Assembly: GCA_036375715.1 (NCBI GenBank)
Contig: DASVBS010000065.1
Span: 124,001-188,000 of the forward strand
Reading direction: 5' to 3'
From: Longimicrobiaceae bacterium
Lineage (GTDB): Bacteria; Gemmatimonadota; Gemmatimonadetes; Longimicrobiales; Longimicrobiaceae
DNA length: 64,000 nt
Shown piece by piece: positions 1 to 64,000 of this stretch. Position 1 is the stretch's first letter. Every line of letters begins with the position of its first letter. The translations under genes and the position numbers were made by a program. The notes beneath the pieces are model-generated. The model was not told where the DNA came from. It saw nothing but the letters and a program-made list of their open reading frames with translations, and made no database searches.

Positions 1-690
1 GGTGCAGTGCTTATCGCCGCGGGGGACCTCGAGTCGGCAGACTTCGTCCGGCTGCTCGACGTCCGGCTGGGGGGCTGGAACGGGGGCACGGCCCACCCGG
101 AGTACCCGGCGGCCCCGGAGCGCCCGGCTTCTGGCGAGAGCCGGATCTCCATTCCCTGGGAGGACGCCACCCAGTCAGAGATCCGGGTCGGCGGGATCGG
201 GCTGCCCCGCAACTCGAGCGACTGGGTGACGGCCGCGCTGGGCAACTATCTGCTCGGCGGCAGCACCATCACCGGACGCCTCGGCGCCAACCTGCGGGAG
301 GACAAGGGCTGGACGTACGGGGTTCGCTCGGGATTCTCCGCTTCCGTGCAACCGGGAGCCTGGGTCATCGAAACCGCCGTGGACGACGACGTCACTGACG
401 CGGCCATCGACGAGATCGCCGCCGAGTTGACCCGATTCCTCGAGGAGCCGGTGCCGGAGGAGGAGCTCCGCCGCGGTAAGGACGCCCTGATTCTCTCCCT
501 TCCACGTGCCTTCGAAACGCCCGGTCGCATCGTCGCGCGCCTCGCCACCGTAGAGGCCTTCGGGCTTCCCGAAGACTACTGGTCCACCTTCCCTGAGCGC
601 GTGGAGGCGGTCACGCCGGAAGAGCTGAGGCGCGTCGCGCGCACGCTCTTCGACCCTGCACGGCTGGTGACTGTGTCGGTGGGAGGCTGA
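1..690 (+). CDS. M16 family metallopeptidase, C-terminal part
   Basis: The reading frame is open from the first base, so the N-terminal half, including the expected HxxEH zinc site, lies outside the window. What remains looks like the C-terminal (M16C) half of an insulinase/pitrilysin-type peptidase. The hallmark stretch is LGGSTITGRLGANLREDKGW followed by TYGV, which corresponds to the G-S-R-L...LRE-GLxY segment that contacts substrate in this family. The end EELRRVARTLFDPARLVTVSVGG is also typical. Such proteins in Gram-negative bacteria are usually periplasmic or lipid-anchored and act in pairs, but neither export nor a partner can be judged here. The M16 family is firm; the substrate is unknown. 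Confidence 0.85.
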   Translation, partial: GAVLIAAGDLESADFVRLLDVRLGGWNGGTAHPEYPAAPERPASGESRISIPWEDATQSEIRVGGIGLPRNSSDWVTAALGNYLLGGSTITGRLGANLREDKGWTYGVRSGFSASVQPGAWVIETAVDDDVTDAAIDEIAAELTRFLEEPVPEEELRRGKDALILSLPRAFETPGRIVARLATVEAFGLPEDYWSTFPERVEAVTPEELRRVARTLFDPARLVTVSVGG

Positions 691-770
691 ACCGATCGGT
701 CGCAGGGTGGTAGGAATGGGCAGCCCGACTCGGGCGGCGATTCGACCTGAACTCTTTGTGGTACGCGCAG

Positions 771-2255
771 ATGGCCTTCAGCGGAGCCCCGAACACCGAG
801 CACCTGATCCTGGTCCGTCTCTCGGCGGAGCTGACGACCAAGGCGCGTGGAACCCGCCGCCGATTCACGCGCAAGCTCGTCGAGAACGTGCGCGATGCGC
901 TGCGCGAATCAGGATCGCCGTTCCACGTCGAGTCGCAATGGACCCGTCTGTACGTGCGCTCCGAGGCGCCCGACGCCCTGCAACGGCTTCAGCGTGTGCC
1001 CGGTCTCTCCTCGATGTCGCGAGTGGAGGGGAGCTGCGCGGCGGATCTCGAGGAGATCGTGCGGGTGGGTCAGCAGATCTACGGCGAGCGGGTAAAGGGT
1101 CGAACCTACGCGGTTCGCGCCAAGCGCACCGGCACGCACCCGTTCTCCTCGCACGACGTGCAGCAGCAGCTCGGCGCCGCGCTGAATCCCGGCGCCAAGG
1201 TGAACCTCGACAATCCGGAGATCGAGGTCGAGGTCGAGATCCGCGACCGGGTGGCACTGTTCTTCTCGCATCGCACGCCGGGGCTGGGTGGACTTCCCCT
1301 GGGCGTAGAAGGTAAAGCGGTTTGCCTGCTCAGTGGTGGGTTCGATTCGGCCGTGGCCGCATGGCTCATGCTGAAGCGCGGCGTGGAGCAGGACTACGTT
1401 TTCTGCAATCTGGCGGGTGAGTCGTACGAGCGGTCGGTCGTGCAGGTGGCCAAGGTGCTGGCGGACAACTGGAGCTACGGGACGCGTCCGCGGCTGCACG
1501 TGGTCGACTTCGGGCCCGTGCTCGACGCGCTCCGCGCCGGTTCCCAGCCCAAGTACTGGCAGGTCGTGCTGAAGCGGCTGATGTATCGGGCTGCCGACCA
1601 CATCGCCCGGGAGGTCGGGGCGGGGGCGCTGGTCACCGGCGAGGCCCTGGGTCAGGTCTCCTCGCAGACCCTGGCCAACCTGGCGGCGATCGACGGAGCC
1701 AGCCGGACGGTGGTCTTCCGCCCACTGCTGGGGTTCGACAAAGCGGAGATCGTGGATCGCGCCCGCCGCATCGGCACCTTCGAGATCTCGGCGCGGGTGA
1801 AGGAGTACTGTGCCATCGCTCCGGGCAATCCGGTCACCCACGCCAGCGCCGAGGCGGCCGCCAGCGAAGAAGCCACCGTCGACCCGACCCCCCTCGCGCG
1901 CGCCGTTTCCGAGCGGAAGGTGATCGACCTGCAGACGCTGAATACTGCGGACCTGGTGGATGCCTACCTCTACACCGACGAGCTTCCCGAGGACGCGGTG
2001 GTGATCGACGTGCGGGCTCCTGGAGAGGGGGACCCCTGGCAGTATCCGGGGGCGCTGCGGGGAAGCTCCTGGGATATCGCGCGGAAGATCCGCGAAATGG
2101 ACCCGGAGCGGATCTACGTGCTCTACTGCGACGCAGGGCTTCAGGCGGTGCTGCTCGCGGAGCAGATGCAGCGGGCGGGACTCGACGCTTTCGCTTTCCG
2201 GGGCGGCACACGCGCGCTGAAGGCTCTCACCGGTGCGGGGGCGAACTCCGCCTGA
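771..2255 (+). CDS. thiI: tRNA 4-thiouridine synthase ThiI with rhodanese domain
   Basis: Transfers sulfur from a cysteine-desulfurase persulfide to tRNA U8 to make 4-thiouridine, and in many bacteria also feeds thiazole synthesis. The order is an N-terminal ferredoxin-like/THUMP region (to about residue 170), a PP-loop adenylation site SGGFDSAVAAW near residue 187, and a C-terminal rhodanese-like domain. The two cysteines that work together in E. coli ThiI (344 and 456) have counterparts in EYCAIAPGNPVTHA (about 346) and LYCDAGLQ (about 452), so the long rhodanese-dependent form is intact. An in-frame TTG lies 15 bases upstream at 756; I prefer the ATG at 771 because homologues begin close to that point. 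No clear Shine-Dalgarno is visible. The gene stands alone after the M16 gene. Confidence 0.93.
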   Translation: MAFSGAPNTEHLILVRLSAELTTKARGTRRRFTRKLVENVRDALRESGSPFHVESQWTRLYVRSEAPDALQRLQRVPGLSSMSRVEGSCAADLEEIVRVGQQIYGERVKGRTYAVRAKRTGTHPFSSHDVQQQLGAALNPGAKVNLDNPEIEVEVEIRDRVALFFSHRTPGLGGLPLGVEGKAVCLLSGGFDSAVAAWLMLKRGVEQDYVFCNLAGESYERSVVQVAKVLADNWSYGTRPRLHVVDFGPVLDALRAGSQPKYWQVVLKRLMYRAADHIAREVGAGALVTGEALGQVSSQTLANLAAIDGASRTVVFRPLLGFDKAEIVDRARRIGTFEISARVKEYCAIAPGNPVTHASAEAAASEEATVDPTPLARAVSERKVIDLQTLNTADLVDAYLYTDELPEDAVVIDVRAPGEGDPWQYPGALRGSSWDIARKIREMDPERIYVLYCDAGLQAVLLAEQMQRAGLDAFAFRGGTRALKALTGAGANSA

Positions 2256-2285
2256 TCCGTGGCGAGAGCGGCCTTCGCTGCCAGC

Positions 2286-2579
2286 TCAGACGGTGCGCCA
2301 CGGCGCTTCGTCCACGTCGTCACGGTCGTCGGGAACAACCTCGAAGCGCGGTAGCGGGCGTCGGAGAACCGTCGTGCGAGTCACCCCTTCCCAGCCGCAG
2401 GTCAGGCACCAGCGAAACGTCGCGAACTTGCGGAACGGGGCAAAGAACGGAGAACGCACAGGCACCGTTTCCGAAGCGCAACGGGGGCAATCTCGGCCTG
2501 CGGGCAGGAAGAGGTAGAGCAGGATGAAGGGCGAGAGCAGCATGGCCGCCCACAGCACTGTAACGAACACCCAGAGCAT
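2286..2579 (-). CDS. Small membrane protein with a zinc-ribbon-like CxxC pair
   Basis: A 97-residue protein that I do not recognise. Residues 1-27 form one hydrophobic segment (WVFVTVLWAAMLLSPFILLY), followed by CPRC and, about 30 residues later, CLTCGW, a spacing that fits a short zinc ribbon on the cytoplasmic side. The tail is acidic. The start is fixed by an excellent Shine-Dalgarno (AGGAGG) five bases before the ATG at 2579; a GTG two codons earlier overlaps that site and is unlikely. It is convergent with thiI and divergent from the Sua5 gene. The function is unknown. Confidence 0.65.
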   Translation of the reverse strand: MLWVFVTVLWAAMLLSPFILLYLFLPAGRDCPRCASETVPVRSPFFAPFRKFATFRWCLTCGWEGVTRTTVLRRPLPRFEVVPDDRDDVDEAPWRTV

Positions 2580-2762
2580 AAGCACCTCCTGGCCCCGGCC
2601 AGATCAAGCTAATATGTTGTCCGACATGCATTTGCGGAGTTTCACACCACCGCCCGAAGCCACGCATATCGCGAGCCACGCTGGCGCTGCGGTGGGACCG
2701 GTTCCATCTGCTTGCGGAGCAAATTCCAGACCCCCTGGCGCGGCGCCGCGATCAGGGCAGCG

Positions 2763-3773
2763 ATGATCATCGAGACGGTCGATTCGGCGCGTCCGTACGG
2801 CCCCGCGATCGAGCGCGCCGCCGAGATCCTGCGTGCTGGCGGGGTGGTCGCATTCCCTACGGAAACGGTGTACGGGCTGGGGGCGAACGCGCTCGATGAA
2901 GCGGCGGTCGAAAAGATCTTCGAGGTCAAGGGCCGGCCGTCGTACAACCCGCTGATCGTGCACGTGGGTTCGACGGAGCTGGCCCGCGAGCTGGTGACCG
3001 AGTGGCCCGATGCAGCGGGATATCTGGCGTCCCGCTTCTGGCCGGGTCCGCTGACCCTGGTGCTGCCCAAGCGACCGGACGTGCCGGACCGTGTGACAGC
3101 GGGGCTGCCGACCGTGGCGGTGCGCGTGCCACACCATCCGGTCGCGCTCGCGCTGCTGCGGAGCTCGGGGCTTCCCGTCGCCGCGCCGAGCGCCAACCCC
3201 TTCACCCGGATCTCGCCCACCACGGCCGAGCACGTCCGGCTCGGTCTGGGCGAGCGCGTCGACATGATCCTGGACGCCGGGCCGACGCCCGTGGGGATCG
3301 AATCGACAGTCCTCGACCTCACCGGTGAGGTTCCCCGACTGCTGCGGCCGGGTACGATTTCCCGCGAGGCGCTGGAGGCGATCGTCGGGCCGATCGAGGT
3401 CCCTGGTGATGCTTCGACAGAGGCGGGAGATGCCCCGCGATCGTCGCCCGGGATGGTGGGGCAGCACTACGCACCAAAAGGGGAGCTGCGGCTCTTCGAG
3501 CCGGAGGCGCGCGCAAGGATGGTGGACGTGGCGCGTGATTCCGTGGCGCGCGGGCGTCGCGTAGGTGCCCTGCTACTCCGCCCGTTGGACGTCGAGGTGC
3601 ACAAGCGGATCAAAATGCCTGCCGAGCCCTCCGCTTATGCGGCGCGGCTGTACTCCGCGTTGCACGAGCTCGACGCGCAGGGGTGCGACGTCATCCTCGC
3701 CGACGCCGTGCCGCACGACGGCGAGTGGGCCGGCGTGCGCGACCGGCTGACACGCGCCGCGCGAACTGGATGA
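2763..3773 (+). CDS. L-threonylcarbamoyladenylate synthase, Sua5 type
   Basis: Makes threonylcarbamoyl-AMP from threonine, bicarbonate and ATP, the first step of t6A37 modification of ANN-decoding tRNAs. The YrdC/SUA5 domain covers about the first 200 residues with GGVVAFPTETVYGLGANA, the KGRPSYNPLIVH nucleotide-binding stretch and the APSANPFTRISPT segment. The linker SPGMVGQHYAPK and a C-terminal Rossmann-like domain show the long Sua5 form rather than the short TsaC form. The ATG at 2763 starts MIIETVD; a frame-consistent ATG at 2712 would add 17 unlikely residues. It is followed by a 280-base gap of inverted heptamer repeats. Confidence 0.92.
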   Translation: MIIETVDSARPYGPAIERAAEILRAGGVVAFPTETVYGLGANALDEAAVEKIFEVKGRPSYNPLIVHVGSTELARELVTEWPDAAGYLASRFWPGPLTLVLPKRPDVPDRVTAGLPTVAVRVPHHPVALALLRSSGLPVAAPSANPFTRISPTTAEHVRLGLGERVDMILDAGPTPVGIESTVLDLTGEVPRLLRPGTISREALEAIVGPIEVPGDASTEAGDAPRSSPGMVGQHYAPKGELRLFEPEARARMVDVARDSVARGRRVGALLLRPLDVEVHKRIKMPAEPSAYAARLYSALHELDAQGCDVILADAVPHDGEWAGVRDRLTRAARTG

Positions 3774-3797
3774 GGGAGCGGAAGCCGCAAAGGGAGG

Positions 3798-3996
3798 CAG
3801 GAGCCAAGAGCCAGGAGCCAGGAGCCAGAAGGAGCGGAAGCATGCGTCCCGAAACCTGGAGAAATCCAACCGCTCCAGAACTCAGAACCCCCCGAAGCTC
3901 GGCGCCCGTCCCGCGCGCTTCTGGCTTCTGGCTCCTGGCTTCCTGAGCTCCACCCCCTCCTGGCTTCTAGCTTCTAGCTTCTCACTTCTAGCTTCC
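3798..3996. repeat. Inverted arrays of 7-bp tandem repeats
   Basis: The 280-base gap between the Sua5 and radical SAM genes holds no gene. At 3798-3835 the unit GAGCCAG is repeated about four times. At 3918-3947 and 3957-3996 the opposite-strand-like units CTTCTGG and CTTCTAG are repeated. The left array is largely complementary to the right ones, so the transcript could fold into a long imperfect hairpin, possibly serving as a terminator for the upstream gene. It resembles heptameric short tandem repeats known from cyanobacteria in style only. Confidence 0.7.
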
Positions 3997-4053
3997 AAGC
4001 CCCTCCCGCCCATACATTGGCCGCACCTTGCAACCCGTAGTGAGCTGAATCCG

Positions 4054-5394
4054 ATGAGCGGCCGTCTTGAGCTTCTGGAGTCCCTGATTACCCGCTTCCC
4101 CCACGTTCCGCGGGAGGCGGTGCTGAAGGAAGACCTGCTGCGTACCGGCATCGCCTTCGACGCCTCGGCCCTCACGGAGAACGAGAGCGGAGAGGTGAAG
4201 CCGAAGTCGTACTTCATCTTCTCCTTCGACCATAAGACCCTGCCGCAGCTTGGGGAGGCAGCGGTGCGGCGCCCGCCCGAGGAGGTCGCGCTCACCGGCG
4301 GGCCTTTCGAGCTGCGTCGCACGATCGTCTCCGTGCGCACCAATCCCGACTCCCCCTATCGCATCTCGCGCGGGCAGGATGGCGCGCTCGGGCTCGCCGT
4401 GGAGGGCGTGCCACTGGCCGACGTCACGTTGCCGCCAATGCCGGAGTACTACCGTCACCGGCTGTCGAACGGGAAGTCGGTGATGGAGATCGCCCCCACC
4501 ATCCAGTGGGGATACCTGATCTATCTCACCGTTCTTCGCCTCTGCCAGTACTTCGGGGCGAAGGAGGAGTGCCAGTTCTGTGACATCAACCACAACTGGC
4601 GGCAGCACAAGCAGGCGGGGCGGCCGTACACGGGGGTGAAGCCGGTCGAGGAGGTCATCGAGGCGCTAGAGATCATCGACCGGTACGACACGGCCGGCGC
4701 GGCGCGCGCCTACACGCTCACCGGTGGTAGCATCACCTCCACCGTGGAGGGGCTGCGCGAGGCCGAATTCTATGGGCGTTACGCGCGGGCGATCGAGGAG
4801 CGCTTCCCCGGCCGCTGGATCGGCAAGGTGGTGGCGCAGGCGCTCCCCAAGGAGGAGGCCCGCATCTTCAAGGAGCACGGGATCCGGATCTACCACCCCA
4901 ACTACGAGGTGTGGGACGAGGAGATCTTCAAGCGTGTGTCGCCGGGCAAGGAGCGCTACGTGGGGCGGTCGGAGTGGCATCGCCGCATCCTCGACGCACG
5001 CGACATCTTCGGGGCCCGCTACGTGATCCCCAACTTCGTGGCCGGCGTGGAGATGGCGCGTCCGTATGGCTTCACCTCGGTGGACGAGGCGATCCGATCA
5101 ACAGCCGAGGGGCTCGATTATTTCATGTCTCGCGGGGTGACGCCGCGTTTCACCACCTGGTGCCCGGAGCCCACCACGCCCCTGGGGAAGGCCAATCCGG
5201 AAGGAGCCCCGCTGGAGTACCACATCCGGCTGCTCGAGGTGTACCGCGAGACGATGGAGAAGTACGGCCACCGCCCACCGCCGGGCTATGGCCCCCCCGG
5301 CCCCGGCGTCGCCGTGTTCTCGGTCAGCTCGTTTATGGATTCGTTGGCTGGGGACGAGGTGGGAGTTGAGGGAGTTGGGAGTTCGAACTCCTAA
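4054..5394 (+). CDS. Radical SAM family protein of unknown function
   Basis: A 446-residue protein with radical-SAM-like content. The only plausible cluster cysteines are in LCQYFGAKEECQFCDINHN (about residues 163-175), that is CX8CX2C rather than the classical CX3CX2C. A glycine-rich SAM-binding-like stretch follows at AYTLTGGSITST, and later WIGKVVAQALPKEE and YHPNYEVWDEEIFKRV look like the repeating strands of a partial TIM barrel. The N-terminal 140 residues form a separate domain without recognisable motifs. The last residues (EVGVEGVGSSNS) are encoded inside a heptamer repeat and are probably not functional. The substrate is not known; a relationship to the radical SAM members of nitrilase (Nit1C) clusters is a guess. 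It is transcribed alone, convergent with the hydroxyacyl-CoA dehydrogenase. Confidence 0.75.
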   Translation: MSGRLELLESLITRFPHVPREAVLKEDLLRTGIAFDASALTENESGEVKPKSYFIFSFDHKTLPQLGEAAVRRPPEEVALTGGPFELRRTIVSVRTNPDSPYRISRGQDGALGLAVEGVPLADVTLPPMPEYYRHRLSNGKSVMEIAPTIQWGYLIYLTVLRLCQYFGAKEECQFCDINHNWRQHKQAGRPYTGVKPVEEVIEALEIIDRYDTAGAARAYTLTGGSITSTVEGLREAEFYGRYARAIEERFPGRWIGKVVAQALPKEEARIFKEHGIRIYHPNYEVWDEEIFKRVSPGKERYVGRSEWHRRILDARDIFGARYVIPNFVAGVEMARPYGFTSVDEAIRSTAEGLDYFMSRGVTPRFTTWCPEPTTPLGKANPEGAPLEYHIRLLEVYRETMEKYGHRPPPGYGPPGPGVAVFSVSSFMDSLAGDEVGVEGVGSSNS

Positions 5395-5415
5395 CTCCTG
5401 CCTCCCTCAACTTCC
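5361..5415. repeat. Heptamer inverted repeat, likely two-way terminator
   Basis: GGGAGTT units on the left (5361-5383) face AACTCCT units on the right (5386-5399), with a second outer arm GAGGGAG/CTCCCTC. The dyad centre is at about 5384. It straddles the radical SAM stop codon (5392-5394) and ends at the dehydrogenase stop, so it sits exactly where two convergent genes meet. It could work as a bidirectional terminator; no U-run is present, so this is tentative. Confidence 0.55.
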
Positions 5416-6303
5416 CGGCCCAATTCCCCCCACCGGCTCCACCGGCTCCTTCGTATAGTCATAGAACCCCCTTCCCGCCTTCTTCCCCACATACCCCAGC
5501 GCGACCATCCGCTTGAGCAACGGGGGCGAGGCGTAGCGCTTCTCACGGTACTCGCGGAACATGATCTCACCGATGCGGTCGAGGGTGTCCAGGCCGACGA
5601 AGTCGCATAGGGCCAGCGGTCCCATGGGGTGGCCGGCACCGAGACGCATGGCGCGGTCGATGTCCTCGATGGACGCCACGCCCTGCTCGACCGCGCGAAT
5701 GGCGTCCATCATGAAGGGGACGAGCAGGAGGTTGACCACGAAACCGGAGCGATCTTTACATTCGATCGTCTCCTTGCCCAGCGAGCGCGCGAAAGCGACG
5801 GCAGTCTCGAAGACGGATGGATCGGTGGCGATGGTGCGCACGACCTCGACCAGCGGCATCATCGCCACCGGATTGAAGAAGTGCAGCCCCACCAAGCGAT
5901 CCGGCCGGCGCAGGGAGGCCGCCATCTCGGAGATGGGGAGGGAGGAGGTGTTGGAGGCAAAGATCGCGTCTTCCGCACAGATCCCCTCCAGCTCACGCCA
6001 GAGCGAATTCTTCACCTCGAGATCCTCGACCACCGCCTCGATCACGAGGTCGCACCCCGCAAGGTCCGTCAGCTCGATGGTCGCCGTGATGCGCTCCAGC
6101 GCGCGATCGCGCTCGGCCGCGGACATGCGGTCTTTCTCCACAGCCCGTTGGAGCCCTCGCGCAATGGCATCCATTCCGCGCGAGATCAGCTCCTCGCTCA
6201 CTTCGCGAACCACGGTCTCGTAGCCGGCCGTCGCGCACGCCTGCGCGATACCACTTCCCATCAGCCCGCAACCGAGCACGCCTACCCGACGGATCTCGGT
6301 CAT
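5407..6303 (-). CDS. 3-hydroxyacyl-CoA (3-hydroxybutyryl-CoA) dehydrogenase
   Basis: Oxidises or reduces 3-hydroxyacyl-CoA/3-ketoacyl-CoA with NAD(P). The Rossmann fold opens the protein (VGVLGCGLMGSGIAQACATA), followed by the family hallmarks SNTSSLPISEMA and GLHFFNPVAMMPLVEVV, which carries the catalytic His, and the C-terminal helical domain with GHPMGPLALCDFVGLD. The length of 298 residues is that of the single-function Hbd/PaaH type, not the large FadB fusion. It is last in an operon with the 275-residue membrane protein (9 bases upstream) and the thiolase, so it probably serves short-chain acyl-CoA metabolism such as acetoacetyl-CoA to 3-hydroxybutyryl-CoA. The direction of flux is not visible. 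Confidence 0.93.
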   Translation of the reverse strand: MTEIRRVGVLGCGLMGSGIAQACATAGYETVVREVSEELISRGMDAIARGLQRAVEKDRMSAAERDRALERITATIELTDLAGCDLVIEAVVEDLEVKNSLWRELEGICAEDAIFASNTSSLPISEMAASLRRPDRLVGLHFFNPVAMMPLVEVVRTIATDPSVFETAVAFARSLGKETIECKDRSGFVVNLLLVPFMMDAIRAVEQGVASIEDIDRAMRLGAGHPMGPLALCDFVGLDTLDRIGEIMFREYREKRYASPPLLKRMVALGYVGKKAGRGFYDYTKEPVEPVGGIGPGS

Positions 6304-6312
6304 ATCGCCTCC

Positions 6313-7140
6313 TCAGGGACGTTCCAGGACCAGGGGTTCCCCGCGTTCGAGGCTGTCGAGGATTGATTCGAGGTGAGTCTGCGCCTGGACAGCCTGTTTC
6401 ACCTGCGCCAGGCGGGTGCCCCACATCGCCCCTGGGAGGAGCGGCACGCCCAGCAGGGCCGCGGCCGGATCGATCGCCACGCCCAACACCGCCGCCGTGG
6501 CGAGACCGAAGCTGCCCCCGAGGGACACTCCGGTGATGGCCAGTCCCGTTCGCAGATTGCTGAGATCGGCGCCGATCGTCACGTAGCTGTAGCCTTCTTC
6601 CAGCGGCTGGACGACCACCTCGACCTTCTCCGCCCGCCGCAGCTTGAACCCCGCCCCGACCATCGGCTGCTGCTTACGGTTTACCAGGGTGTCGCGGGTG
6701 ATCTGGAGAATGCGGTGAAGCTCCATCCCGCGGGCGCGCGCATAGACCGTACGGTCCGGAAAGCGTCGGATCGGGGCGAGCCATTCCCGGTTGACGAGGT
6801 AGCGCTCGAGGTGGCGCTGCACCTCCGGGGCGCTCCCGGGCACGGTGCGGGAAGCCTGAACCCAGCCCGGGCCGAAGATCCTCACCGCCAGCCCGGGGGC
6901 CGTCTCCTCGCCACCAATCGCCTCCGCGAGCGCACGGCGAAGGTGCTGGGGGGCGATGCCGATCTCCCTGCCGATCCGGATCGCCTCCGACTCGGTGAGC
7001 TCGGTGGATCCCCCTTCCTCGGCGGCGCGGGCCTGCAGCTCCGCCGCGCGCCGAATCACCATCTCGAATTGCTCCTGGGTCAGCCGTCGCTCGGCGGGCA
7101 GATTGGTGGCACCAGGACGATCCGGAACCCCGTTGGCCAT
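6313..7140 (-). CDS. Hypothetical membrane protein between thiolase and dehydrogenase
   Basis: A 275-residue protein that I do not recognise. Residues 18-70 are charged and helical (LTQEQFEMVIRRAAELQARA, then an EIGIAPQHLRRALAEA helix), resembling a small N-terminal helical domain. Residues 95-185 are a soluble beta-rich region (PGSAPEVQRHLERYLVNREW...). Two adjacent hydrophobic stretches at about 195-240 (TGLAITGVSLGGSFGLATAA and LGVAIDPAAALLGVPLLPGA) look like a membrane hairpin, and the C-terminus is helical. It is embedded in an acyl-CoA operon (28 bases after the thiolase, 9 before the dehydrogenase). That position suggests co-expression but not function. Confidence 0.7.
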   Translation of the reverse strand: MANGVPDRPGATNLPAERRLTQEQFEMVIRRAAELQARAAEEGGSTELTESEAIRIGREIGIAPQHLRRALAEAIGGEETAPGLAVRIFGPGWVQASRTVPGSAPEVQRHLERYLVNREWLAPIRRFPDRTVYARARGMELHRILQITRDTLVNRKQQPMVGAGFKLRRAEKVEVVVQPLEEGYSYVTIGADLSNLRTGLAITGVSLGGSFGLATAAVLGVAIDPAAALLGVPLLPGAMWGTRLAQVKQAVQAQTHLESILDSLERGEPLVLERP

Positions 7141-7168
7141 TCGCTTCCCTTGCGTGCGTCCGAGAGGG

Positions 7169-8374
7169 TCAGAAAGCCTCCACGATCACTGCGATTCCCT
7201 GCCCGCCACCAATGCACGCGCTCCCCAGCCCCAGCCGCAGGCCGCGCCGCTTCAGCTCGTGAAGCAGGTGCACGGTGATGCGCGCCCCCGAGGCGCCCAG
7301 CGGGTGGGTGATGGCGATTGCCCCTCCGGAGACGTTCGTGCGCTCACGGTCGAGGCCTAGCTCCTTCTCCACTGCGCAGTATTGCGAGGCGAAGGCCTCG
7401 TTGATCTCCACCAGATCGATCTGATCGAGCGTGAGCCCCGCGTGGTCGAGGGCGAGCCGCGAGGCAGGCGCCGGCCCGATCCCCATGTAGGCAGGTTCGA
7501 CGCCCGCCACGCCCCAGGCCACCAGCCGTCCGAGCGGGCGCAGATCGCGCTTGCTCGCCCACTCCCCGGAAGCGATCACCATCGCCGCCGCGCCATCGCC
7601 GATTCCCGAAGCGTTCCCTGCGGTGACGGTCCCGCCCTCCTTGAAGTACGGCTTGAGCCCCGCCAGGATTTCGGGTGTGGTCTCCGGCCGGATGTGCTCG
7701 TCGCGGGTGAACTCGCGCTCGTTCTTCCCGCGACCGACCCGGATGGGGACGATCTGCGAGGCGAAGTGGCCCGCCTCCCAGGCTGCGTGCGCGAGCCGCT
7801 GCGACCGTGCGGCGTATTCGTCCACCTCCTCGCGGGTCAGCTGATACCGCTCGGCCAGGTTCTCCGCGGTCATTGCCATCGAGCAGCCCGCCACCGGATC
7901 GGTGAGGGCCTCCCAGAGGAGATCCTGGTAGAACTGACCCGCCGATCCCAGGCGCTGCTCCCCCCAGCGGGCGCCGCGTACCACGTGCGGCGCCTGGCTC
8001 ATCGATTCCGTCCCGCCGCAGACCACCACGTCACACTCGCCCAGCAGGATCTCCATGGCGCCGCTCACCACCGCCTGGAATCCCGATCCGCACAGGCGGT
8101 TCACGGTGAGGGCGGGTACCGCTTCCGGAAGGCCCGCCTTCAACCCGATGTGCCGGGCCAGGTACAGCGCATCGGCTGAAGTCTGCAGAGCGTTTCCGAA
8201 GATCACGTGGCCGACCTCGGCCGCCGCCACGCCCGAGGCATCCAGCGCCGCCCGCGCGACGTGTGCGCCCAGATCGGTGGCGCTGAAGTCCTTGAGCGAG
8301 CCGCCAAAAGTACCGAAAGGTGTCCTCTTGGCGGAAAGGAAGACGACGTCGGCTTCGTGCCGCTGGGTTCCCAT
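7169..8374 (-). CDS. Acetyl-CoA C-acyltransferase (thiolase)
   Basis: Condenses or cleaves acyl-CoA/acetyl-CoA units. All thiolase signatures are present: the nucleophilic cysteine in VNRLCGSGFQAVVSGAMEI (about residue 92), the NEAFASQ segment, the His site in THPLGASGARI and the second cysteine in SACIGGGQGIAVIVEAF at the C-terminus. The length of 401 residues is standard. It is the first gene of the thiolase, membrane protein, 3-hydroxyacyl-CoA dehydrogenase operon. Whether it is biosynthetic (acetoacetyl-CoA formation) or degradative cannot be told from sequence alone. The ATG at 8374 is used; a GTAG-rich upstream stretch offers only a weak ribosome site. Confidence 0.94.
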   Translation of the reverse strand: MGTQRHEADVVFLSAKRTPFGTFGGSLKDFSATDLGAHVARAALDASGVAAAEVGHVIFGNALQTSADALYLARHIGLKAGLPEAVPALTVNRLCGSGFQAVVSGAMEILLGECDVVVCGGTESMSQAPHVVRGARWGEQRLGSAGQFYQDLLWEALTDPVAGCSMAMTAENLAERYQLTREEVDEYAARSQRLAHAAWEAGHFASQIVPIRVGRGKNEREFTRDEHIRPETTPEILAGLKPYFKEGGTVTAGNASGIGDGAAAMVIASGEWASKRDLRPLGRLVAWGVAGVEPAYMGIGPAPASRLALDHAGLTLDQIDLVEINEAFASQYCAVEKELGLDRERTNVSGGAIAITHPLGASGARITVHLLHELKRRGLRLGLGSACIGGGQGIAVIVEAF

Positions 8375-8623
8375 GGTTGCCTACTCCTGGGTCGCGGATG
8401 CGTGACTCGCCCACCGGCTGCGGCCGCGCTGGGGGATCGAGGGCCGATGCCCGTGTTACTGGATTTCGGCCCGGAGGTGCGCCCGGGTGGGCGCCTTGTC
8501 GGCTCCTTGTGGGGAGCCGCAACGGCTGCCCTGCAGTCTGGCCTTCCAGAAAGCGAGCCAATGCTGCAGGCGCGCGCGTGAATATGCCCGCCGCGCCGAC
8601 GCAGCGTCAAGCCAGGCCAAGAC

Positions 8624-8652
8624 TTGCAAGCATCACGGGGTTGGTCTAGCTT
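8624..8652 (+). promoter_or_regulatory. Probable sigma-70 promoter of pyrD
   Basis: TTGCAA (8624-8629), 17 bases, then TAGCTT (8647-8652), placing transcription start near 8659, about 50 bases before the GTG start of pyrD. The rest of the 334-base gap 8375-8708 between the divergent thiolase and pyrD genes shows no other structure that I can support. Confidence 0.5.
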
Positions 8653-8708
8653 GCCGCGCCGTGATCACTCGCGAGGCCCGTGCCGAGTGCCCCCGTAGCC
8701 CTGATACC

Positions 8709-9802
<1,094 letters not shown>

Positions 9803-9806
<4 letters not shown>

Positions 9807-10213
9807 TTTGCCCCCGCCTCGCTATTCTCGACGATGTGTAGCGGGGTAAGCGGGTAGGTCTGATCGTCGAGGTGCAGCTCGAACAGGTACGTGCCCGCGC
9901 TCGGGAAGACGACGTTCTCCACGGGGAGAACCAGACGCGTCTGCGGCGGCGCCTCACCAGCCGGCGTGGGGTTGACGTCGGTGTGGCCGCTGACGGTAAG
10001 GCATGGGCTGCGGTCCGGATCCACGAGGTCGATGCGGAAGTGCCGGCGGCCCGTCTCGCCCTCGTTCCATTCGATCGCGAGCGCGAGGACCAGCGAATCC
10101 TGTTGCGCCGGAAATCCCGGTGCGTACAGCTGATGGAAGACCCCGCCGGCGTCGAGCCTGCCGTCCGCCCGGCTCGACGCCTCCTCACAGATCAATGCGT
10201 ACAGAATCCTCAC
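9803..10213 (-). CDS. Small DUF6941-like protein downstream of hisD
   Basis: A 136-residue protein beginning MRILYALICEEASSRADGRL, then LDAGGVFHQLYAPGFPAQQD, with a beta-rich middle and the end GTYLFELHLDDQTYPLTPLH. The opening pattern (short strand, Cys, then D-G-[KR]-L-x-x-x-G-[IV]-F) resembles the DUF6941 family, whose function is not established. It starts with GTG in a GTGA overlap with the hisD stop, so it is translationally coupled to the histidine operon. A role in histidine synthesis is not implied by any motif. Confidence 0.65.
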
Positions 10214-11535
10214 GATCGATCCTTGGTTGGTGTCCCCTCGCGGGGCGATGCCGCCAGACGCACCCGCACCGCCTCCGCGTGCCCATGCAGACCCTCGGCT
10301 TCCGCGAGGCGGATCACGTCCGCGGCGTCCTGCTGGAGACGCTCGGCCGAGTAGCCGATCAGGCTGGTGCGCTTCAGGAAATCGTAGACGCCGAGCGGCG
10401 ATGCCCAGCGCGCTGTGCCCCCCGTCGGCAGAACATGGTTCGGCCCCGCGAAGTAGTCGCCCACGGGCTCGGGAGAATGGCTCCCCAGGAAGATCGCGCC
10501 CGCGTTGCGGATCTTCCCGGCGAGGGCGAGCGGCTCGCGAACGAGCAGCTCGAGGTGCTCGGGCGCCCGGAGATCCGCGGCCGCGGCCGCGGCCGCAAGG
10601 TCCGGGACGACCAGGATGAGGCCGTACGCGGCGAGGGCAGCCCGGGCGATCTCGGCCCGCGGATTCGCGATCAGCAGCCGATCTAGAGCGTCCGGCACCG
10701 CGGCGGCGAGGCCCTCGGAGGTGGTCACCAGCCAGGCGATCGCGTCGGGATCGTGCTCCGCCTGGCCGATCAGGTCGGCCGCTACGTGGACCGGGTCGGC
10801 GGTCTCGTCCGCGATCACCAGGATCTCGGAAGGGCCGGCCACCATGTCGATGTCCACCCGGCCGAAGACCTGGCGCTTCGCTTCCGCCACCCAGCGGTTC
10901 CCCGGACCGACGATCTTGTCGACGGGCGCAATGGTGTCCGTGCCATAGGCAAGCGCCGCGACGGCGTGTGCCCCGCCCACCCGGTAGAGCTCGGTCACCC
11001 CGGCCAGGTGAGCCGCGGCCAGCACGACCGGGTTGGCGCCGTCGGGGGTGGGGCTGACCATGACGATCTCGTCCACGCCCGCCACCCGTGCCGGGATCAC
11101 GTTCATCAACACAGACGAGGGGTAGCTCGCTCGCCCGCCCGGCACGTAGACGCCCACGCGGCGCAGCGGCAGCACCCGCTGACCGAGCACGCTTCCGTCG
11201 GGAAAGAAGTCGAGAAACCCGCGCTCCAGCTGCCGCTCGTGAAAGCGCCGGACGTTTCTGGCGGCACCCTCCAGGGCGGCGCGCACTGGATCCGGCAGCG
11301 CGTCGGCGGCGCGGGCGAGCTCCTCACGCGACACCCGGAGATCCGCTACCCGCTCCTCCGTCGCTCCGTCGAGCTCGCGGGCCAAGCGGATCAATGCGGC
11401 GTCGCCATCCTTGGCCACCGTCTGCAGAATTGCGGAGACCCGGCTGGACAGCTCCGGGTCGGAGGTGGAGGCGGCGCGCATCATCGCGCGCAGCTCCGTG
11501 AAAGGGGGCTGCGCGCGCTTGATTCGGATGCCCAC
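10210..11535 (-). CDS. hisD: Histidinol dehydrogenase
   Basis: Catalyses the last two steps of histidine synthesis, histidinol to histidine with two NAD. Visible family features are VLPLRRVGVYVPGGRASYPS, GGAHAVAALAYGT, the IVGPGNRWVAEAKRQVFG signature and the catalytic Glu-His pair in IGQAEHDPDAIAWLVT, plus the C-terminal GPNHVLPTGGTARW. I place the start at the GTG at 11535, four bases after the hisG stop, giving 441 residues; an ATG upstream at 11580 would overlap hisG and add 15 residues with no family similarity. It is third in the hisZ-hisG-hisD operon and coupled to the small downstream gene. Confidence 0.94.
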   Translation of the reverse strand: MGIRIKRAQPPFTELRAMMRAASTSDPELSSRVSAILQTVAKDGDAALIRLARELDGATEERVADLRVSREELARAADALPDPVRAALEGAARNVRRFHERQLERGFLDFFPDGSVLGQRVLPLRRVGVYVPGGRASYPSSVLMNVIPARVAGVDEIVMVSPTPDGANPVVLAAAHLAGVTELYRVGGAHAVAALAYGTDTIAPVDKIVGPGNRWVAEAKRQVFGRVDIDMVAGPSEILVIADETADPVHVAADLIGQAEHDPDAIAWLVTTSEGLAAAVPDALDRLLIANPRAEIARAALAAYGLILVVPDLAAAAAAADLRAPEHLELLVREPLALAGKIRNAGAIFLGSHSPEPVGDYFAGPNHVLPTGGTARWASPLGVYDFLKRTSLIGYSAERLQQDAADVIRLAEAEGLHGHAEAVRVRLAASPREGTPTKDRS

Positions 11536-11539
11536 TTCG

Positions 11540-12193
11540 CTACTTCCTTGCGCCACGCAGGACCTCCTCCAGCTCGCCAATCAGTCGTTGATGCTCTTCC
11601 AGCCGCAGCTTATGGCTCGCCCGGTTCACGATCAGCCGCGCCGAAGAAGCGAAGATCGTGTCGAGGACGACCAGCCCGTTCTCCTCCAGCGTACGACCGG
11701 TCTCCACGAGGTCGACGATCCAGTGCGAGAGCCCCAGCAAAGGGGCCAGCTCTACCGAACCGGTAATCCGCACCAGCTCCACCTGAACCCCTGCCTCGGC
11801 GAAGAACTGCCGGGCCGTGGCGATATACTTGGTGGCCACCCGCGGGGTAACGGCGCCGGGCAGGCGCGGATAGGGCGTGCCGCGCGGCGCGGCCACCGCC
11901 ATTCGGCAGGCTCCCAGCCCCAGATCGAGCGGCTGCAGCACGTCCGGACGCTGCTCCCTGAGCACGTCCAGCCCCACCACGCCGAGATCGGCCACGCCGG
12001 CCTCCACGTAGGTGGGGACGTCGCGGTTCTTGACCGGGAGAAACTCGAACCGGCCGTTTTCGCAAGGGAGGATGAGGCGGCGGCTGCCTAGCGCTTCCTC
12101 GGGGACCTCACAGCCGAGCTGTGCCCAGAGCTTCAGCACCTGAGGCATCAACCGGCCTTTGGGTAGCGCCACCCGCAGAGGGACCGCGCTCAT
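11540..12193 (-). CDS. hisG: ATP phosphoribosyltransferase, short form catalytic subunit
   Basis: First committed step of histidine synthesis: ATP plus PRPP to phosphoribosyl-ATP. The protein is 217 residues, the short form that lacks the C-terminal histidine-binding domain and depends on HisZ. Recognisable stretches are LRVALPKGRLMPQVLKLW, VEAGVADLGVVGLDVL, RVATKYIATARQFF and the PRPP-binding region GSVELAPLLGLSHWIVDLVETG. Its ATG overlaps the hisZ stop (ATGA), matching the obligate HisG-HisZ hetero-octamer. Feedback inhibition by histidine would therefore act through HisZ, as known for the family. Confidence 0.95.
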   Translation of the reverse strand: MSAVPLRVALPKGRLMPQVLKLWAQLGCEVPEEALGSRRLILPCENGRFEFLPVKNRDVPTYVEAGVADLGVVGLDVLREQRPDVLQPLDLGLGACRMAVAAPRGTPYPRLPGAVTPRVATKYIATARQFFAEAGVQVELVRITGSVELAPLLGLSHWIVDLVETGRTLEENGLVVLDTIFASSARLIVNRASHKLRLEEHQRLIGELEEVLRGARK

Positions 12194-13173
12194 GTGCCCT
12201 CACCTCCCAGTAGCTCGGCCAGCGCGTCGGTCTCCAGCGAAAACCCGACCGCCGGGCGATCCGCGCCGTAGAGGGCGAGGAGCCCGTCGTAGCGGCCGCC
12301 GAATCCGATGGCGCGACCGACCCCCGCCACGAACACCTCGAACTGGATCCCCGTGTAGTAGCCGAGCCCGCGAATCTCCCCCAGATCGTAGACGACGTGC
12401 GCGCGCTCCGCCTCCGTCAGGCTTTCGTCAATCCTCGCCAGGCGCTCGATCGCCTGCCGGCCCTCCTCGCCCGGGGCAAGCGAGCGTGCGCGAAGCAGCA
12501 TTTCCCCCCGCCCGATCAGCTGCGGGAGCTCGACCAGCGCCGCCGCCACCTCGGGACGAGGGTTGCGCTCGGCGACGACGGCCGCCAGCTCCGCCCGATC
12601 CTTGCGATCGATCGCCCCGCGCAGACTTTCCGACGCGTCGGCAGGAAGCCCGGCTAGCAGGGGCCGCACGAAGCCCATCTCCCCGAGGTTGATCTGGAAA
12701 TCCCGTATCTGCAGGCGGTGCAGCAGATCGATCACCAGCCGCAGCACCTCCACGTCCGCGGAGACGTCCCCTGCCCCGATCAGCTCGGCCCCGAGCTGGA
12801 AGGTTTCGCGGTGGCGGCTTCCGCCCTCAGGTTCCTGGCGGTAGACCTTGCCAGCATAGCAGAGCCGGAGCGGAAGCGGGGCGGAGGCAAGGCGCGTCGC
12901 CGCCACCCGCGCGATGCTGGAGGTGAAGTCCGCCCGCAGCGCCACCAGGCGACCATCCTGGTCAACGAAGCGAACGAGGCGCGAAGCCAGATCGGGCCCC
13001 GCGCCGAGCGTGAACACTTCCTCGTACTCGAAGGTCGGAGGAATAACCTCCGCGTACCCACGCTCCTCGGCCAGCGCGAACCAGGCGGCCTGCACTCGGC
13101 GGCGCCGACGAACGTCCTCGGCCAGCAGGTCTTGCGACCCCGGCGGTACGCTGGAAATCGGAAAGCTCGACAT
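12190..13173 (-). CDS. hisZ: ATP phosphoribosyltransferase regulatory subunit
   Basis: A catalytically inactive histidyl-tRNA-synthetase relative that binds histidine and activates short HisG. The class II synthetase fold is visible: PPGSQDLLAEDVRRRRRVQA, IPPTFEYEEVF, the motif 2 region LVALRADFTSSIARVAATRL with LRLCYAGKVYRQEP, and motif 3-like GFGGRYDGLLALYG near the end. The ATG at 13173 (MSSFPISSVPPGSQD) gives 327 residues; the frame continues upstream to 13521 without family similarity and across another gene's control region, so the longer reading is rejected. It heads the operon hisZ-hisG-hisD. Confidence 0.93.
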   Translation of the reverse strand: MSSFPISSVPPGSQDLLAEDVRRRRRVQAAWFALAEERGYAEVIPPTFEYEEVFTLGAGPDLASRLVRFVDQDGRLVALRADFTSSIARVAATRLASAPLPLRLCYAGKVYRQEPEGGSRHRETFQLGAELIGAGDVSADVEVLRLVIDLLHRLQIRDFQINLGEMGFVRPLLAGLPADASESLRGAIDRKDRAELAAVVAERNPRPEVAAALVELPQLIGRGEMLLRARSLAPGEEGRQAIERLARIDESLTEAERAHVVYDLGEIRGLGYYTGIQFEVFVAGVGRAIGFGGRYDGLLALYGADRPAVGFSLETDALAELLGGEGT

Positions 13174-13263
13174 CCGCTCAACATAGCCCGGCTCGAGGGC
13201 GGAAATCAACGCCCCCACCGCCATTTCCGGGTATCGGCACAGCCATTGCGCAAAGGGTGATCG

Positions 13264-13455
13264 ATGGCATCGATCACCGCCACCTGGAGAGAAATCGTGG
13301 ACATCATCCTGCTGCTGGGAATCATCCTGCTGGTGCTCGCTCTGCTCGGCTTCTCGGGTACGATCGCGGCACTGGAGAGCGTTGCGGTAGTCCTGCTGAT
13401 CGTCGCGGTGATCGTCATCGCATGGCGGATCATCACCGGGAGGAGACCCGTCTAA
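13264..13455 (+). CDS. Small two-helix membrane protein (lmo0937-like)
   Basis: A 63-residue protein made almost wholly of two hydrophobic helices (IVDIILLLGIILLVLALLGF and VAVVLLIVAVIVIAWRII) ending in the basic tail TGRRPV. The pattern, a short N-terminus, a helix ending LLGF, a second helix and a basic C-terminus, resembles the lmo0937/DUF5670 group of tiny membrane proteins, which have no assigned function and are often stress-related. An AAGGG ribosome site lies 8-9 bases before the ATG. It is divergent from hisZ and followed by a strong hairpin terminator shared with otsB. Confidence 0.7.
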   Translation: MASITATWREIVDIILLLGIILLVLALLGFSGTIAALESVAVVLLIVAVIVIAWRIITGRRPV

Positions 13456-13478
13456 TACCGGCGCAGGGATAAGGTGGG

Positions 13479-13510
13479 GCGGCCGGAGCATCGCGAGGTG
13501 CTCCGGCCGC
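13479..13510. terminator. Bidirectional hairpin terminator
   Basis: A perfect 12-bp GC-rich stem (13479-13490 with 13499-13510) around an 8-base loop, lying between the convergent small membrane gene and otsB. It lacks a long U-run, so efficiency in either direction is uncertain. Confidence 0.65.
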
Positions 13511-13526
13511 TCCGTATTCACGCCGG

Positions 13527-14360
13527 CTAATCTCTGCCCAGCCGCCCCTCCGGCGCCACCTCCACGAGCTTCCTCAGCAGATCGGCCACCTCGTCCGGAC
13601 CGCGCAGGTATGCGCTGGCGGCGGTATGGATCGGCTGTGGATCGGCGACAATCACCCCTTCGCCGTCGACGGATCGCTGCGCCCGCAGCACGCGAAAGGC
13701 GTCTTCGTCGGTCTGATCATCACCCAGATAGATCACCGGGGCACCGGCAGGGGGGCGCAGCTCGCCCAGGAGGAACTCGACGGCCTTTCCCTTGTGCCAG
13801 TCGACTCTGGGTCGCACCTCCAGGATCATCTTCCCTTCCGTTACCCGGAGCCCTTCGTGCCCACCGGCCACTGCGAATACTGCACGGCGCACCTCCTCCA
13901 CCCGCTCAGGCGCGACGCGACGATAGTGGACGCTCAGCGTCAGCTCCTTGTCCTCGACCAGCACGCCGGGGATCCCCCCGATCTCCCTCTCCAGCTCTGC
14001 CGCAGCAGACTCGAGCCACGGCCGCGACGCCGCCGCCTCCTGGTGAATGCGGCTGAGTCCGGGGGCCTCGATCTCCATTCCGTGATTACCGGCATATGCG
14101 ATATCCGGGATCCCCACGCGCCCGCGCGCATCGGCCATGGCCCGGCCGCTCACCACCGCCATCTCGAGGGAGGGGATCGCCCTGAGGTGCCGGAGCGCAG
14201 AGGCGGTAGCCTCGGGAAGCGCGGCATCTTCCGGATGGGAGACGATCGGGGCGAGCGTGCCGTCGAAATCGAGCAGGAGCACGAGCTTGCCTGCCTTCCA
14301 CCAGGCGTCGCGCCAGTGCGCTAGTCGCTCGCTCGCGTGTGGCAGTGCGTTCGGTTCCAT
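13527..14360 (-). CDS. otsB: Trehalose-6-phosphate phosphatase
   Basis: Removes phosphate from trehalose 6-phosphate to give trehalose, an osmoprotectant and storage sugar. HAD motif I is clear (LVLLLDFDGTLAPIVSHPED, nucleophile Asp near residue 27). Motif II lies in LEMAVVSGRAMADARGRVGI, and the cap and motif III/IV regions follow (MILEVRPRVDWHKGKAVEFL, then YLGDDQTDEDAF). I start at ATG 14360 (MEPNALPHASERLAHW), giving 277 residues, the family norm; the frame is open 98 codons further up without similarity. No OtsA synthase is in the window, so the substrate must come from a gene elsewhere. Confidence 0.92.
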   Translation of the reverse strand: MEPNALPHASERLAHWRDAWWKAGKLVLLLDFDGTLAPIVSHPEDAALPEATASALRHLRAIPSLEMAVVSGRAMADARGRVGIPDIAYAGNHGMEIEAPGLSRIHQEAAASRPWLESAAAELEREIGGIPGVLVEDKELTLSVHYRRVAPERVEEVRRAVFAVAGGHEGLRVTEGKMILEVRPRVDWHKGKAVEFLLGELRPPAGAPVIYLGDDQTDEDAFRVLRAQRSVDGEGVIVADPQPIHTAASAYLRGPDEVADLLRKLVEVAPEGRLGRD

Positions 14361-14701
14361 GCTACCGCAGTTGCTGGACGCCAGCCCTGATCTCTCAATC
14401 TGCTCCCTACGCAGGCCCACGAGTCGACAGCAAGGCGATCGGGCGGCTATGTCATTCGCGCTCATTCGCCTACCCGCCCGTGGGAGGGGGAACCTCCGAC
14501 GCCGAAGTCCGGGCCGACCGCTTCGCGCACGGCGTCCGGAAGCGTGCCGCGACCAGGCACGACCGGCGCTGAGGGATAGCGACTCATCGCGTCGCCGGCA
14601 AGCGCTGCATCCCGAAGTGCCCGTGACAGACACTCCTGGTCGGGCGACTGGCACTCCCGGACTGGCAGTCTGCGCTGCCGGCCGGCACTGACACCCGCCC
14701 G

Positions 14702-14731
14702 TTGACCCCGACTCGGCGCGGCGGGTACATT
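14702..14731 (+). promoter_or_regulatory. Probable promoter of hisIE
   Basis: TTGACC (14702-14707), 18 bases, then TACATT (14726-14731). The predicted start near 14738 leaves only a 12-base leader before the TTG start of hisIE. The remaining part of the 389-base gap 14361-14749 between divergent otsB and hisIE shows nothing else that I can support; no run of His codons is present for attenuation. Confidence 0.55.
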
Positions 14732-14749
14732 CTCGCGGAGTAATCCCCC

Positions 14750-15439
14750 TTGCCGAACGAATCGATGTCCTGGCTCGACGAGCTCAAATACGACGCGGAC
14801 GGACTGCTCCCGGTGGTGGCGCAGGAGGCGACCACCGGCGAGGTCCTGATGGTGGCCTACGCCAACCGGGAAGCGCTCGAGCGCACCGCCCAGAGCGGAC
14901 GTGCGCACTACTGGAGCCGCTCCCGCCAGGAGCTCTGGCGAAAGGGGGACACCAGCGGCCACATCCAGGAGGTCCGTGAGGTCCGGGTAGACTGCGACGG
15001 CGACGCGGTGCTCTATCTCGTCGACCAGAAGGGCGCGGCGTGCCACACAGGGAAGCCCACCTGTTTCTACCGAGGCGTGGGTGAGGAGGGCTTGCTCGAG
15101 ACTCCGCCACACGGGCACATCCTTTCACGCGTCCACCGCATCGTCGCACAGCGCGCAGCGGAGCGGCCGGAGGGATCATATACGACGTACCTTCTGGAGC
15201 AGGGCCTCGATAAAGTTCTCAAGAAGGTGGGGGAGGAGGCGACCGAGGTCGTCATTGCCGCCAAGAACGCCGACAACGCCGAGCTGCGCTCCGAGATGTC
15301 GGACCTCTTCTTCCACCTGCTGGTGCTCCTGCAGGTGCGGGGACTCCCCCTCGAGGAGGTCTGGAGCGAGCTGGAGACGCGATTCGGCGCTCCGCAGCGG
15401 ATCCCTTCCCCGCGCGCGTCCGCACACCCGCACAGCTGA
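14750..15439 (+). CDS. hisIE: Bifunctional phosphoribosyl-AMP cyclohydrolase / phosphoribosyl-ATP pyrophosphatase
   Basis: Carries out steps 2 and 3 of histidine synthesis. The HisI half (about residues 1-115) shows the metal-binding pattern [19 protein letters not shown], then [20 protein letters not shown] and the cysteine of KPTCFYR. The HisE half begins near residue 125 and carries [20 protein letters not shown] and [10 protein letters not shown], then [12 protein letters not shown], typical of the MazG-like helical fold. Translation may begin at TTG 14750 or at the ATG at 14765 ([10 protein letters not shown]). It is separated from the hisZGD operon by about 1.2 kb and lies on the other strand. 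The downstream lipoprotein gene starts four bases after its stop. Confidence 0.95.
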
Positions 15440-15443
15440 TCCT

Positions 15444-16445
15444 ATGCCCAGCACGGCGCGCGCGGTGGCTCTGCTGCTGACAGGCTCCGTGCTCGCGGGC
15501 TGCGACCTTCCCGCCGCCGTGGGCGATCACTCGCGCATCATGGTGGCGGTCGACGATGCGACCTGGCACGAGGTCGGCGCGTCGATCGTCGAGGCGCTGG
15601 AGCCCAGCCGATTCACCGTGCGCGAGGAGCGGATCTTCGACGTCGCTCACGTCGACCCGGCGACCAGCGAGGATTGGGCCGATTTCCGCAAGCTGCGGCA
15701 GGTCCTGGTGATCGGGGAGGCGGCCGATCCCTGGGTGGCGACCGCGCTGAAGAAGGTCGGCGACCGGGTTCCCCGGGGGCCGGAAATTCTGGTGGCGAGG
15801 AACGTCTGGGCGCGCCCTCAGACGGTCACCATCCTGCTGCTGCCGCCGGGCTCACAAGCCGCCGAAGCAGCGGCGGTGATGCCGGAAGTGGGCGCGCTCT
15901 ACCTCCGGCAGCTGGAAGAGTACTCCCTCGCCCGCATGTTCGTGAGCGGCGAGCAGACCGAGCTCGCCGATTCGCTCGCCCGCATCGCCGGATTCTCCCT
16001 CCGGGTTCCCGCGGTCTACCGCGTGACTGAGCCCGAGGTCGGCGTCTTCGTCTTCCGCAACGATCAGCCCGACCCTTCCGACCTGATCCGACAGGTCACC
16101 GTGACTCGTCGGCCATGGGACGAGGTGGAGTCGACCCCGCGGGCGGTGATCGGTTGGCGCGCCGAACTGGCGGCGCGTACCACCACGCCGCCGCAGGTCA
16201 CCGCCGACAGCGCTCTGGTGACACGAATTGGGATCGAGGTCGGCGGGAATCCCGCCCTGGAAGTGCAGACGACCTGGTCGAACCCGCCGGGTTCATGGCC
16301 GGCTGGAGGGCCGGTCATCACCCGGTTGGTGCGCTGCGGAGAGTACGCCTACCTCACCGATGGCTGGCTGTACGCTCCGGGACGTCCGAAGTACCAGTAC
16401 ATGATCCAGCTCGAGGCGCTTCTCGACAGCTTCCGCTGCGCGTGA
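15444..16445 (+). CDS. DUF4837 family lipoprotein
   Basis: A 333-residue secreted protein with a short signal peptide and lipobox LTGSVLAGC (Cys near residue 19), so it should be lipid-anchored. The body matches the general appearance of DUF4837 proteins, known mainly from Bacteroidota and relatives: an N-terminal MVAVDDATWHEVGASIVEAL segment, alternating helices and strands, and a C-terminal region with ITRLVRCGEYAYLTDGWLYAPG. No catalytic motif is visible and the function is unknown. The ATG follows the hisIE stop by four bases, so the two are co-transcribed; a long alternative frame beginning inside hisIE is rejected because the lipoprotein signal fixes the start. Confidence 0.8.
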   Translation: MPSTARAVALLLTGSVLAGCDLPAAVGDHSRIMVAVDDATWHEVGASIVEALEPSRFTVREERIFDVAHVDPATSEDWADFRKLRQVLVIGEAADPWVATALKKVGDRVPRGPEILVARNVWARPQTVTILLLPPGSQAAEAAAVMPEVGALYLRQLEEYSLARMFVSGEQTELADSLARIAGFSLRVPAVYRVTEPEVGVFVFRNDQPDPSDLIRQVTVTRRPWDEVESTPRAVIGWRAELAARTTTPPQVTADSALVTRIGIEVGGNPALEVQTTWSNPPGSWPAGGPVITRLVRCGEYAYLTDGWLYAPGRPKYQYMIQLEALLDSFRCA

Positions 16446-16543
16446 CGATGGTCAACCGCCGGGTCGTTCTGCAGGGACTCGGCTCTTGTGGCCGCCCGCA
16501 CGACAAAGCGGAGGGTTCCGGACGGTAGCGGCTTGTGGCATGG

Positions 16544-16575
16544 TGTGAGGGCGCCCACAAGGAGGCGCCCTCACA
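16544..16575. terminator. Bidirectional hairpin terminator
   Basis: A perfect 12-bp stem (16544-16555 with 16564-16575) and 8-base loop in the gap between the convergent DUF4837 gene and the 156-residue hypothetical gene. No U-run, so it is assigned by position and stem strength. Confidence 0.65.
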
Positions 16576-16605
16576 GGCCGATACCGTGACCATCTTCCGG
16601 AAGGC

Positions 16606-17076
16606 TCAGTCGTTCCGGAACGATGCATCCAGGATCATCTCCTCGTCGCCCGGGTCCTGCCATCCTCCGCCCAGCGGCTCTCCCCACGTGACCACGCCAT
16701 TCTCCACCCGGAAGGGCTGCATCATGAACAGGCGGGTCCCGTTGCGGTCACGCGCCTCCGCGATGAGAAGCGGACGGGTGGTACCGTCGGCCTCGGTCGA
16801 GAGAACGTCCAGGGCGAGCAGGAGGCAGGTGGGCGGCTTCTGAGCCGTGTACTTCGCGATCAGGCCCGAGAGAATCTCGGGCGAATTTCCTTCTCCACCC
16901 GGCGGAACTGGCACCCTAAGAGTCCGGAGCTCCGGGGCCGACTGACCCTGTTTCTGGTGCACCGTACGTAGCCGGGGTGGCAGGTCGGTCCCCTCCGCCG
17001 CGGCCTTCTCCAGATCTCTGCGTACCTCTTCCAGGAACGAGTGAGCCAGTTCCAGAACCCGCTGGGGCCGGATCAT
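16606..17076 (-). CDS. Hypothetical protein downstream of the HEIAH lipoprotein
   Basis: A 156-residue soluble protein that I do not recognise. An N-terminal amphipathic helix (PQRVLELAHSFLEEVRRDLE) leads into a proline-rich linker and a mixed beta region with LLIAEARDRNGTRLFMMQPF and a conserved-looking VVTWGEPLGGGWQDPGDEEM. I set the start at ATG 17076; the frame is open upstream but only with arginine-rich shadow coding. It begins 49 bases after the stop of the large lipoprotein, so the two probably share a transcript. Confidence 0.6.
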   Translation of the reverse strand: MIRPQRVLELAHSFLEEVRRDLEKAAAEGTDLPPRLRTVHQKQGQSAPELRTLRVPVPPGGEGNSPEILSGLIAKYTAQKPPTCLLLALDVLSTEADGTTRPLLIAEARDRNGTRLFMMQPFRVENGVVTWGEPLGGGWQDPGDEEMILDASFRND

Positions 17077-17125
17077 TCGTCGGGTATCGATGGATGGAGG
17101 ATCCTGGCGAGCTCTCCGGTGCCGA

Positions 17126-19519
17126 TCACGGGCGGGGAGCGGACGTGGCCGGCGGACGCGCCGCCGCGCCGAAGCGGCGGATCGCAAATGGGTTGCCACC
17201 GCACACCGTAGGCCGGGGGGCAAAGCCGAACACGTCCACGAGCTCCACCTCCTCCGGGGCGCGCAGGGTGTTGACGTGATAGACGATCTCCTCCAGCGCC
17301 GGAGCAAGCTCGGCGAGCGCGCTGTCGGCAGGCTCCGGTGCACCGTAGAGACGGTGCGTCATCCACGCGTCGGTCCGACTCGCCGATATCCCGGCTCCGC
17401 GGCCGACTTCACGAGCGGCTTCGAAGGCGGCGCCGCGCGCAGCCGCCTCCGCGGCAGCCTCGATCAGGCTCCGCTGCGCGGCGCTGAGACGCCGCAGGCC
17501 TTCCGCCGAGCTCATGCGACAGCTCGCGTTGTCGAGCAGGCTCAGCGCCCGGTCGCGGTGCTCCCGGATCACCGCAAACCGCTCCATCGCCGGAAGGTCC
17601 GACCCCGCTTCGGTGAGCGCCTTGGCCAGCTCGATGGGCGAGAGTCGCCGCTGCGGCCCATGTACTTCCAGCGCCCACTCCGCCGCGGCCGGCTCCACCG
17701 GGGTGATCCGCTGCAGGATCTCCAGCAGCGACCCCACCGCCCCGCCTCCGATGTCCGGTCCGCGCGTAGTCCCGTAGCCGGTCAGTGCCGGGTCCTGGAA
17801 GGAGGTCAGATATCCGCCAGCACGGCCTTCCCGCGCCAGCAGAGCCGCCACGAACCAATCGGTCCCGCGGGCGAAGACCTCTGCCGGTCGGGTATCGTGC
17901 GCTCGTCCGACGCTATCCGGTTGGGTAATGGAGGCGGCAAGGCTGCTCAGCGCGTACGCGAGCCTGTCGCCACGCCCGAGGCTCACCGCCATGTCGGTGG
18001 CGTAGCCGCGGTGCGAGTCGTAACGCTTGCGCGCGAGCTGCCAGTCCAGGTCGTGCGCGATCTCGTGCGCCAGCGTCCCGGCCCCCGTGCGAGGCGGCAG
18101 GTACAGGGTGCGCGTTGCCGGGTCGTGCAGGGCCAGAGCCCGCCGCCCTCCGGGGAGCTCGTCGAAGCGGATGGTGAGGCCGCGCACCGAGGTGGTCGGG
18201 AGCACCCGTTGCAGATCGACCAGCCCCTGCCCCAGGATACGTCGGTAATACGGACGCCAGCGATCCGGGACCTGCTCCCCGAATTCAACCCCGGCAAGTC
18301 CGAAGCGGGCGATGAGGTCCTTGGCCGCAGGGGCCGGATCTCCCGGAAACCACGGCTGTTCCTGGTTCCAGACCCGGAAGAAAACGGTCGCCTGCAACTG
18401 GATCAGCCGTAGGCGCAGCCCTTCCGCCGGGTGCCCCGCCTTCTCCAGGATCCACCCCGCCACGAAGCGCTCCTCATTGTACATCGTATCGATGAACGCA
18501 GCCCGCGCTTCCTGCTCAGCCTCCTCCCCGCCAGCGCCGGCCACGTACTCGTCCCGATTGATCATCAGGGCGACACTGATGGGCGCCTGCGGCGGGTAAT
18601 CTCGACGGCTCGCCACCTCGAGGAGCCGCCCCGCCGCCTCCAGCGAGAGCACCGGTTCCGGGCCACCCTCCTCCGCGCCGACTAGCACCGCGGCGACGCC
18701 CGATCCGCCCAGGCGGTGGGCAATCGCGCGGATTCCCTGCGCCACGCGCGGACCCTGCGTGGCCACGGCCTCCTCCTCGGCCGCCGTGAGGACTGCCATC
18801 GCCGGCGTCTCCACGCTGAAGCGCCGCTCGGCCCGCCAGGAGGGGATGAGATCGAGCGGCGAGACGCGCTCCTGTCGCGCGGCCGCGATCAGCCGATTGG
18901 CGTCCTCCCGCGCCCGTCGTCGATCCGCCACCAGCGCCGCGACGTGCGAGACCACCGAGGGGAAGCTCGCCGTTACCGTGTTCTCCGCCCTGGCGAGTTC
19001 GAAACCGAGCCGCACCATGCGCTCGCCGCTCGCCGCGCTGGGCGCGATCCCGATGATGCGCTCGATCAGCGCGAGCTGGTGGGCACCAGTCGACACACGG
19101 GGATCCACCCCGTTGAGCCGAACCAGGTCGAGCACGCGGGGGTCGATCTCGTACGTGCGGCCCTCGCGGGCGCGGGCCAGCAGCGCGAAGGCGACCGCCT
19201 GTCGCTGCTCCAGATCGAGGAAGGGGTCGCGCAGCGCGAACTCGATCAAGCGGAAGGGGCTACCCAGACCGATCCGGGCACGCTCCAGGTAGCCGAGCAC
19301 CACCACCTCGCTGTCGCTCAGCTCAGCAGCGGGCTTCGCGGCCAGGCGCTCCACGTACGCGCGCGCCGCGGGAAGGGAGATCTCGACGGCTTCGGTGGCG
19401 GCGTTCGGCCGGGCTGGCTGGCAGGCAAACGACAGCACCGCCACCGCCGCAAGGACGATGGTCCGAAGCGCGCAGCGGGCAGCGGTGCGGTGCCGTTGCA
19501 TCTCGAAAGCCACCTTCAT
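17126..19519 (-). CDS. Large lipoprotein with HEIAH zinc-peptidase motif
   Basis: A 797-residue exported protein. The N-terminus carries a signal peptide ending in a lipobox-like LSFAC, so outer-membrane or periplasmic lipid anchoring is likely. Most of the chain is helical. Near residue 483 the segment GAGTLAHEIAHDLDWQLARK carries HExxH, typical of gluzincin-like metallopeptidases, preceded by a strand rich in LYLPPRTGAG. A plausible third zinc ligand follows in the region THDTRPAEVFARGTDW-like sequence (RPAEVFARGTDWFVAALL), which resembles the Glu-containing helix of SprT/M-type families. I cannot assign it to a named family. It precedes the 156-residue hypothetical gene. Confidence 0.65.
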   Translation of the reverse strand: MKVAFEMQRHRTAARCALRTIVLAAVAVLSFACQPARPNAATEAVEISLPAARAYVERLAAKPAAELSDSEVVVLGYLERARIGLGSPFRLIEFALRDPFLDLEQRQAVAFALLARAREGRTYEIDPRVLDLVRLNGVDPRVSTGAHQLALIERIIGIAPSAASGERMVRLGFELARAENTVTASFPSVVSHVAALVADRRRAREDANRLIAAARQERVSPLDLIPSWRAERRFSVETPAMAVLTAAEEEAVATQGPRVAQGIRAIAHRLGGSGVAAVLVGAEEGGPEPVLSLEAAGRLLEVASRRDYPPQAPISVALMINRDEYVAGAGGEEAEQEARAAFIDTMYNEERFVAGWILEKAGHPAEGLRLRLIQLQATVFFRVWNQEQPWFPGDPAPAAKDLIARFGLAGVEFGEQVPDRWRPYYRRILGQGLVDLQRVLPTTSVRGLTIRFDELPGGRRALALHDPATRTLYLPPRTGAGTLAHEIAHDLDWQLARKRYDSHRGYATDMAVSLGRGDRLAYALSSLAASITQPDSVGRAHDTRPAEVFARGTDWFVAALLAREGRAGGYLTSFQDPALTGYGTTRGPDIGGGAVGSLLEILQRITPVEPAAAEWALEVHGPQRRLSPIELAKALTEAGSDLPAMERFAVIREHRDRALSLLDNASCRMSSAEGLRRLSAAQRSLIEAAAEAAARGAAFEAAREVGRGAGISASRTDAWMTHRLYGAPEPADSALAELAPALEEIVYHVNTLRAPEEVELVDVFGFAPRPTVCGGNPFAIRRFGAAARPPATSAPRP

Positions 19520-19694
19520 TGAAGTTGTCGGGATCTGTATCGAGGTACCCGCCAGGGGCCAACAATGATCCGACCAGAAACCACGTTAGGGAGGTTTCCC
19601 TACAGGTGGGTAGGGAGATGGAGAAGGGGTCCCCGCGAGGCGATCCGGACTCCATGATGAGGAGCTTCGGATCGGAAGCTCCCGGGGTTGAACC

Positions 19695-20036
19695 TCATCG
19701 CTTGCGCTTCTGTGCAGCCTCCACTACGGCGCGTCGCAGGCGCGGCCATACCGAGGTAGCATGGCGAAGGAAATTTCCTCGCGCCACCGGATCGTCGGCC
19801 AGAAACGCCCAGGCCGGCTGCGACCCCTTACGCTGGTTACAGGCGCGGCAGGCGGTGACGAGGTTTCCCCCGGAGCGATCGCCGCCGCGCATCCTCGGCT
19901 CCACGTGGTCGACGCTCAGCTCCTCGGCCGGGAAGACTCCGCCGCAATAGACGCAGCGGTACCGGTCCCGCTCGAAGATCCGCTCCCGGGGAGTGGGCTC
20001 GGTGCGCCGGCCCTTGCGTGACGGCTCCATGCTCAT
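19695..20036 (-). CDS. HNH endonuclease
   Basis: A 113-residue nuclease of the small HNH group: a basic N-terminus, then RDRYRCVYCGGVFP (first CxxC), the core SVDHVEPRMRGGDRSGGNLV with the His-Asn pair, and TACRACNQRKG (second CxxC) completing a zinc-stabilised beta-beta-alpha-metal fold. Such stand-alone HNH proteins are common and mostly uncharacterised. The gene begins five bases after the stop of threonine ammonia-lyase, an arrangement that suggests co-transcription rather than functional linkage. No phage or mobile-element neighbours are seen. Confidence 0.88.
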   Translation of the reverse strand: MSMEPSRKGRRTEPTPRERIFERDRYRCVYCGGVFPAEELSVDHVEPRMRGGDRSGGNLVTACRACNQRKGSQPAWAFLADDPVARGNFLRHATSVWPRLRRAVVEAAQKRKR

Positions 20037-20041
20037 CCCCG

Positions 20042-21250
20042 TCAGTGCCGGCGGACCCGGTAGCCGGCGGTGCGCAGCGCGGCAGCCAGCTCGTCCACGT
20101 GACTCCGCCCCCGGGTTTCGAGGGTGAGATCCACCTCCGCCTCCGTGATCCGCAGCGCCGCCGTTCCACGTCGGTGGTCGAGACGAAGGATATTCGCCCC
20201 CTGCCGCGCCACCAGCGCCGTGAGCGCCGCCAGAGCCCCCGGTCGGTCCAGCACTGTGACCTCCATCTGCGCGAGGCGGCCGTCGTTGATGAGCCCGCGA
20301 TCGATGATCCGGGACAGCAAATTGACGTCGATATTGCCGCCGCTGAGGATCATCGCCACGTCCTTGCCTTCGATACCCTTCACCTTGCCGAAGGCGACCG
20401 CCGCGAGTGTCGCCGCTGCCGCGGGCTCCACCACCGTCTTCTCGCGCTCCAGCAGGAGCAGCACCGAGCTCGCGATCTCCTCCTCGGAGACGCAGACCAC
20501 GTCGTCGACGTACTTCTCGATGAGCGGGAAGGTAAGGTTGCCGATCCGCCGCACCGCGATACCGTCAGCGATCGTCTCCCCCGGGGGGATCGTCACCAGC
20601 CGACCCGCCTCGAGCGCGCGGATCGCGGCCGGAAGGGTCTCCGCCTCCACGCCGATGACGCGCACATGCGGAGCCAGCTCCTTCAGCGCCACCGCCATCC
20701 CCGAGATCAGGCCGCCGCCCCCCAGCGCCACCACCACCACGTCGATGCCCGGAAACTGGTCCAGCACCTCCAGCGCGATCGTCCCCTGCCCCGCGATCAC
20801 CGCCGGGTCGTCGAACGGGTGGATGAGGATCTGCCCTTCACTGTCGACCAGACGAAGGGTCTCCTCCTGCGCCTCGTCGTAGCTGTGTCCATGGAGCACG
20901 ACTCGCGCTCCCAGACGTTCTGTATTCGAGACCTTGATGAGAGGCGTGCGCTCGGGCATGACGATGGTCGCGTCAATGCCGAGCTGGGCGGCGTGGTAGG
21001 CGACGCCCTGGGCGTGATTGCCGGCGCTGGCCGCGATGACCCCGCGAGCACGCTCCTCCGGACTGAGGAGCAGCATGCGATTGAGCGCCCCTCGCTCCTT
21101 GAAGGAGCCGGTGCGCTGCAGATTCTCGAACTTGAACCAGGGGCGGGCCGGGATGAGATCCCGGAACGACTCCGACTGCGTGAGAGAGGTCAGCAGGATC
21201 CGCCCCTCCAGGCGGGTTCTCGCGGCCTCCACGTCGGCTAGACTGACCAT
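20042..21250 (-). CDS. Threonine ammonia-lyase with C-terminal ACT domain
   Basis: A PLP enzyme that deaminates threonine to 2-oxobutyrate for isoleucine synthesis or for catabolism. PLP Lys lies in FENLQRTGSFKERGALNRML; the AASAGNHAQGVAYHA loop and phosphate-binding ALGGGGLISGMAVALK follow. The last 75 residues (QMEVTVLDRPGALAALTALV...) form one ACT domain, the arrangement of the roughly 400-residue TdcB/IlvA1-like group rather than the E. coli IlvA with two ACT-like domains, so whether it is biosynthetic is uncertain. The start is ATG 21250 (MVSLADVEAARTRLEG), giving 402 residues; the open frame upstream overlaps the divergent Nudix gene. Confidence 0.93.
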   Translation of the reverse strand: MVSLADVEAARTRLEGRILLTSLTQSESFRDLIPARPWFKFENLQRTGSFKERGALNRMLLLSPEERARGVIAASAGNHAQGVAYHAAQLGIDATIVMPERTPLIKVSNTERLGARVVLHGHSYDEAQEETLRLVDSEGQILIHPFDDPAVIAGQGTIALEVLDQFPGIDVVVVALGGGGLISGMAVALKELAPHVRVIGVEAETLPAAIRALEAGRLVTIPPGETIADGIAVRRIGNLTFPLIEKYVDDVVCVSEEEIASSVLLLLEREKTVVEPAAAATLAAVAFGKVKGIEGKDVAMILSGGNIDVNLLSRIIDRGLINDGRLAQMEVTVLDRPGALAALTALVARQGANILRLDHRRGTAALRITEAEVDLTLETRGRSHVDELAAALRTAGYRVRRH

Positions 21251-21421
21251 GCCTCGAAGTGTATGTGAAAGACGGCTCTGCGGGCGGAGTAGCTGTAACC
21301 CTCGACTCCCACCGCCGCAAGGTGGCTGCACCGTCGTCGGCACGCCTCTGTCACACGGGCCTTCTTCCCGGGCACGGTTCTCGAAAGCGCTCGCCGAAAC
21401 TCCGCCGCAGCTCTGAGTGCA

Positions 21422-22066
21422 TTGCATACCCCATTGGACGACCCCAGGATCGAAGCCCTTGCGACGGCGCTCGCGACCCGTGAAGCGCCCCCCCAGGCGC
21501 GGAGCGCCGCCGGATCCGAGCCTACCACGGACCAAGTAGCGCGGGCGAGCGTGGCACTCGTTGTGCGACCCGCCCCTTCCGACCTCGAGCTGCTCGTCAT
21601 CAAACGAGCCACGCGAGCGGGGGATCCCTGGTCGGGTCACCTGGCCTTCCCGGGAGGGAGACAGTCGCCGGAGGACGATTCGGCGCGCGCAACCGCGGAG
21701 CGGGAGACAGCGGAGGAGGTGGGGATCCGCCTGGCGCACGATGGGCGATTCCTGGGCCCTCTCGATCCCGTCTGGCCACGATCCGGGGCTCCCTCAGTGG
21801 TCGTGGCTCCGTTCGTCTTTGCCGTGACCTCCGGGGTCGACCTCGTTCTCAACCACGAGGTCGCGGATGCCTTCTGGATTCCTCTGCGAACGCTGACGGC
21901 CCCGGGGTCAGCGACAGAGTATCTCCATGCCCTGGCGGAGGGCGAGGAGCTCCGCTTTCCGGCGATCGCCTACGAATCGCACGTGATCTGGGGGCTCACC
22001 CACCGGATCATGACCGAGTTCCTGGATATCGTCCGCCACGCGCTGGATGGGGAGGGGGCGGGGTGA
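21422..22066 (+). CDS. Nudix hydrolase, probable CoA pyrophosphatase
   Basis: A 214-residue Nudix protein. The box GX5EX7REXXEEXG is present as GGRQSPEDDSARATAERETA followed by EEVGI, and the stretch LLVIKRATRAGDPWSGHLAF just before it matches the CoA-pyrophosphatase subgroup (UPF0035-like), in which LxxRaxxxxxHPGQisFPGG precedes the box. Such enzymes split CoA and its derivatives to 3',5'-ADP and phosphopantetheine. The start is TTG at 21422 (reading MHTPLDDPRIEAL); no better in-frame start is seen near by. It is divergent from threonine ammonia-lyase. Confidence 0.88.
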   Translation: MHTPLDDPRIEALATALATREAPPQARSAAGSEPTTDQVARASVALVVRPAPSDLELLVIKRATRAGDPWSGHLAFPGGRQSPEDDSARATAERETAEEVGIRLAHDGRFLGPLDPVWPRSGAPSVVVAPFVFAVTSGVDLVLNHEVADAFWIPLRTLTAPGSATEYLHALAEGEELRFPAIAYESHVIWGLTHRIMTEFLDIVRHALDGEGAG

Positions 22067-22090
22067 GGAAGGCCTGTGGCGCATGGCGAC

Positions 22091-22138
22091 GTGACGAGGT
22101 GACGAGGTGACACGGTGACAAGGTGAACGGGTGAGCAG
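22091..22138. repeat. Six imperfect 8-bp tandem repeats
   Basis: Six consecutive units based on GTGACGAG (two exact copies, then GTGACACG, GTGACAAG, GTGAACGG, GTGAGCAG) in the gap between the Nudix and M42 genes. No inverted partner is present nearby. No function is known. Confidence 0.75.
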
Positions 22139-22191
22139 ATCGCCACCCCGACGCGCTGAGTGAGTGAGCTGACCCGAAGCGACAAATTGCG

Positions 22192-23271
22192 ATGATCGAT
22201 ACGGAACCTTCGAGCTTCCTTGCCCGCCTGCTGGATGCGCCCGGACCCTCAGGCTTCGAGCTACCGGCGGCGCGCGTCTGGCGAACCGAGGCCGAGACTG
22301 TGGCGGACCGGCTCGAGGTCGACCTCAGCGGCAACTCGATCGCCATCCTCAATCCGGAAGGCTCGCCGCGGGTGATGCTGGCGGGTCACGTGGATGAGAT
22401 CGGCCTCATCGTGACCCACATCGATTCCGACGGCTTCCTCTATTTCGACGGGATCGGAGGCTGGGATTCGCAGGTGCTGGTGGGACAGCGAGTCCGGCTC
22501 CAGGGGCAGAACGGGGAGGTGCCGGGGGTGATCGGCAAGAAGCCGATCCACCTGATGAAGGCCGACGAGCGGGACAAGGTCTCCAAGATCACCGACCTGT
22601 GGATCGACGTGGGCGCGAGCAATCGCGAGGCGGCGGCCGCCCTCGGGCTACGGGTCGGCGATCCGGCCGTTCTCGACGCCCGCATGCTGCGCGTCGGGGA
22701 GGATCGCATCGTCTCCCGCGCTATCGACAACCGGATCGGGGCATTCGTGGTACTCGAAGCCCTGCGCTTGCTCGCTGGACGCGACCCGCGACCGGGCGCG
22801 TGTGTGGCCGCGGTGGCGACGACGCAGGAGGAGATCGGGTATCACGGAGGCGGCGCCCGCACCAGCGCTCACCGATTCCGCCCCGAAATCGCGTTGGTGG
22901 TGGACGTGACCTTCGCCACCGACTCGCCGCAGATGGACAAGAACCAGGTCGGCGAGCACAAGCTGGGCGGGGGCCCGGTGCTCGGCCGCGGATCGGCCAT
23001 CCACCCCCTCGTCTTCGAGCGGCTCGCGGAGGTCGCCAGATCCGCATCCATCCCGCACACGATTCAGGCGAATGCCCGGGCCACCCATACGGACGCGGAC
23101 GCGATTCACCTGTCCCGCGATGGCGTAGCGACGGGAGTCGTGTCTGTCCCGAACCGATACATGCATTCGCCCAACGAGATGGTCTCGCTCGCTGACCTCG
23201 AGGCGGCTGCACGCCTGCTGGCAGAGTTCGTTATCTCGCTCGACGCCGGGTCCGACTTCATCCCCCGCTGA
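22192..23271 (+). CDS. M42 family aminopeptidase (glutamyl aminopeptidase/TET type)
   Basis: A cytoplasmic di-metal aminopeptidase of 359 residues. Metal ligands and active-site segments appear in order: MLAGHVDEIGLIVTHIDSDG (His ligand and Asp), SRAIDNRIGAFVVLEAL (bridging Asp), ATTQEEIGYHGGGARTSAHR (the catalytic Glu-Glu) and ALVVDVTFATDSP, with the final His in RYMHSPNEMVSLADLE. Members assemble as dodecameric tetrahedra and trim peptides. It has its own position between repeats and the SRPBCC gene, 38 bases upstream of the latter. Confidence 0.93.
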   Translation: MIDTEPSSFLARLLDAPGPSGFELPAARVWRTEAETVADRLEVDLSGNSIAILNPEGSPRVMLAGHVDEIGLIVTHIDSDGFLYFDGIGGWDSQVLVGQRVRLQGQNGEVPGVIGKKPIHLMKADERDKVSKITDLWIDVGASNREAAAALGLRVGDPAVLDARMLRVGEDRIVSRAIDNRIGAFVVLEALRLLAGRDPRPGACVAAVATTQEEIGYHGGGARTSAHRFRPEIALVVDVTFATDSPQMDKNQVGEHKLGGGPVLGRGSAIHPLVFERLAEVARSASIPHTIQANARATHTDADAIHLSRDGVATGVVSVPNRYMHSPNEMVSLADLEAAARLLAEFVISLDAGSDFIPR

Positions 23272-23308
23272 TCGGCATGGCTCTTCCCTGTCGGGAGGCG
23301 TGTCCGCG

Positions 23309-23803
23309 ATGCACACGATAGACGAGATCGACGTTCAAGGGACGGTGGAGGCCTGTTTTCGGGCCGGCGCCGACGTAGAGCGCTGGCCTGAAATCCTCCC
23401 CCACTACCGCTGGGTGCGATTCCACGAGAAGCGCGGCTTCGGCACCGGACGTGTCGAGATGGCGGCGCGCAGGGATTTTGGCCCCCTCCGCTATCCGGTC
23501 TGGTGGGTGTCCGAGATGAATGTCGACGAGGCCCGCCCCGCGGTGCGCTACCGCCACGTGGCCGGGGTCACCACCGGCATGGACGTGGAATGGACCTTCC
23601 ATGCGCTGGCGGGCGGAAGAACGCGGATCCGCATCGTACACGACTGGGCCGAGGGGCCGCAGTGGCCGCTGCCCCGCTTCGTACGCCGGATGATCGCCGA
23701 CGCCATCATCGGTCCGGTCTTCATCCATCATATCGCCGGGCGCACCCTGAACGGGATTCGCCGGCAGGTCGAGAAGTCACGCGAGCAGGAGAGAGTTGCA
23801 TGA
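23309..23803 (+). CDS. SRPBCC (START/cyclase-dehydrase-like) protein
   Basis: A 164-residue helix-grip protein of the SRPBCC superfamily, similar in layout to polyketide cyclase/dehydrase and Coq10-type proteins: an N-terminal strand HTIDEIDVQGTVEACF, then ADVERWPEILPHYRWVRFHE, a beta sheet, and a long C-terminal helix (RRMIADAIIGPVFIHHIAGR). Such proteins bind hydrophobic small molecules; some cyclise polyketides. A GGGAGG ribosome site ten bases upstream supports ATG 23309; GTG 23300 is the alternative. The stop overlaps the ketosynthase start (ATGA), so the two are translationally coupled, which suggests that they act in the same pathway. Confidence 0.82.
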   Translation: MHTIDEIDVQGTVEACFRAGADVERWPEILPHYRWVRFHEKRGFGTGRVEMAARRDFGPLRYPVWWVSEMNVDEARPAVRYRHVAGVTTGMDVEWTFHALAGGRTRIRIVHDWAEGPQWPLPRFVRRMIADAIIGPVFIHHIAGRTLNGIRRQVEKSREQERVA

Positions 23804-25089
23804 TCGCACCCCATCGGGCGGGGATACACGACGAGGGCGGCGACCAGACGGGCGCCGCCCGCCGCGTGGTGGTCACGGGAATCGGTTGCGTCACCCCGAT
23901 CGGATCGGGCCCCGAAGGTCTGTGGGAGGGGCTGCGTCGTCGTCGATCGGCGGTGAGGAAGATCGATCGCTTCGACCCCAGCCCGTTTCGCAGTCACATC
24001 GCGGCGCAGATCGACGACTTCGATCCGCTCGATTACATGGAGCGCTCCAGGGCTCGCCGCCTCGACCGGTTCGCCCAGCTCGCGGTGGCATCTTCGCGGA
24101 TGGCCCTGCAGGACGCCGGGCTCGATCCGACCGAGCTGCGGGGGGAACGGGTGGCGGTGCAGATGGGATCGGCGCTCGGAGGGATGAGCTTCGGCGAGGA
24201 CCAGCTCCTGCGCTTCCACCGGGACGGAGTCAAGGCGGTGGAAACCATGCTCGCACTCACCGTCTTCTGCGGCTCCGCCTCGTGCAACGTGGCGATCGAG
24301 TTCGGTTTCACGGGCCCGAATTCGACCAACGCGATGAGCTGTGCGTCGGGGGCGATCGCGATCGGCGAGGCGTGGCGGTATGTGCGTGACGGCAGCGCGG
24401 ATCTGGCCCTGGCGGGCGGGATCGAGGCCCCCCTGGCTCCACTCTGCTATGGGGCATTCGCCATCATCCGCGCGATGTCTACCCGCAACGACGATCCGGA
24501 GCGGGCGAGCCGCCCCTTCGACGCCGAGCGGGACGGGTTCGTCATGGGCGAAGGCGCGGCGGTCCTGCTGCTCGAAGAGCGCTCGCATGCGCTGGCGCGC
24601 GGCGCGCGCATCTACGCGGAGCTGCTCGGCTACGGCAACACCAACGATGCCCACCACATGACCGCACCCCGTCCCGACGGACGGGAAGCCGCCCGCGCGA
24701 TGCGCCTCGCGCTGACCGCAGCCGGAGTCCAGCCGCACCAGATCGACTACGTCAACGCTCACGCCTCCTCCACCCCCCTCAACGACCCTACCGAGAGCCA
24801 CGTCATCCGCGAAGTGCTGGGCGAGCAGACCGACCGCGCCGCCGTGAGCGGAACCAAGGGCTACTACGGTCACGCCCTCGGTGCCAGCGGCGCGATCGAG
24901 GCCGCCATCACCGCTCTCGCCATCCAGCGCAGCTGGATCCCTCCCACGCTCAACCTCGAGAGCCCCGACCCCGCGTGTGACCTCCCCCACGTGACCGGCG
25001 AAGGCCAAACCCGGGAGATCCGGTACGCGATCTCCAATTCCTTCGGCTTCGGCGGGATCAACGCCTCGCTCGTGCTCGGCAAAAGCTAA
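23800..25089 (+). CDS. Beta-ketoacyl synthase (FabF-like)
   Basis: A 429-residue condensing enzyme. After a 20-residue hydrophilic extension the fold opens with RRVVVTGIGCVTPIGSGPEG. The catalytic triad is complete: Cys in NAMSCASGAIAIGEAW (about residue 181), His in YVNAHASSTPLNDPTESH and His in KGYYGHALGASGAIEAA, with the C-terminal SNSFGFGGINASLV. Two of these segments differ from the usual FabF text (NAHGTST, TGHLLGAAG). With the coupled SRPBCC protein, this suggests a special-purpose ketosynthase rather than the housekeeping FabF. No acyl carrier protein or reductase lies beside it. The product is unknown. Confidence 0.88.
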   Translation: MIAPHRAGIHDEGGDQTGAARRVVVTGIGCVTPIGSGPEGLWEGLRRRRSAVRKIDRFDPSPFRSHIAAQIDDFDPLDYMERSRARRLDRFAQLAVASSRMALQDAGLDPTELRGERVAVQMGSALGGMSFGEDQLLRFHRDGVKAVETMLALTVFCGSASCNVAIEFGFTGPNSTNAMSCASGAIAIGEAWRYVRDGSADLALAGGIEAPLAPLCYGAFAIIRAMSTRNDDPERASRPFDAERDGFVMGEGAAVLLLEERSHALARGARIYAELLGYGNTNDAHHMTAPRPDGREAARAMRLALTAAGVQPHQIDYVNAHASSTPLNDPTESHVIREVLGEQTDRAAVSGTKGYYGHALGASGAIEAAITALAIQRSWIPPTLNLESPDPACDLPHVTGEGQTREIRYAISNSFGFGGINASLVLGKS

Positions 25090-25175
25090 ATTTCGCGCTG
25101 CGGGAACTTCCCTCCGATTCGAGACTACTAATCCCAAATCGGTCGGACGAGCGGATAATTATTCCCCCTAGAGGT

Positions 25176-25204
25176 TTGACTTCCCGTGCCTGCAGCAATA
25201 TATT
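25176..25204 (+). promoter_or_regulatory. Strong promoter upstream of the sigma factor
   Basis: TTGACT (25176-25181), exactly 17 bases, then TATATT (25199-25204). Transcription should begin near 25211, leaving a leader of about 117 bases before the sigma factor ATG. Confidence 0.75.
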
Positions 25205-25213
25205 GTGCGGGTT

Positions 25214-25252
25214 ATGACCTATCTTTCCGGGGCAGAGAATCCGTACGTGTGA
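25214..25252 (+). CDS. Possible 12-residue leader ORF
   Basis: ATG to TGA encoding MTYLSGAENPYV, beginning about three bases after the predicted transcription start (leaderless) and ending four bases before the hairpin. There is no ribosome site and no unusual codon run, so translation is only a possibility. Confidence 0.3.
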   Translation: MTYLSGAENPYV

Positions 25253-25255
25253 CCG

Positions 25256-25306
25256 CAGGGGCGGTGAGCGTCGCAAACCGACGAGGCTCGCTGCCCCTGT
25301 TGTTTT
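25256..25306 (+). terminator. Terminator-like hairpin inside the sigma factor leader
   Basis: A 14-bp stem (25256-25269 with 25286-25299, two G-T pairs) topped by a 4-bp GTCG/CGAC stem, followed by TTGTTTT. It has the form of an intrinsic terminator but lies after the promoter and 20 bases before the sigma factor ATG. It may be an attenuator or the 3' end of a roughly 95-nt small RNA. A GGGGCAG inside the leader ORF (25229-25235) is complementary to the 3' arm (25291-25297). Confidence 0.65.
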
Positions 25307-25327
25307 CCCATTCGAACGAGCCGAACT

Positions 25328-26188
25328 ATGTTCTTCAGCTCCCGAGCCCTCGATTCCTTTGACCAGTACCTGCACGACGTCGAGAAGTACCCCCTGATCG
25401 ATGATCCGGAAGAGGAACGAAGACTGGCACGGAAGGCGCGGGCCGGTGACAAGGCAGCAGCGGAGAGACTGGTAACGGCGAATCTGCGATTCGTCATCTC
25501 TTATGTGAAGAAGTACCAGGGGCGGGGTCTGGGGTTGGCCGAGCTGGTCTGCATCGGCAACGAGGGGCTGCTCAAAGCCGTCAAGAAGTTCGACCCCGAG
25601 AAGGGGGTCAAGTTCATCTCCTACGCTGTCTGGTGGATCCGCCAGACGGTCCTTCAAGCGCTGGCCGAGCAGACCCGCTCGGTGCGCATCCCGTTGAATC
25701 AGAACTCTAACCTCGTGCGCCTTTCGCGCACGGAGACCGCGCTGACCCAGACGCTCGGCCGCACTCCGACGGACCAGGAGATTGCGGACGAGATGGCGGA
25801 GCCGGTGGAGACGATCCGTGCCCTGCGCCGGGTGGCGGCCAGCGAGCTCTCACTGGACGCCCCGCTCGACCGGGGCGATCGCGATTCATCCTCCTTCGGG
25901 GAGCGGTTCGCGGGCTCCGAGGCGGAGGAGATCGAGGAAGAGGTCGAGTTTCAGGCGCGCCGTGAGTTCCTGGAGAAGATGTTCGAGAAGTACCTGACGG
26001 AGCGCGAGCGGAAGATCCTCTACCTCTACTATGGTCTGGACGAGGGTGAGGAGCGGACGCTGGAAGAGATCGGAATGCTGCTCGGGGTCACTCGCGAGCG
26101 CATTCGCCAGATTCGCAACCGGGCGTTCGAGAAGCTCCGGGAGAGCCCGGACGGGGCGGCGCTCGAAGGATTCTGGGCAGTCTCCTGA
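25328..26188 (+). CDS. RNA polymerase sigma-70 factor, RpoD/SigA-like short form
   Basis: A 286-residue group 1/2 sigma factor. Region 1.2 is at residues 8-40 (LDSFDQYLHDVEKYPLIDDP), region 2 at 45-120 with LVCIGNEGLLKAVKKFDPEK and AVWWIRQTVLQALAEQTRSV, region 3 in the middle and region 4 at 220-275 with LTERERKILYLYYGLDEGEE and LGVTRERIRQIRNRAFEKLR. The long acidic non-conserved region 1.1 of housekeeping RpoD is absent, so this may be a group 2 factor or the compact primary factor of its lineage. It is preceded by a strong promoter and terminator-like leader, which implies regulated expression, and followed by a strong terminator. Confidence 0.92.
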   Translation: MFFSSRALDSFDQYLHDVEKYPLIDDPEEERRLARKARAGDKAAAERLVTANLRFVISYVKKYQGRGLGLAELVCIGNEGLLKAVKKFDPEKGVKFISYAVWWIRQTVLQALAEQTRSVRIPLNQNSNLVRLSRTETALTQTLGRTPTDQEIADEMAEPVETIRALRRVAASELSLDAPLDRGDRDSSSFGERFAGSEAEEIEEEVEFQARREFLEKMFEKYLTERERKILYLYYGLDEGEERTLEEIGMLLGVTRERIRQIRNRAFEKLRESPDGAALEGFWAVS

Positions 26189-26299
26189 GCCGAACGTCGG
26201 TCTCGTTGCCCCGTGTCGCGGAGTGGTGAAGCGGGCTCGCCGAGATCCCATCCTTTACGCAGCGATCCACGATCGCCGGCACGGGTCGCTGGGTAAAGC

Positions 26300-26338
26300 A
26301 GCGGGGGATCGGAAGTCATCTTCCGATCCCCCGCTTTT
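26300..26338 (+). terminator. Intrinsic terminator after the sigma factor
   Basis: A perfect 16-bp stem (26300-26315 with 26320-26335), loop TCAT, followed by TTTT. One of the clearest terminators in the window. It also faces the convergent anti-sigma gene. Confidence 0.9.
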
Positions 26339-26383
26339 GCTTCCCACCTCGAGGCCGCGGTTCCGACGTAATCCTGGTGTTGT

Positions 26384-27154
26384 CTATTCGTTCAGCGGCA
26401 GTACGACGCGCCAATCGTCGGCCGCTGCCGGCACTGTCACCGACTGCGTCCTTTCAGTCCCGATCGACACATCCATTCTCCGAATCGTCGGCGGCAGGGT
26501 GAGACGGTAGCTCGCGCGGGACTCCTCGGCATTCTCGATCAGCATCCCCCCGGGCAGGACCATCAGACTCTCCCCGTTGCCGTTGGTGATCTGTGCCGTG
26601 GCGCGATCCAGCGGAAGGACCTGGATCAGCAGCTGCCCTGCCACCTGACGCGACTGCAGCGAGAGCCGGAAGGTCTCCCCCGAAGCCGGGAACGACACCA
26701 CCGAGCCGCCTGGCCCGATCACGGCGGGAGGCAGGACCGGCACCGCTGCCGGCGCTGCCCTCCCAACCCCGAGGTCGAAGGGGAGGACGCCGACCACGCG
26801 GGCGCGCACCGCGTCGACGGAGAGCGTGATCACCATCACGCCGCTGATGGCCGCGGCGACCGCCCACGTGCGGCGCGCCCGAACGGCCGACTGGTGACGC
26901 GTCTCGGCCGCGCGCAGGGCGCTGCGCGCCCTGGCCCGCTCCACCGCCGAAGGTGGTGTCGCGGTCCGCAAAGAGCGGAGATACCGCGTGACCTCGCGCG
27001 AGTGGCCTTCCACCTCGGCAAGGCGTGCGCGACAGCCGGGGCACCCGAGCAGATGGCGCTCCATGCGTTCCGAAGTCGCCTCGTCGAGCTCGCCATCCAG
27101 TCGCCGGACGAGATCCCCGAGCGACGGGTGGCGTGAACGTCTGGTTGCCGTCAT
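26384..27154 (-). CDS. Anti-sigma factor with zf-HC2 (ZAS) domain
   Basis: A membrane-bound anti-sigma factor of 256 residues. The N-terminal zinc-binding anti-sigma motif HX3CX2C is present in ERMERHLLGCPGCRARLAEV (about residues 30-45). A single transmembrane helix follows at about 95-115 (WAVAAAISGVMVITLSV), and the remaining 140 residues are a periplasmic beta-rich domain. Its ATG overlaps the stop of the ECF sigma gene (ATGA), the usual coupling for stoichiometric control. By family logic it holds the sigma factor inactive until a periplasmic signal arrives. It is the last gene of the M1 peptidase, TonB receptor, sigma, anti-sigma operon. Confidence 0.88.
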   Translation of the reverse strand: MTATRRSRHPSLGDLVRRLDGELDEATSERMERHLLGCPGCRARLAEVEGHSREVTRYLRSLRTATPPSAVERARARSALRAAETRHQSAVRARRTWAVAAAISGVMVITLSVDAVRARVVGVLPFDLGVGRAAPAAVPVLPPAVIGPGGSVVSFPASGETFRLSLQSRQVAGQLLIQVLPLDRATAQITNGNGESLMVLPGGMLIENAEESRASYRLTLPPTIRRMDVSIGTERTQSVTVPAAADDWRVVLPLNE

Positions 27155-27645
27155 AAGTCGACCTCGGATCTGGAGAGTTCCCGGGCGAGCTTGTTGAGGG
27201 CGCGTGCGATCATGCTTCCGACCGACTTCGTGGTGGTTCCTACCGCCTCGGCAATCTCCCTGTGGGTAAAGCCTTCTTCCCGCATCAGGAGCAGCGTGCG
27301 ATCGCGGAGGCTCAGCGCATCCAGCGCCCGGTGCACCAGGGCCCGCCGTTCTGCGAGCTCCAGCGCGCGTTCCGGATCCGGAGGGTGCGAGGTTGCCACG
27401 AGCAGCTCCGCGGACTCGTCCAGCAGCTCTCGCCGTCGGCGGCTGACACGAGAGTCGTCCCGGACCAGGTTCGTTGCCACCCGGAAGAGCCAGGCGCGGA
27501 GTTGGTGCTCGGCGGGCCGTCGCTCGACCAGGCGGATGAAGCATTCCTGGGCAACATCGGCCGCGAGGTCGGGGTCGCCCGTGAGGTTCGCCAGATAGCG
27601 ATAGAGGCCGTCGTACTGGGCCTCGAAGATCGACTCGACATTCAC
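27151..27645 (-). CDS. ECF sigma factor
   Basis: A 164-residue extracytoplasmic-function sigma factor with only regions 2 and 4. Region 2 is FEAQYDGLYRYLANLTGDPD and AADVAQECFIRLVERRPAEH with LRAWLFRVATNLVRDDSR; region 4 is LSLRDRTLLLMREEGFTHRE then IAEAVGTTTKSVGSMIARAL. Translation begins at GTG 27645, five bases after the TonB receptor stop; an open frame further upstream lies within the receptor gene and is rejected. It is coupled to the anti-sigma gene by overlap. It probably controls its own operon or nutrient-uptake genes, but I see no ECF promoter motif that I can defend. Confidence 0.92.
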   Translation of the reverse strand: MNVESIFEAQYDGLYRYLANLTGDPDLAADVAQECFIRLVERRPAEHQLRAWLFRVATNLVRDDSRVSRRRRELLDESAELLVATSHPPDPERALELAERRALVHRALDALSLRDRTLLLMREEGFTHREIAEAVGTTTKSVGSMIARALNKLARELSRSEVDL

Positions 27646-27650
27646 GCGCT

Positions 27651-30221
27651 TCAGAAGGTGAAGCGTACGCCCACGAGAGGGAGCCGCGGAATTCCGGGCT
27701 CGAAGCGATCGATCACCCCATCCCCGCACTCCCCTTCCATGCCGCGCGTCGCAGCGCACCCCGTGCTGCCGGCGTAAGTCACCGCGTTGTTCCGCCCGAG
27801 AGCGTTGCGGAGCTGGGCGTAGGCGGTAACATCCCATGTGCCCACCGTGCGAGTGATCTCGGCCACGAGATCGAGACTCGCGTACGCCGGCGTTCGCATC
27901 GCATTCGCCTCTCCCAACCGTACGACCGGCGGGTCCTCGCCCTCGTCCGGCAGGATGAGGCGCGTGAACGGCACCCCGGATCCGTAGGTAAACGCTCCCC
28001 CCAGACGTACGCCGTTCCCCACGTTGGCAAAGAGCATCGCGTCGAGCGCGTGCCGCACGTCGGCCGGAGCCGGGAACTCGAAGCGAGCGGTGTCCGGTTC
28101 GAACACCTCGGCCCGCATGGTGGAGAAGCCGAGCGTGTAGCCCAGCGAGCCGGACCATCGCTCGTTCTGCTGCCGGAGCAGCAGCTCGAAGCCGTAGGCG
28201 TCGTTGCTGGCCTGCACCGAGGGGTCCCGGTCGGGCACCACCCGTCCGCTGTCCGGGTTCGGCACCTCCACCCCTGCGGCCCAGCGACGATAGGCGTTGA
28301 CGCCCACGATCCAGTTACCATGGAGCCACCGCTCCACTCCGGCACTCACTACGTCCGAGCGGACGGCCGCGTACCCCGCCGTCTGGGCCAGGACCCAGAG
28401 GTGCGTCAGGTGCAGCTGTGGCCCGAGCGGCCCCGCCACGGGAGCGATGTCCTGCGTGTATTGCCACGTTCGGGACCAGCCCGCCGAGAGCTGCGTACTC
28501 GCGCCTACCTCCAGGCTCGTCGCCAGCCGCGGCCCCAGCCGCACATCCCCTCCGTTCAGGACCGGGTCGCCGGATTCGACCCGCAGACCCGTCTCCAACG
28601 CCAGCGGACCAAACGCCAGGCGTTTCTCCGCCCACAACGCTCGATAGCGGAGGCTACTGCCCAGGGTCAGGTTGTTGACCGGCGTGCTGTCCCGCGGTAG
28701 CACCACCGCCAGATCGCCCAGGAGCGAGAAGGGGCCCTCGTAACCCACCGTGTCGCGGACGACTTCGAAGCCTACCACCCACCCCGGCGACTCCCCCCGT
28801 GGCGAGAGCTCCGCGCGCAGAGTCCGATGACGGATGGTGCTCTCCAGGGGTGGCAGGGTCGGCTCGTCCCCACGCAGTCTGACACGCTCATCGCGGAGGA
28901 TCGAGGCGCGGAAGCGCGTCTGGCCGATGCTCAGGCCCAGCCTCAGCGGTCCGAGCGGCACCCCAACCGTCGCACGACCCGATTGGTTCCCCCACCGTCC
29001 GCGGTTCGCCTGGAGGATTCCGGGGATTCCGCCGCGCAGATGGTCGCGCTCGACGATCCCCGTGGCCGCGTAATCGAATCCTCCCAGCTTCCCATCGACC
29101 CTGGCGACGACGTCGGAGAAGTCGTACGGGATGTAGAGGTCCTCCTGCGCGGTGGCGGCGCCGGCCATGCGGGTGAGCAGGTCGACGTAGGTTCGCCGGC
29201 CAGCCACCATCCAGTTCAAAGCCCCATCGGGCGCGGCCCCGCTCAACGCGAGACGGGCGCTGGCCAGGGACAACTCCCCGCGCCCCTGCACCCCTTCTTC
29301 CAATTCGTCTGCCCCGCTCCGGGCGTGCAGGTCGAGCACCGCCGCCGCTCCCTCCCCGAACCGGGCGGGGCGCGGCCCGGGGTAGAACACCGCCTCGCCG
29401 AGCGCGTCCGGGTTGACCGCGGAGAAGAGCCACCCGGCATGGGTCGGATTGTAGAGCGGCATCCCGTCCAGGAAGACGCGCGTCTGGTCCCAGGATGCTC
29501 CGCGCGTCCACAGCGTGGCGGTGAAGTCGTCCCGCGTGGTCACGCCCGGGGTGCGCTGTAGCGCCCGAAAGAGATCGGTCTCCGCGAGGGTCACCGCCTC
29601 GACGAGCTCATCCTGCGTCAGCGATCGAATATCGAGAACGAGATGCTCCGGACCGCGTAGCGGCGAGAGGAGGAGGCGCCCCGAGCCTGCCGAATCGATG
29701 ATGGCGGTCTTACGCAGGAAGGGGGGTGTACCTCGGGAGCGCACCTCGAGCGGCGCGAGCTTGACGGGTTCGACCTCCAGCCCGGCGGAAATCCGGGTGA
29801 GCGCTTCACCGCGCAACTCCACCTGGATGTGAGCGGGTAGGTACCCCAGCCGGCTGATCCGCAGCTGATACGATCCGGCCGGGACCGCCGGAAAGCGATA
29901 CTCCCCCGCGGAATCCGCGGCAGTCGCCCAGCCCGCCCGCCCGGCCCCGCCATCCTCGACCGGGCGGAGGCGCACGACGGCCCCCGGTAAAGGCTGCAAC
30001 GTCGCAGCGTCGACCACTCGCCCCGCAATCGCTCCCGTCTCCTGCGCCCCAGCGTACGCCGCCGCCGTGGCAGCCGACAACACGCTGGCGCCGACCAGAA
30101 AGAGGGCGCGGAAGAGCAGCCGAACCCCGCGAAGGCGGCACGCCCGGACACCCGGCGCGGAGCACCTCTTCCGCCGGTGTCGACTGTCAGGATAACGAGC
30201 CGCTTCGCGGGGTTCTGACAT
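27651..30221 (-). CDS. TonB-dependent receptor with carboxypeptidase-like N-domain
   Basis: An outer-membrane receptor of about 856 residues. After a basic N-terminus and hydrophobic signal segment (LLFRALFLVGASVLSAATAA) comes a carboxypeptidase-D-regulatory-like beta-sandwich (TGAIAGRVVDAATLQPLPGA...), then a plug domain with TPGVTTRDDFTATLWTRGAS, and a long beta-barrel ending in GVRFTF, the aromatic C-terminus recognised by BAM. It lacks the STN signalling domain used by FecA-type transducers, although it is co-transcribed with a sigma/anti-sigma pair. The exact start is uncertain because no ribosome site precedes ATG 30221. The gene follows the M1 peptidase by 15 bases, which suggests peptide-related substrates. 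Confidence 0.87.
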   Translation of the reverse strand: MSEPREAARYPDSRHRRKRCSAPGVRACRLRGVRLLFRALFLVGASVLSAATAAAYAGAQETGAIAGRVVDAATLQPLPGAVVRLRPVEDGGAGRAGWATAADSAGEYRFPAVPAGSYQLRISRLGYLPAHIQVELRGEALTRISAGLEVEPVKLAPLEVRSRGTPPFLRKTAIIDSAGSGRLLLSPLRGPEHLVLDIRSLTQDELVEAVTLAETDLFRALQRTPGVTTRDDFTATLWTRGASWDQTRVFLDGMPLYNPTHAGWLFSAVNPDALGEAVFYPGPRPARFGEGAAAVLDLHARSGADELEEGVQGRGELSLASARLALSGAAPDGALNWMVAGRRTYVDLLTRMAGAATAQEDLYIPYDFSDVVARVDGKLGGFDYAATGIVERDHLRGGIPGILQANRGRWGNQSGRATVGVPLGPLRLGLSIGQTRFRASILRDERVRLRGDEPTLPPLESTIRHRTLRAELSPRGESPGWVVGFEVVRDTVGYEGPFSLLGDLAVVLPRDSTPVNNLTLGSSLRYRALWAEKRLAFGPLALETGLRVESGDPVLNGGDVRLGPRLATSLEVGASTQLSAGWSRTWQYTQDIAPVAGPLGPQLHLTHLWVLAQTAGYAAVRSDVVSAGVERWLHGNWIVGVNAYRRWAAGVEVPNPDSGRVVPDRDPSVQASNDAYGFELLLRQQNERWSGSLGYTLGFSTMRAEVFEPDTARFEFPAPADVRHALDAMLFANVGNGVRLGGAFTYGSGVPFTRLILPDEGEDPPVVRLGEANAMRTPAYASLDLVAEITRTVGTWDVTAYAQLRNALGRNNAVTYAGSTGCAATRGMEGECGDGVIDRFEPGIPRLPLVGVRFTF

Positions 30222-30236
30222 GCGGCGTGGGGCCGG

Positions 30237-32201
30237 TCAGCCGCCCCAGACGTTGTTCGCTCGGTTCACGTCCGGAAACGCGTTCTCCGCGTCGATCTCG
30301 ACGCGGGTGGCCGCGCCCGGCACCGTCAACGAAACCGTATCCGCCCCTCCGAACCACCGCTCTACCGGGATCTCTCTCTCCACCACCGACCCGTCATCGA
30401 GCTGGATGGTGAGCCGGGTGGGCATCGGGATCTCGCCGAGCGAGCGCACCACGATCTCCGTACTGTCCGAGCTCTGCGCTACCGAATCCACCGCCTGGTC
30501 CAGCACACCCGTGCCGTAATACCAGCTCTTCCAGAACCAGTCCAGGTCACGCCCGGAGACGTCCTCGAAGGTGTTCCACATATCCCACGGGTACGGGTGC
30601 TTGAAGCGCCAGCGCTGGAGGTACTCGCGGTAGGCGCGGAGGAAGACCTCCTCACCCAACACCTCGCGTAGCGTGGCGAGCACCGTGGCCGGCTTGGCGT
30701 AGGTCGCGACCCCGTACGCCGGACCGGGATAATGATAGTCCGAGCGACGCATGATCTCGCCTTCCAGCTCCGCGCGCGCGACATCCAGGTAACTGGTGCG
30801 GTCGTCCAGCTCAGGGGCTTCGGCGCCGCGGTCCTTGCGTGCCTGACTCTCGTTGAAGTTCGTGGTACCCTCGTCCATCCAGGCGCGCCGGCGCTCGTCG
30901 TTGGACACGATCATCGGCACCCACATGTGCGCGATCTCGTGCGCCGCCACGTTGTAGAGGGCCTCGGGACCCGCCGTGGTGTACTCGCCGATCAGCGTGA
31001 TCATGGGGAATTCCATCCCGCCGCCGATGATCCCCCCGCCCTCCACCACGCTCATCTGCGGCCACGGATACTCGATCCCCGTGAACTCGGAAAGAAAGCT
31101 CACCGAGTGCTGTGCATACTCGGCCATCTCCACCCAGAGCGGGGCGGTCTGGCGATAGATCGCGTCAACACGCGCGTAATCCGTCTGCCCATCTCCGTCG
31201 CGATCACCGACCGGAGCTCGTGCCGCATCCCATACTGACTCACGAGTGAGGCTGTACGCCACATCCCGCACCGAATCCGCTTCGAACACCCAGCGCTGTA
31301 CACCCGAGCTCTGGCGCGTGACTTGACCCAGGTCCTCTGCCGTGACCACGTGAACGACGGTGTCGCTCTGCTCGGCAATCCGCAGGCGTTCCAGCACCTC
31401 GGGCGCAAGCACCTCCTCCGCATTGGTGAGCCGGCCGGTCCCCATCACCAGCCACCCGGCGGGCGCCTCGATGGTCACGCGATAATTGCCGAACCCCGCG
31501 TAGAACTCGGCGGTGCCGAGGAACTGGTCGGGATGCCAGCCCACCACGTCGTCCAGCACCGCCATCTGGGGATAGAAATAACCCAGGTGGATAAGGTTGC
31601 CCCGACTGTGGCCCATCCGCCCGCCGGCCCCCTGCTGCGGGATGCGTAGTGCCCACTCGAACCCGAGCTCTACTGTCGAATTCGGAGCGACCGGCTGCGG
31701 CGGAACGATGAGCAGCTTGGTACCATCCACCTGGTAGCCGGAGATGCCCTGCCCCTCCGCTTCGCTGAGCTCCTGCCCGTTCACGGCAACGCGGCGAAGC
31801 TGGACTCCGCCGGTCACCTCCACCGGCTCCAATCGCATGGCGCCGGGTGCATGGAAGTTCTGCGTGAGATCGACCACCAGGCCGTTGAGCCCGTGGGGCG
31901 AGTTGTTGTAGTAGCGGACGGTCGAGCTACCCTCGAGAAACTGGGAGTCCGGGTGCACCCGCAGCTCGATCGTATACTCGGCGTAATTCTGCCAGTAGTT
32001 TGGCCCCGGTCGCCCGGTGTCGGTTCTCGTCCCCGCGGCGATCGCCCCACGAAAAGCGGGCGGGGGCACCACCTCGGGGGCTTTTGCCGCGGCTACCGCG
32101 CGGCCTTCGTCGACCGGGGTGGGAACAGAGGGAGCACCCGAGCGCGAGGCAGGGGCGCAGGCAAGCAGAATGGCGAGTGGTACGACGGACCAGCGGTACA
32201 T
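30237..32201 (-). CDS. M1 family zinc metallopeptidase, exported
   Basis: A 654-residue aminopeptidase-fold protein. The signal peptide ends in lipobox-like LAILLAC, so it is probably lipid-anchored. The beta-sheet N-domain is followed by the catalytic domain with GGGIIGGGMEFPMITLIGEY, the counterpart of the GxMEN exopeptidase loop but reading GGMEF, and the zinc site NVAAHEIAHMWVPMIVSNDE (about residue 420) with the third ligand Glu in WMDEGTTNFNE. Start ATG 32201 (MYRWSVVPLAILL). It leads an operon with the TonB receptor, ECF sigma and anti-sigma, which suggests extracellular peptide breakdown coupled to uptake. The altered GxMEN loop could change N-terminal recognition. Confidence 0.9.
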   Translation of the reverse strand: MYRWSVVPLAILLACAPASRSGAPSVPTPVDEGRAVAAAKAPEVVPPPAFRGAIAAGTRTDTGRPGPNYWQNYAEYTIELRVHPDSQFLEGSSTVRYYNNSPHGLNGLVVDLTQNFHAPGAMRLEPVEVTGGVQLRRVAVNGQELSEAEGQGISGYQVDGTKLLIVPPQPVAPNSTVELGFEWALRIPQQGAGGRMGHSRGNLIHLGYFYPQMAVLDDVVGWHPDQFLGTAEFYAGFGNYRVTIEAPAGWLVMGTGRLTNAEEVLAPEVLERLRIAEQSDTVVHVVTAEDLGQVTRQSSGVQRWVFEADSVRDVAYSLTRESVWDAARAPVGDRDGDGQTDYARVDAIYRQTAPLWVEMAEYAQHSVSFLSEFTGIEYPWPQMSVVEGGGIIGGGMEFPMITLIGEYTTAGPEALYNVAAHEIAHMWVPMIVSNDERRRAWMDEGTTNFNESQARKDRGAEAPELDDRTSYLDVARAELEGEIMRRSDYHYPGPAYGVATYAKPATVLATLREVLGEEVFLRAYREYLQRWRFKHPYPWDMWNTFEDVSGRDLDWFWKSWYYGTGVLDQAVDSVAQSSDSTEIVVRSLGEIPMPTRLTIQLDDGSVVEREIPVERWFGGADTVSLTVPGAATRVEIDAENAFPDVNRANNVWGG

Positions 32202-32266
32202 GCGCTCGTCTCCTCTGACTGCTGGTTGATGGACCTCCCTGGTGAGGCAGGCGGAGGCGTAATGGA

Positions 32267-32304
32267 GCGTCCCGACCATCCGTGAGGGCGGACGGTCGGG
32301 ACGC
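32267..32304. terminator. Strong hairpin between phosphatase and M1 genes
   Basis: An 11-bp stem (32267-32277 with 32294-32304), a single mismatch, then a 4-bp inner stem around TGAGGG. No U-run on either side, so it may be a terminator for the phosphatase transcript or an mRNA-stabilising structure ahead of the M1 operon. Confidence 0.5.
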
Positions 32305-32358
32305 CTGCTCAGGATGATTTCGCCCGAGCTTCTCCAGCGCGCAAGGAGGGTGCCCTGC

Positions 32359-33942
32359 TCAGGGGGCAGTCGTCACGGGCAGTACCTCCCCGTCCAGATC
32401 GTCGGGCGCGGCAATGCCGGCAACAGCGGCGAGCGTGGGCGCCACGTCGACCGTTCGTACCAGCTCGCTACGTCTGCCCGTCTGGATTCCCGCGCCGAGG
32501 AAGATCACGGGAACGTTGCGATCGTAGAACCAGGGCGTCCCGTGCCCGCTCCCGGTGCGGGCCGTCGACATGTAAGTGCCGGGAGGTCCGATCGCGATCC
32601 AGCCACGCCGCGCGAGATCGGGTTTCATGCGCTCCGGGTGGAATGAGTTCCGCAGCAGCCTCGCGACGGAGTCGCGGGGCTCACCGGAGGCGAGCTCGTC
32701 GCGCGTGTACACGTCGTGGAGGAACGGCAGCTCGCGGAGCGCCTGCGCCTGCGCGGCCGCCTCTTCTCCCGGCGCGGCCTTCGCCAGTGCAGCCTCGGCC
32801 ACGCGCAGCATCTCCTCGCGCTCCCCACGCGTCAGGCGCTTCCCAGGTTCACCGTGCTCCGCGCGCCACTCGGGCATCGTCAACGCTCCGTGGTCGGCGG
32901 AAAGCGCGGCTACCCACCTTCCCTCCCCTATCTCCTCGTCGAGGAAGTCGAAGAGGTCGCCGAGCACCCGGTCGAGGTGCAGCAGGTTTTCGAGCTGCTC
33001 CTGGCTCAGGGGGCCGTTATCGTGGCCGATCCGGTCCGTCTGGGAGAAGCCCAGCGCCAGATAATCGGTGATCTCGTCGTCCCCGAGACCCGCCTCGCGA
33101 ACCGCCACCTTGGCGAACTCGAGGGTCGCCCGATCCGGGTAGGGTGTGCCCGCCACCCAGTCAGCGAACGACTCGCCCCTTTCGCCTCCCTCGACGTCGT
33201 AGCGGTGCGGGAAGTAGGTGTGAACGCCGTCGCCCTCGTAGGGGGCCGTGTCAGGCCGGGCGAGGGCACGGGCTTCCGGCGATGCAGTGGCGTCCCAGAC
33301 CGAATCGAGCAGCGTCGGCAGCACCTCTGCGTTGAAGCGGTCCACCCATTCGGGATATGCATCCCGGTAGTAGGACGAGGTCACGAAGCGCGCCTTACCC
33401 GCCTCGTACCAGTAGATCTCTCCCCTGGCGTGCGCCGCCAGCAACACCGCCACCCGATCCTTCCCTGCCACGGAGACGACCTTGGCCTCCGGGTTCGCCT
33501 CCACAATCCATTCCGCGAGCCCGCTACGCAGCAGGTTCAGTGGAGATCGACCCTCCATCTCCGGAAACCCCAGGATCGGAGAGGTCGTGTCAGCGACCGT
33601 GTACACGTTGACCCACTCCTCGCCAACCCGTTGCAGCCAGTCGTTGGCGACGATCCCGGTACGCGCCGGCACGGTGCCGGTGGAGAGAGTAGCGTGGCCC
33701 GCTGCCGTCTCCGAGATGCCGTGGTCGTGGACTCCCTCGAAATAGGCACCCTGGTCGATGAGGCGCCTGAATCCGCCGGTGTAGAAAGCATCGTAGCGGC
33801 TCACGAGGTCGGCCCGGAGCTGATCAATGGAGATGAGCACGACAACTGCCGGATCGGCTGGCGGATTCGAGGCCGCCGACGTGCACGCGGCCATCCAGCC
33901 GCAAGCCAGGAACGGGGCGACCCACCGACTGCGCAGGCTCAC
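32359..33942 (-). CDS. Alkaline phosphatase superfamily lipoprotein (nucleotide pyrophosphatase/PafA-like)
   Basis: A 527-residue exported metal-dependent phosphohydrolase. The lipobox is in FLACGWMAACTS. The first metal ligand and nucleophile regions are VVVLISIDQLRADLVSRYDA and DHGISETAAGHATLSTGTVP (Thr/Ser nucleophile); later ligands are in LGFSQTDRIGHDNG and ALSADHGALTMPEWRAEHGE. This is the pattern of PafA-type alkaline phosphatases and nucleotide pyrophosphatase/phosphodiesterases; which one is not settled by eye. The start GTG 33942 is fixed by a GAGGAGG ribosome site and by the lipoprotein signal. It probably scavenges phosphate from organic phosphates in the periplasm. Confidence 0.88.
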   Translation of the reverse strand: MSLRSRWVAPFLACGWMAACTSAASNPPADPAVVVLISIDQLRADLVSRYDAFYTGGFRRLIDQGAYFEGVHDHGISETAAGHATLSTGTVPARTGIVANDWLQRVGEEWVNVYTVADTTSPILGFPEMEGRSPLNLLRSGLAEWIVEANPEAKVVSVAGKDRVAVLLAAHARGEIYWYEAGKARFVTSSYYRDAYPEWVDRFNAEVLPTLLDSVWDATASPEARALARPDTAPYEGDGVHTYFPHRYDVEGGERGESFADWVAGTPYPDRATLEFAKVAVREAGLGDDEITDYLALGFSQTDRIGHDNGPLSQEQLENLLHLDRVLGDLFDFLDEEIGEGRWVAALSADHGALTMPEWRAEHGEPGKRLTRGEREEMLRVAEAALAKAAPGEEAAAQAQALRELPFLHDVYTRDELASGEPRDSVARLLRNSFHPERMKPDLARRGWIAIGPPGTYMSTARTGSGHGTPWFYDRNVPVIFLGAGIQTGRRSELVRTVDVAPTLAAVAGIAAPDDLDGEVLPVTTAP

Positions 33943-34087
33943 AGCGCCTCCTCTGACGGGATGTTGAACGATGGTCTGGACATGGGAACCAGGCGAGCGG
34001 AGTGTCAAGTTCCGGTGAAAGACCGGCGCCCGGAGAGTATCGGGGACCGACGACGCAAACCCGCAGCGGCAGCATCCGCCTCTCTCG

Positions 34088-34336
34088 CTACGGCGTGAGG
34101 ATCAGCAGATGCGTGCCGGTAGCCCCTTCACGCAGAACGACTTCCCTCCAGCCGACCTCCAGGTAGTGCTGCCGGAGCCGCTCCAGGGCGCCCGGACTGA
34201 GGTGCTGGTGGATGCCGTACACGAACGTCTCGCCCGGCGGATGTCGCTCGAGGGCGCGGTCGATCACCCCCGCGAGTCCATCCGCCAGCCGGACATCGTC
34301 GGGGCTCGGAGTCGCTCGTGATCTTTCTGCCGACAC
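34088..34336 (-). CDS. Hypothetical 82-residue protein
   Basis: A small soluble protein starting at GTG 34336. The central text LERHPPGETFVYGIHQHLSP and RLRQHYLEVGWREVVLREGA suggests a compact alpha/beta fold with a turn between two helices and a C-terminal strand (THLLILTP). I recognise no family. It lies alone between the DUF2231 gene and the phosphatase on the same strand; the codon use is like its neighbours. Confidence 0.55.
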   Translation of the reverse strand: MSAERSRATPSPDDVRLADGLAGVIDRALERHPPGETFVYGIHQHLSPGALERLRQHYLEVGWREVVLREGATGTHLLILTP

Positions 34337-34392
34337 GGACTGTGATACGTTCGAAGGGAAGCGCCGCGGCGGGGCGCGGGAGGAAAATAGTG

Positions 34393-34424
34393 CCCCGCGA
34401 GAGATTGTGCATCCTCTCGCGGGG
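34393..34424 (-). terminator. Intrinsic terminator after the DUF2231 gene
   Basis: A perfect 11-bp stem (34393-34403 with 34414-34424) around a 10-base loop, followed on the minus strand by CACTATTTTCC. It lies 21 bases after the DUF2231 stop. Confidence 0.75.
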
Positions 34425-34444
34425 CGGCCGGGTCAGGAACAGGG

Positions 34445-35035
34445 TCAGTGAGCGGACTCGGCACGGCGCCGGTCCGGCAGCATGGCTGGCACCAGCTGCC
34501 CTTCCAGGGACTCCTCCACCGCATGGCGGGCGCCGCGCGCCACATGGCGAGCCGACGTCACCGTGGCCTCTCTCGGGTGGGTGAGCGGGGGCGCCTCCTC
34601 TTCACGAAGACCTCCCGCCGTCCGGACGCCCACACCCTTGTCATACACCATCTGGCCGCCGAGATAGGCGCTGTAGATCATCGCCACGATCCCCATCGCC
34701 CCCACAGCGAGGTAGGCCGGATGGGGCTTGCGCTGTCCTACCCGCTTGATGGCCATCGCTGCGGCGGCGCCGATCAGACCCAGGTTCAGGGTACGGTGAG
34801 TGGCCAGCATTGCCGCACCCTCCTCGTCCGTCTGGACGGCTTCCTGCGCAATCAGCCCGAGCACTCCCGCAAAGGCCGCCGAGACCGCTGCCACCGGCAT
34901 GGTGAGCCGGCCCACCTCGAGCAACCCCCTGTTCCTGGTGAGCAGACCCAGCGTGTCCGCAGCGATGGAGACCGGCAGTAGCGCGATCGGGTAGTGCACT
35001 GCCGCGGGGTGCAGCTCCTGAATTCGCATGGCCAT
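34445..35035 (-). CDS. DUF2231 membrane protein
   Basis: A 196-residue protein of the DUF2231 family. It opens with the family pattern LHPAAVHYPIALLPVSIAAD in the first helix and shows four hydrophobic helices (about 12-30, 45-65, 85-100, 105-125), followed by a charged cytoplasmic or periplasmic tail. Family members are thought to be heme- or redox-related by their conserved histidines (two in LHP...VHYP here), but no function is firmly established. A GGAGG ribosome site precedes ATG 35035 by six bases. It is followed by a terminator. Confidence 0.85.
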   Translation of the reverse strand: MAMRIQELHPAAVHYPIALLPVSIAADTLGLLTRNRGLLEVGRLTMPVAAVSAAFAGVLGLIAQEAVQTDEEGAAMLATHRTLNLGLIGAAAAMAIKRVGQRKPHPAYLAVGAMGIVAMIYSAYLGGQMVYDKGVGVRTAGGLREEEAPPLTHPREATVTSARHVARGARHAVEESLEGQLVPAMLPDRRRAESAH

Positions 35036-35110
35036 GGAGAACCTCCGGGTAAGCGTAGTATCGAGCCCGAGGTCTCCAGGAATGCAAGCTTGGCACCCGC
35101 GCTCCGCCTA

Positions 35111-37018
35111 TCAGCTCCGCAACACCCCCGCTCGCCGCAGCGCCTCTATCACCTGCTCGATCGACTGCCGCACGGACTGAGCGGTGGTGTCAAGGCGCAG
35201 CTCGGGCTCCTCCGGCTCCTCATAGGGGCTGCTCACGCCTGTGAAGTCCCGGATCTCACCCGCCAGCGCCCTGCGGTACAGGCCCTTGGGGTCGCGCTTG
35301 CGGCAGGTCTCCAGGTCGGCGGCCACGTGAACCTCGATGAACCGGCCTTCCGGGAAGAGAGCGCGGATTCGCTCCCGGTCCTCTCGGAAGGGCGAAACGA
35401 AGGTGCAGAGCACGATATCGCCCGACTCGAAGAAGAGCCGCGCCGTCTCTCCCACCCGGCGCAGATTCTCCCGCCGGTCCGCGTCCGAGAAGCCGAGATC
35501 GCCGCAGAGGCCGTGTCGCACCTGGTCTCCGTCCAGGAGCATCGTCTGGTGCCCTTGGGCGAAAAGCTCCTTCTCCACGCCGCGAGCGATCGTGCTCTTG
35601 CCGGACCCGGAGAGGCCGGTGAACCAGACCACCGCCGCGCCGTGACCGTTCCTCGCCTCACGCTCCTCGCGCGGAATGTTCCAGGACTGCCAGACCACAT
35701 CCGGTGAAACGGCCCGGATCGCAGGCCTCTCCGCTGGCTGCGGCGCCTCCTTCACCTCGCCGCGGATCATCCCGCCCGCCACCGTGACGTTGGTGTGCGG
35801 ATCGATCAGGATGAAGCTACCCGTCTGGCGGTTGCGCTCGTAAGGGTCGAAGAAGAGCGGCAGGCTGGTGGTGATCTCCACCCGACCGATGTCGTTCAGG
35901 CCGAAGGTCGGCACCTTCTCGCGGTGCAGCGTATCGACGTCGATGCGGTAGACGATATCGCTCACGAACGCCTGCGCCTGCCGCGTGGTGTGCATCAACA
36001 CATACGGAATGTTCCGGTCGAGCGGCTTCTCGTTCATCCAGCAGATGATCGCCTCGAACCGGTTGGCAATGGAGGGGACGTTCTTCTTCCGTACGATCAT
36101 GTCCCCGCGGCTGACGTCGATCTCGTCCTCGAGGGTGATCACAACCGACTCACCCGCGGCGGCCTCGTCCAGGATACCGTCGGCCGACTGCACGCTGGCG
36201 ATGCGGCTGCCGTGGCCGCTCGGCAGGACCACGATCTCCTCGCCGGGCTGCACCGTCCCCGAGGCGATCCGCCCGGCGAACCCGCGGAAGTCCTGGTGCG
36301 GCCGGATCACGTACTGCACCGGGAAGCGGAAATCCACCAGGTTGCGGGTCACGCCGACATTCACCGTCTCCAGGTGGTGGAGGAGCGTGCTGCCGTCGTA
36401 CCATGGCATGTTTTCGCTCTTCTCCACCACGTTGTCGCCGTGCAGCGCACTGATGGGGATGAAGGTCAGGTCGGAGATATCGAGCTTCTGCGCGAACTCG
36501 CGGTACTCGGCGACGATCTGCTCGTACACCTCCTCGTCGTAGTCCACCAGGTCCATCTTGTTGACGGCCACGACGATGTGCGGAATGCGCAGGAGGCTCG
36601 AGATGAAGCCGTGCCGCTTGGACTGCGTGAGCACCCCCTTGCGCGCGTCCACGAGCACGATCGCCAGCTCCGCCGTGGAGGCGCCGGTGACCATATTCCG
36701 GGTGTACTGCACGTGCCCCGGCGTGTCGGCGATGATGAACTTCCGCTTCGGCGTGGCGAAGTAGCGATAGGCCACGTCGATGGTGATGTTCTGCTCCCGC
36801 TCGGCGCGCAGACCGTCGGTGAGGAGCGCCAGGTTCACGTACCCTTCCCCGCGCTGCCGCGAGGTCCGTTCGATCGCCTCGAGCTGGTCCGCGAAGATGC
36901 TCTTGGTATCGTAAAGCAGCCGCCCGATGAGCGTGCTCTTTCCGTCATCGACGCTCCCCGCCGTGGTAAAGCGGAGGAGATCCATGTCGGGCGCCGCGGA
37001 TGTGGCAGTCTGAATCAT
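35111..37018 (-). CDS. cysNC: Sulfate adenylyltransferase large subunit fused to APS kinase
   Basis: Bifunctional enzyme: the N-terminal GTPase subunit drives APS synthesis together with CysD, and the C-terminal kinase phosphorylates APS to PAPS. The GTPase (about 1-440) has G1 TTAGSVDDGKSTLIGRLLYD, G3 DTPGHVQYTRNM and G4 NKMDL, then EF-Tu-like barrels. The kinase half starts near residue 445 with a P-loop WFTGLSGSGKSTIARGVEKE and DGDQVRHGLCGDLGFSDADR. At 635 residues it matches NodQ-type CysN-CysC fusions. It is last in the sulfate operon, separated from cysD by a repeat-bearing gap. The PAPS made here suits the PAPS-type CysH upstream. Confidence 0.96.
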   Translation of the reverse strand: MIQTATSAAPDMDLLRFTTAGSVDDGKSTLIGRLLYDTKSIFADQLEAIERTSRQRGEGYVNLALLTDGLRAEREQNITIDVAYRYFATPKRKFIIADTPGHVQYTRNMVTGASTAELAIVLVDARKGVLTQSKRHGFISSLLRIPHIVVAVNKMDLVDYDEEVYEQIVAEYREFAQKLDISDLTFIPISALHGDNVVEKSENMPWYDGSTLLHHLETVNVGVTRNLVDFRFPVQYVIRPHQDFRGFAGRIASGTVQPGEEIVVLPSGHGSRIASVQSADGILDEAAAGESVVITLEDEIDVSRGDMIVRKKNVPSIANRFEAIICWMNEKPLDRNIPYVLMHTTRQAQAFVSDIVYRIDVDTLHREKVPTFGLNDIGRVEITTSLPLFFDPYERNRQTGSFILIDPHTNVTVAGGMIRGEVKEAPQPAERPAIRAVSPDVVWQSWNIPREEREARNGHGAAVVWFTGLSGSGKSTIARGVEKELFAQGHQTMLLDGDQVRHGLCGDLGFSDADRRENLRRVGETARLFFESGDIVLCTFVSPFREDRERIRALFPEGRFIEVHVAADLETCRKRDPKGLYRRALAGEIRDFTGVSSPYEEPEEPELRLDTTAQSVRQSIEQVIEALRRAGVLRS

Positions 37019-37035
37019 TCGTCTCCGATTTTTGT

Positions 37036-37178
37036 CGAATTACGAATTACGAATTACGACTACCGAAGTCGAGCCCACCGTAGAACTCAATTTCCTTGGC
37101 GCGGCGGATCTCCCTCAGACTCATCGTATCGCAGCATCCGTAATCATTCGTAATTCGTAATTCGTAATTCGTAATTCG
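37036..37178. repeat. Inverted heptamer arrays between cysD and cysNC
   Basis: Three and a half copies of CGAATTA (37036-37060) face four and a half copies of TCGTAAT (37148-37178), which are exact complements. A transcript could form an A/U-rich stem of over 20 bp enclosing about 87 bases. It is strikingly AT-rich compared with its surroundings and lies inside a presumed operon, where it might separate cysD and cysNC expression. Confidence 0.8.
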
Positions 37179-37204
37179 CGCGCGATCTCGAATACGGCAG
37201 AATC

Positions 37205-38170
37205 TCAGAAATATCCCGCGCGCTTCCGGTCTTCCATGGCCGCTTCGCTGCGCTTGTCGTCGCTGCGACCGCCGCGCTCGGCAACGCGGGCGGCGGCGAC
37301 CTCCTGGATGATCTCCTCCACGGTGGACGCGGTACTCTCCCAGACTCCCGTGCAGGTCATGTCGCCGACGGTGCGGCAGCGGACGGTCCGGATCTCGGAG
37401 CGCTCATCGCCGACCAGGCGGTTGTGTTCGCCCACCGCGAGCAGGATTCCGTCGCGCTCCACCACCTCCCGCTGGTGCGCGAAGTAGATGCTGGGAAGCC
37501 TGATCTGTTCCTGCGCGATGTACTGCCAGACGTCCATCTCCGTCCAGTTGGAGAGCGGGAAGACGCGGAAGTGCTCGCCCAGGTTCTTGCGACCGTTGAA
37601 CAGATTCCACAGCTCGGGGCGCTGGTTCTTCGGGTCCCACTGGCCGAAGGCGTCGCGGTGGCTGAAGAAACGCTCCTTGGCACGCGCCTTTTCCTCGTCG
37701 CGGCGCCCCCCGCCGAAGGCGGCGTCGACCTTCAGCTCTCGGATGGCATCCAGCAGCGTGACGGTCTGCAGCGCGTTGCGGCTCGGGTTCGGTCCCGGCT
37801 CCTCCTGGCATCGACCCTGGTCGATCGAGTCCTGCACGTAGCGCACGATCAGCTCACAACCGACCTCCGCCACCATGGCATCGCGGAACTCGATGGTCTC
37901 GGGGAAGTTGTGCCCGGTGTCGATGTGCAGCAGCGGGAAGGGGAACTTCCCTGGCCAGAAAGCCTTGCGTGCCAGGTGCACCATGACGATCGAATCCTTG
38001 CCGCCCGAGAAGAGCATCACCGGCCGCTCGAACTGCGCCGCGACCTCGCGCATCACGAAGATCGCCTCGCTCTCGAGCTGGGCCAGGTGACTCTGGCGAT
38101 ACGAGTAGCCCGTCTGATCACCCGCTGAGGGGTCGAGCTCGAACGAATCTTTCGGCTGTGGAATAGTCAT
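37205..38170 (-). CDS. cysD: Sulfate adenylyltransferase small subunit
   Basis: PP-loop ATP pyrophosphatase that forms APS from ATP and sulfate with CysN. The PP motif is in PVMLFSGGKDSIVMVHLARK (about residue 55), followed by FPLLHIDTGHNFPETIEFRD and the family stretches FGGGRRDEEKARAKERFFSH and FPLSNWTEMDVWQYIAQEQI. At 321 residues it is complete. It starts at ATG 38170, immediately next to the stop of the SLC13 permease gene, so transport and activation of sulfate are encoded back to back. Confidence 0.96.
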   Translation of the reverse strand: MTIPQPKDSFELDPSAGDQTGYSYRQSHLAQLESEAIFVMREVAAQFERPVMLFSGGKDSIVMVHLARKAFWPGKFPFPLLHIDTGHNFPETIEFRDAMVAEVGCELIVRYVQDSIDQGRCQEEPGPNPSRNALQTVTLLDAIRELKVDAAFGGGRRDEEKARAKERFFSHRDAFGQWDPKNQRPELWNLFNGRKNLGEHFRVFPLSNWTEMDVWQYIAQEQIRLPSIYFAHQREVVERDGILLAVGEHNRLVGDERSEIRTVRCRTVGDMTCTGVWESTASTVEEIIQEVAAARVAERGGRSDDKRSEAAMEDRKRAGYF

Positions 38171-39940
38171 TTAGAACGACCAGAATAACGGGACAAAGAG
38201 TGCGATGGTGAGAATCACCGTCAGCGTCAGCGGAAACCCGAGACGGAAGTAGTCCCCGAATCGATATCCGCCCGGACCGTAGACCATGGTATTGGTCTGG
38301 TACCCGATCGGCGTCAGAAAGCTCGCCGAAGCCGCCGCCGCCAACGCGATCGCGAACGGGCGAGGGTCAGCATCGATCTGCCGGGCAGCGGCCATGGCGA
38401 TCGGGAACATCAGGACCGCGGCCGCGTTGTTGGTGATCAGCTCGGTCAGGGCAATGGTGGAGAGCACCACCCCCAGCAACACCACCAGCGCACCAGCCGA
38501 CTGAAACGTCTCCACGATCGAGCTTCCAAGCAACGCCGCAACACCCGAATTCTCGAGCGCCGAGCCGATCCCGAACGAGGCGGCGATCACGACCAGGGTG
38601 TCCATGTCGATCGCACGGCGCGCCTCGGGCAGTGACAACGCCTTTCCCACCACCAGGGTGATCGCCCCGAGAATCGCTGCGTGCACAATGGGAACCAATC
38701 CCAGTCCGGACAGGGCGACGATACCTGCCGTCACGATCCCGACGAACCAGGCCTGCCGCGTGCTCGGCGGCGGCGATCCGCCCAGGTGGGAGACGAGCAG
38801 GAAGTCGCTTCGGTTGCGCCAGCGATCGGCGAAGCCGCTGTCGGCCACCAGGAGCAGCGTATCACCGGCACGCAACACCACCTCACCCAGCTTCGCCTGC
38901 ACACGCTCGCCCGCGCGATGCATCGCCAGCACTGCCGCCTGATATCGGCTGCGGAAGTTGGACTCCTTGAGCGTCGAACCCACCAGCCGCGAGGTGCCGC
39001 TGATCACCACCTCGAAGAAGGTATGGTCGGATCCGTCGAGCCAGGCGGCGTGATGCTGCTCTGCGGGAATGAGCCCGCGGATCATCTGCAGATCCCGGAT
39101 CAGATCGACCTGGCCTACGAACGCGAGCCTATCGCCGCCGCGCAGCAGCGTGTTCGGTGTCGCGGGGGCGATGGTCTCGCCCGCACGTTCGATCTCGACC
39201 AGGAAGACCCCCTGCAGGTGGCGTAGCCCCGCCGACTCCACCGTCTGCCCGTCCAGGGGACCGCCGGGTGCCACCACCTGGTGAACCACGTACTCCCGTG
39301 ATTCTTCCTCGAACTGAACACGCGCGGGCCGCCGCTCCGGCAGCAGAATCGGGGAGAGCAACACCAGCAGGGTGATCCCCGTAACGGCGACTGGCAGGCC
39401 AATCCGCGTGATCTCGAACATCCCCATCGGCTCGAGACCGTATGCCTGCATCAAGCCCGACACCACCAGATTGGTGGACGTTCCGATCAGAGTGAGAACC
39501 CCCCCGAGGATCGTCGCGAAGCTGATCGGCATCAGATAGCGCGACGCGGACAGGCCCCTCTTGCTGGCCCAATCCGACACCTGCGGCGTCAACATCGCAA
39601 CGATCGGCGTGTTGTTGAGGAACGCCGAGGCGGCAGCCGTTGGCGCCAGTAGGCGCAGCAACCGCGGGCGACCACCGTCACCGTTCCCCAGAATCGCGGC
39701 GATGAGCGGTTGCAAGGCTCCGGTTTTCTCCACGGCCGCGGCCACCACAAAGAGCGCCGCCACGGTGATCGGGGCAGGGTTGGAAAAGCCCGCGAAGGCT
39801 TGTTCCGTCGTGATAACACCCGCCAGGAGAAGGGCGACGTCGCCACCCAGAATGGCCACCATCGGCGGGGCCACATCCCACACCATGACCGCGACCACCG
39901 CCACCACCACCAGCAGTGTGAACCAGCCTTCCCACGTCAT
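38171..39940 (-). CDS. SLC13-family permease with two TrkA-C domains, probable sulfate importer
   Basis: A 589-residue membrane protein of the SLC13/DASS group. Two hydrophobic halves flank a cytoplasmic insert of about 200 residues (roughly 210-400) that contains two TrkA-C-like domains (GGPLDGQTVESAGLRHLQGV and the later EVVLRAGDTLLLVADSGFAD). The two re-entrant signature motifs are present: LIGTSTNLVVSG and LITNNAAAVLMF. The stop touches the start of cysD and the thiosulfate sulfurtransferase gene lies upstream, so a sulfate (or other sulfur oxyanion) substrate is inferred from context, as seen for CysZ-independent SLC13 sulfate permeases. Confidence 0.9.
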   Translation of the reverse strand: MTWEGWFTLLVVVAVVAVMVWDVAPPMVAILGGDVALLLAGVITTEQAFAGFSNPAPITVAALFVVAAAVEKTGALQPLIAAILGNGDGGRPRLLRLLAPTAAASAFLNNTPIVAMLTPQVSDWASKRGLSASRYLMPISFATILGGVLTLIGTSTNLVVSGLMQAYGLEPMGMFEITRIGLPVAVTGITLLVLLSPILLPERRPARVQFEEESREYVVHQVVAPGGPLDGQTVESAGLRHLQGVFLVEIERAGETIAPATPNTLLRGGDRLAFVGQVDLIRDLQMIRGLIPAEQHHAAWLDGSDHTFFEVVISGTSRLVGSTLKESNFRSRYQAAVLAMHRAGERVQAKLGEVVLRAGDTLLLVADSGFADRWRNRSDFLLVSHLGGSPPPSTRQAWFVGIVTAGIVALSGLGLVPIVHAAILGAITLVVGKALSLPEARRAIDMDTLVVIAASFGIGSALENSGVAALLGSSIVETFQSAGALVVLLGVVLSTIALTELITNNAAAVLMFPIAMAAARQIDADPRPFAIALAAAASASFLTPIGYQTNTMVYGPGGYRFGDYFRLGFPLTLTVILTIALFVPLFWSF

Positions 39941-40128
39941 GCGGGTGACTTCATTCGTTCAGGATGGGTCCGGTAAGGCGCGGGCGGCCAGTCGTCCGGC
40001 TGCGCCCGCGCGACGAGCAGCTTCCATACCCGTTCCGCATCGAGAGCCACCGCGCCGGAGCTCGCAAGGCAAGGCCGAGAGAGCGGGCTCGCCCTCCCGG
40101 CCTTTCGACCGCTATCGCCGCTTCGCAC

Positions 40129-41013
40129 TTACTTCTCGATCGGCGCGCGCACCATGTTGCCCCATTCCGTCCAGGAGCCGTCGTAGTTGCGCACCTTGTC
40201 GAAGCCCAGCAGGTACTTCAGCACGAACCAGGTGTGGCTGCTGCGCTCCCCGATCCGGCAGTACGCGATCACGTCGTCGTCCTTCTTCAGGCCAATCTCG
40301 CCCTCGTAGATCGCCTTCAGCTCATCGGCGCTGCGAAACTCCCCGGTATCCGGATTGGCCGCCCTCGCCCAGGGGACATTCTTCGCAGTGGGAATATGTC
40401 CCCCACGCAGCGCCCCCTCCTGCGGATACTCGGGCATGTGCAGCTTGAGGCCCTTGTACTCGTCCGGGCTCCGAACGTCGACCAGGGGATTCCCCCGCTT
40501 CAGGTGCTCGAGGACGTCCTCGCGGAAGGCGCGGATTGCCGAGTCGTCGCGGGTGGGTACCGGGTACTCGGTGCGCGGGTACTGCGGCACCTCGGTGGTG
40601 AGCTCACGGCCCTCGTCCTCCCACTTCTTCCGCCCGCCGTCCATGATCTTGACCTTGTTGTGGCCGAAGAGTTGGAACACCCAGAGCGCGTAGGTCGCCC
40701 ACCAGTTGTTCTTGTCCCCGTAGAAGACGACCGTCGTGTCCGGCGAGATCCCCTTCGAGCTCATCAGCTCGGCGAAGCGTTCCGGCGTCAGGTAGTCGCG
40801 CTGCACCGGGTCATTCAGGTCGGCATGCCAGTCGATCTTCACCGCCCCGGGAATGTGCCCGGTGTCGTAGAGCAGCACATCCTCGTTGGACTCGACGATC
40901 CGGATCGAGGGGTCGTTCAGGTGCTCAGCCACCCAGTCGGTGCTGACGAGTGCCTCGGGGTGAGCGTAACCCCGGTTCTCGATCGGCGTGCTCTGCGTCG
41001 TCGTACCCGACAT
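40129..41013 (-). CDS. Thiosulfate sulfurtransferase (two-domain rhodanese)
   Basis: Two tandem rhodanese domains in 294 residues. The N-domain ([20 protein letters not shown]...) is inactive-like; the C-domain carries the active cysteine in [20 protein letters not shown], the loop typical of actinobacterial CysA2/CysA3-type thiosulfate sulfurtransferases, with [10 protein letters not shown] before it. It transfers sulfane sulfur from thiosulfate to an acceptor. The gene sits between cysH (30 bases upstream) and the permease (188 bases downstream, with one strong hairpin at 40071-40104), so it probably belongs to the same regulon. It might let the cell use thiosulfate as well as sulfate. Confidence 0.92.
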
Positions 41014-41043
41014 CGTGTCCTCTCTGGTTGAAGGTAGCAGTCG

Positions 41044-41760
41044 TTACAGCTGGTGAATCCCGCACTCCGTCCGGCCCAGGCCCCTCCAGCGCCCCGCCCG
41101 CTCCGGTTCCCCCACCTGCACGGGGGTTGTCAGAGGGGCGTCGCCGATGCTGGCGTATCCCAGGTCGTGCAGCGGATTGTAAGGAATCCCGTGGTCGAGA
41201 ATGAAGTTCCAGACCTGCCCCCGCGTCCAGCGGGCGAGCGGGTTCACCTTGATCCAGTCACCCACCTCGAAAATCGGGAGATGGGCGCGGGTCTCCGACT
41301 GCTCCCTCCGCCGTCCAGTAATCCAGCCGTCGAGGTTCGCCGTCGCTCGGCGGAAGGGTTCGACCTTGGAGACGCGTTGATAGAGGTCCAGGTCACGTTC
41401 CCACAAACGGGGACCGTACCGGCTTTCGAACTTATCCCGCGTGGCGGCCGGTCGATAGACCTCCAGATTGAGACCGAAATGCCGTGTGACCCGCTCCACG
41501 TGCTCCAGCGTTTCCGGAAAATGGTGGAGCGTATCAATGAAGATCACCGGCAAGCGCGGAGCCAGGCGGGAGATGTGGTACAGCACCACCAGGCTGGCGG
41601 GCCCGAATGCCGAGACCACCGCGAGCTTCGCGGGGTCGAAGGCATGGATCGCTACCCGTAGAATATCTTCTACGGGCGCGTCGTCCAGTTCTTCGTTCAG
41701 CGCCCTCCAGGCTGCGGCTGAGGAAGGCCGTGCCTCCGGGGCGAGTGTCGCGGCGCTCAT
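41044..41760 (-). CDS. cysH: Phosphoadenylyl-sulfate reductase, PAPS type
   Basis: Reduces PAPS to sulfite with thioredoxin. The 238-residue protein has the PP-loop-like VVSAFGPASLVVLYHISRLA, then PVIFIDTLHHFPETLEHVER, and the catalytic cysteine in the C-terminal ECGIH motif (GRTECGIHQL). That is its only cysteine: the CC...CxxC set that binds the [4Fe-4S] cluster of APS reductases is missing (the matching stretch reads RVSKVEPFRRA). It is therefore a PAPS reductase, in agreement with the APS kinase domain on CysNC. Its ATG overlaps the sulfite reductase stop (ATGA). Confidence 0.93.
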   Translation of the reverse strand: MSAATLAPEARPSSAAAWRALNEELDDAPVEDILRVAIHAFDPAKLAVVSAFGPASLVVLYHISRLAPRLPVIFIDTLHHFPETLEHVERVTRHFGLNLEVYRPAATRDKFESRYGPRLWERDLDLYQRVSKVEPFRRATANLDGWITGRRREQSETRAHLPIFEVGDWIKVNPLARWTRGQVWNFILDHGIPYNPLHDLGYASIGDAPLTTPVQVGEPERAGRWRGLGRTECGIHQL

Positions 41761-43451
41761 CGGGATGCTCCCGCTGGCTCCAGCGGCTCCACGCCCACGC
41801 GGTTCCAGAAATCACCGAACCGCTCCCCTTCCCGCCGCTCGTCCCGGAACCGCTCGAGCAATGGGCGTACGGTGGTGACCAGCTGATCGAGTGGGACCAG
41901 GCTGGCGTACTCGGTTCCGAGTCGCGTACCCTCCAGGTTGCCTCCCACGTAGATCACGTACTTGTTCAACGACCGCCCCACGAAAGCCAGGTCGGCCGTA
42001 TACGGCCGGGCGCACCCATTGGGGCAACCGGTCATACGGACGGAGATCGTCTCGTCGGCGAGCCCGATCCGGGAGAGCGCGACCTCCAGCTCGTCCATGA
42101 TGCCTGGAAGCACGCGCTCGGATTCCGCCACCGCGAGCGGGCAGGTGGGGATCGCCGGGCAGGCCATCGACCAGCGCCTGGCCGGAGTCAGCTCCTCTGG
42201 CGCGATCACACCGTGAGTGCGGAGGATGTCGTCGACCGCACTGCGGTCCTCCGGAGCGATGTTGACCAGGAGGAGATTCTGCTGCGTGGTGAGGTGAATG
42301 TCCGCACCGAAGCGCGCCACCACCTCGCGGATCGCGATGCGCAGCCGCAGCCCCTCGCGATCGAGCACGCGCCCGTTCTCCACCCACACCCCCCGGAACC
42401 AGCGACCGTCTCCCTGCTCGTGCCAGCCAAGGTGGTCCTCGATGCCGGAGACCTCGACGGGCAGGGGGTCCTGCAGCGGTCGGCCGAGATAACTCTCCAC
42501 CTGCTCGCGGAACCAGGGTAGCCCGCGCTCGTCCAGCACATACTTCAGACGCGCGCGTCTGCGGTTCACCCGGTTGCCGTAGTCGCGCTGCACTCCGATT
42601 ACCGCCTTGATCACGTCGATCAGCTCGTCCGGCTCGACGAAAGCGAGCGGGTCGGCGAGGCGCGGATAGGTGTCGGCCTTGTTGTGCGTCATCCCCAGAC
42701 CACCACCAACGAGCACGTTGAAGCCGCGAATGCGACCGTTCTCGGGGATCACCAGCAACCCGAGATCGTTGGAGTGCACATCGGTGCAGTTGTCGTCGGG
42801 AAAGGCAAACCCGATCTTGAACTTCCGGGGCAGGTAGCGCTCGCCGTACAGCGGGTCGGGCTCTGCCTCCTCGCGGGTAACCGACTGCCCCTCGATCCAG
42901 ATCTCGTGATATGCGCGCGAGCGCGGGAGCGTCTCATCGCGGATGCGACGCGCCCACTCGATCACCTCCTCCCGCAGGCCGCCGGCGATCGGCGCCGGGC
43001 AGGTCACCACGTTGCGGACCACGTCGCCGCAAGCTCCGAAGGTGGTCACCAGGGCGTCGTTCAGCTCGTGAATGTGGCGTCGCAGGTTCCCCTTCAGCAC
43101 ACCGTGGAATTGGAAGCCCTGGCGCGTGGTGATCCGCAGGGTGCCATTGCCATAGTCGTCCGCCAGGCGGTCGTGCAGAAGGTACTGGGCCGCGGTCAAA
43201 ACCCCGCCCGGTACCTTGGAGCGGACCATGAACTGATAAGCCGGCTCCAGCCCCGCCTTCTTCCGCTCCTTGCGCAGGTCGCGGTCTTCCTGCTGGTAGG
43301 AGCCGTGGAACTTGAGGATCTGCTTCGACGCCTCGCTGAGGTGACTGCTGTCGTTGTCCAGCTCCGCCGCGAGCCCCCCGCGCAGACCGAGGCTCTCCTC
43401 CTTCAGCCTCTCGACCTCGCTCAGGGCCACATCATCGACGATCGTGCTCAT
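41757..43451 (-). CDS. Ferredoxin-type assimilatory sulfite (nitrite/sulfite) reductase
   Basis: Six-electron reduction of sulfite to sulfide on a siroheme coupled to a [4Fe-4S] cluster. The 564-residue chain has two ferrochelatase-like halves. The first holds LRITTRQGFQFHGVLKGNLR and CGDVVRNVVTCPAPIAGG. Cluster ligands are CX5C in SMACPAIPTCPLAVAES and CX3C in RMTGCPNGCARPYTADLAFV. Context (cysH coupled downstream, ferredoxin upstream, no nitrate genes) argues for sulfite. The start is ATG 43451 with GGAAGG ribosome site; the frame upstream is not family-like. The ferredoxin 95 bases upstream is a natural electron donor. Confidence 0.93.
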   Translation of the reverse strand: MSTIVDDVALSEVERLKEESLGLRGGLAAELDNDSSHLSEASKQILKFHGSYQQEDRDLRKERKKAGLEPAYQFMVRSKVPGGVLTAAQYLLHDRLADDYGNGTLRITTRQGFQFHGVLKGNLRRHIHELNDALVTTFGACGDVVRNVVTCPAPIAGGLREEVIEWARRIRDETLPRSRAYHEIWIEGQSVTREEAEPDPLYGERYLPRKFKIGFAFPDDNCTDVHSNDLGLLVIPENGRIRGFNVLVGGGLGMTHNKADTYPRLADPLAFVEPDELIDVIKAVIGVQRDYGNRVNRRRARLKYVLDERGLPWFREQVESYLGRPLQDPLPVEVSGIEDHLGWHEQGDGRWFRGVWVENGRVLDREGLRLRIAIREVVARFGADIHLTTQQNLLLVNIAPEDRSAVDDILRTHGVIAPEELTPARRWSMACPAIPTCPLAVAESERVLPGIMDELEVALSRIGLADETISVRMTGCPNGCARPYTADLAFVGRSLNKYVIYVGGNLEGTRLGTEYASLVPLDQLVTTVRPLLERFRDERREGERFGDFWNRVGVEPLEPAGASR

Positions 43452-43546
43452 AAAACCTTCCGTTAATTCGCTCTTGTCGAGGTCTGGCGGCGCTGGGCGT
43501 CCGCCATGCGGCGGGGGCGGCGTGACGGTCGCCGCGGAAACCCGCA

Positions 43547-43783
43547 TCAGGCGCCGGATAGCGCCCGGTTCCGTTCGATGTACTCCGCCCACTCCGGCGG
43601 GACGTCGGTGTCCGGGAAGATCGCCTGCACCGGGCACTCCGGCTCGCACGCCCCACAGTCGATGCACTCCTCGGGGTTGATGTAGTACATGTCCTCCGCC
43701 TCGTAGATGCAGTCCACCGGGCACACTTCGACACAGCTTGCGTCCTTGGTCCCGATGCACGGCTCGGCGATCACGTACGTCAA
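43547..43783 (-). CDS. Bacterial-type ferredoxin (7Fe or 2[4Fe-4S])
   Basis: A 78-residue ferredoxin. The first set is C-X7-C-X3-C in [19 protein letters not shown] and the second is CX2CX2CX3CP in [16 protein letters not shown]. The wider first spacing is that of seven-iron ferredoxins (one [3Fe-4S], one [4Fe-4S]). Translation starts at TTG 43783, chosen because a GAAGGAG ribosome site lies seven bases before it. It is the first gene after the polycysteine leader and terminator and precedes the sulfite reductase, for which it is the likely electron donor. Confidence 0.94.
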
Positions 43784-43809
43784 CTCGGTTCTCCTTCAAT
43801 GAGGCCATG

Positions 43810-43844
43810 AAAAAAGGCCACGGCGCCGATGTGTGCCGTGGCCT
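43810..43844 (-). terminator. Attenuator terminator of the ferredoxin/sulfite reductase leader
   Basis: On the minus strand a perfect 10-bp stem (43844-43835 with 43824-43815), loop of 10, followed by six T (43815-43810). It lies after the polycysteine leader ORF and 26 bases before the ferredoxin start. The 5' arm contains GCCACGGC (43842-43835), which is also complementary to GCCGTGGC inside the leader ORF (43919-43912), giving mutually exclusive terminator and antiterminator folds. Confidence 0.85.
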
Positions 43845-43877
43845 GGAACGTTGAATGGCGTATTACCTAGCAATCCG

Positions 43878-43967
43878 CTATCCGCCGCGCCCGCCGGGCG
43901 CGCGCTCCGATGCCACGGCCCCGCTACACGCGGGACAGCAGGTGCAGCCGCAGCAACAAGCACACAT
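43878..43967 (-). CDS. Polycysteine leader peptide 1 (attenuator uORF)
   Basis: A 29-residue ORF, too short to be noticed by length, upstream of ferredoxin and sulfite reductase. It starts MCACCCGCTCCPACSGA: eight cysteines in the first 14 residues. An in-frame ATG at 44021 would extend it to 47 residues; it lies about seven bases after a possible transcription start (-10-like TATCGT at 44040-44035, no good -35), and no ribosome site is present at either ATG. The stop is TAG at 43880-43878, 33 bases before the terminator stem. By analogy with polycysteine leaders reported in mycobacteria, slow translation at low cysteine would leave 43919-43912 free to pair with the terminator 5' arm, allowing read-through. 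This is inference from sequence. Confidence 0.75.
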   Translation of the reverse strand: MCACCCGCTCCPACSGAVASERAPGGRGG

Positions 43968-44047
43968 CCGGGCGAAACCGAGCTGAGTCGGCCTCGCCGC
44001 ACGGGCGGAACGAGGGGTCATTGCGCTGGTGGACACGATACAGCTTC

Positions 44048-44569
44048 TCATTCAGGGCAGACGAGCCGGCCCGAGCCGAGCGCCGCCACCTCGATGGTCA
44101 ACTCCCTCACCTCCGCCTCTCTTTCGTCGAGCCACCACGCCCTGGGGGCCGCTCCGGGTTCTCCCCCCTCCGGTACGATGACCCAGACCGTTTCCGGCCA
44201 GAGGCGGATGTGCGTCACATCGAGCGCCGAGGGGACCGCCCGCCCGTTCGTGTGGGAGTGATAGAAGCCCACGACCGACTCGGGACTTCCGCGCAGCGTG
44301 CGCCGCACGTTGATGACCGCCCGCGGGTCGATGCTGAAGCGGTGGTGCCGCTCCGCAAGCGGCGCCTGGTTCGGGCAGGGGACCGCGCGGGTGATCAGCA
44401 CCTCCTCCGCCTCGATGCGGCCTATGAGGAGACCGCAGGCCTCCTCCGGGTAAGCCCGCGTCGCGTGAGCCCGCAGCGAATCGCGCACGGGACCGCTGAC
44501 CACCACCTGGCTGACCAGCCACGGCTGGACCGCCTCTTCTTCGAACTCCCTGGCGAGCTGTGCGGGCAT
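44048..44569 (-). CDS. JAMM/MPN-domain (M67) metallopeptidase
   Basis: A 173-residue zinc peptidase of the JAB1/MPN+ type. The full JAMM motif is visible: Glu in YPEEACGLLIG (E42/E43) and HxHx10D in GFYHSHTNGRAVPSALD (H104, H106, S114, D117). Bacterial members such as mycobacterial Mec+ cleave the C-terminus of sulfur-carrier proteins (CysO/ThiS-like) in cysteine synthesis. Here it lies between two polycysteine leaders inside the sulfur locus, so a role in releasing cysteine or sulfur from a carrier is a reasonable inference, though no carrier protein gene is in the window. No strong ribosome site is seen at ATG 44569. Confidence 0.88.
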   Translation of the reverse strand: MPAQLAREFEEEAVQPWLVSQVVVSGPVRDSLRAHATRAYPEEACGLLIGRIEAEEVLITRAVPCPNQAPLAERHHRFSIDPRAVINVRRTLRGSPESVVGFYHSHTNGRAVPSALDVTHIRLWPETVWVIVPEGGEPGAAPRAWWLDEREAEVRELTIEVAALGSGRLVCPE

Positions 44570-44587
44570 CTGACTCGTTGCTGCAGG

Positions 44588-44625
44588 AAAAAGAAAACCC
44601 CGGTCCGCGTACGCGCGGGCCGGGG
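44588..44625 (-). terminator. Attenuator terminator of the JAMM gene leader
   Basis: Minus-strand hairpin: 6-bp CCCCGG/CCGGGG (44625-44620 with 44603-44598), one mismatch, then 5-bp CCGCG/CGCGG (44618-44614 with 44609-44605) and loop CGTA, followed by TTTTCTTTTT (44597-44588). It lies 19 bases before the JAMM gene. Its 5' arm CGCCCCGGCCC (44627-44617) is a perfect 11-base complement of GGGCCGGGGCG in the leader ORF (44703-44693). Confidence 0.88.
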
Positions 44626-44653
44626 CGATCTGCCTTTGTCTCCGGATCGGACG

Positions 44654-44791
44654 CTATCGGCTTACGTCGTCCACCATCGCGCAATGGCTCTCCGCCCCGG
44701 CCCCTCGACAGCGGGGACAGGCGCACATACAACACGCGCAGCAGGCAGAGTAGCGATTCACGAAACCGATCCGGTTCGTAGATTTTCCCAC
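44654..44791 (-). CDS. Polycysteine leader peptide 2 (attenuator uORF)
   Basis: A 45-residue ORF from GTG 44791 to TAG 44656-44654, with a second possible GTG at 44761 giving 35 residues. The core reads SACCACCMCACPRCRGAG: seven cysteines in 12 residues, and an eighth near the end. Predicted transcription start is about 44800, so GTG 44791 would be nearly leaderless; no ribosome site is seen. Directly after the clustered Cys codons comes GGGCCGGGGCG (44703-44693), which can pair with the 5' arm of the terminator at 44627-44617. The layout copies leader 1 while the nucleotide sequences differ, which argues for selection on the design and not for recent duplication. Confidence 0.75.
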   Translation of the reverse strand: MGKSTNRIGFVNRYSACCACCMCACPRCRGAGAESHCAMVDDVSR

Positions 44792-44796
44792 ACTTT

Positions 44797-44822
44797 AGAC
44801 TATCGGACGATAACCATAGTCT
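44797..44822. promoter_or_regulatory. Dyad bracketing the -10 box, possible operator
   Basis: AGACTAT (44797-44803) and ATAGTCT (44816-44822) are perfect 7-bp inverted repeats separated by 12 bases that contain the -10 element of the leader 2 promoter. Position and symmetry fit a dimeric repressor site. The regulator is not known. Confidence 0.5.
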
Positions 44823-44835
44823 CTGTAATCGTCAA
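44807..44835 (-). promoter_or_regulatory. Promoter of leader 2 and the JAMM gene
   Basis: Minus strand: TTGACG (44835-44830), exactly 17 bases, TATCGT (44812-44807). Start expected near 44800. The same -10 (TATCGT) recurs upstream of the second SusC gene. Confidence 0.7.
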
Positions 44836-44863
44836 GCGGCCCTGGCCAGAAGTACAGCAAGGC

Positions 44864-46048
44864 TCAGGCCGAAGCCGTCAGCGCGTGCTCAACATCCCCG
44901 ATGATGTCGTCCGGGTGCTCGAGGCCGACGGAGATGCGGATCAGCCCGGGCACGATACCCACCTGTTGCCGCTCCTCCTCGGACAGCTTGGAGTGCGTCG
45001 TGGAGGTTGGGTGGGTGACGATGCTGCGCGTATCGCCGAGGTTCGTGCTGTGCGAGAGCATCCGCACCGAGTCGAGAAAGCGGCGAGCGCGCTCCAATCC
45101 ACCGCGGATCACGAGCACGACTATGCCGCCGCCCGCCCGCATCTGCCGCCGCGCGAGCTCGTGTTGCGGATGGCTCTCCAGGAACGGATAGCGTACCTGC
45201 TCGACCTCGGGGTGGCCCTCGAAGTGCCGCGCCAGCGCCAGCGCCGTCTCGCAGTGGCGGTCCATGCGCACCGCCAGCGTCTCCAGGCTCTTGGAGAGCA
45301 CCCACGCGTTGAAGGGCGAGATCGCGGGGCCGGTGTGCCGAGCGAAGAAGCGCAGCTCGCGCATCAGCTCCCCCGAGCCGAGGACTGCCCCGCCGAGCGT
45401 CCGCCCCTGCCCGTCGATGAACTTGGTGGCCGAGTGAACCACGATATCGGCCCCGAAATCGATCGGTCGCTGCAGGTATGGTGTGGCGAAGCAGTTATCC
45501 ACCACCAGCAGGGCGCCATGCGCGCGACACAGGCCGTTCAGCTGCGCCATGTCGATCAGGTCGAGCCCCGGGTTGGAGGGGGTCTCGACGAAGACCATGC
45601 GGGTCTCAGGGCGCATGGCAGCTTCCCAGTCAGCCGCCGTGGCGGTGGTATCGACGTAGCTCGCCGTGATGCCGAAGCGCGGAAGCACCCGCGTGAGGAG
45701 CTGGTGCGTCGATCCGAACAGCGCGCGCGACGCGACCACGTGGTCACCCGCGCTCAGCAGCGCCGCGAAGGTGGCGAACACGGCCGCCATACCGCTGGCT
45801 GTGGCGATGCCGTCCTCCGCGCCTTCGAGCGCACAGAGCTTCCGTACGAGCTCGTCGATGTTGGGGTTGGAGTAGCGACTGTAGACGTTGCCAACTTCCT
45901 CTTCGGCAAAGAGCGCCCGCGCTTGCTCCGCATTGTCGAAGACGAAGCTGGAAGTGAGGTAGAGCGGTACGGAGTGCTCGCGCTCGGGCCCGCGCGCGGC
46001 CTGCGTGCGGACGGCGAGCGTCTCCGGGTGGAACGGTCGATGGGACAT
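44864..46048 (-). CDS. metZ: O-succinylhomoserine sulfhydrylase-like transsulfuration enzyme
   Basis: A PLP enzyme of the Cys/Met metabolism family, 394 residues. PLP Lys is in VVHSATKFIDGQGRTLGGAV (about residue 205); other hallmarks are YSRYSNPNIDELVRKLCALE, ATASGMAAVFATFAALLSAG and VFVETPSNPGLDL. The text HSATKxIDGQGR is characteristic of MetZ, which condenses O-succinylhomoserine with sulfide to give homocysteine; cystathionine gamma-synthase remains an alternative. Start ATG 46048 (MSHRPFHPETLAVRTQAA), with its own promoter. It lies just upstream of the attenuated sulfur genes, providing the use for the sulfide made by sulfite reductase. Confidence 0.9.
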   Translation of the reverse strand: MSHRPFHPETLAVRTQAARGPEREHSVPLYLTSSFVFDNAEQARALFAEEEVGNVYSRYSNPNIDELVRKLCALEGAEDGIATASGMAAVFATFAALLSAGDHVVASRALFGSTHQLLTRVLPRFGITASYVDTTATAADWEAAMRPETRMVFVETPSNPGLDLIDMAQLNGLCRAHGALLVVDNCFATPYLQRPIDFGADIVVHSATKFIDGQGRTLGGAVLGSGELMRELRFFARHTGPAISPFNAWVLSKSLETLAVRMDRHCETALALARHFEGHPEVEQVRYPFLESHPQHELARRQMRAGGGIVVLVIRGGLERARRFLDSVRMLSHSTNLGDTRSIVTHPTSTTHSKLSEEERQQVGIVPGLIRISVGLEHPDDIIGDVEHALTASA

Positions 46049-46087
46049 GCAATTCACCGAGGACGAGTCACAATGAGCCCGGCTGGG

Positions 46088-46117
46088 GAGATATCGCTGC
46101 ACCCCCACTCCTGTCAA
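46088..46117 (-). promoter_or_regulatory. Promoter of metZ
   Basis: Minus strand TTGACA (46117-46112), 18 bases, TATCTC (46093-46088); with 17 bases the -10 would read ATATCT. Start near 46081 gives a 33-base leader, too short for a SAM riboswitch. The rest of the gap 46049-46396 holds loose GGAACAG-like repeats (about 46230-46285) and the SusD terminator. Confidence 0.6.
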
Positions 46118-46298
46118 TCGCCTCGGGGCGATCCGGGAGAACAGACTCGCTTCGCCCGGGCATCCAGCCGGGGGTTTTCGACCCGGTCCCCGACCGCACG
46201 AGCGGGCGTACTGCGCGGCAAGCGAGAACAGGCACCCGGAACAGGAACTCGGAAAAACGAAACCGGAACAGGGAACGAAAACAGGAAGCGACAGCGGA

Positions 46299-46330
46299 AA
46301 GGGCGGGAGCCGTACAGGCCTCCCGCCCTT
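46299..46330 (-). terminator. Terminator after the first SusD gene
   Basis: A perfect 11-bp stem (46299-46309 with 46320-46330) around a 10-base loop, followed by TTTCC on the minus strand, 66 bases after the SusD stop. Confidence 0.7.
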
Positions 46331-46396
46331 CACCTTTCCTACCCGGCCCCTCCGCCAGCGGCTCAAACCGCTGGCGGAGGAGCCAGCGCGGCGGGG

Positions 46397-48088
46397 CTAC
46401 TCCTCCGCTACCCCGTATCCCGGGTTCTGCGGGAACGGCGTGCCGTCCTCGTTCCGCGTCAGGTCGATCTGTGACTGCGGAATCGGCCGCAGGGTATGGT
46501 AATCCTGGATGTTCGGCGCCGCGTCCATGTTCCTGGCGCGGACATACTCGACCAGCTTGCCGAAGCGCACCAGGTCGAACCAGCGGTGCCCCTCGCCGAA
46601 GAGCTCGCGGCCCCGCTCGGCCAGAATGAACTCCAGGCTCATGTCGGCCGCGGTCACCTTCATCTCCTCCTCGAAGCCGGGCTTGGCCGCCCGCACGCGG
46701 ACCGCGTTCACGTACTCCGCGGCTTCGTCCAGCTTGCCCTGGCGGACCAGAGCCTCCGCCACCAGCAGGTAGGTTTCAGCCAGCCGGTAGACGAGGAAGT
46801 CGCGCTGGCTGATCTCCTCGTTCAGCGAGAGGCGGGTGGGATCCAGGTACTTGTTGAGGACCGGGAACTTGCTCGGGTTGTATTCGCCCTTGACGTTGGA
46901 GCAGTTCGGAATCGGATTCGCCTTCGCGTTCCAGAAGTCGTCCGGCTCCGTGTAGATCACGTAGGGCTTGCCACAGTACACAGCCTGATCCAGCTCGGAG
47001 GTCTTGACCTTCGGCAGGAAGATCGCGGTGTCCCCGAGCTCCATCCCCTCGGGCCGGTTGGCGCTGTTGGAAAACCAGACGTGGTTGAAGCTCAGGTCGT
47101 AGCGGTCGTCGATGCTCCGATCCCAGAGGGAATCCAGCATGTAGCCGGATGGCCGCAGCCGGCGGAAGGGACGCCCGTACTCGAGCGTACGGGTCATGCC
47201 AGGCTCGAGGTCATAGACCATCCCCCAGTAGAGATGCCAACGGTTGCCGCTCGAGCGCGTGAGCGGATCGTTGGTGGACTGGAGAGAGAAGACCACCTCC
47301 GGGCCCGCCTCGTTCTCCAGCGTCCAGATGTCGGAGTACTTCGGCATCAGGGAGTAAACTCCCGAATTGATGACCTCCTTTGCGAGCTGCTCCGCGCGCT
47401 CCGCATCACCCGGCTCGTTCCGGTAGAGAAGAGCGAGGGCGAGAAGGTGCTGCGCTGCTCCCTTGGTGGCCCGACCGGGATCCGCCGTAGGCGGTAGCGC
47501 CTGGATTGCTGCTTCCAGATCCGGAATGATCACGGTCGAGTAGACCTCCGCCACCGGAGCCCGGCGCGCCTGGTTGGTCACCGTGGTGGTCTCCTCCAGG
47601 GAGATCGGTATGTCGCCGAAGTAGCGCAGGAGATAGAAGTAGTACAGCGCGCGGAGAAAGCGTGCCTCCGCCACCCGCAAGGTCTTGGTCGCCTCGTCGA
47701 CGACGGCGGGGTCGAGGTTCGCCGCTCGCCCTACCACTGCGTTGGTGGTGTTGATGTGCCGATACACATCGTTCCAGATGTCCCGCAGCCATGTCTCCCG
47801 CGGGTCGATGCGGGCGTCGTAGGTATTCCACTGCTTCCGGCTACCGTCGGCGCCTCCCGCCCAGATGTCGGTACCGTACTCCAGGAAGGTCATGTCGCGC
47901 TCCTGGCCGTACAGGTGCCAGAGCCCGGCGTAGGCGGCATTCACCGCGGCCTCGAAACCTTCGGGTTGCTCGTAGTAGTCCGCCGTCACGCCTGCGACGA
48001 TCTTCTCGTCGAGATCGACACAGGCGGTCGCGGTCGTCAACGCCATGACCGCGGCGAGGCCGATCGAGAGTGATTGTATGGATTTCAT
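46397..48088 (-). CDS. RagB/SusD family nutrient-binding lipoprotein (pair 1)
   Basis: A 563-residue surface lipoprotein. Signal peptide and lipobox in LAAVMALTTATAC, then the SusD opening VDLDEKIVAGVTADYYEQPE and GFEAAVNAAYAGL, tetratricopeptide-like helices, and the C-terminal RRLYGEGHRW-type text (ELFGEGHRWFDLVRFGKLVE) ending LRPIPQSQIDLTRNEDGTPF. SusD proteins cap the SusC transporter and capture substrate, usually glycans or peptides. It follows its SusC partner by 94 bases. It is clearly paralogous to the second SusD (51769-53451); no glycosidase lies next to it, so the substrate is unknown. Confidence 0.93.
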   Translation of the reverse strand: MKSIQSLSIGLAAVMALTTATACVDLDEKIVAGVTADYYEQPEGFEAAVNAAYAGLWHLYGQERDMTFLEYGTDIWAGGADGSRKQWNTYDARIDPRETWLRDIWNDVYRHINTTNAVVGRAANLDPAVVDEATKTLRVAEARFLRALYYFYLLRYFGDIPISLEETTTVTNQARRAPVAEVYSTVIIPDLEAAIQALPPTADPGRATKGAAQHLLALALLYRNEPGDAERAEQLAKEVINSGVYSLMPKYSDIWTLENEAGPEVVFSLQSTNDPLTRSSGNRWHLYWGMVYDLEPGMTRTLEYGRPFRRLRPSGYMLDSLWDRSIDDRYDLSFNHVWFSNSANRPEGMELGDTAIFLPKVKTSELDQAVYCGKPYVIYTEPDDFWNAKANPIPNCSNVKGEYNPSKFPVLNKYLDPTRLSLNEEISQRDFLVYRLAETYLLVAEALVRQGKLDEAAEYVNAVRVRAAKPGFEEEMKVTAADMSLEFILAERGRELFGEGHRWFDLVRFGKLVEYVRARNMDAAPNIQDYHTLRPIPQSQIDLTRNEDGTPFPQNPGYGVAEE

Positions 48089-48182
48089 CTCTATTCTTCG
48101 TGTTCTGGGCTATGCAGGTTCGTGCGTCGAGCGCGGGGCACGGCTCAGGTGGAGCACATGACCAGCGATCTCGCGCCCGGCG

Positions 48183-51100
48183 TCAGAAGCCGACCGAAGC
48201 ACCGATGAGCAGCGTCCGGAAGCTCGGCACGCCGGTGTTGTCTCCTCCCTCCGGATCGAAGCCGGGGAAGTCGGTGAAGAGGAAGGGATCCTGCGCCTGC
48301 AGATAAACGCGCATGGAGCTCCCATCGCTCAGTCGTCCCAGAACGGACGAAGGCACGGTGTACCCGAGCGTGATGTTGCGAATGCGCCAGTGCGAGGCGT
48401 CCATGATCTGGAGTGCCCCGGCGTCGACCGCTCCCTCGGAGTCGAGGTTCGGCCGCGGCCAGCGGTTGCTCGGATTCTCCGGAGTCCAGTAGTCGATCTT
48501 CGGCTGGTTGTAGCGAGACGACATCTGGCCCGGCCAGGTGTTGGTGTCGACCATGTAGCCCCAACGGGCGGTGGCCAGCGCCGACAGGTCGAACTGTCCG
48601 AACGTAATGCGGTTCGAGAAGCTGCCCACCCAGGCCGGATGGTCGGGGTGGCGGCCAATGATCACGCGGTCGCCGTCCGCAGTGATGCGGCCGTCCCCGT
48701 CCTGGTCGACCACCTTCACGTCGCCCGGACGGCGGTCGTATTTGGCAGCCTCCTCCGCCTCGTCGAGCTGCCAGATCCCGGCGAACTCCAGCTCATAGTG
48801 GACGTCGATCGGTTTGCCGATGAACCACTCGTTCCCGACGTCGTCCTCCTTGCCGCCGTAGATGCTGACGATCTCGTTCTTGTTCTTGGTCCAGGAGATG
48901 TCGCTGGTCCAGGTGATCCCGTGCCAGTTGTCCAGGTTCACCGTCGAGAGCGCCACCTCCACGCCGGTGTTGCGGGTCTCACCGATGTTCTGCAGGACGC
49001 TGGTGAAGCCGGTACTGCCCGGGAGCTGCCGCTCCATCAGCAGGTCGTGCGTATCCTGGCGGTAGAAGTCTATCGCGCCACTCAACCGGTTGTTGAGCAT
49101 CGCGAAGTCGACACCGACATCGAACTGGTCCGTCTTCTCCCACTCCAGCTCGGGATTCGCGAGATCGGCGGGCTCGAAGCCGAACGCGCCTTCACCACCG
49201 AACGAATAGACGGTGCGGCCGAGCGAACCCTGCGTCTGATAGGGCGCGATGGCGGTGTTGCCCACCCGGCCGTAGCTGGTGCGGATGCTCAGATCGGTGA
49301 ACAGCGACTGGTTCTGCATGAACGGCTCGTCACTGAGCCTCCACTTCAGGGCACCCGACGGGAAGAACTCGCACTTATTTCCCGGGGCGAGGCGGCTGGA
49401 GCAGTCCTGCCGGCCGGTGAGGGTCAGGTAATAACGACCCAGCAAGGTGTAGTTGACGCGCCCCATGAAGGACTGCAGCACCCACTCCTCGAGATCCGCG
49501 CCGACATCGGTCACCCGCCCCGCGGTGCCGATGTTGTGGTAGAGCTGGTACTCATAAGGCAGATCCTGGACGGTTGCCTCCGTCATGTTCTCCTGCTGGC
49601 GCTGGATCTCGTAGAGCAGCGTGGCGTCGACCTGGTGCCTGTCGCCTAACTGCTTGTTGTAGTTGAGCTGCGTCGTGGAGACGTAGTTGAGCGTCTGGCT
49701 TCGCTGGACCTCGGCGCGATTGCTGCTCCCCTTGAAATCGTCGGTCAACGCGCCGACGAACTCACCCGCGCGAACGAAGGTGAGGTCCGCGCCGAAGACC
49801 GTCCGCAGGTTCAACGCGTCGGTCAGATCGTACGCGACGAAAGCGTTCCCGAAGGTCCGCGTGCGCAGCCGGTCGTTCTTGCGGTGCAGCGCATCGACCA
49901 GCGGGTTCCACATCTGCGCGTCCCATGGGGTGTTGAACGCGAGCGGCTCTCCGTTCTCGTCGAAGGCCGGCGCGAGAGGATCTATCGACAAAGCTTCGCC
50001 CCAGATGCCATCTCCCCGTCCGATGTTCTGGAAAGAGTTGGTGACGTTCGCGGTCAGCCCCGCGTTGAGCCTACCGGAGGTGTGCTCGATGCTGCCACTG
50101 GCGCCCCGGCGCATGAAGTTCTGCCCGATGGTGACGCCTTTTTCGTAGAGGTAGTTCCCGCCGATGGCAAAGCGAGTGCTCTCGTTGCCGCCGGTGATGG
50201 TGAGCTGGTGGTTCTGGATCGCTCCGTTACGGGAGATGAGATCCGGGTAGTCGGCGTCGACCCCGCTGCGCATGCCTTCCAGCTCACCGGCAGTAAAGGC
50301 GACGAGATCCCCCTCCTCGCAGTAGAGTTGACCCTCGGGACAGACGTAGCGCCCTGTGGTACGCACCGCTTCGCGACGGAAGTTCGCGAACTCCTCGGCG
50401 TTGAACACCTCCACCATGTTGTGGATCTGCTCGACGCCGTAGTAGGTGTCGTAGGTGACGCGGGTGCCTCCCCCCTGCCCCGACTTGGTGGTGATGAGGA
50501 TCACCCCGTTGGCGCCGCGCGAGCCGTAGACCGCGGTGGCCGACGCGTCCTTGAGAACGTCAATGGAGGCAATCGTCTGCGGGTTGATGTCGTTGAGACC
50601 GCCCGCGATGGCGACGCCATCCACGACGATCAGCGGATCGTTGCCCGCTGAAAGCGAACGCTCGCCGCGAATGCGGATCTCCGGCGCGTCTCCGGGGACG
50701 TAGCCGTTGGTCTGCACGTCCAGCCCCGCAACGCGACCTTTGAGCGCCTCACCCACACTCGGCGTGGGGATCTGCGCGATCTCCTCGGCGCGCACCGAAG
50801 CGACCGCCCCGGTGACATCCTGCCGTTGCTGGGTGCCGTAGCCGACCGCGACCACCCCTTCGAGCTCGACCGCCGACGCGGCGAGCTGGAAGCTCACGGT
50901 GGCAGTCTGGCCCGCAGTCACCGTCACCGTTTGCGTCTCCGTCTCGTAGCCGATCAGGCCTGCTCTGACCTGGTGGGTGCCGGCAGGGACGTTGGACACC
51001 GTGAACTGGCCACTCTGGTCGGTGACCGCTCCCAAGCCGGTGTCCTCACCGACGGTGACCGTTGCGCCAGATAGCGGCGCGCCACCCTCATCGGTGACCT

Positions 51101-51185
51101 GACCCGTGATCTGTCCGCCTGCCTGCGCAGACGCCTGCGTAGCCGTAAAGCATATGGCTAGCAGGAGGAGCACGAAGCGTTTCAT
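48183..51185 (-). CDS. SusC/RagA TonB-linked outer membrane transporter (pair 1)
   Basis: A 1000-residue transporter. Signal peptide MKRFVLLLLAICFTATQASA; a carboxypeptidase-regulatory-like domain (GGQITGQVTDEGGAPLSGAT...) at about 25-105; the TonB-box-like EGVVAVGYGTQQRQDVTGAV; plug domain with the SusC signature KDASATAVYGSRGANGVILI; and a long barrel ending in LLIGASVGF. Start ATG 51185 with AAGGAGA eight bases upstream. The promoter lies about 460 bases upstream (51677-51649), so the mRNA has an unusually long leader. It is paralogous to the second SusC. Confidence 0.94.
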   Translation of the reverse strand: MKRFVLLLLAICFTATQASAQAGGQITGQVTDEGGAPLSGATVTVGEDTGLGAVTDQSGQFTVSNVPAGTHQVRAGLIGYETETQTVTVTAGQTATVSFQLAASAVELEGVVAVGYGTQQRQDVTGAVASVRAEEIAQIPTPSVGEALKGRVAGLDVQTNGYVPGDAPEIRIRGERSLSAGNDPLIVVDGVAIAGGLNDINPQTIASIDVLKDASATAVYGSRGANGVILITTKSGQGGGTRVTYDTYYGVEQIHNMVEVFNAEEFANFRREAVRTTGRYVCPEGQLYCEEGDLVAFTAGELEGMRSGVDADYPDLISRNGAIQNHQLTITGGNESTRFAIGGNYLYEKGVTIGQNFMRRGASGSIEHTSGRLNAGLTANVTNSFQNIGRGDGIWGEALSIDPLAPAFDENGEPLAFNTPWDAQMWNPLVDALHRKNDRLRTRTFGNAFVAYDLTDALNLRTVFGADLTFVRAGEFVGALTDDFKGSSNRAEVQRSQTLNYVSTTQLNYNKQLGDRHQVDATLLYEIQRQQENMTEATVQDLPYEYQLYHNIGTAGRVTDVGADLEEWVLQSFMGRVNYTLLGRYYLTLTGRQDCSSRLAPGNKCEFFPSGALKWRLSDEPFMQNQSLFTDLSIRTSYGRVGNTAIAPYQTQGSLGRTVYSFGGEGAFGFEPADLANPELEWEKTDQFDVGVDFAMLNNRLSGAIDFYRQDTHDLLMERQLPGSTGFTSVLQNIGETRNTGVEVALSTVNLDNWHGITWTSDISWTKNKNEIVSIYGGKEDDVGNEWFIGKPIDVHYELEFAGIWQLDEAEEAAKYDRRPGDVKVVDQDGDGRITADGDRVIIGRHPDHPAWVGSFSNRITFGQFDLSALATARWGYMVDTNTWPGQMSSRYNQPKIDYWTPENPSNRWPRPNLDSEGAVDAGALQIMDASHWRIRNITLGYTVPSSVLGRLSDGSSMRVYLQAQDPFLFTDFPGFDPEGGDNTGVPSFRTLLIGASVGF

Positions 51186-51648
51186 CGATGGTTCTCCTTG
51201 TGTGAGATCGATGAAGGATGGTCGGCACAATGCCGGCCGGGGTACGGCGAAACGAAGCGAGAAGAGCTTGCAGTTGGGGGTCCGCCAGAGGGGGGAGGGG
51301 TGGCGGAGGAGATCTGTAGGGGTACCTGCACCGACCGCGGGGAGCAGGTCGGACGAGGAGCGCAACGCTTCCGCGTGCGCGACGGTGGAGGTTGTACGGA
51401 CCGGACAAGGGAGCGACCCCGCACGGCAGACTCTCCTGCTCGAGAATCGAGTTCCGGCTGCGGACGGTTCTTGCTGTCAGGTCTGGCTCGGAATTGAGAA
51501 GGCCGGCACGGGGGGCACAGCCTCTCGGTTCACGATATCGGTAGCGCGATAAGGTCAGATCCGAGCTGTAGGGTAATCTGCGCGGCGGCTCGTCGCGGGA
51601 GGTGCAGCGGCGAGCGCCATCGCCAGGCATGTTGCGTTTGCAGGGGCG

Positions 51649-51677
51649 AACATATGCGATGGGCGCAAACATGTCAA
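51649..51677 (-). promoter_or_regulatory. Promoter of SusC/SusD pair 1
   Basis: Minus strand TTGACA (51677-51672), 17 bases, TATGTT (51654-51649); start near 51642, leaving a leader of about 457 bases before the SusC start. In the 583-base gap 51186-51768 I see this promoter, the upstream terminator, and a short GC hairpin with a conserved flank at 51211-51238 that also occurs before SusC 2; no convincing gene. Confidence 0.65.
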
Positions 51678-51704
51678 AGGGGGGACTTCGGGAGGGCTCA
51701 AACA

Positions 51705-51747
51705 GAAGGCCCGTCCGGCTCCAGACTGCCGAGCCGGACGGGCCTTC
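51705..51747 (-). terminator. Terminator after the second SusD gene
   Basis: A perfect 17-bp stem (51705-51721 with 51731-51747) around a 9-base loop, 22 bases after the SusD stop and just upstream of the next promoter, isolating the two Sus operons. Confidence 0.85.
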
Positions 51748-51768
51748 AAACCACCGCTGTGAACGGGA

Positions 51769-53451
51769 TCAATAACCCGGATTCTGACCGAACTCCGAGC
51801 CGTCCTCGTTCCGCGTACGATCGATCTGCGACTGCGGAATCGGCCGCAACACGTGGAAATCCTGGATGTTCGGAGCGGCCTCGTGATTCCGGCGCCGCAC
51901 CATCTCGACCAGCTTGCCGAAGCGCTTCAGGTCGAACCAGCGGTGACCCTCCGCGTACAGCTCGCGAGCCCGCTCGTCCAGGATGAGGTCGAGCGTCATG
52001 TCGGCGGCGGTCACCTCCATCTCGGCTTCATGCCCCGGTCGCGCCGCCCGCCGGCGCACCGCGTTCACGAACTCCGCCGCCTCGTCCAGCCGCTCGCCCT
52101 GACGGATGATCGCCTCGGCGGCCAGCAGGTACGTCTCGGCAAGTCGATAGACCGGGAAGTCACGCCGCCCCTCCTCGGTGTTGACCGCCGGCCGCAGCGG
52201 GTCGACGTGCTTGAGCATCACCGGGAAGGTGCTGGTGTTGTACTCGCCCTTCAGCGCCGGGCAAGCATCACCCAGCGGCCGCGACTTCGGGTTCCAGAAG
52301 TCGTCCGGCTCGGTGTAGATGACGTACTTCTTGTTGCAGTAGAGGTCGCGGTCCAACTCGCTCGTCTTCACCTGCGCCAGGAAGATGGCGGTGTCGCCGA
52401 GCTGCATCCCCTCAGGCATCGTGGGCTCGAAGTTCGCATACCAGACGAAGCGGAAGGAGTCGAGGTAACGCGAATCGGCCGCCCGGTTGAACAGCGAGTC
52501 CATGAAGAACGCCGAGGGACGCACGCGCCGCCACGGCCGGCCGTACTCCAGCGTGCGGGTCATTCCCGGCTCGCCGTCGTAGGTCATGTTCCAGTACAGG
52601 TGCCAGCGGTTGCCGCTCCCCCAGGTGAGCGGGTCACCGCTCGACTGCACCGTGAAGATCATCTCCGAGTTCTCGATGTTCTCGATATCCCAGAGCTCCT
52701 GGTACGAGGGTTGGAGCTGGTAGACACCGGAGTTGATCACCTCCTTGGCCAGCGCTTCGGCGCGTGCGGGATCGCCGTCCGCCAGGCGCGTCAGGTAGAC
52801 CACCGCCAGCAGGTGCTGGGCGGCTCCTCTGGTGACCCGGCCGTACACCTCCTGCTCGAGCGGTAGGTTCGCGATCGCGAACTCCAGGTCGGGGATGATG
52901 ACCTGGCTATACACCTCCGCCTCCGGCGTACGGTGCGCCTCAGTGATCACGCCCTGGGTCTCTTCCAGCGTCACGTGTACGGCGCCGTAGTGACGCACCA
53001 GATGGAAGTAGAAGAGTGCGCGGAGGAAGCGGGCCTCGGCCACCAGGCGGTTCTTCTCCTCGTCCGACATCCCGCCTTCCAGGGCCGCGGCACGGCTGAT
53101 CGCCGCGTTCGCCGCGTTGATCGCCTGATAGCTGGCGTTCCACTGATCGTTGGCGTACGCCGTCGTGGCATTCAGCCGCTGATCGTACAGGTTCCACTGC
53201 TTGTGGCTGCCGTCCGCGCCCATCGCCCAGATATCGATGCCGTACTCCTGCATCGCGAAGTGCCGCTCCTGGGCGTAGTGACCGTAGAGACCGTTGTAGG
53301 CCGCCTCCACCGCGTCGCGGAGGCCTTCGGGCGTTTCGAAGTAGTCTGCCGTAACTCCGGAGACCACTCGCTCGTCGAGGTCGATGCAGGCCCCCAGGCC
53401 GAGGACCGCCACACCGACGAGCGCGACCGATCTCGTGAATTGAAATTTCAT
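51769..53451 (-). CDS. RagB/SusD family nutrient-binding lipoprotein (pair 2)
   Basis: A 560-residue paralogue of the first SusD. N-terminus MKFQFTRSVALVGVAVLGLG with lipobox LGLGAC, then IDLDERVVSGVTADYFETPE and the SusD helical repeats; C-terminus ELYAEGHRWFDLKRFGKLVE and LRPIPQSQIDRTRNEDGSEF. The two SusD proteins are similar along their whole length, including the blocks SGNRWHLYWNMTYDGEPGMT and RTLEYGRPWRRVRPS, which implies duplication of an ancestral SusC/SusD pair. It is followed by a strong terminator. The substrate is unknown. Confidence 0.93.
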   Translation of the reverse strand: MKFQFTRSVALVGVAVLGLGACIDLDERVVSGVTADYFETPEGLRDAVEAAYNGLYGHYAQERHFAMQEYGIDIWAMGADGSHKQWNLYDQRLNATTAYANDQWNASYQAINAANAAISRAAALEGGMSDEEKNRLVAEARFLRALFYFHLVRHYGAVHVTLEETQGVITEAHRTPEAEVYSQVIIPDLEFAIANLPLEQEVYGRVTRGAAQHLLAVVYLTRLADGDPARAEALAKEVINSGVYQLQPSYQELWDIENIENSEMIFTVQSSGDPLTWGSGNRWHLYWNMTYDGEPGMTRTLEYGRPWRRVRPSAFFMDSLFNRAADSRYLDSFRFVWYANFEPTMPEGMQLGDTAIFLAQVKTSELDRDLYCNKKYVIYTEPDDFWNPKSRPLGDACPALKGEYNTSTFPVMLKHVDPLRPAVNTEEGRRDFPVYRLAETYLLAAEAIIRQGERLDEAAEFVNAVRRRAARPGHEAEMEVTAADMTLDLILDERARELYAEGHRWFDLKRFGKLVEMVRRRNHEAAPNIQDFHVLRPIPQSQIDRTRNEDGSEFGQNPGY

Positions 53452-53553
53452 CGTCTATGGACTCTAGAATTGGAACGCATATGGATCGATTTCGCCGGCC
53501 GAAGCACGGTTGGGTTCACCCGCGGGCGATCCCGTCCGCGCTCGAGCGTGAAA

Positions 53554-56544
53554 TCAGAAGCCGACGCTTGCACCGATCAGCAGGCTGCGGTAGCTCGGAA
53601 CGGTGTTCCCTTCGGCTCCTTCCGGATCCACGCCCGGGAAGTCCGTGAAGACCCAGGGATCCTGTGCCTGCGCGTAGATGCGCAGCGCGGTTCCACCACC
53701 GATCCGCTCCAGCAGCGACTGCGGAACGGTGTAGCCAAGCGTGATGTTCCGGATCCGCCAGTGCGAGCCGTCGAAGTAGCGGACGGCTTCCGCGTCGATC
53801 GCGCCCTCGGAGTCGCGGTTCGGGCTCGGGAACGCGTTGGTCGGATTCTCGGGAGTCCAGTAGTCGAGCTTGGGCTGGTTGTAGCGACCTGACATCTGCC
53901 CCGGCCACACGTCCGTCCGGATGGTGTAGCCCCAACGCGCGTAGGCGAGCACGGAAAAGTCGAACGCGCCGACGTCGATGCGGTTGGTCAGGCTTCCCGT
54001 CCACAGCGGGAAGTTGGTGTGCCGGCCAAGAATGACGCGGTCGTTTCCGTCGATGTCACCGTCACCATCGGCATCCAGCACCTTGATGTCGCCGGGTTGA
54101 CGGCTGTAGCGGGCTGCCTCCTCCGCCTCGTCCAGCTGCCAGATCCCCAGCTTCTTCAGGTTGTAAAGCACGTTGATCGGCTTGCCGATGAACCAGCCGC
54201 TGCCCGGATCGTCCTCCTTACCGCCGTAGAGGCTTACGATCTCGTTCTTGTTCATCGACCAGCTCACATCGGTGGTCCAGCGGATGCCGTTCCAGCCGTC
54301 GAGGTTGATGGTGGAGAGCGCCACCTCGATACCACGGTTCTGCGTCTCACCCACGTTCTCGGTGATCTCGCCGAAGCCCGAAGTCCAGGGCAGCTGCCGG
54401 TCCATCAGCAGGTCCGTGGTGTGCTGCTGGTACAGGTCGATCGTGCCGCTGACCCGGTTGTCGAACATTCCCAGGTCGATGCCCAGATCGAACTGCGCGG
54501 TCTTCTCCCAACCCAGCTCAGGGTTGGCGAGCGCGCCGGGCCGGTAGCCATAAGCACCGACGTCACCGAACGAGTAGACGGTCCGGCTGAGGCTACCCTG
54601 CGTCTGGTACGGGCTGATCGCGCTGTTGCCCGTCAGACCGTAGCTGGCACGCAGCGACAGCTCGGTGAAGAGGCCCTGGTTGAGCATGAAGGCCTCGTCC
54701 GAGACGCGCCACTTCACCGCACCGGAGGGGAAGAAGCTACACTTGTTGCCCGGGGCCAGACGGCTGGAGCAGTCCTGCCGCCCCGTCAGGGTCAGGTAGT
54801 AGCGGTCGAGCAGCGTGTAGTTGAGGCGGGCCATGAAGGACAGCAGCGCCTCTTCACGCAGGCTGCTGCTCACCCCGGTAACCGTTCCCGCGGTGCCCAG
54901 GTTGTACCAGAGCTGATGCTCGTAGGGAAGGTTCTGGACGCGGCCCTCCGAGGTGGACTCCTTCTGCTGGGAGACCTCGTAGATGCCGGTCAGGTTGATG
55001 CGATGGATGTCGCCGATCTGCCGATCGTAGGTCGCCTGCGTGGTCGAGATCCAGCTGAAGATATCGTTGCGCCAGAGCGTGGCGTCGTTGTTGTTGCCGC
55101 GGAAGGGCGAGCTGTTCGAGCCGCGGAAGGTGCCGTCCCGCCGGTGCGTCAGGTCGGCGCCGAAGGTGGTCTGCAGGGTCAGCCCATCGAGCAGCTCATA
55201 GCCGATAAAGGCATTTCCGAAGGTACGCGTGCGAAGGTTGCTGTCCTTCCAGTGCTGGACGTCCGCCAGCGGGTTCCAGCGCTGGGCGTCCGTGGTCGGC
55301 TGCGGCCGGATGGTCCCGTCCTCGTTGTAGGGCGAGCCATACGGAACGAGCTGAGCCACTTCGGACCACAGACCGGCACCGCGGCCGTTGTCCTGGTTCG
55401 AGTTGCTGATGTTGGCCGAAATGCCCGCCCGCAGCCGTCCGGCGGTGTGGTTCAGGCTGACGTTGGCGCCCCGGCGCACGAAGCCGGTGCCCAGCGTGAC
55501 GCCCTTCTCCTGCAGGTAGTTGCCGCCGATGGCGAACTGGGTGCTGGCGCTACCGCCCGTCACGGTCAGCTGGTGGTCCATCAACTGGCCAGTCCGCGAG
55601 ATTATGTCCTTCCAGTCGGTGTCGACCCCCGCCCGGTAGCCCGCGAGCTCGTCGGCGTTGAAGATCGCCTCGTCACCTTCGTCGCAAACGGTGTAGCCTT
55701 CGCAGGGATACTTGTTCACGCGGCGGGCCGCCCAACGCTTGAAGTCGGCGAACTCCTCGGCATCGAAGACCTCCACGTGCTTCCTGATGCCCTGAACGCC
55801 GAAGCGGGTATCGTAGGTGACGCGGGTCGGTCCCTCACGACCGGAATTGGTGGTGATCAGGATGACGCCGTTCGCCGCGCGCGAGCCGTAGATTGCGGTG
55901 GCGGAGGCGTCCTTGAGCACCTCGATCGACTCGATGCTGTTCGGATTGATGTCGTTGAGGCCGCCGGCGATGGGGAACCCGTCCACGACGATGAGTGGGT
56001 CATTGCTGGCGGAGAGGGAGCGGGCCGCCCGGATGCGGATCACCGGGGTCTCACCGGGGAGGTACCCGTCAGTGCGGATGTCCAGACCCGGCACCCGGCC
56101 CTTGAGCGTCTCGGCCACGTTGGTCGTCGCGATCTCGCGGACCTGTTCCTGGTTCACCGATCCGACGGCGCCAGTGACGTCGCGCCGGAGCTGCGTGCCG
56201 TAGCCGACCGCCACGATTCCCTCGAGGTCAATCGCCGATTGGGAGAGGGTGAAGTTTGCGGTCGCGGTCTGCCCGGCAGTCACGGTTACCGTCGCGGTCT
56301 GCTCCGAGTAGCCGATCCTCCCCGCGCGGACCTGGTGCGTGCCGGCGGGTACGTTGGTGATGGTGAAGCGGCCCTGCGCATCAGTGAGTGCGCCCAGCCC
56401 GGCCGTTCCGAGCGTCACTGCCGCGCCATCCAGCGGCGCCCCCGCGGCATCGGTCACGACCCCCGTGACCTGACCCGTGCTTTGCGCCGCTGCTTGCGAG
56501 GCCGTAAACAGCCCAGCCAGCAGGAGTAACACCAGACGTTTCAT
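53554..56544 (-). CDS. SusC/RagA TonB-linked outer membrane transporter (pair 2)
   Basis: A 996-residue transporter. MKRLVLLLLAGLFTASQAAA signal; regulatory-like domain (TGQVTGVVTDAAGAPLDGAA...); EGIVAVGYGTQLRRDVTGAV; plug with KDASATAIYGSRAANGVILI; barrel ending LLIGASVGF. The two SusC proteins share most signature segments (SLSASNDPLIVVDGFPIAGG, SCRLAPGNKC-like SSRLAPGNKCSFFPSGAVKW), consistent with tandem duplication. Its promoter is about 390 bases upstream. Several acidic loops differ from SusC 1, so the substrates may differ. Confidence 0.94.
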   Translation of the reverse strand: MKRLVLLLLAGLFTASQAAAQSTGQVTGVVTDAAGAPLDGAAVTLGTAGLGALTDAQGRFTITNVPAGTHQVRAGRIGYSEQTATVTVTAGQTATANFTLSQSAIDLEGIVAVGYGTQLRRDVTGAVGSVNQEQVREIATTNVAETLKGRVPGLDIRTDGYLPGETPVIRIRAARSLSASNDPLIVVDGFPIAGGLNDINPNSIESIEVLKDASATAIYGSRAANGVILITTNSGREGPTRVTYDTRFGVQGIRKHVEVFDAEEFADFKRWAARRVNKYPCEGYTVCDEGDEAIFNADELAGYRAGVDTDWKDIISRTGQLMDHQLTVTGGSASTQFAIGGNYLQEKGVTLGTGFVRRGANVSLNHTAGRLRAGISANISNSNQDNGRGAGLWSEVAQLVPYGSPYNEDGTIRPQPTTDAQRWNPLADVQHWKDSNLRTRTFGNAFIGYELLDGLTLQTTFGADLTHRRDGTFRGSNSSPFRGNNNDATLWRNDIFSWISTTQATYDRQIGDIHRINLTGIYEVSQQKESTSEGRVQNLPYEHQLWYNLGTAGTVTGVSSSLREEALLSFMARLNYTLLDRYYLTLTGRQDCSSRLAPGNKCSFFPSGAVKWRVSDEAFMLNQGLFTELSLRASYGLTGNSAISPYQTQGSLSRTVYSFGDVGAYGYRPGALANPELGWEKTAQFDLGIDLGMFDNRVSGTIDLYQQHTTDLLMDRQLPWTSGFGEITENVGETQNRGIEVALSTINLDGWNGIRWTTDVSWSMNKNEIVSLYGGKEDDPGSGWFIGKPINVLYNLKKLGIWQLDEAEEAARYSRQPGDIKVLDADGDGDIDGNDRVILGRHTNFPLWTGSLTNRIDVGAFDFSVLAYARWGYTIRTDVWPGQMSGRYNQPKLDYWTPENPTNAFPSPNRDSEGAIDAEAVRYFDGSHWRIRNITLGYTVPQSLLERIGGGTALRIYAQAQDPWVFTDFPGVDPEGAEGNTVPSYRSLLIGASVGF

Positions 56545-56933
56545 CGATAGGTCTCCCCTTAGGTGGATCGATGAAGAATGGCCGGCCCTCGCCGGCCGTG
56601 GGACAACCGTGTGGTCCGAGATCGAGTCAGGGATGTACGCAGGTATTCTAGGGCGCTCCTGGAGAGGGCCTTGGGGAAGGCGGCGACGGCCGCCAGATCA
56701 ACGTGCGGTCTTATGTGTAGGGGAAGCGGTCAGAACGGTCTGAGAAGGGCCTCGACGAAATCTTCTACGATCCGTGATCCTGCTTCCGGACTGCTCTACC
56801 AACCCGGCTATCGGAACAACGCGATGTATGCCTGCGGCGAGGGGCTCCAAGAGCCCGACGCGGGAGTCGAGATATCGATGAAAGGGGCGCGGCCTTCTAC
56901 CGCACCCCGGATGTAGCTCAAAGAAGCGCGTCA

Positions 56934-56962
56934 ACGATATCGCGATCCCTCTTCCTTGTCAA
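56934..56962 (-). promoter_or_regulatory. Promoter of SusC/SusD pair 2
   Basis: Minus strand TTGACA (56962-56957), 17 bases, TATCGT (56939-56934); start near 56927 and a leader of about 383 bases. The 545-base gap 56545-57089 otherwise shows a 7-bp GC hairpin (56580-56597) preceded by the flank GATCGATGAAGAATG, which recurs before SusC 1, and no gene that I can support. Confidence 0.65.
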
Positions 56963-57089
56963 ACCTTTCCATTTCGGGGCCGACCCAAGCCCCGATCGAC
57001 AGAATCCACGCGGTTCACGACCGAGCAGGTATACCCATGCTTCGTGGGTAAGGCGAGTCTGTGAGGGGAGTGGTTCCCCGACGAACTTT

Positions 57090-57596
57090 TTAGCGCTGGT
57101 TGTAGGCCGTCGTCGTGATGAGGATCACACCGTTCGCGCCGCGAGCGCCGTACGCACCGGTCGAGCCGGCGTCCTTCAGGACGTCGATGCGGGCAATGTT
57201 TCCCGGCGACAGGTTCGCCAGCGCCGCGTGCATCACACTGGGGTTGATCGGCATCCCGTCGATCACCAGCAGGGGCTCGTTGCTTCCGATCAGAGAGCGC
57301 GTCCCCCGAATGCGGAAGGAGTAGTCTCCGTTCGGCATACGCGTCACCAGCACGCCGGGCATCCGGTCCCGGATGAGCTCTTCGACCCGCGTGACGCGCA
57401 TCGTCTCGATCTCCTCCGCGGTCAGCGAGGCAACCGACCCGGTCACATCCTCGGAATCGACCCGGTCGTAGCCGATCGTTACCTGCTCTCGAGGACCGAT
57501 GTCGCGCGCTCGACGTGACGTGGAGCAGGCTGCCAAGGTCACCACCGCCAGCAGCGGTATGAGGTAGATCCGACCGGGAGCCGCGTGGGTGCGCAT
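57090..57596 (-). CDS. Stand-alone TonB plug-domain lipoprotein
   Basis: A 168-residue protein consisting of a signal peptide with lipobox (VVTLAAC, Cys near residue 24) followed by little more than a SusC-type plug domain: GYDRVDSEDVTGSVASLTAE, EELIRDRMPGVLVTRMPNGD, IRGTRSLIGSNEPLLVIDGM and IDVLKDAGSTGAYGARGANG with VILITT. There is no beta-barrel and no frameshift into one downstream, and the lipid anchor shows that it is a designed product and not a broken SusC. It is upstream of, and on the same strand as, the two SusC/SusD operons. The function is unknown; binding to TonB or to a barrel partner is conceivable. Confidence 0.8.
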   Translation of the reverse strand: MRTHAAPGRIYLIPLLAVVTLAACSTSRRARDIGPREQVTIGYDRVDSEDVTGSVASLTAEEIETMRVTRVEELIRDRMPGVLVTRMPNGDYSFRIRGTRSLIGSNEPLLVIDGMPINPSVMHAALANLSPGNIARIDVLKDAGSTGAYGARGANGVILITTTAYNQR

Positions 57597-57840
57597 GCCT
57601 CCCTCACTTTTCCTGGGTCCCGTCCGCGTACCCGGACCTTCCGGGCCAACCGGCCGGGAGTTCGGTGAATCAGCGTTCTCACCGCGCCGGCCAAGCGGTC
57701 GATAGCGAGGACGCCGACCTCCGATCTAGCATATGTAGCGCCCGCGGGAAGTGCGCAGCGCGCACAGATCCGCGATCGGAGGAGTTCTGTTCGGGATGGG
57801 CCGGAGCTGGACGCCCGTAGCCAGGATGATGGGATGGCAC

Positions 57841-57855
57841 AGTCATCATATGACT
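57841..57855. promoter_or_regulatory. Palindrome over the -10 box of the plug gene
   Basis: AGTCAT-CAT-ATGACT, a perfect 6-bp inverted repeat overlapping the -10 element (57850-57845). A possible operator; no regulator gene is adjacent. Confidence 0.4.
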
Positions 57856-57873
57856 GGATCAATATTTTGTCCA
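57845..57873 (-). promoter_or_regulatory. Promoter of the plug-domain lipoprotein
   Basis: Minus strand TGGACA (57873-57868), 17 bases, TATGAT (57850-57845). Start near 57838 gives a leader of about 240 bases. The rest of the 314-base gap 57597-57910 shows nothing else that I can support. Confidence 0.6.
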
Positions 57874-57910
57874 GGGTCTTGTGCAGGGAAAGATCGGCGC
57901 GCCATCTCGG

Positions 57911-59365
57911 CTATCGGGACGACCGGACGCCACGCCGGCGCAGCACGACGGCCACCTCCCCCTCCTCATCCGGCGCCAGGCGGACTCCCGCCGGAAGGCT
58001 CAGGCTCGCGGTGGTCGTTCCCACGCGGAGCAGTCGTCCGAGGTCGATCGGCTCTGTGGGAATGGCAGTGGGCGGTGTTACGTCCTCGGCGAGGAGGACC
58101 GTCACGGTGCGCGGCTCGGTGGTCAGTTGGAGAGTATCGGCGAGTGCCTGTCGGGTCCGAACCTGAATCGGGACGTCGATGGCCATCTGGGGCTGAGCCT
58201 CCACCCTGATCTCCGACGGGCGGACCTGGACCAGCTCCAGCCCCGAGGGGAGCGTCAGGTTCTCCGCGGTGATGGGGAGCACGTTGGTGCCGGAATCGGG
58301 CTGCGACAGATCGAACGAGATCACCAGCTCACCGCGATCCAGCCGGCCGAACGCCTGCTCGGACCCGCTCAGCGTCACCATTGCCGTGGGAACGGTATCG
58401 CTCACCAATGCCCATTCCGGCGGCAGGTTCCGAAACTCGATCGGAACCGCGAAGGTGCGGGACACTGTGTCGGCGCTGAAGGAGAAGAGCAGCCAGGTGA
58501 GCACGGCGAAGCCCACCGACATCGCCGCGGTCTCCAGCGTCGTGCGGCTCCTCCACTCGGGCCTCCCATCCCCTCCTTCAGTGTAGTGTTCGTTCCAGAA
58601 GTGAATGAGGCGCTGCGACAGCTCGGAGAGCGACTCCATCTCCGTGAGAGTACCGTCCTGAGCGACGCTGATGGTCCCCCGCTCTTCGGAGATCACCAGA
58701 ACGAAGGCGTCGGTCTCGTTCGCCAGCCCCAGCGCCGCTGCGTGCCGGGTGCCTCCATAGCGGCTCACCTCAGGAATCTGAGACGCCAGCGGCAGGTGGG
58801 CGGCGAAGCGGACCACTCGATCGCCTTCCAGGAGCACCGCACCGTCGTGACCCGCGCTCTCTGGCTGAAAGATGCTCTCGAGCAGGGGTCGGCTCACCAG
58901 CCCGTCCAGCTCGATCCCGCCCTGGATGTGCGGATCCCATGAATCGCGACCCTTCAGGGCGATGATCGCACCTACGTGATCCTCGGCAAGGCGGTTCGCG
59001 ACCTCGATGAGGGTATCGACCGTCGTGCCTCCTGCCTGCGACTCCTGCCGTTGCGTGTCCCCCCAGGCGCCGAGGCGATCGAGCAGCCGCCGAATGTCGG
59101 ACTGGAAGACGACCACCGCCGCGATCAGAAAGCCGATCGAAACGAGCTGGAGGAGCTGGCGGAAGAGGTAGAGGTGGACGATGTCGGCGAGGAGATAGAC
59201 GATCGCCAGCAGCCCGCAGAGGGCCATGATACGGCGCGCCGCGCTCCCCGAGCTGCTCCGGCGCAACCAGGTGATGCCCACGAAGAAGAATGCCGCGACC
59301 AGCAGGATGTCCGCGATATCGGCGAGCTGTACCGCGCGCGTGAGGTCCCTGAAAAAGGCGTCCAT
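57911..59365 (-). CDS. Diadenylate cyclase fused to YbbR domains (CdaA-CdaR fusion)
   Basis: A 484-residue membrane protein that should make the second messenger c-di-AMP. Residues 15-95 are three hydrophobic helices as in CdaA. The DAC domain follows (about 100-240) with the motif GHDGAVLLEGD near residue 171, and GTRHAAALGLANETDAFVLV near 205. The usual RHR reads RHA here, a change at a residue involved in nucleotide binding. Another membrane helix at about 275 (MSVGFAVLTWLLFSF) leads into two YbbR-like beta domains to the end, corresponding to CdaR, which is normally a separate regulator encoded next to cdaA. Start ATG 59365 has an AAGGG site; ATG 59383 is an alternative. It is last in the sugar-kinase operon. 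Confidence 0.85.
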   Translation of the reverse strand: MDAFFRDLTRAVQLADIADILLVAAFFFVGITWLRRSSSGSAARRIMALCGLLAIVYLLADIVHLYLFRQLLQLVSIGFLIAAVVVFQSDIRRLLDRLGAWGDTQRQESQAGGTTVDTLIEVANRLAEDHVGAIIALKGRDSWDPHIQGGIELDGLVSRPLLESIFQPESAGHDGAVLLEGDRVVRFAAHLPLASQIPEVSRYGGTRHAAALGLANETDAFVLVISEERGTISVAQDGTLTEMESLSELSQRLIHFWNEHYTEGGDGRPEWRSRTTLETAAMSVGFAVLTWLLFSFSADTVSRTFAVPIEFRNLPPEWALVSDTVPTAMVTLSGSEQAFGRLDRGELVISFDLSQPDSGTNVLPITAENLTLPSGLELVQVRPSEIRVEAQPQMAIDVPIQVRTRQALADTLQLTTEPRTVTVLLAEDVTPPTAIPTEPIDLGRLLRVGTTTASLSLPAGVRLAPDEEGEVAVVLRRRGVRSSR

Positions 59366-59416
59366 GCCCTTGCCATGGTGCACGCTGCGGGCCGCCGAGG
59401 GTGGGAAGTCATGCCA

Positions 59417-60811
59417 TCACGCCACCCGTCGCGCCGCGGGACCGGCGTCGCTGGAGAAGAAGACCGCCTTCCCGGCGCGACCGGGAAAGTCAGCGGCGTA
59501 GGCGGATCGCCATTCAGACAGGAAGCGCTCGACCTCGGTCTCCGGAACGAGGGCCCAGACGCTGCCTCCGTAGCCGGCGCCGAAAGCGGAGGCCGCCACG
59601 GCACCCAGGCGCCGCGCCGCGCGCGCAAGCTCCACGGTCTCGGGAATCTGGTTACCGAGGAGGGTCTCCGCCGCGCGCTGCGACTCGTCCACCAGTTCTC
59701 CGAAGCGATCCAGCCGCCCTTCCGCCAGCGCGTTGGCGGCGGCGGGGATCAGCACCTCGCTCTCCAACACGAAGTGGTCGAGCCGGGCGGCGAGGTCACG
59801 CGGGGGGAAGCCGAGTCGCTCAGGGGACTGCAACAGCGCTCGCAGCCGGTCGGCGGCGTCGGGGGAGGAGCGCAGTGCCGCGGCCAGGCTGACCGCGGGC
59901 GCCCCGCCCGAACGGATCCAGAGGTCGCGCAGGGCACGGGCGAGCGCCGAGGCGCGGTTGTAGTGCTCGCGCATGGCCCCGGTTTTCTCCGCCTGCACCC
60001 CACTCGCCGCGAGAGCGAAGCGGTAGCCGGACAGCATCGGCAGGGTCCGTTCGCGGGCGGCCGGCACGAAGCGGTACTGCAGAAGGGTCCGCTCGCGCGC
60101 CTGCAGGATTGCGGTGTGGTCCTCGCTTCCCCCGTGCGTCCCGACCCCCGAATCCCCCGCCAGCCGACCGAACCCCTGTCCACTCTCCACCGCGGCGAGG
60201 TAGGAGGCGAGCGCATCCAGGTCGGTGATCGCTTCCCGGAAGAGCGGCCGATCCTGTAGCCGGTTCGCCGCGGCCAGGCAGAGGAAGATCCCGATGATGA
60301 GCGCGCTGGAGCTGCTCATACCAGAGGCCGGCGGCAGGTCGCTGCTCAGGGCCACGTCGACGCCGCGCCGGAGCTCGGAGAAATTGCGCGCCAGCCGGCG
60401 CACGGTTGTCATCGGATAGTTGGTCCACCCGATGCCCGGCTGCAGGTCCGGCCTGATTTCGAAGTCGACGGCGTCCCTGAGGTCGAGCGCCTCTACCCAC
60501 ACCCGGGGCTGGTCCCGCTCCGTGGATACAAGCGTGAAGCCACGCTCCACCGCGGCGAGAAGGCTGCGCCCCCCCGCGTAGTCGGTGTGCTTGCCGAGCA
60601 CCTCGATCCGGCCGGGTACCAGAAAGACCTTGGCGGGAGTTTTCGGGGGGTGGCCGCGGCGCAGCAACGCGCGGGCGCAGAGGGCCACGCTGGTCGGAGC
60701 ACTCCTGGTCCAGTGTCCCTGGAGGCGCGAGAGCAGCGGATGGCGCCCGTCGGCGAGGTCGCCGAGGGGCGCTCCTGCGCCGAGTCCGGGATCGGTGAAG
60801 CCGGAGATCAG
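59417..60811 (-). CDS. Galactokinase-family (GHMP) sugar kinase
   Basis: A GHMP kinase of about 440-465 residues. Motif 1 is VPGRIEVLGKHTDYAGGRSL (galactokinase-type N-terminal substrate loop), the ATP loop is LPPASGMSSSSALIIGIFLC and motif 3 lies near the C-terminus (GAVAASAFGAGYGGSVWALV). The sugar specificity is not clear. The start is uncertain: the frame is continuous to CTG 60811, which overlaps the stop of the nucleotidyltransferase gene (coupled), while the first conventional start after that is GTG 60688. I report the longer form. Context with a symporter, a nucleotidyltransferase and a glycosidase-like protein suggests salvage of a released hexose such as galactose or fucose. Confidence 0.8.
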   Translation of the reverse strand: MISGFTDPGLGAGAPLGDLADGRHPLLSRLQGHWTRSAPTSVALCARALLRRGHPPKTPAKVFLVPGRIEVLGKHTDYAGGRSLLAAVERGFTLVSTERDQPRVWVEALDLRDAVDFEIRPDLQPGIGWTNYPMTTVRRLARNFSELRRGVDVALSSDLPPASGMSSSSALIIGIFLCLAAANRLQDRPLFREAITDLDALASYLAAVESGQGFGRLAGDSGVGTHGGSEDHTAILQARERTLLQYRFVPAARERTLPMLSGYRFALAASGVQAEKTGAMREHYNRASALARALRDLWIRSGGAPAVSLAAALRSSPDAADRLRALLQSPERLGFPPRDLAARLDHFVLESEVLIPAAANALAEGRLDRFGELVDESQRAAETLLGNQIPETVELARAARRLGAVAASAFGAGYGGSVWALVPETEVERFLSEWRSAYAADFPGRAGKAVFFSSDAGPAARRVA

Positions 60812-61632
60812 AGGCGCACCTCGACTTCGCTGAGCCGCTCTTTTACGGCGGCGATGTCGGCGCGCGAGGAGAGATCGAGGACACCGCCTGAGGCGGGTAC
60901 CACGACGAACTTCATCCCCATGTGGTCGATCGCGTACTGAACCGCCCGCGGGATCTCCAGCTCTCCACGCTCCGAGACCGGGATGGCCCGGCATGCTTCG
61001 AAGATTTCCGGCGTGAAGCACCAGCAGTTCATGCTGACCAGCGCCCCCGGACCGAGCTCGCGAGCGATCTCCGGGTCGGGCTTCTCCACCACTTTCGTGA
61101 GGGTGCCGTCCGGCGCTGTCTGGAGCAGCGCGAAGCTCAGAATGCGCTCCGGACCGATATTTCCGTCCCGGATCAGGCTCTCACGCTCGAATCCGAGCAG
61201 GCTGGGGGCGCCCTGGCGACGCAGAGCCACCAGCGCCTCGACCGGATAGTAGTTGTCGGAGTTCAGCACGACGAAGGGATTTCCGTCCACGAATCCGCTC
61301 GCCGCGAGCACGGCGTCCGCCGTGCCAAGCGGGCGCTCCTGTACGGCGAAGTGGACGTTGATCCGGCGCGGGGCATCCGGCCCACCATAGCGCTCCCGCA
61401 CGACGTCGTGCTCCGGGCCGACAACCAGACAGGCGTCGCTGAAGCCGGCGTCAGCCAGGCCGGAAAGAACGAAGTCGAGAAAGGGCCGCCCGACCGGGAT
61501 CATCGCCTTCAGGCCAGTCGCCGCGACTGCAGCCTGCTCCGCATCGAGTCGGGCCGAATCGTCGTTGCGGCGCATCCGCGTGCCCAGCCCGCGGGCCAGC
61601 ACGACCGCCCGGGTTGCCTGCCCTTCGCTCAT
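60808..61632 (-). CDS. Sugar-phosphate nucleotidyltransferase
   Basis: A 274-residue NTP_transferase-fold enzyme. The signature loop is near the N-terminus (RAVVLARGLGTRMRR, a variant of the GGxGTRL/M motif with ARGLGTRM), followed by TGLKAMIPVGRPFLDFVLSG, the metal-binding VVLNSDNYY and VVEKPDPEIARELGPGALVS. It converts a sugar 1-phosphate to an NDP-sugar; the sugar and base cannot be read from sequence. Its start overlaps the symporter stop (ATGA) and its stop touches the kinase, so import, phosphorylation and activation appear to be encoded as one unit. Confidence 0.87.
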   Translation of the reverse strand: MSEGQATRAVVLARGLGTRMRRNDDSARLDAEQAAVAATGLKAMIPVGRPFLDFVLSGLADAGFSDACLVVGPEHDVVRERYGGPDAPRRINVHFAVQERPLGTADAVLAASGFVDGNPFVVLNSDNYYPVEALVALRRQGAPSLLGFERESLIRDGNIGPERILSFALLQTAPDGTLTKVVEKPDPEIARELGPGALVSMNCWCFTPEIFEACRAIPVSERGELEIPRAVQYAIDHMGMKFVVVPASGGVLDLSSRADIAAVKERLSEVEVRL

Positions 61633-63440
61633 CCCCTACCCACCTCTACCGGTTCCGCCTCCTCGGAGCCGCCCGATCGTACTCCAGGCGACATACGCGG
61701 CAGGATGCGCATCAGCCCGCCCACGCTGATAACGAAGAGGACCAGCCAGACCATCCCCTGCGCGATCTCGCCGTACAGAAAGCTGCCGCTCCCGAATAGT
61801 GCTCCGTAGATGGCCGTGCACCCCAGCACCCACCCGAGCAGCGCCTGCGGAAGGCTGTCACCCGCGGTGACGGGGCCCGCCCGCTCCGCGATCGGCCTCC
61901 ACCCCGGTCCCCCGGGTCGCACGAGGCGGTAGAACTCAATCAGCGTCTCTTCCGAGCTCGGGCGGGTCAGGTAGGTCGTGACCACCCAGATGGCCGTGGT
62001 GACGGCCACCGTCACGAGCAGCGACACGTGCGCCGGGATGGTACCGCCACGCTGTGCCGCGATGAAGAAGCCCACAGACACGACGAAGGAGCTGGCCATC
62101 GCGGCCACCTCGGTCCAGGCATTGATCCGCCACCAGTACCACCGCAGCAGGTAGATCAGGCCGGTGCCGGCGCCGATGGACATCAGCAGCTCGAAGGCCT
62201 GACGGGCTGAATCGAGGACCAGCGTGACCCCGGCGGCGACCAGCATCAGTAGTCCGGTGACCACGCGTCCCACGAAGACGTAGTGGCGTTCGGTCGCATC
62301 CGGCCGGATGAATCGCCGGTAGAGGTCGTGCACCAGGTATGAAGTACCCCAGTTCAGGTGGGTTGAGATGGTGGAGACGTAGGCGGCCAGCATCCCCGCG
62401 ATCATCAGGCCCAGCAACCCTGCGGGGAGGAAGGTCAGCATGGCGGGATAGGCCATGTCGTGACCGATCAGGCTGCGGTCGACGTAGGGGAAGGCGGCGG
62501 CGATGTCGTCCAGCGTAGGAAAGACGAGGATGGACGCGAGCGCCACCAGGATCCACGGCCATGGGCGTAGAGCATAGTGCGCCGCGTTGAAGAAGAGCGT
62601 CCCGGAAAGGGCGTCCCGCTCGCTCCGGGCGGCCAACATCCGCTGCGCGATGTAGCTACCTCCGCCCGGCTCCGCCCCCGGGTACCAGACCGACCACCAC
62701 TGCACGGTCAGCGGAATGACCAGCAGCGTGAGCGTCAGGGACCAGTCACCAAAGTCCGGCAGCAGGTGGAGCGTCTGCGCGGGAACACGCTCCAGCAGCC
62801 CGGAGAGCCCGCCCACTTGCGGTTGCCGAAGTGCGAAGACCGCGGCCGCGATAGCGCCGGTCATCGCCACGACGAACTGGATGAGATCCGTCACCATCAC
62901 CCCCCACAAACCGGAGATGGCGGCGAAGGCGATGCTGATGATGACGCAGTAGGTGAGCGTCTTGCCGATAGGCCAGCCCAGCAGCACGGCGGCGATCTTG
63001 GCGGCGGCCAGGTTCACCGACGCCATGATCACGCAGTTGAAGAAGAGCCCTAGGTAGACCGCGCGGAACCCGCGCACGAAGGTCGCCGCCCTGCCCGAAT
63101 AGCGGATCTCGTAGAACTCGAGGTCGGTGAGCACGCGGGAGCGGCGCCAGAGGCGGGCGTAGAAGAAGACGGTGGCCATGCCCGTGAGCAGGAACGCCCA
63201 CCAGGCCCAGTTGCCAGCCACGCCGCTCTCGCGCACGAGGTTGGTGACCAGGTTCGGGGTATCCGTGCTGAAGGTCGTGGCGACCATCGACACCCCGATC
63301 AGCCACCAGGGCGCGGCCTGTCCGGAGGTGAAGAACTCCGCCGTGCTCGACCCTGCCCTGCGGGCCAGCAGGATCGCCGGGACGAACGAGATGGCGATCG
63401 ACAGGATGATGATTGCCCAATCGATGGGAGCGAGGTGCAT
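61629..63440 (-). CDS. Sodium/solute symporter family (SSS) transporter
   Basis: A 603-residue membrane protein with about 14 predicted helices, beginning LAPIDWAIIILSIAISFVPA and with the SSS-type segment AEFFTSGQAAPWWLIGVSMV, in which the GR/GQ text and following ATTFSTDTPN mark the family core. Family members co-transport sugars, amino acids or organic acids with sodium. It is the first complete gene of the operon with a nucleotidyltransferase and a galactokinase-family kinase, so a hexose substrate is inferred. It lies downstream of the glycosidase-like gene on the same strand. Confidence 0.9.
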   Translation of the reverse strand: MHLAPIDWAIIILSIAISFVPAILLARRAGSSTAEFFTSGQAAPWWLIGVSMVATTFSTDTPNLVTNLVRESGVAGNWAWWAFLLTGMATVFFYARLWRRSRVLTDLEFYEIRYSGRAATFVRGFRAVYLGLFFNCVIMASVNLAAAKIAAVLLGWPIGKTLTYCVIISIAFAAISGLWGVMVTDLIQFVVAMTGAIAAAVFALRQPQVGGLSGLLERVPAQTLHLLPDFGDWSLTLTLLVIPLTVQWWSVWYPGAEPGGGSYIAQRMLAARSERDALSGTLFFNAAHYALRPWPWILVALASILVFPTLDDIAAAFPYVDRSLIGHDMAYPAMLTFLPAGLLGLMIAGMLAAYVSTISTHLNWGTSYLVHDLYRRFIRPDATERHYVFVGRVVTGLLMLVAAGVTLVLDSARQAFELLMSIGAGTGLIYLLRWYWWRINAWTEVAAMASSFVVSVGFFIAAQRGGTIPAHVSLLVTVAVTTAIWVVTTYLTRPSSEETLIEFYRLVRPGGPGWRPIAERAGPVTAGDSLPQALLGWVLGCTAIYGALFGSGSFLYGEIAQGMVWLVLFVISVGGLMRILPRMSPGVRSGGSEEAEPVEVGRG

Positions 63441-63565
63441 ACGAGCGGCGGGTAGAAGGCGTCGGTCCGAGTGGACGAATCAGGAACAGCGTACCGCCCC
63501 GGCGAGCCGTTGCGGGTCCGTCGAACACTCCTGATTCGCAGGTCGTAGCTCCTGGCTGCCTCGGC

Positions 63566-64000
63566 TCACAGAACCGCCTGCCGGTACAGTCCGATCGTCG
63601 AGATGCGTGGCACGTCCAGCGCCGATTCGATGGAGAGGCGGATCCGGCGTGCGCTGATCGGCTCGGGGGTACGATCGAGCTTGCGGTTGCCGATGGTGCT
63701 TCCGCTGGAGGCGATGGTCCAGCCGTTCGGGGTCAGGGCGTGCACCTCGTAGCGCTCGACATGCTGCCCCTCGGCAATGGCCTCGCGCAGCTCCACCACA
63801 TTGAACTCCACGGGGGTGGCGAAATCCAGCTCGACGTAGCCCGAGCGCGCGCTTCCTCCGGGGCTCCAGTAGGTATCCGGGTCACCGTCGAGGACCCGCG
63901 ACGCTCCCGTTCCCCGGTTCGCCGAGGCGCGAGCCCCGCGCGCGAGATCCCGGGCAAAGACCTGCTCCCGCAGCTCGTGGAATTCCCGCAGCCGCTGCAC
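63566..64000 (-). CDS. C-terminal part of a secreted glycoside hydrolase with F5/8C (discoidin-like) domain
   Basis: The frame runs off the right edge, so only the last 144 residues are seen. They begin with a helix LREFHELREQVFARDLARGA and continue into a discoidin-like beta-sandwich (SANRGTGASRVLDGDPDTYW, GYVELDFATPVEFNVVELRE, ending ISTIGLYRQ). The sequence FxxLREQxFxxDLARG before an F5/8C domain resembles the C-terminal region of GH29 alpha-L-fucosidases, but without the catalytic part this is a guess. Following the symporter, kinase and nucleotidyltransferase genes, a fucose- or galactose-salvage route is possible. Confidence 0.55.
   Translation of the reverse strand: MQRLREFHELREQVFARDLARGARASANRGTGASRVLDGDPDTYWSPGGSARSGYVELDFATPVEFNVVELREAIAEGQHVERYEVHALTPNGWTIASSGSTIGNRKLDRTPEPISARRIRLSIESALDVPRISTIGLYRQAVL

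Follow-up and report, generated by a model that had tools for sequence, protein, structure and literature searches.

Tandem cysteine-codon leaders ahead of a sulfate assimilation operon and a predicted cysteine attenuation system in Gemmatimonadota

Two leaders rich in cysteine codons lie in a sulfate assimilation operon of a Longimicrobiaceae bacterium, and both are likely, with a probability of about 0.83, to control transcription by trp-type, ribosome-mediated attenuation in response to charged tRNA-Cys. This reading is built on the sequences in a stretch of 64,000 nucleotides (the window) and on conservation, covariation, codon bias and gene context, all of which were observed; transcription, translation, stalling and a cysteine response of the leaders are predicted from them. 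About 45 Cys leaders with terminators were found in Gemmatimonadota.

Anatomy of the two leaders

All features described here lie on the minus strand. The order in the window is leader 1, the gene of a JAMM (Prok-JAB) peptidase (44048..44569; PF14464, E=1e-22), leader 2, ferredoxin (43547..43783; TTG start at 43783, SD AAGGAG at 43796-43791), assimilatory sulfite reductase hemoprotein (41757..43451), PAPS/APS reductase (cysH; 41044..41760), rhodanese, an SLC13/CitMHS-type transporter and cysD (37205..41013), and a fusion of GTP-binding protein and APS kinase (cysNC; 35114..37018).

Leader 2 occupies an open frame between JAMM and ferredoxin (43878..44051), which contains MCACCCGCTCCPAC and has in-frame ATGs at 44051, 44021 and 43967. 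From 43967 to 43878 it translates to MCACCCGCTCCPACSGAVASERAPGGRGG followed by a stop, with eight cysteines within the first 14 residues, exactly where the first-pass annotation had placed them upstream of ferredoxin and sulfite reductase. The eight Cys codons (43926..43964) form the predicted stall zone. The annotation had let the peptide start at 43967; its frame and Cys run stand, but the true start is probably upstream. Because the frame is open there, with one ATG at 44021 and another, overlapping the JAMM stop as ATGA, at 44051, the peptide probably comprises 47 or 57 amino acids, and an upstream start would also remove the puzzle of a missing ribosome site at 43967. The second leaders of three relatives (G015, G016 and G018) have an in-frame ATG 14-18 codons ahead of the scan start as well, that of G018 behind GGAAG.

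Past the Cys codons of leader 2 lies the putative antiterminator arm GCCGTGGC (43912..43919), which codes for Ala-Val-Ala. As originally proposed, it can pair with the 5' arm of the terminator, being the exact complement of GCCACGGC at 43842-43835. Terminator 2 (43810..43844) consists of AGGCCACGGC (43844-43835) and GCCGTGGCCT (43824-43815), which form 10 perfect base pairs around a 10-nt loop, and of a T-run at 43815-43810. The earlier description of a 10-bp stem plus six T before the ferredoxin ribosome site is accurate as to the perfect stem and the six T, of which, however, the first doubles as the last stem base. Taken alone, the arm pairing of leader 2 is weak in terms of duplex energy (18 of 300 shuffles were equally good); it recurs in three homologues of this leader, where 1, 18 and 1 of 300 shuffles were as good. 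In leader 2, folding gave no clear, strong 1:2 hairpin that would take up arm 2. An equilibrium fold of the full leader 2 transcript, in which arm 2 pairs with sequence past the T-run, was discarded because the terminator would already have formed by the time that RNA is made.

Leader 1, which the first-pass annotation had missed, was found by a both-strand scan about 700 nt upstream of leader 2, between the gene of a Cys/Met-metabolism PLP enzyme and JAMM. Its ORF (44654..44761) has a GTG start and encodes MNRYSACCACCMCACPRCRGAGAESHCAMVDDVSR with nine cysteines. A promoter-like site, TTGACG-N17-TATCGT (44807..44835), whose score is equalled in 0.7% of random 120-nt windows, places the -10 box 45 nt ahead of the start. 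The 10-nt arm GGGCCGGGGC (44694..44703) is the exact complement of the 5' arm of terminator 1 (44588..44626; GCCCCGGCCCGCG/CGCGGACCGGGG, tail TTTTCTTTTT), and this pairing was matched by none of 300 shuffles. A promoter scan of 41 leaders detected no recognisable promoter belonging to leader 2, nor a promoter-like site at any leader of its type (type B, see below). The window is therefore predicted to contain two attenuators in series, leader 2 being the second, internal one.

Distribution and types of leaders in Gemmatimonadota

The closest matches of the window's sulfite reductase are from Gemmatimonadota, and the initial leader set was collected via this protein, ferredoxin being too common as a query. 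Among 395 sampled Gemmatimonadota genomes, 27 had a strong sulfite reductase match, and in 24 of these a Cys-cluster ORF is followed 20-45 nt further on by a terminator. The three exceptions, where no Cys leader was found, are G172, G420 and G415, the last with a short contig. Outside this sample, no Cys leader was seen in G127, in G131 or on the 6.1-kb contig of G001 that bears the sulfite reductase gene (sir). Loss in close relatives had been named beforehand as a refuting result, and for the most part it is not what was found: three relatives keep the second leader, its GCCGTGG core and the matching terminator arm, and one, G001, shows no leader on its contig. Around 73 more distant sulfite reductase loci, nearly all from other phyla by record title, we found no leader and a single spurious match.

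The leaders fall into five types. Type A comprises leader 1 of the window and leaders of G008, G015, G016 and G018; type B comprises leader 2 and the second leaders of the latter three genomes, all with the GCCGTGG core coding for Ala-Val. In these three relatives A is directly followed by B, whereas the window has JAMM between them. Type C includes 13 sequences (e.g. MIRRHTTKACCPLCCAMCARPSGSGRGCGAVMTGLQ), and type D two, in G085 and G086, before a cysJ-like gene that was named by reading its N-terminus. Type E leaders (15-18 amino acids, MACCCM...) mostly precede cysH-like genes.

Further leaders were found with covariance models of types C and A/D. These models include the Cys codons and hence are not fully blind, and matches covering the terminator part alone (e.g. 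positions 147-186) resemble ordinary terminators and were left uncounted. On inspection the full-length members carry Cys runs and terminators; several occur in genomes without a sir match, and their gene context is independent of the models. Such leaders precede cysH in G204, a nitrite/sulfite reductase-like gene in G271, and an ATP-grasp gene with an SfnG-like monooxygenase in G003, G245, G006 and G009. The leaders before cysteine synthase, MetN-like, porin-like and SusC-like genes described below also came from this model search.

The genes downstream of leaders include those for sulfite reductase, CysH, APS kinase, a CysJ-like protein, cysteine synthase, TauE/SafE and a MetN-like ABC protein. 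Cys leaders reading MTNAARCCTCRCIARL... stand directly before cysteine synthase in G016 and G018 (minus strand; L241 1568-1669 and L242 1573-1671). Of two leaders in G020 (minus strand; L244 1570-1638 and L233 1571-1645), the first precedes the MetN-like gene, possibly encoding a transporter for cystine or methionine uptake, and the second looks similar. Leaders of the form MCCRS(M/V)CCGRS... (minus strand; L218 3909-3998 and L217 1934-2020) are found before the gene of a porin-like outer-membrane protein in G200 and G399; this porin, like the SusC-like receptor behind a leader in G221, has no obvious link to cysteine.

Terminator enrichment, pairing and codon usage

In 484 kb of Gemmatimonadota loci, chosen partly for lying by sir, 20 of 37 short Cys-cluster ORFs (54%) are followed by a strong terminator no more than 60 nt away. 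The same rate is 0.3-4% for clusters of abundant residues (Ser, 3/999; Ala, 16/825; Arg, 21/1329; Leu, 7/167), and clusters of His exceed these other residues (6/31). Runs of Cys codons were discarded as evidence by themselves because poly-Cys patterns gave 22 matches in the window's own genome and 25 in the reversed control.

The proposal that a Cys leader, a terminator and a mutually exclusive antiterminator form one unit with a sulfur-assimilation operon is supported by an anatomy that is conserved phylum-wide and shows covariation. In the 13 type C sequences all 104 cells of the antiterminator helix are paired, compared with 38-63% in slid-register controls. The helix covaries, with GU, AU and GC at one position and a GC-to-AU change at another, and its covariation score was reached by 3 of 500 shuffles. 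The type C terminator helix is paired in 99.3% of cells and has compensatory changes at two pairs; ten of the 13 sequences can form a perfect 1:2 hairpin as well. Covariation among related genomes, which the first-pass annotation had suggested looking for, is thus seen in type C, and for the window's own leader type there is conservation only, across four genomes. By duplex energy relative to shuffles, pairing is strong in leader 1 and in the leaders G018b and G015b, marginal in many others, and no better than in shuffles in G015a, G018a and most of type E. In all five type E leaders tested the arm lies on the stop codon.

Cysteine codons of the leaders are biased towards UGU. The ratio of UGU to UGC is 154:63 (71% UGU) in leaders and 34:199 (about 15%) in a gene reference consisting of 11 window genes and the sulfite reductase frames, which corresponds to an odds ratio of 14, although both this and the enrichment test overstate independence as the sequences are related. 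The usual tRNA-Cys decodes UGU through wobble pairing. The choice of this codon may favour stalling, or it may keep the Cys run from forming GC pairs.

Promoter-like scores of at least 9 occur ahead of 30 of the 41 leaders, compared with 0.7% of random windows, and most leaders of types A, C and E have sites of the form TTGACA-N17/18-TAnnnT. Many type C leaders have only 7-10 nt between the end of the -10 hexamer and the ATG, and for these a leaderless or nearly leaderless mRNA is therefore predicted.

Proposed mechanism, alternatives and known systems

We propose that, when Cys-tRNA is scarce, a ribosome would stall on the Cys codons and leave arm 2, just past them, free to pair with arm 3, the 5' arm of the terminator. 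RNA polymerase would then read into JAMM in the case of leader 1, and into the ferredoxin, sulfite reductase and cysH genes in the case of leader 2. With plentiful Cys-tRNA the ribosome would reach the stop codon, and arm 2 would re-pair with the Cys-codon region, or the ribosome would separate arms 2 and 3. The terminator (3:4) would form and transcription would end. Translation of leader 2 is probably coupled to that of JAMM through the ATGA overlap. Since it is apparently promoterless and lies downstream of JAMM, the sulfite reductase genes would be gated twice.

For RNA extending to the end of arm 3, the equilibrium probability that the leader segment holds this arm was modelled. Averaged over 41 leaders, it is 0.72 if the ribosome sits on the first of the Cys codons, 0.71 if it sits on the last one and 0.33 if it is at the stop. 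The modelled switch is small in both window leaders (0.70 stalled and 0.55 at the stop for leader 2; 0.83 to 0.75 for leader 1), and it is clearer in many relatives than in leader 2. For type E leaders, arm 2 lies under a ribosome that has reached the stop. The weak point for leader 2 is what frees terminator 2 in cysteine-rich cells; a ribosome at the leader stop, between arms 2 and 3, may hinder their pairing.

On a wider scale, we lean towards a phylum-wide cysteine regulon in Gemmatimonadota in which leader peptides would attenuate transcription and UGU codons, which are rare in the genes, would act as the sensor. In the window's lineage, two such devices in series would make the response steeper and give JAMM and sulfite reduction a set point each.

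An improbable alternative is translational attenuation, in which the leader governs access to the downstream ribosome site and not transcription. Mycobacterial polycysteine sORFs, on which it is modelled, share the sensed codon and the kinds of genes with the leaders described here; moreover, several leaders of type C have the look of a leaderless start, and leader 2 has the ATGA coupling. What speaks for termination is the GC-rich hairpin with a T-rich tail behind every listed leader, a regularity that is partly built in because listing required a hairpin or a strong Cys cluster. In addition, the type C terminator has a covarying competitor arm, and the hairpin of terminator 2 in the window leaves the downstream SD uncovered.

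It is very improbable that leader 2 is a chance Cys-rich frame in GC-rich DNA, accompanied by an ordinary terminator behind JAMM. Such a coincidence would agree with the shuffling result for leader 2 alone, and it is already contradicted by conservation, the tandem being retained in three relatives. The terminator enrichment at Cys clusters, the UGU bias and the lack of leaders at the 73 sir loci outside the sampled Gemmatimonadota set also argue against chance. Slightly less probable still is a functional Cys-rich micro-protein that acts in trans by binding metal or by redox chemistry. Although many cysteines and conserved presence would be expected of it, the peptides vary widely in sequence and in length (15 to about 47 amino acids), and where residues past the Cys run are conserved (AVA, GSGRGCGA), they fall on the pairing arm or next to it. 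Least probable is a riboswitch that binds a protein or a ligand and whose ORF is incidental, which the terminator/antiterminator logic would suit equally well, given that no conserved aptamer-like domain was found apart from the arms and that an Rfam scan of the window region and seven related loci returned no riboswitch or leader at the leader sites.

Ribosome-mediated transcription attenuation, the reading we prefer, is a known mechanism, and for the amino acid there are partial precedents. Like the trp, his and ilv attenuators, the leaders combine an ORF of regulatory codons, an antiterminator competing with an intrinsic terminator, and an operon that makes the sensed amino acid; they differ in sensing cysteine, in standing two in series before one operon, in occurring in Gemmatimonadota, and in that several members are likely leaderless. 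Cys leaders without conserved terminator hairpins were predicted in Mycobacterium, P. acnes and B. longum (Seliverstov 2005, PMC1262725), and one mycobacterial polycysteine leader is ribosome-occupied (Shell 2015, PMC4633059). A passage in PMC13236596, citing Canestrari 2020 (doi 10.1111/mmi.14498), attributes translation attenuation to the mycobacterial polycysteine sORFs. These sORFs are leaderless Cys-codon leaders ahead of cys genes, and part of the family described here may share the leaderless start; in contrast to their terminator-free, translational design, the Gemmatimonadota leaders have intrinsic terminators and covarying antiterminators. The uORFC-8-2 motif before cysS in Rhodobacterales (PMC8632094) likewise has Cys codons in a uORF and a terminator stem with a U-run, and Cys-tRNA attenuation has been proposed for it. 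However, this alphaproteobacterial motif has two tandem Cys codons near positions 14-15 and is confined to cysS, whereas the Gemmatimonadota leaders have about 3-9 Cys codons, another layout, and sulfate assimilation and cysteine synthase genes downstream. Two leader ORFs acting successively are known from the tandem attenuators of Salmonella mgtCBR (PMC3641672), where signals and genes are different; the two leaders of the window share one amino acid.

In open-licence papers we found no description of Gemmatimonadota leader peptides or of Cys leaders before cysK. There thus appears to be no earlier description of such leaders in this phylum, of an intrinsic-terminator form serving sulfate assimilation, or of a tandem that senses one and the same amino acid. 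A covarying, terminator-based cysteine attenuator across the phylum would bridge the terminator-free mycobacterial case and the predicted Rhodobacterales cysS case and provide Gemmatimonadota with a readable sulfur regulon. The natural double attenuator would be a test case for two equal switches in series.

Some observations concern neighbouring features. Directly upstream of the sulfur operon (44864-51365, minus strand), the PLP enzyme gene is accompanied by SusD-like and SusC-like genes. This SusCD pair may import a sulfur compound, because a Cys leader precedes a SusC-like gene in G221 (L215). Near the cys operon of G306, a TPP riboswitch was detected above the Rfam cut-off (L173 651-760, minus strand; 59.4 bits). 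Finally, a short ORF with a His cluster (MHHRHHHHHP...; L044 6556-6621, minus strand) stands before a strong hairpin that resembles a terminator and has equivalents in L043, L046, L064 and L162 of related genomes. These ORFs resembled a second leader family; in L043 the site seems to be antisense to a cysG-like frame.
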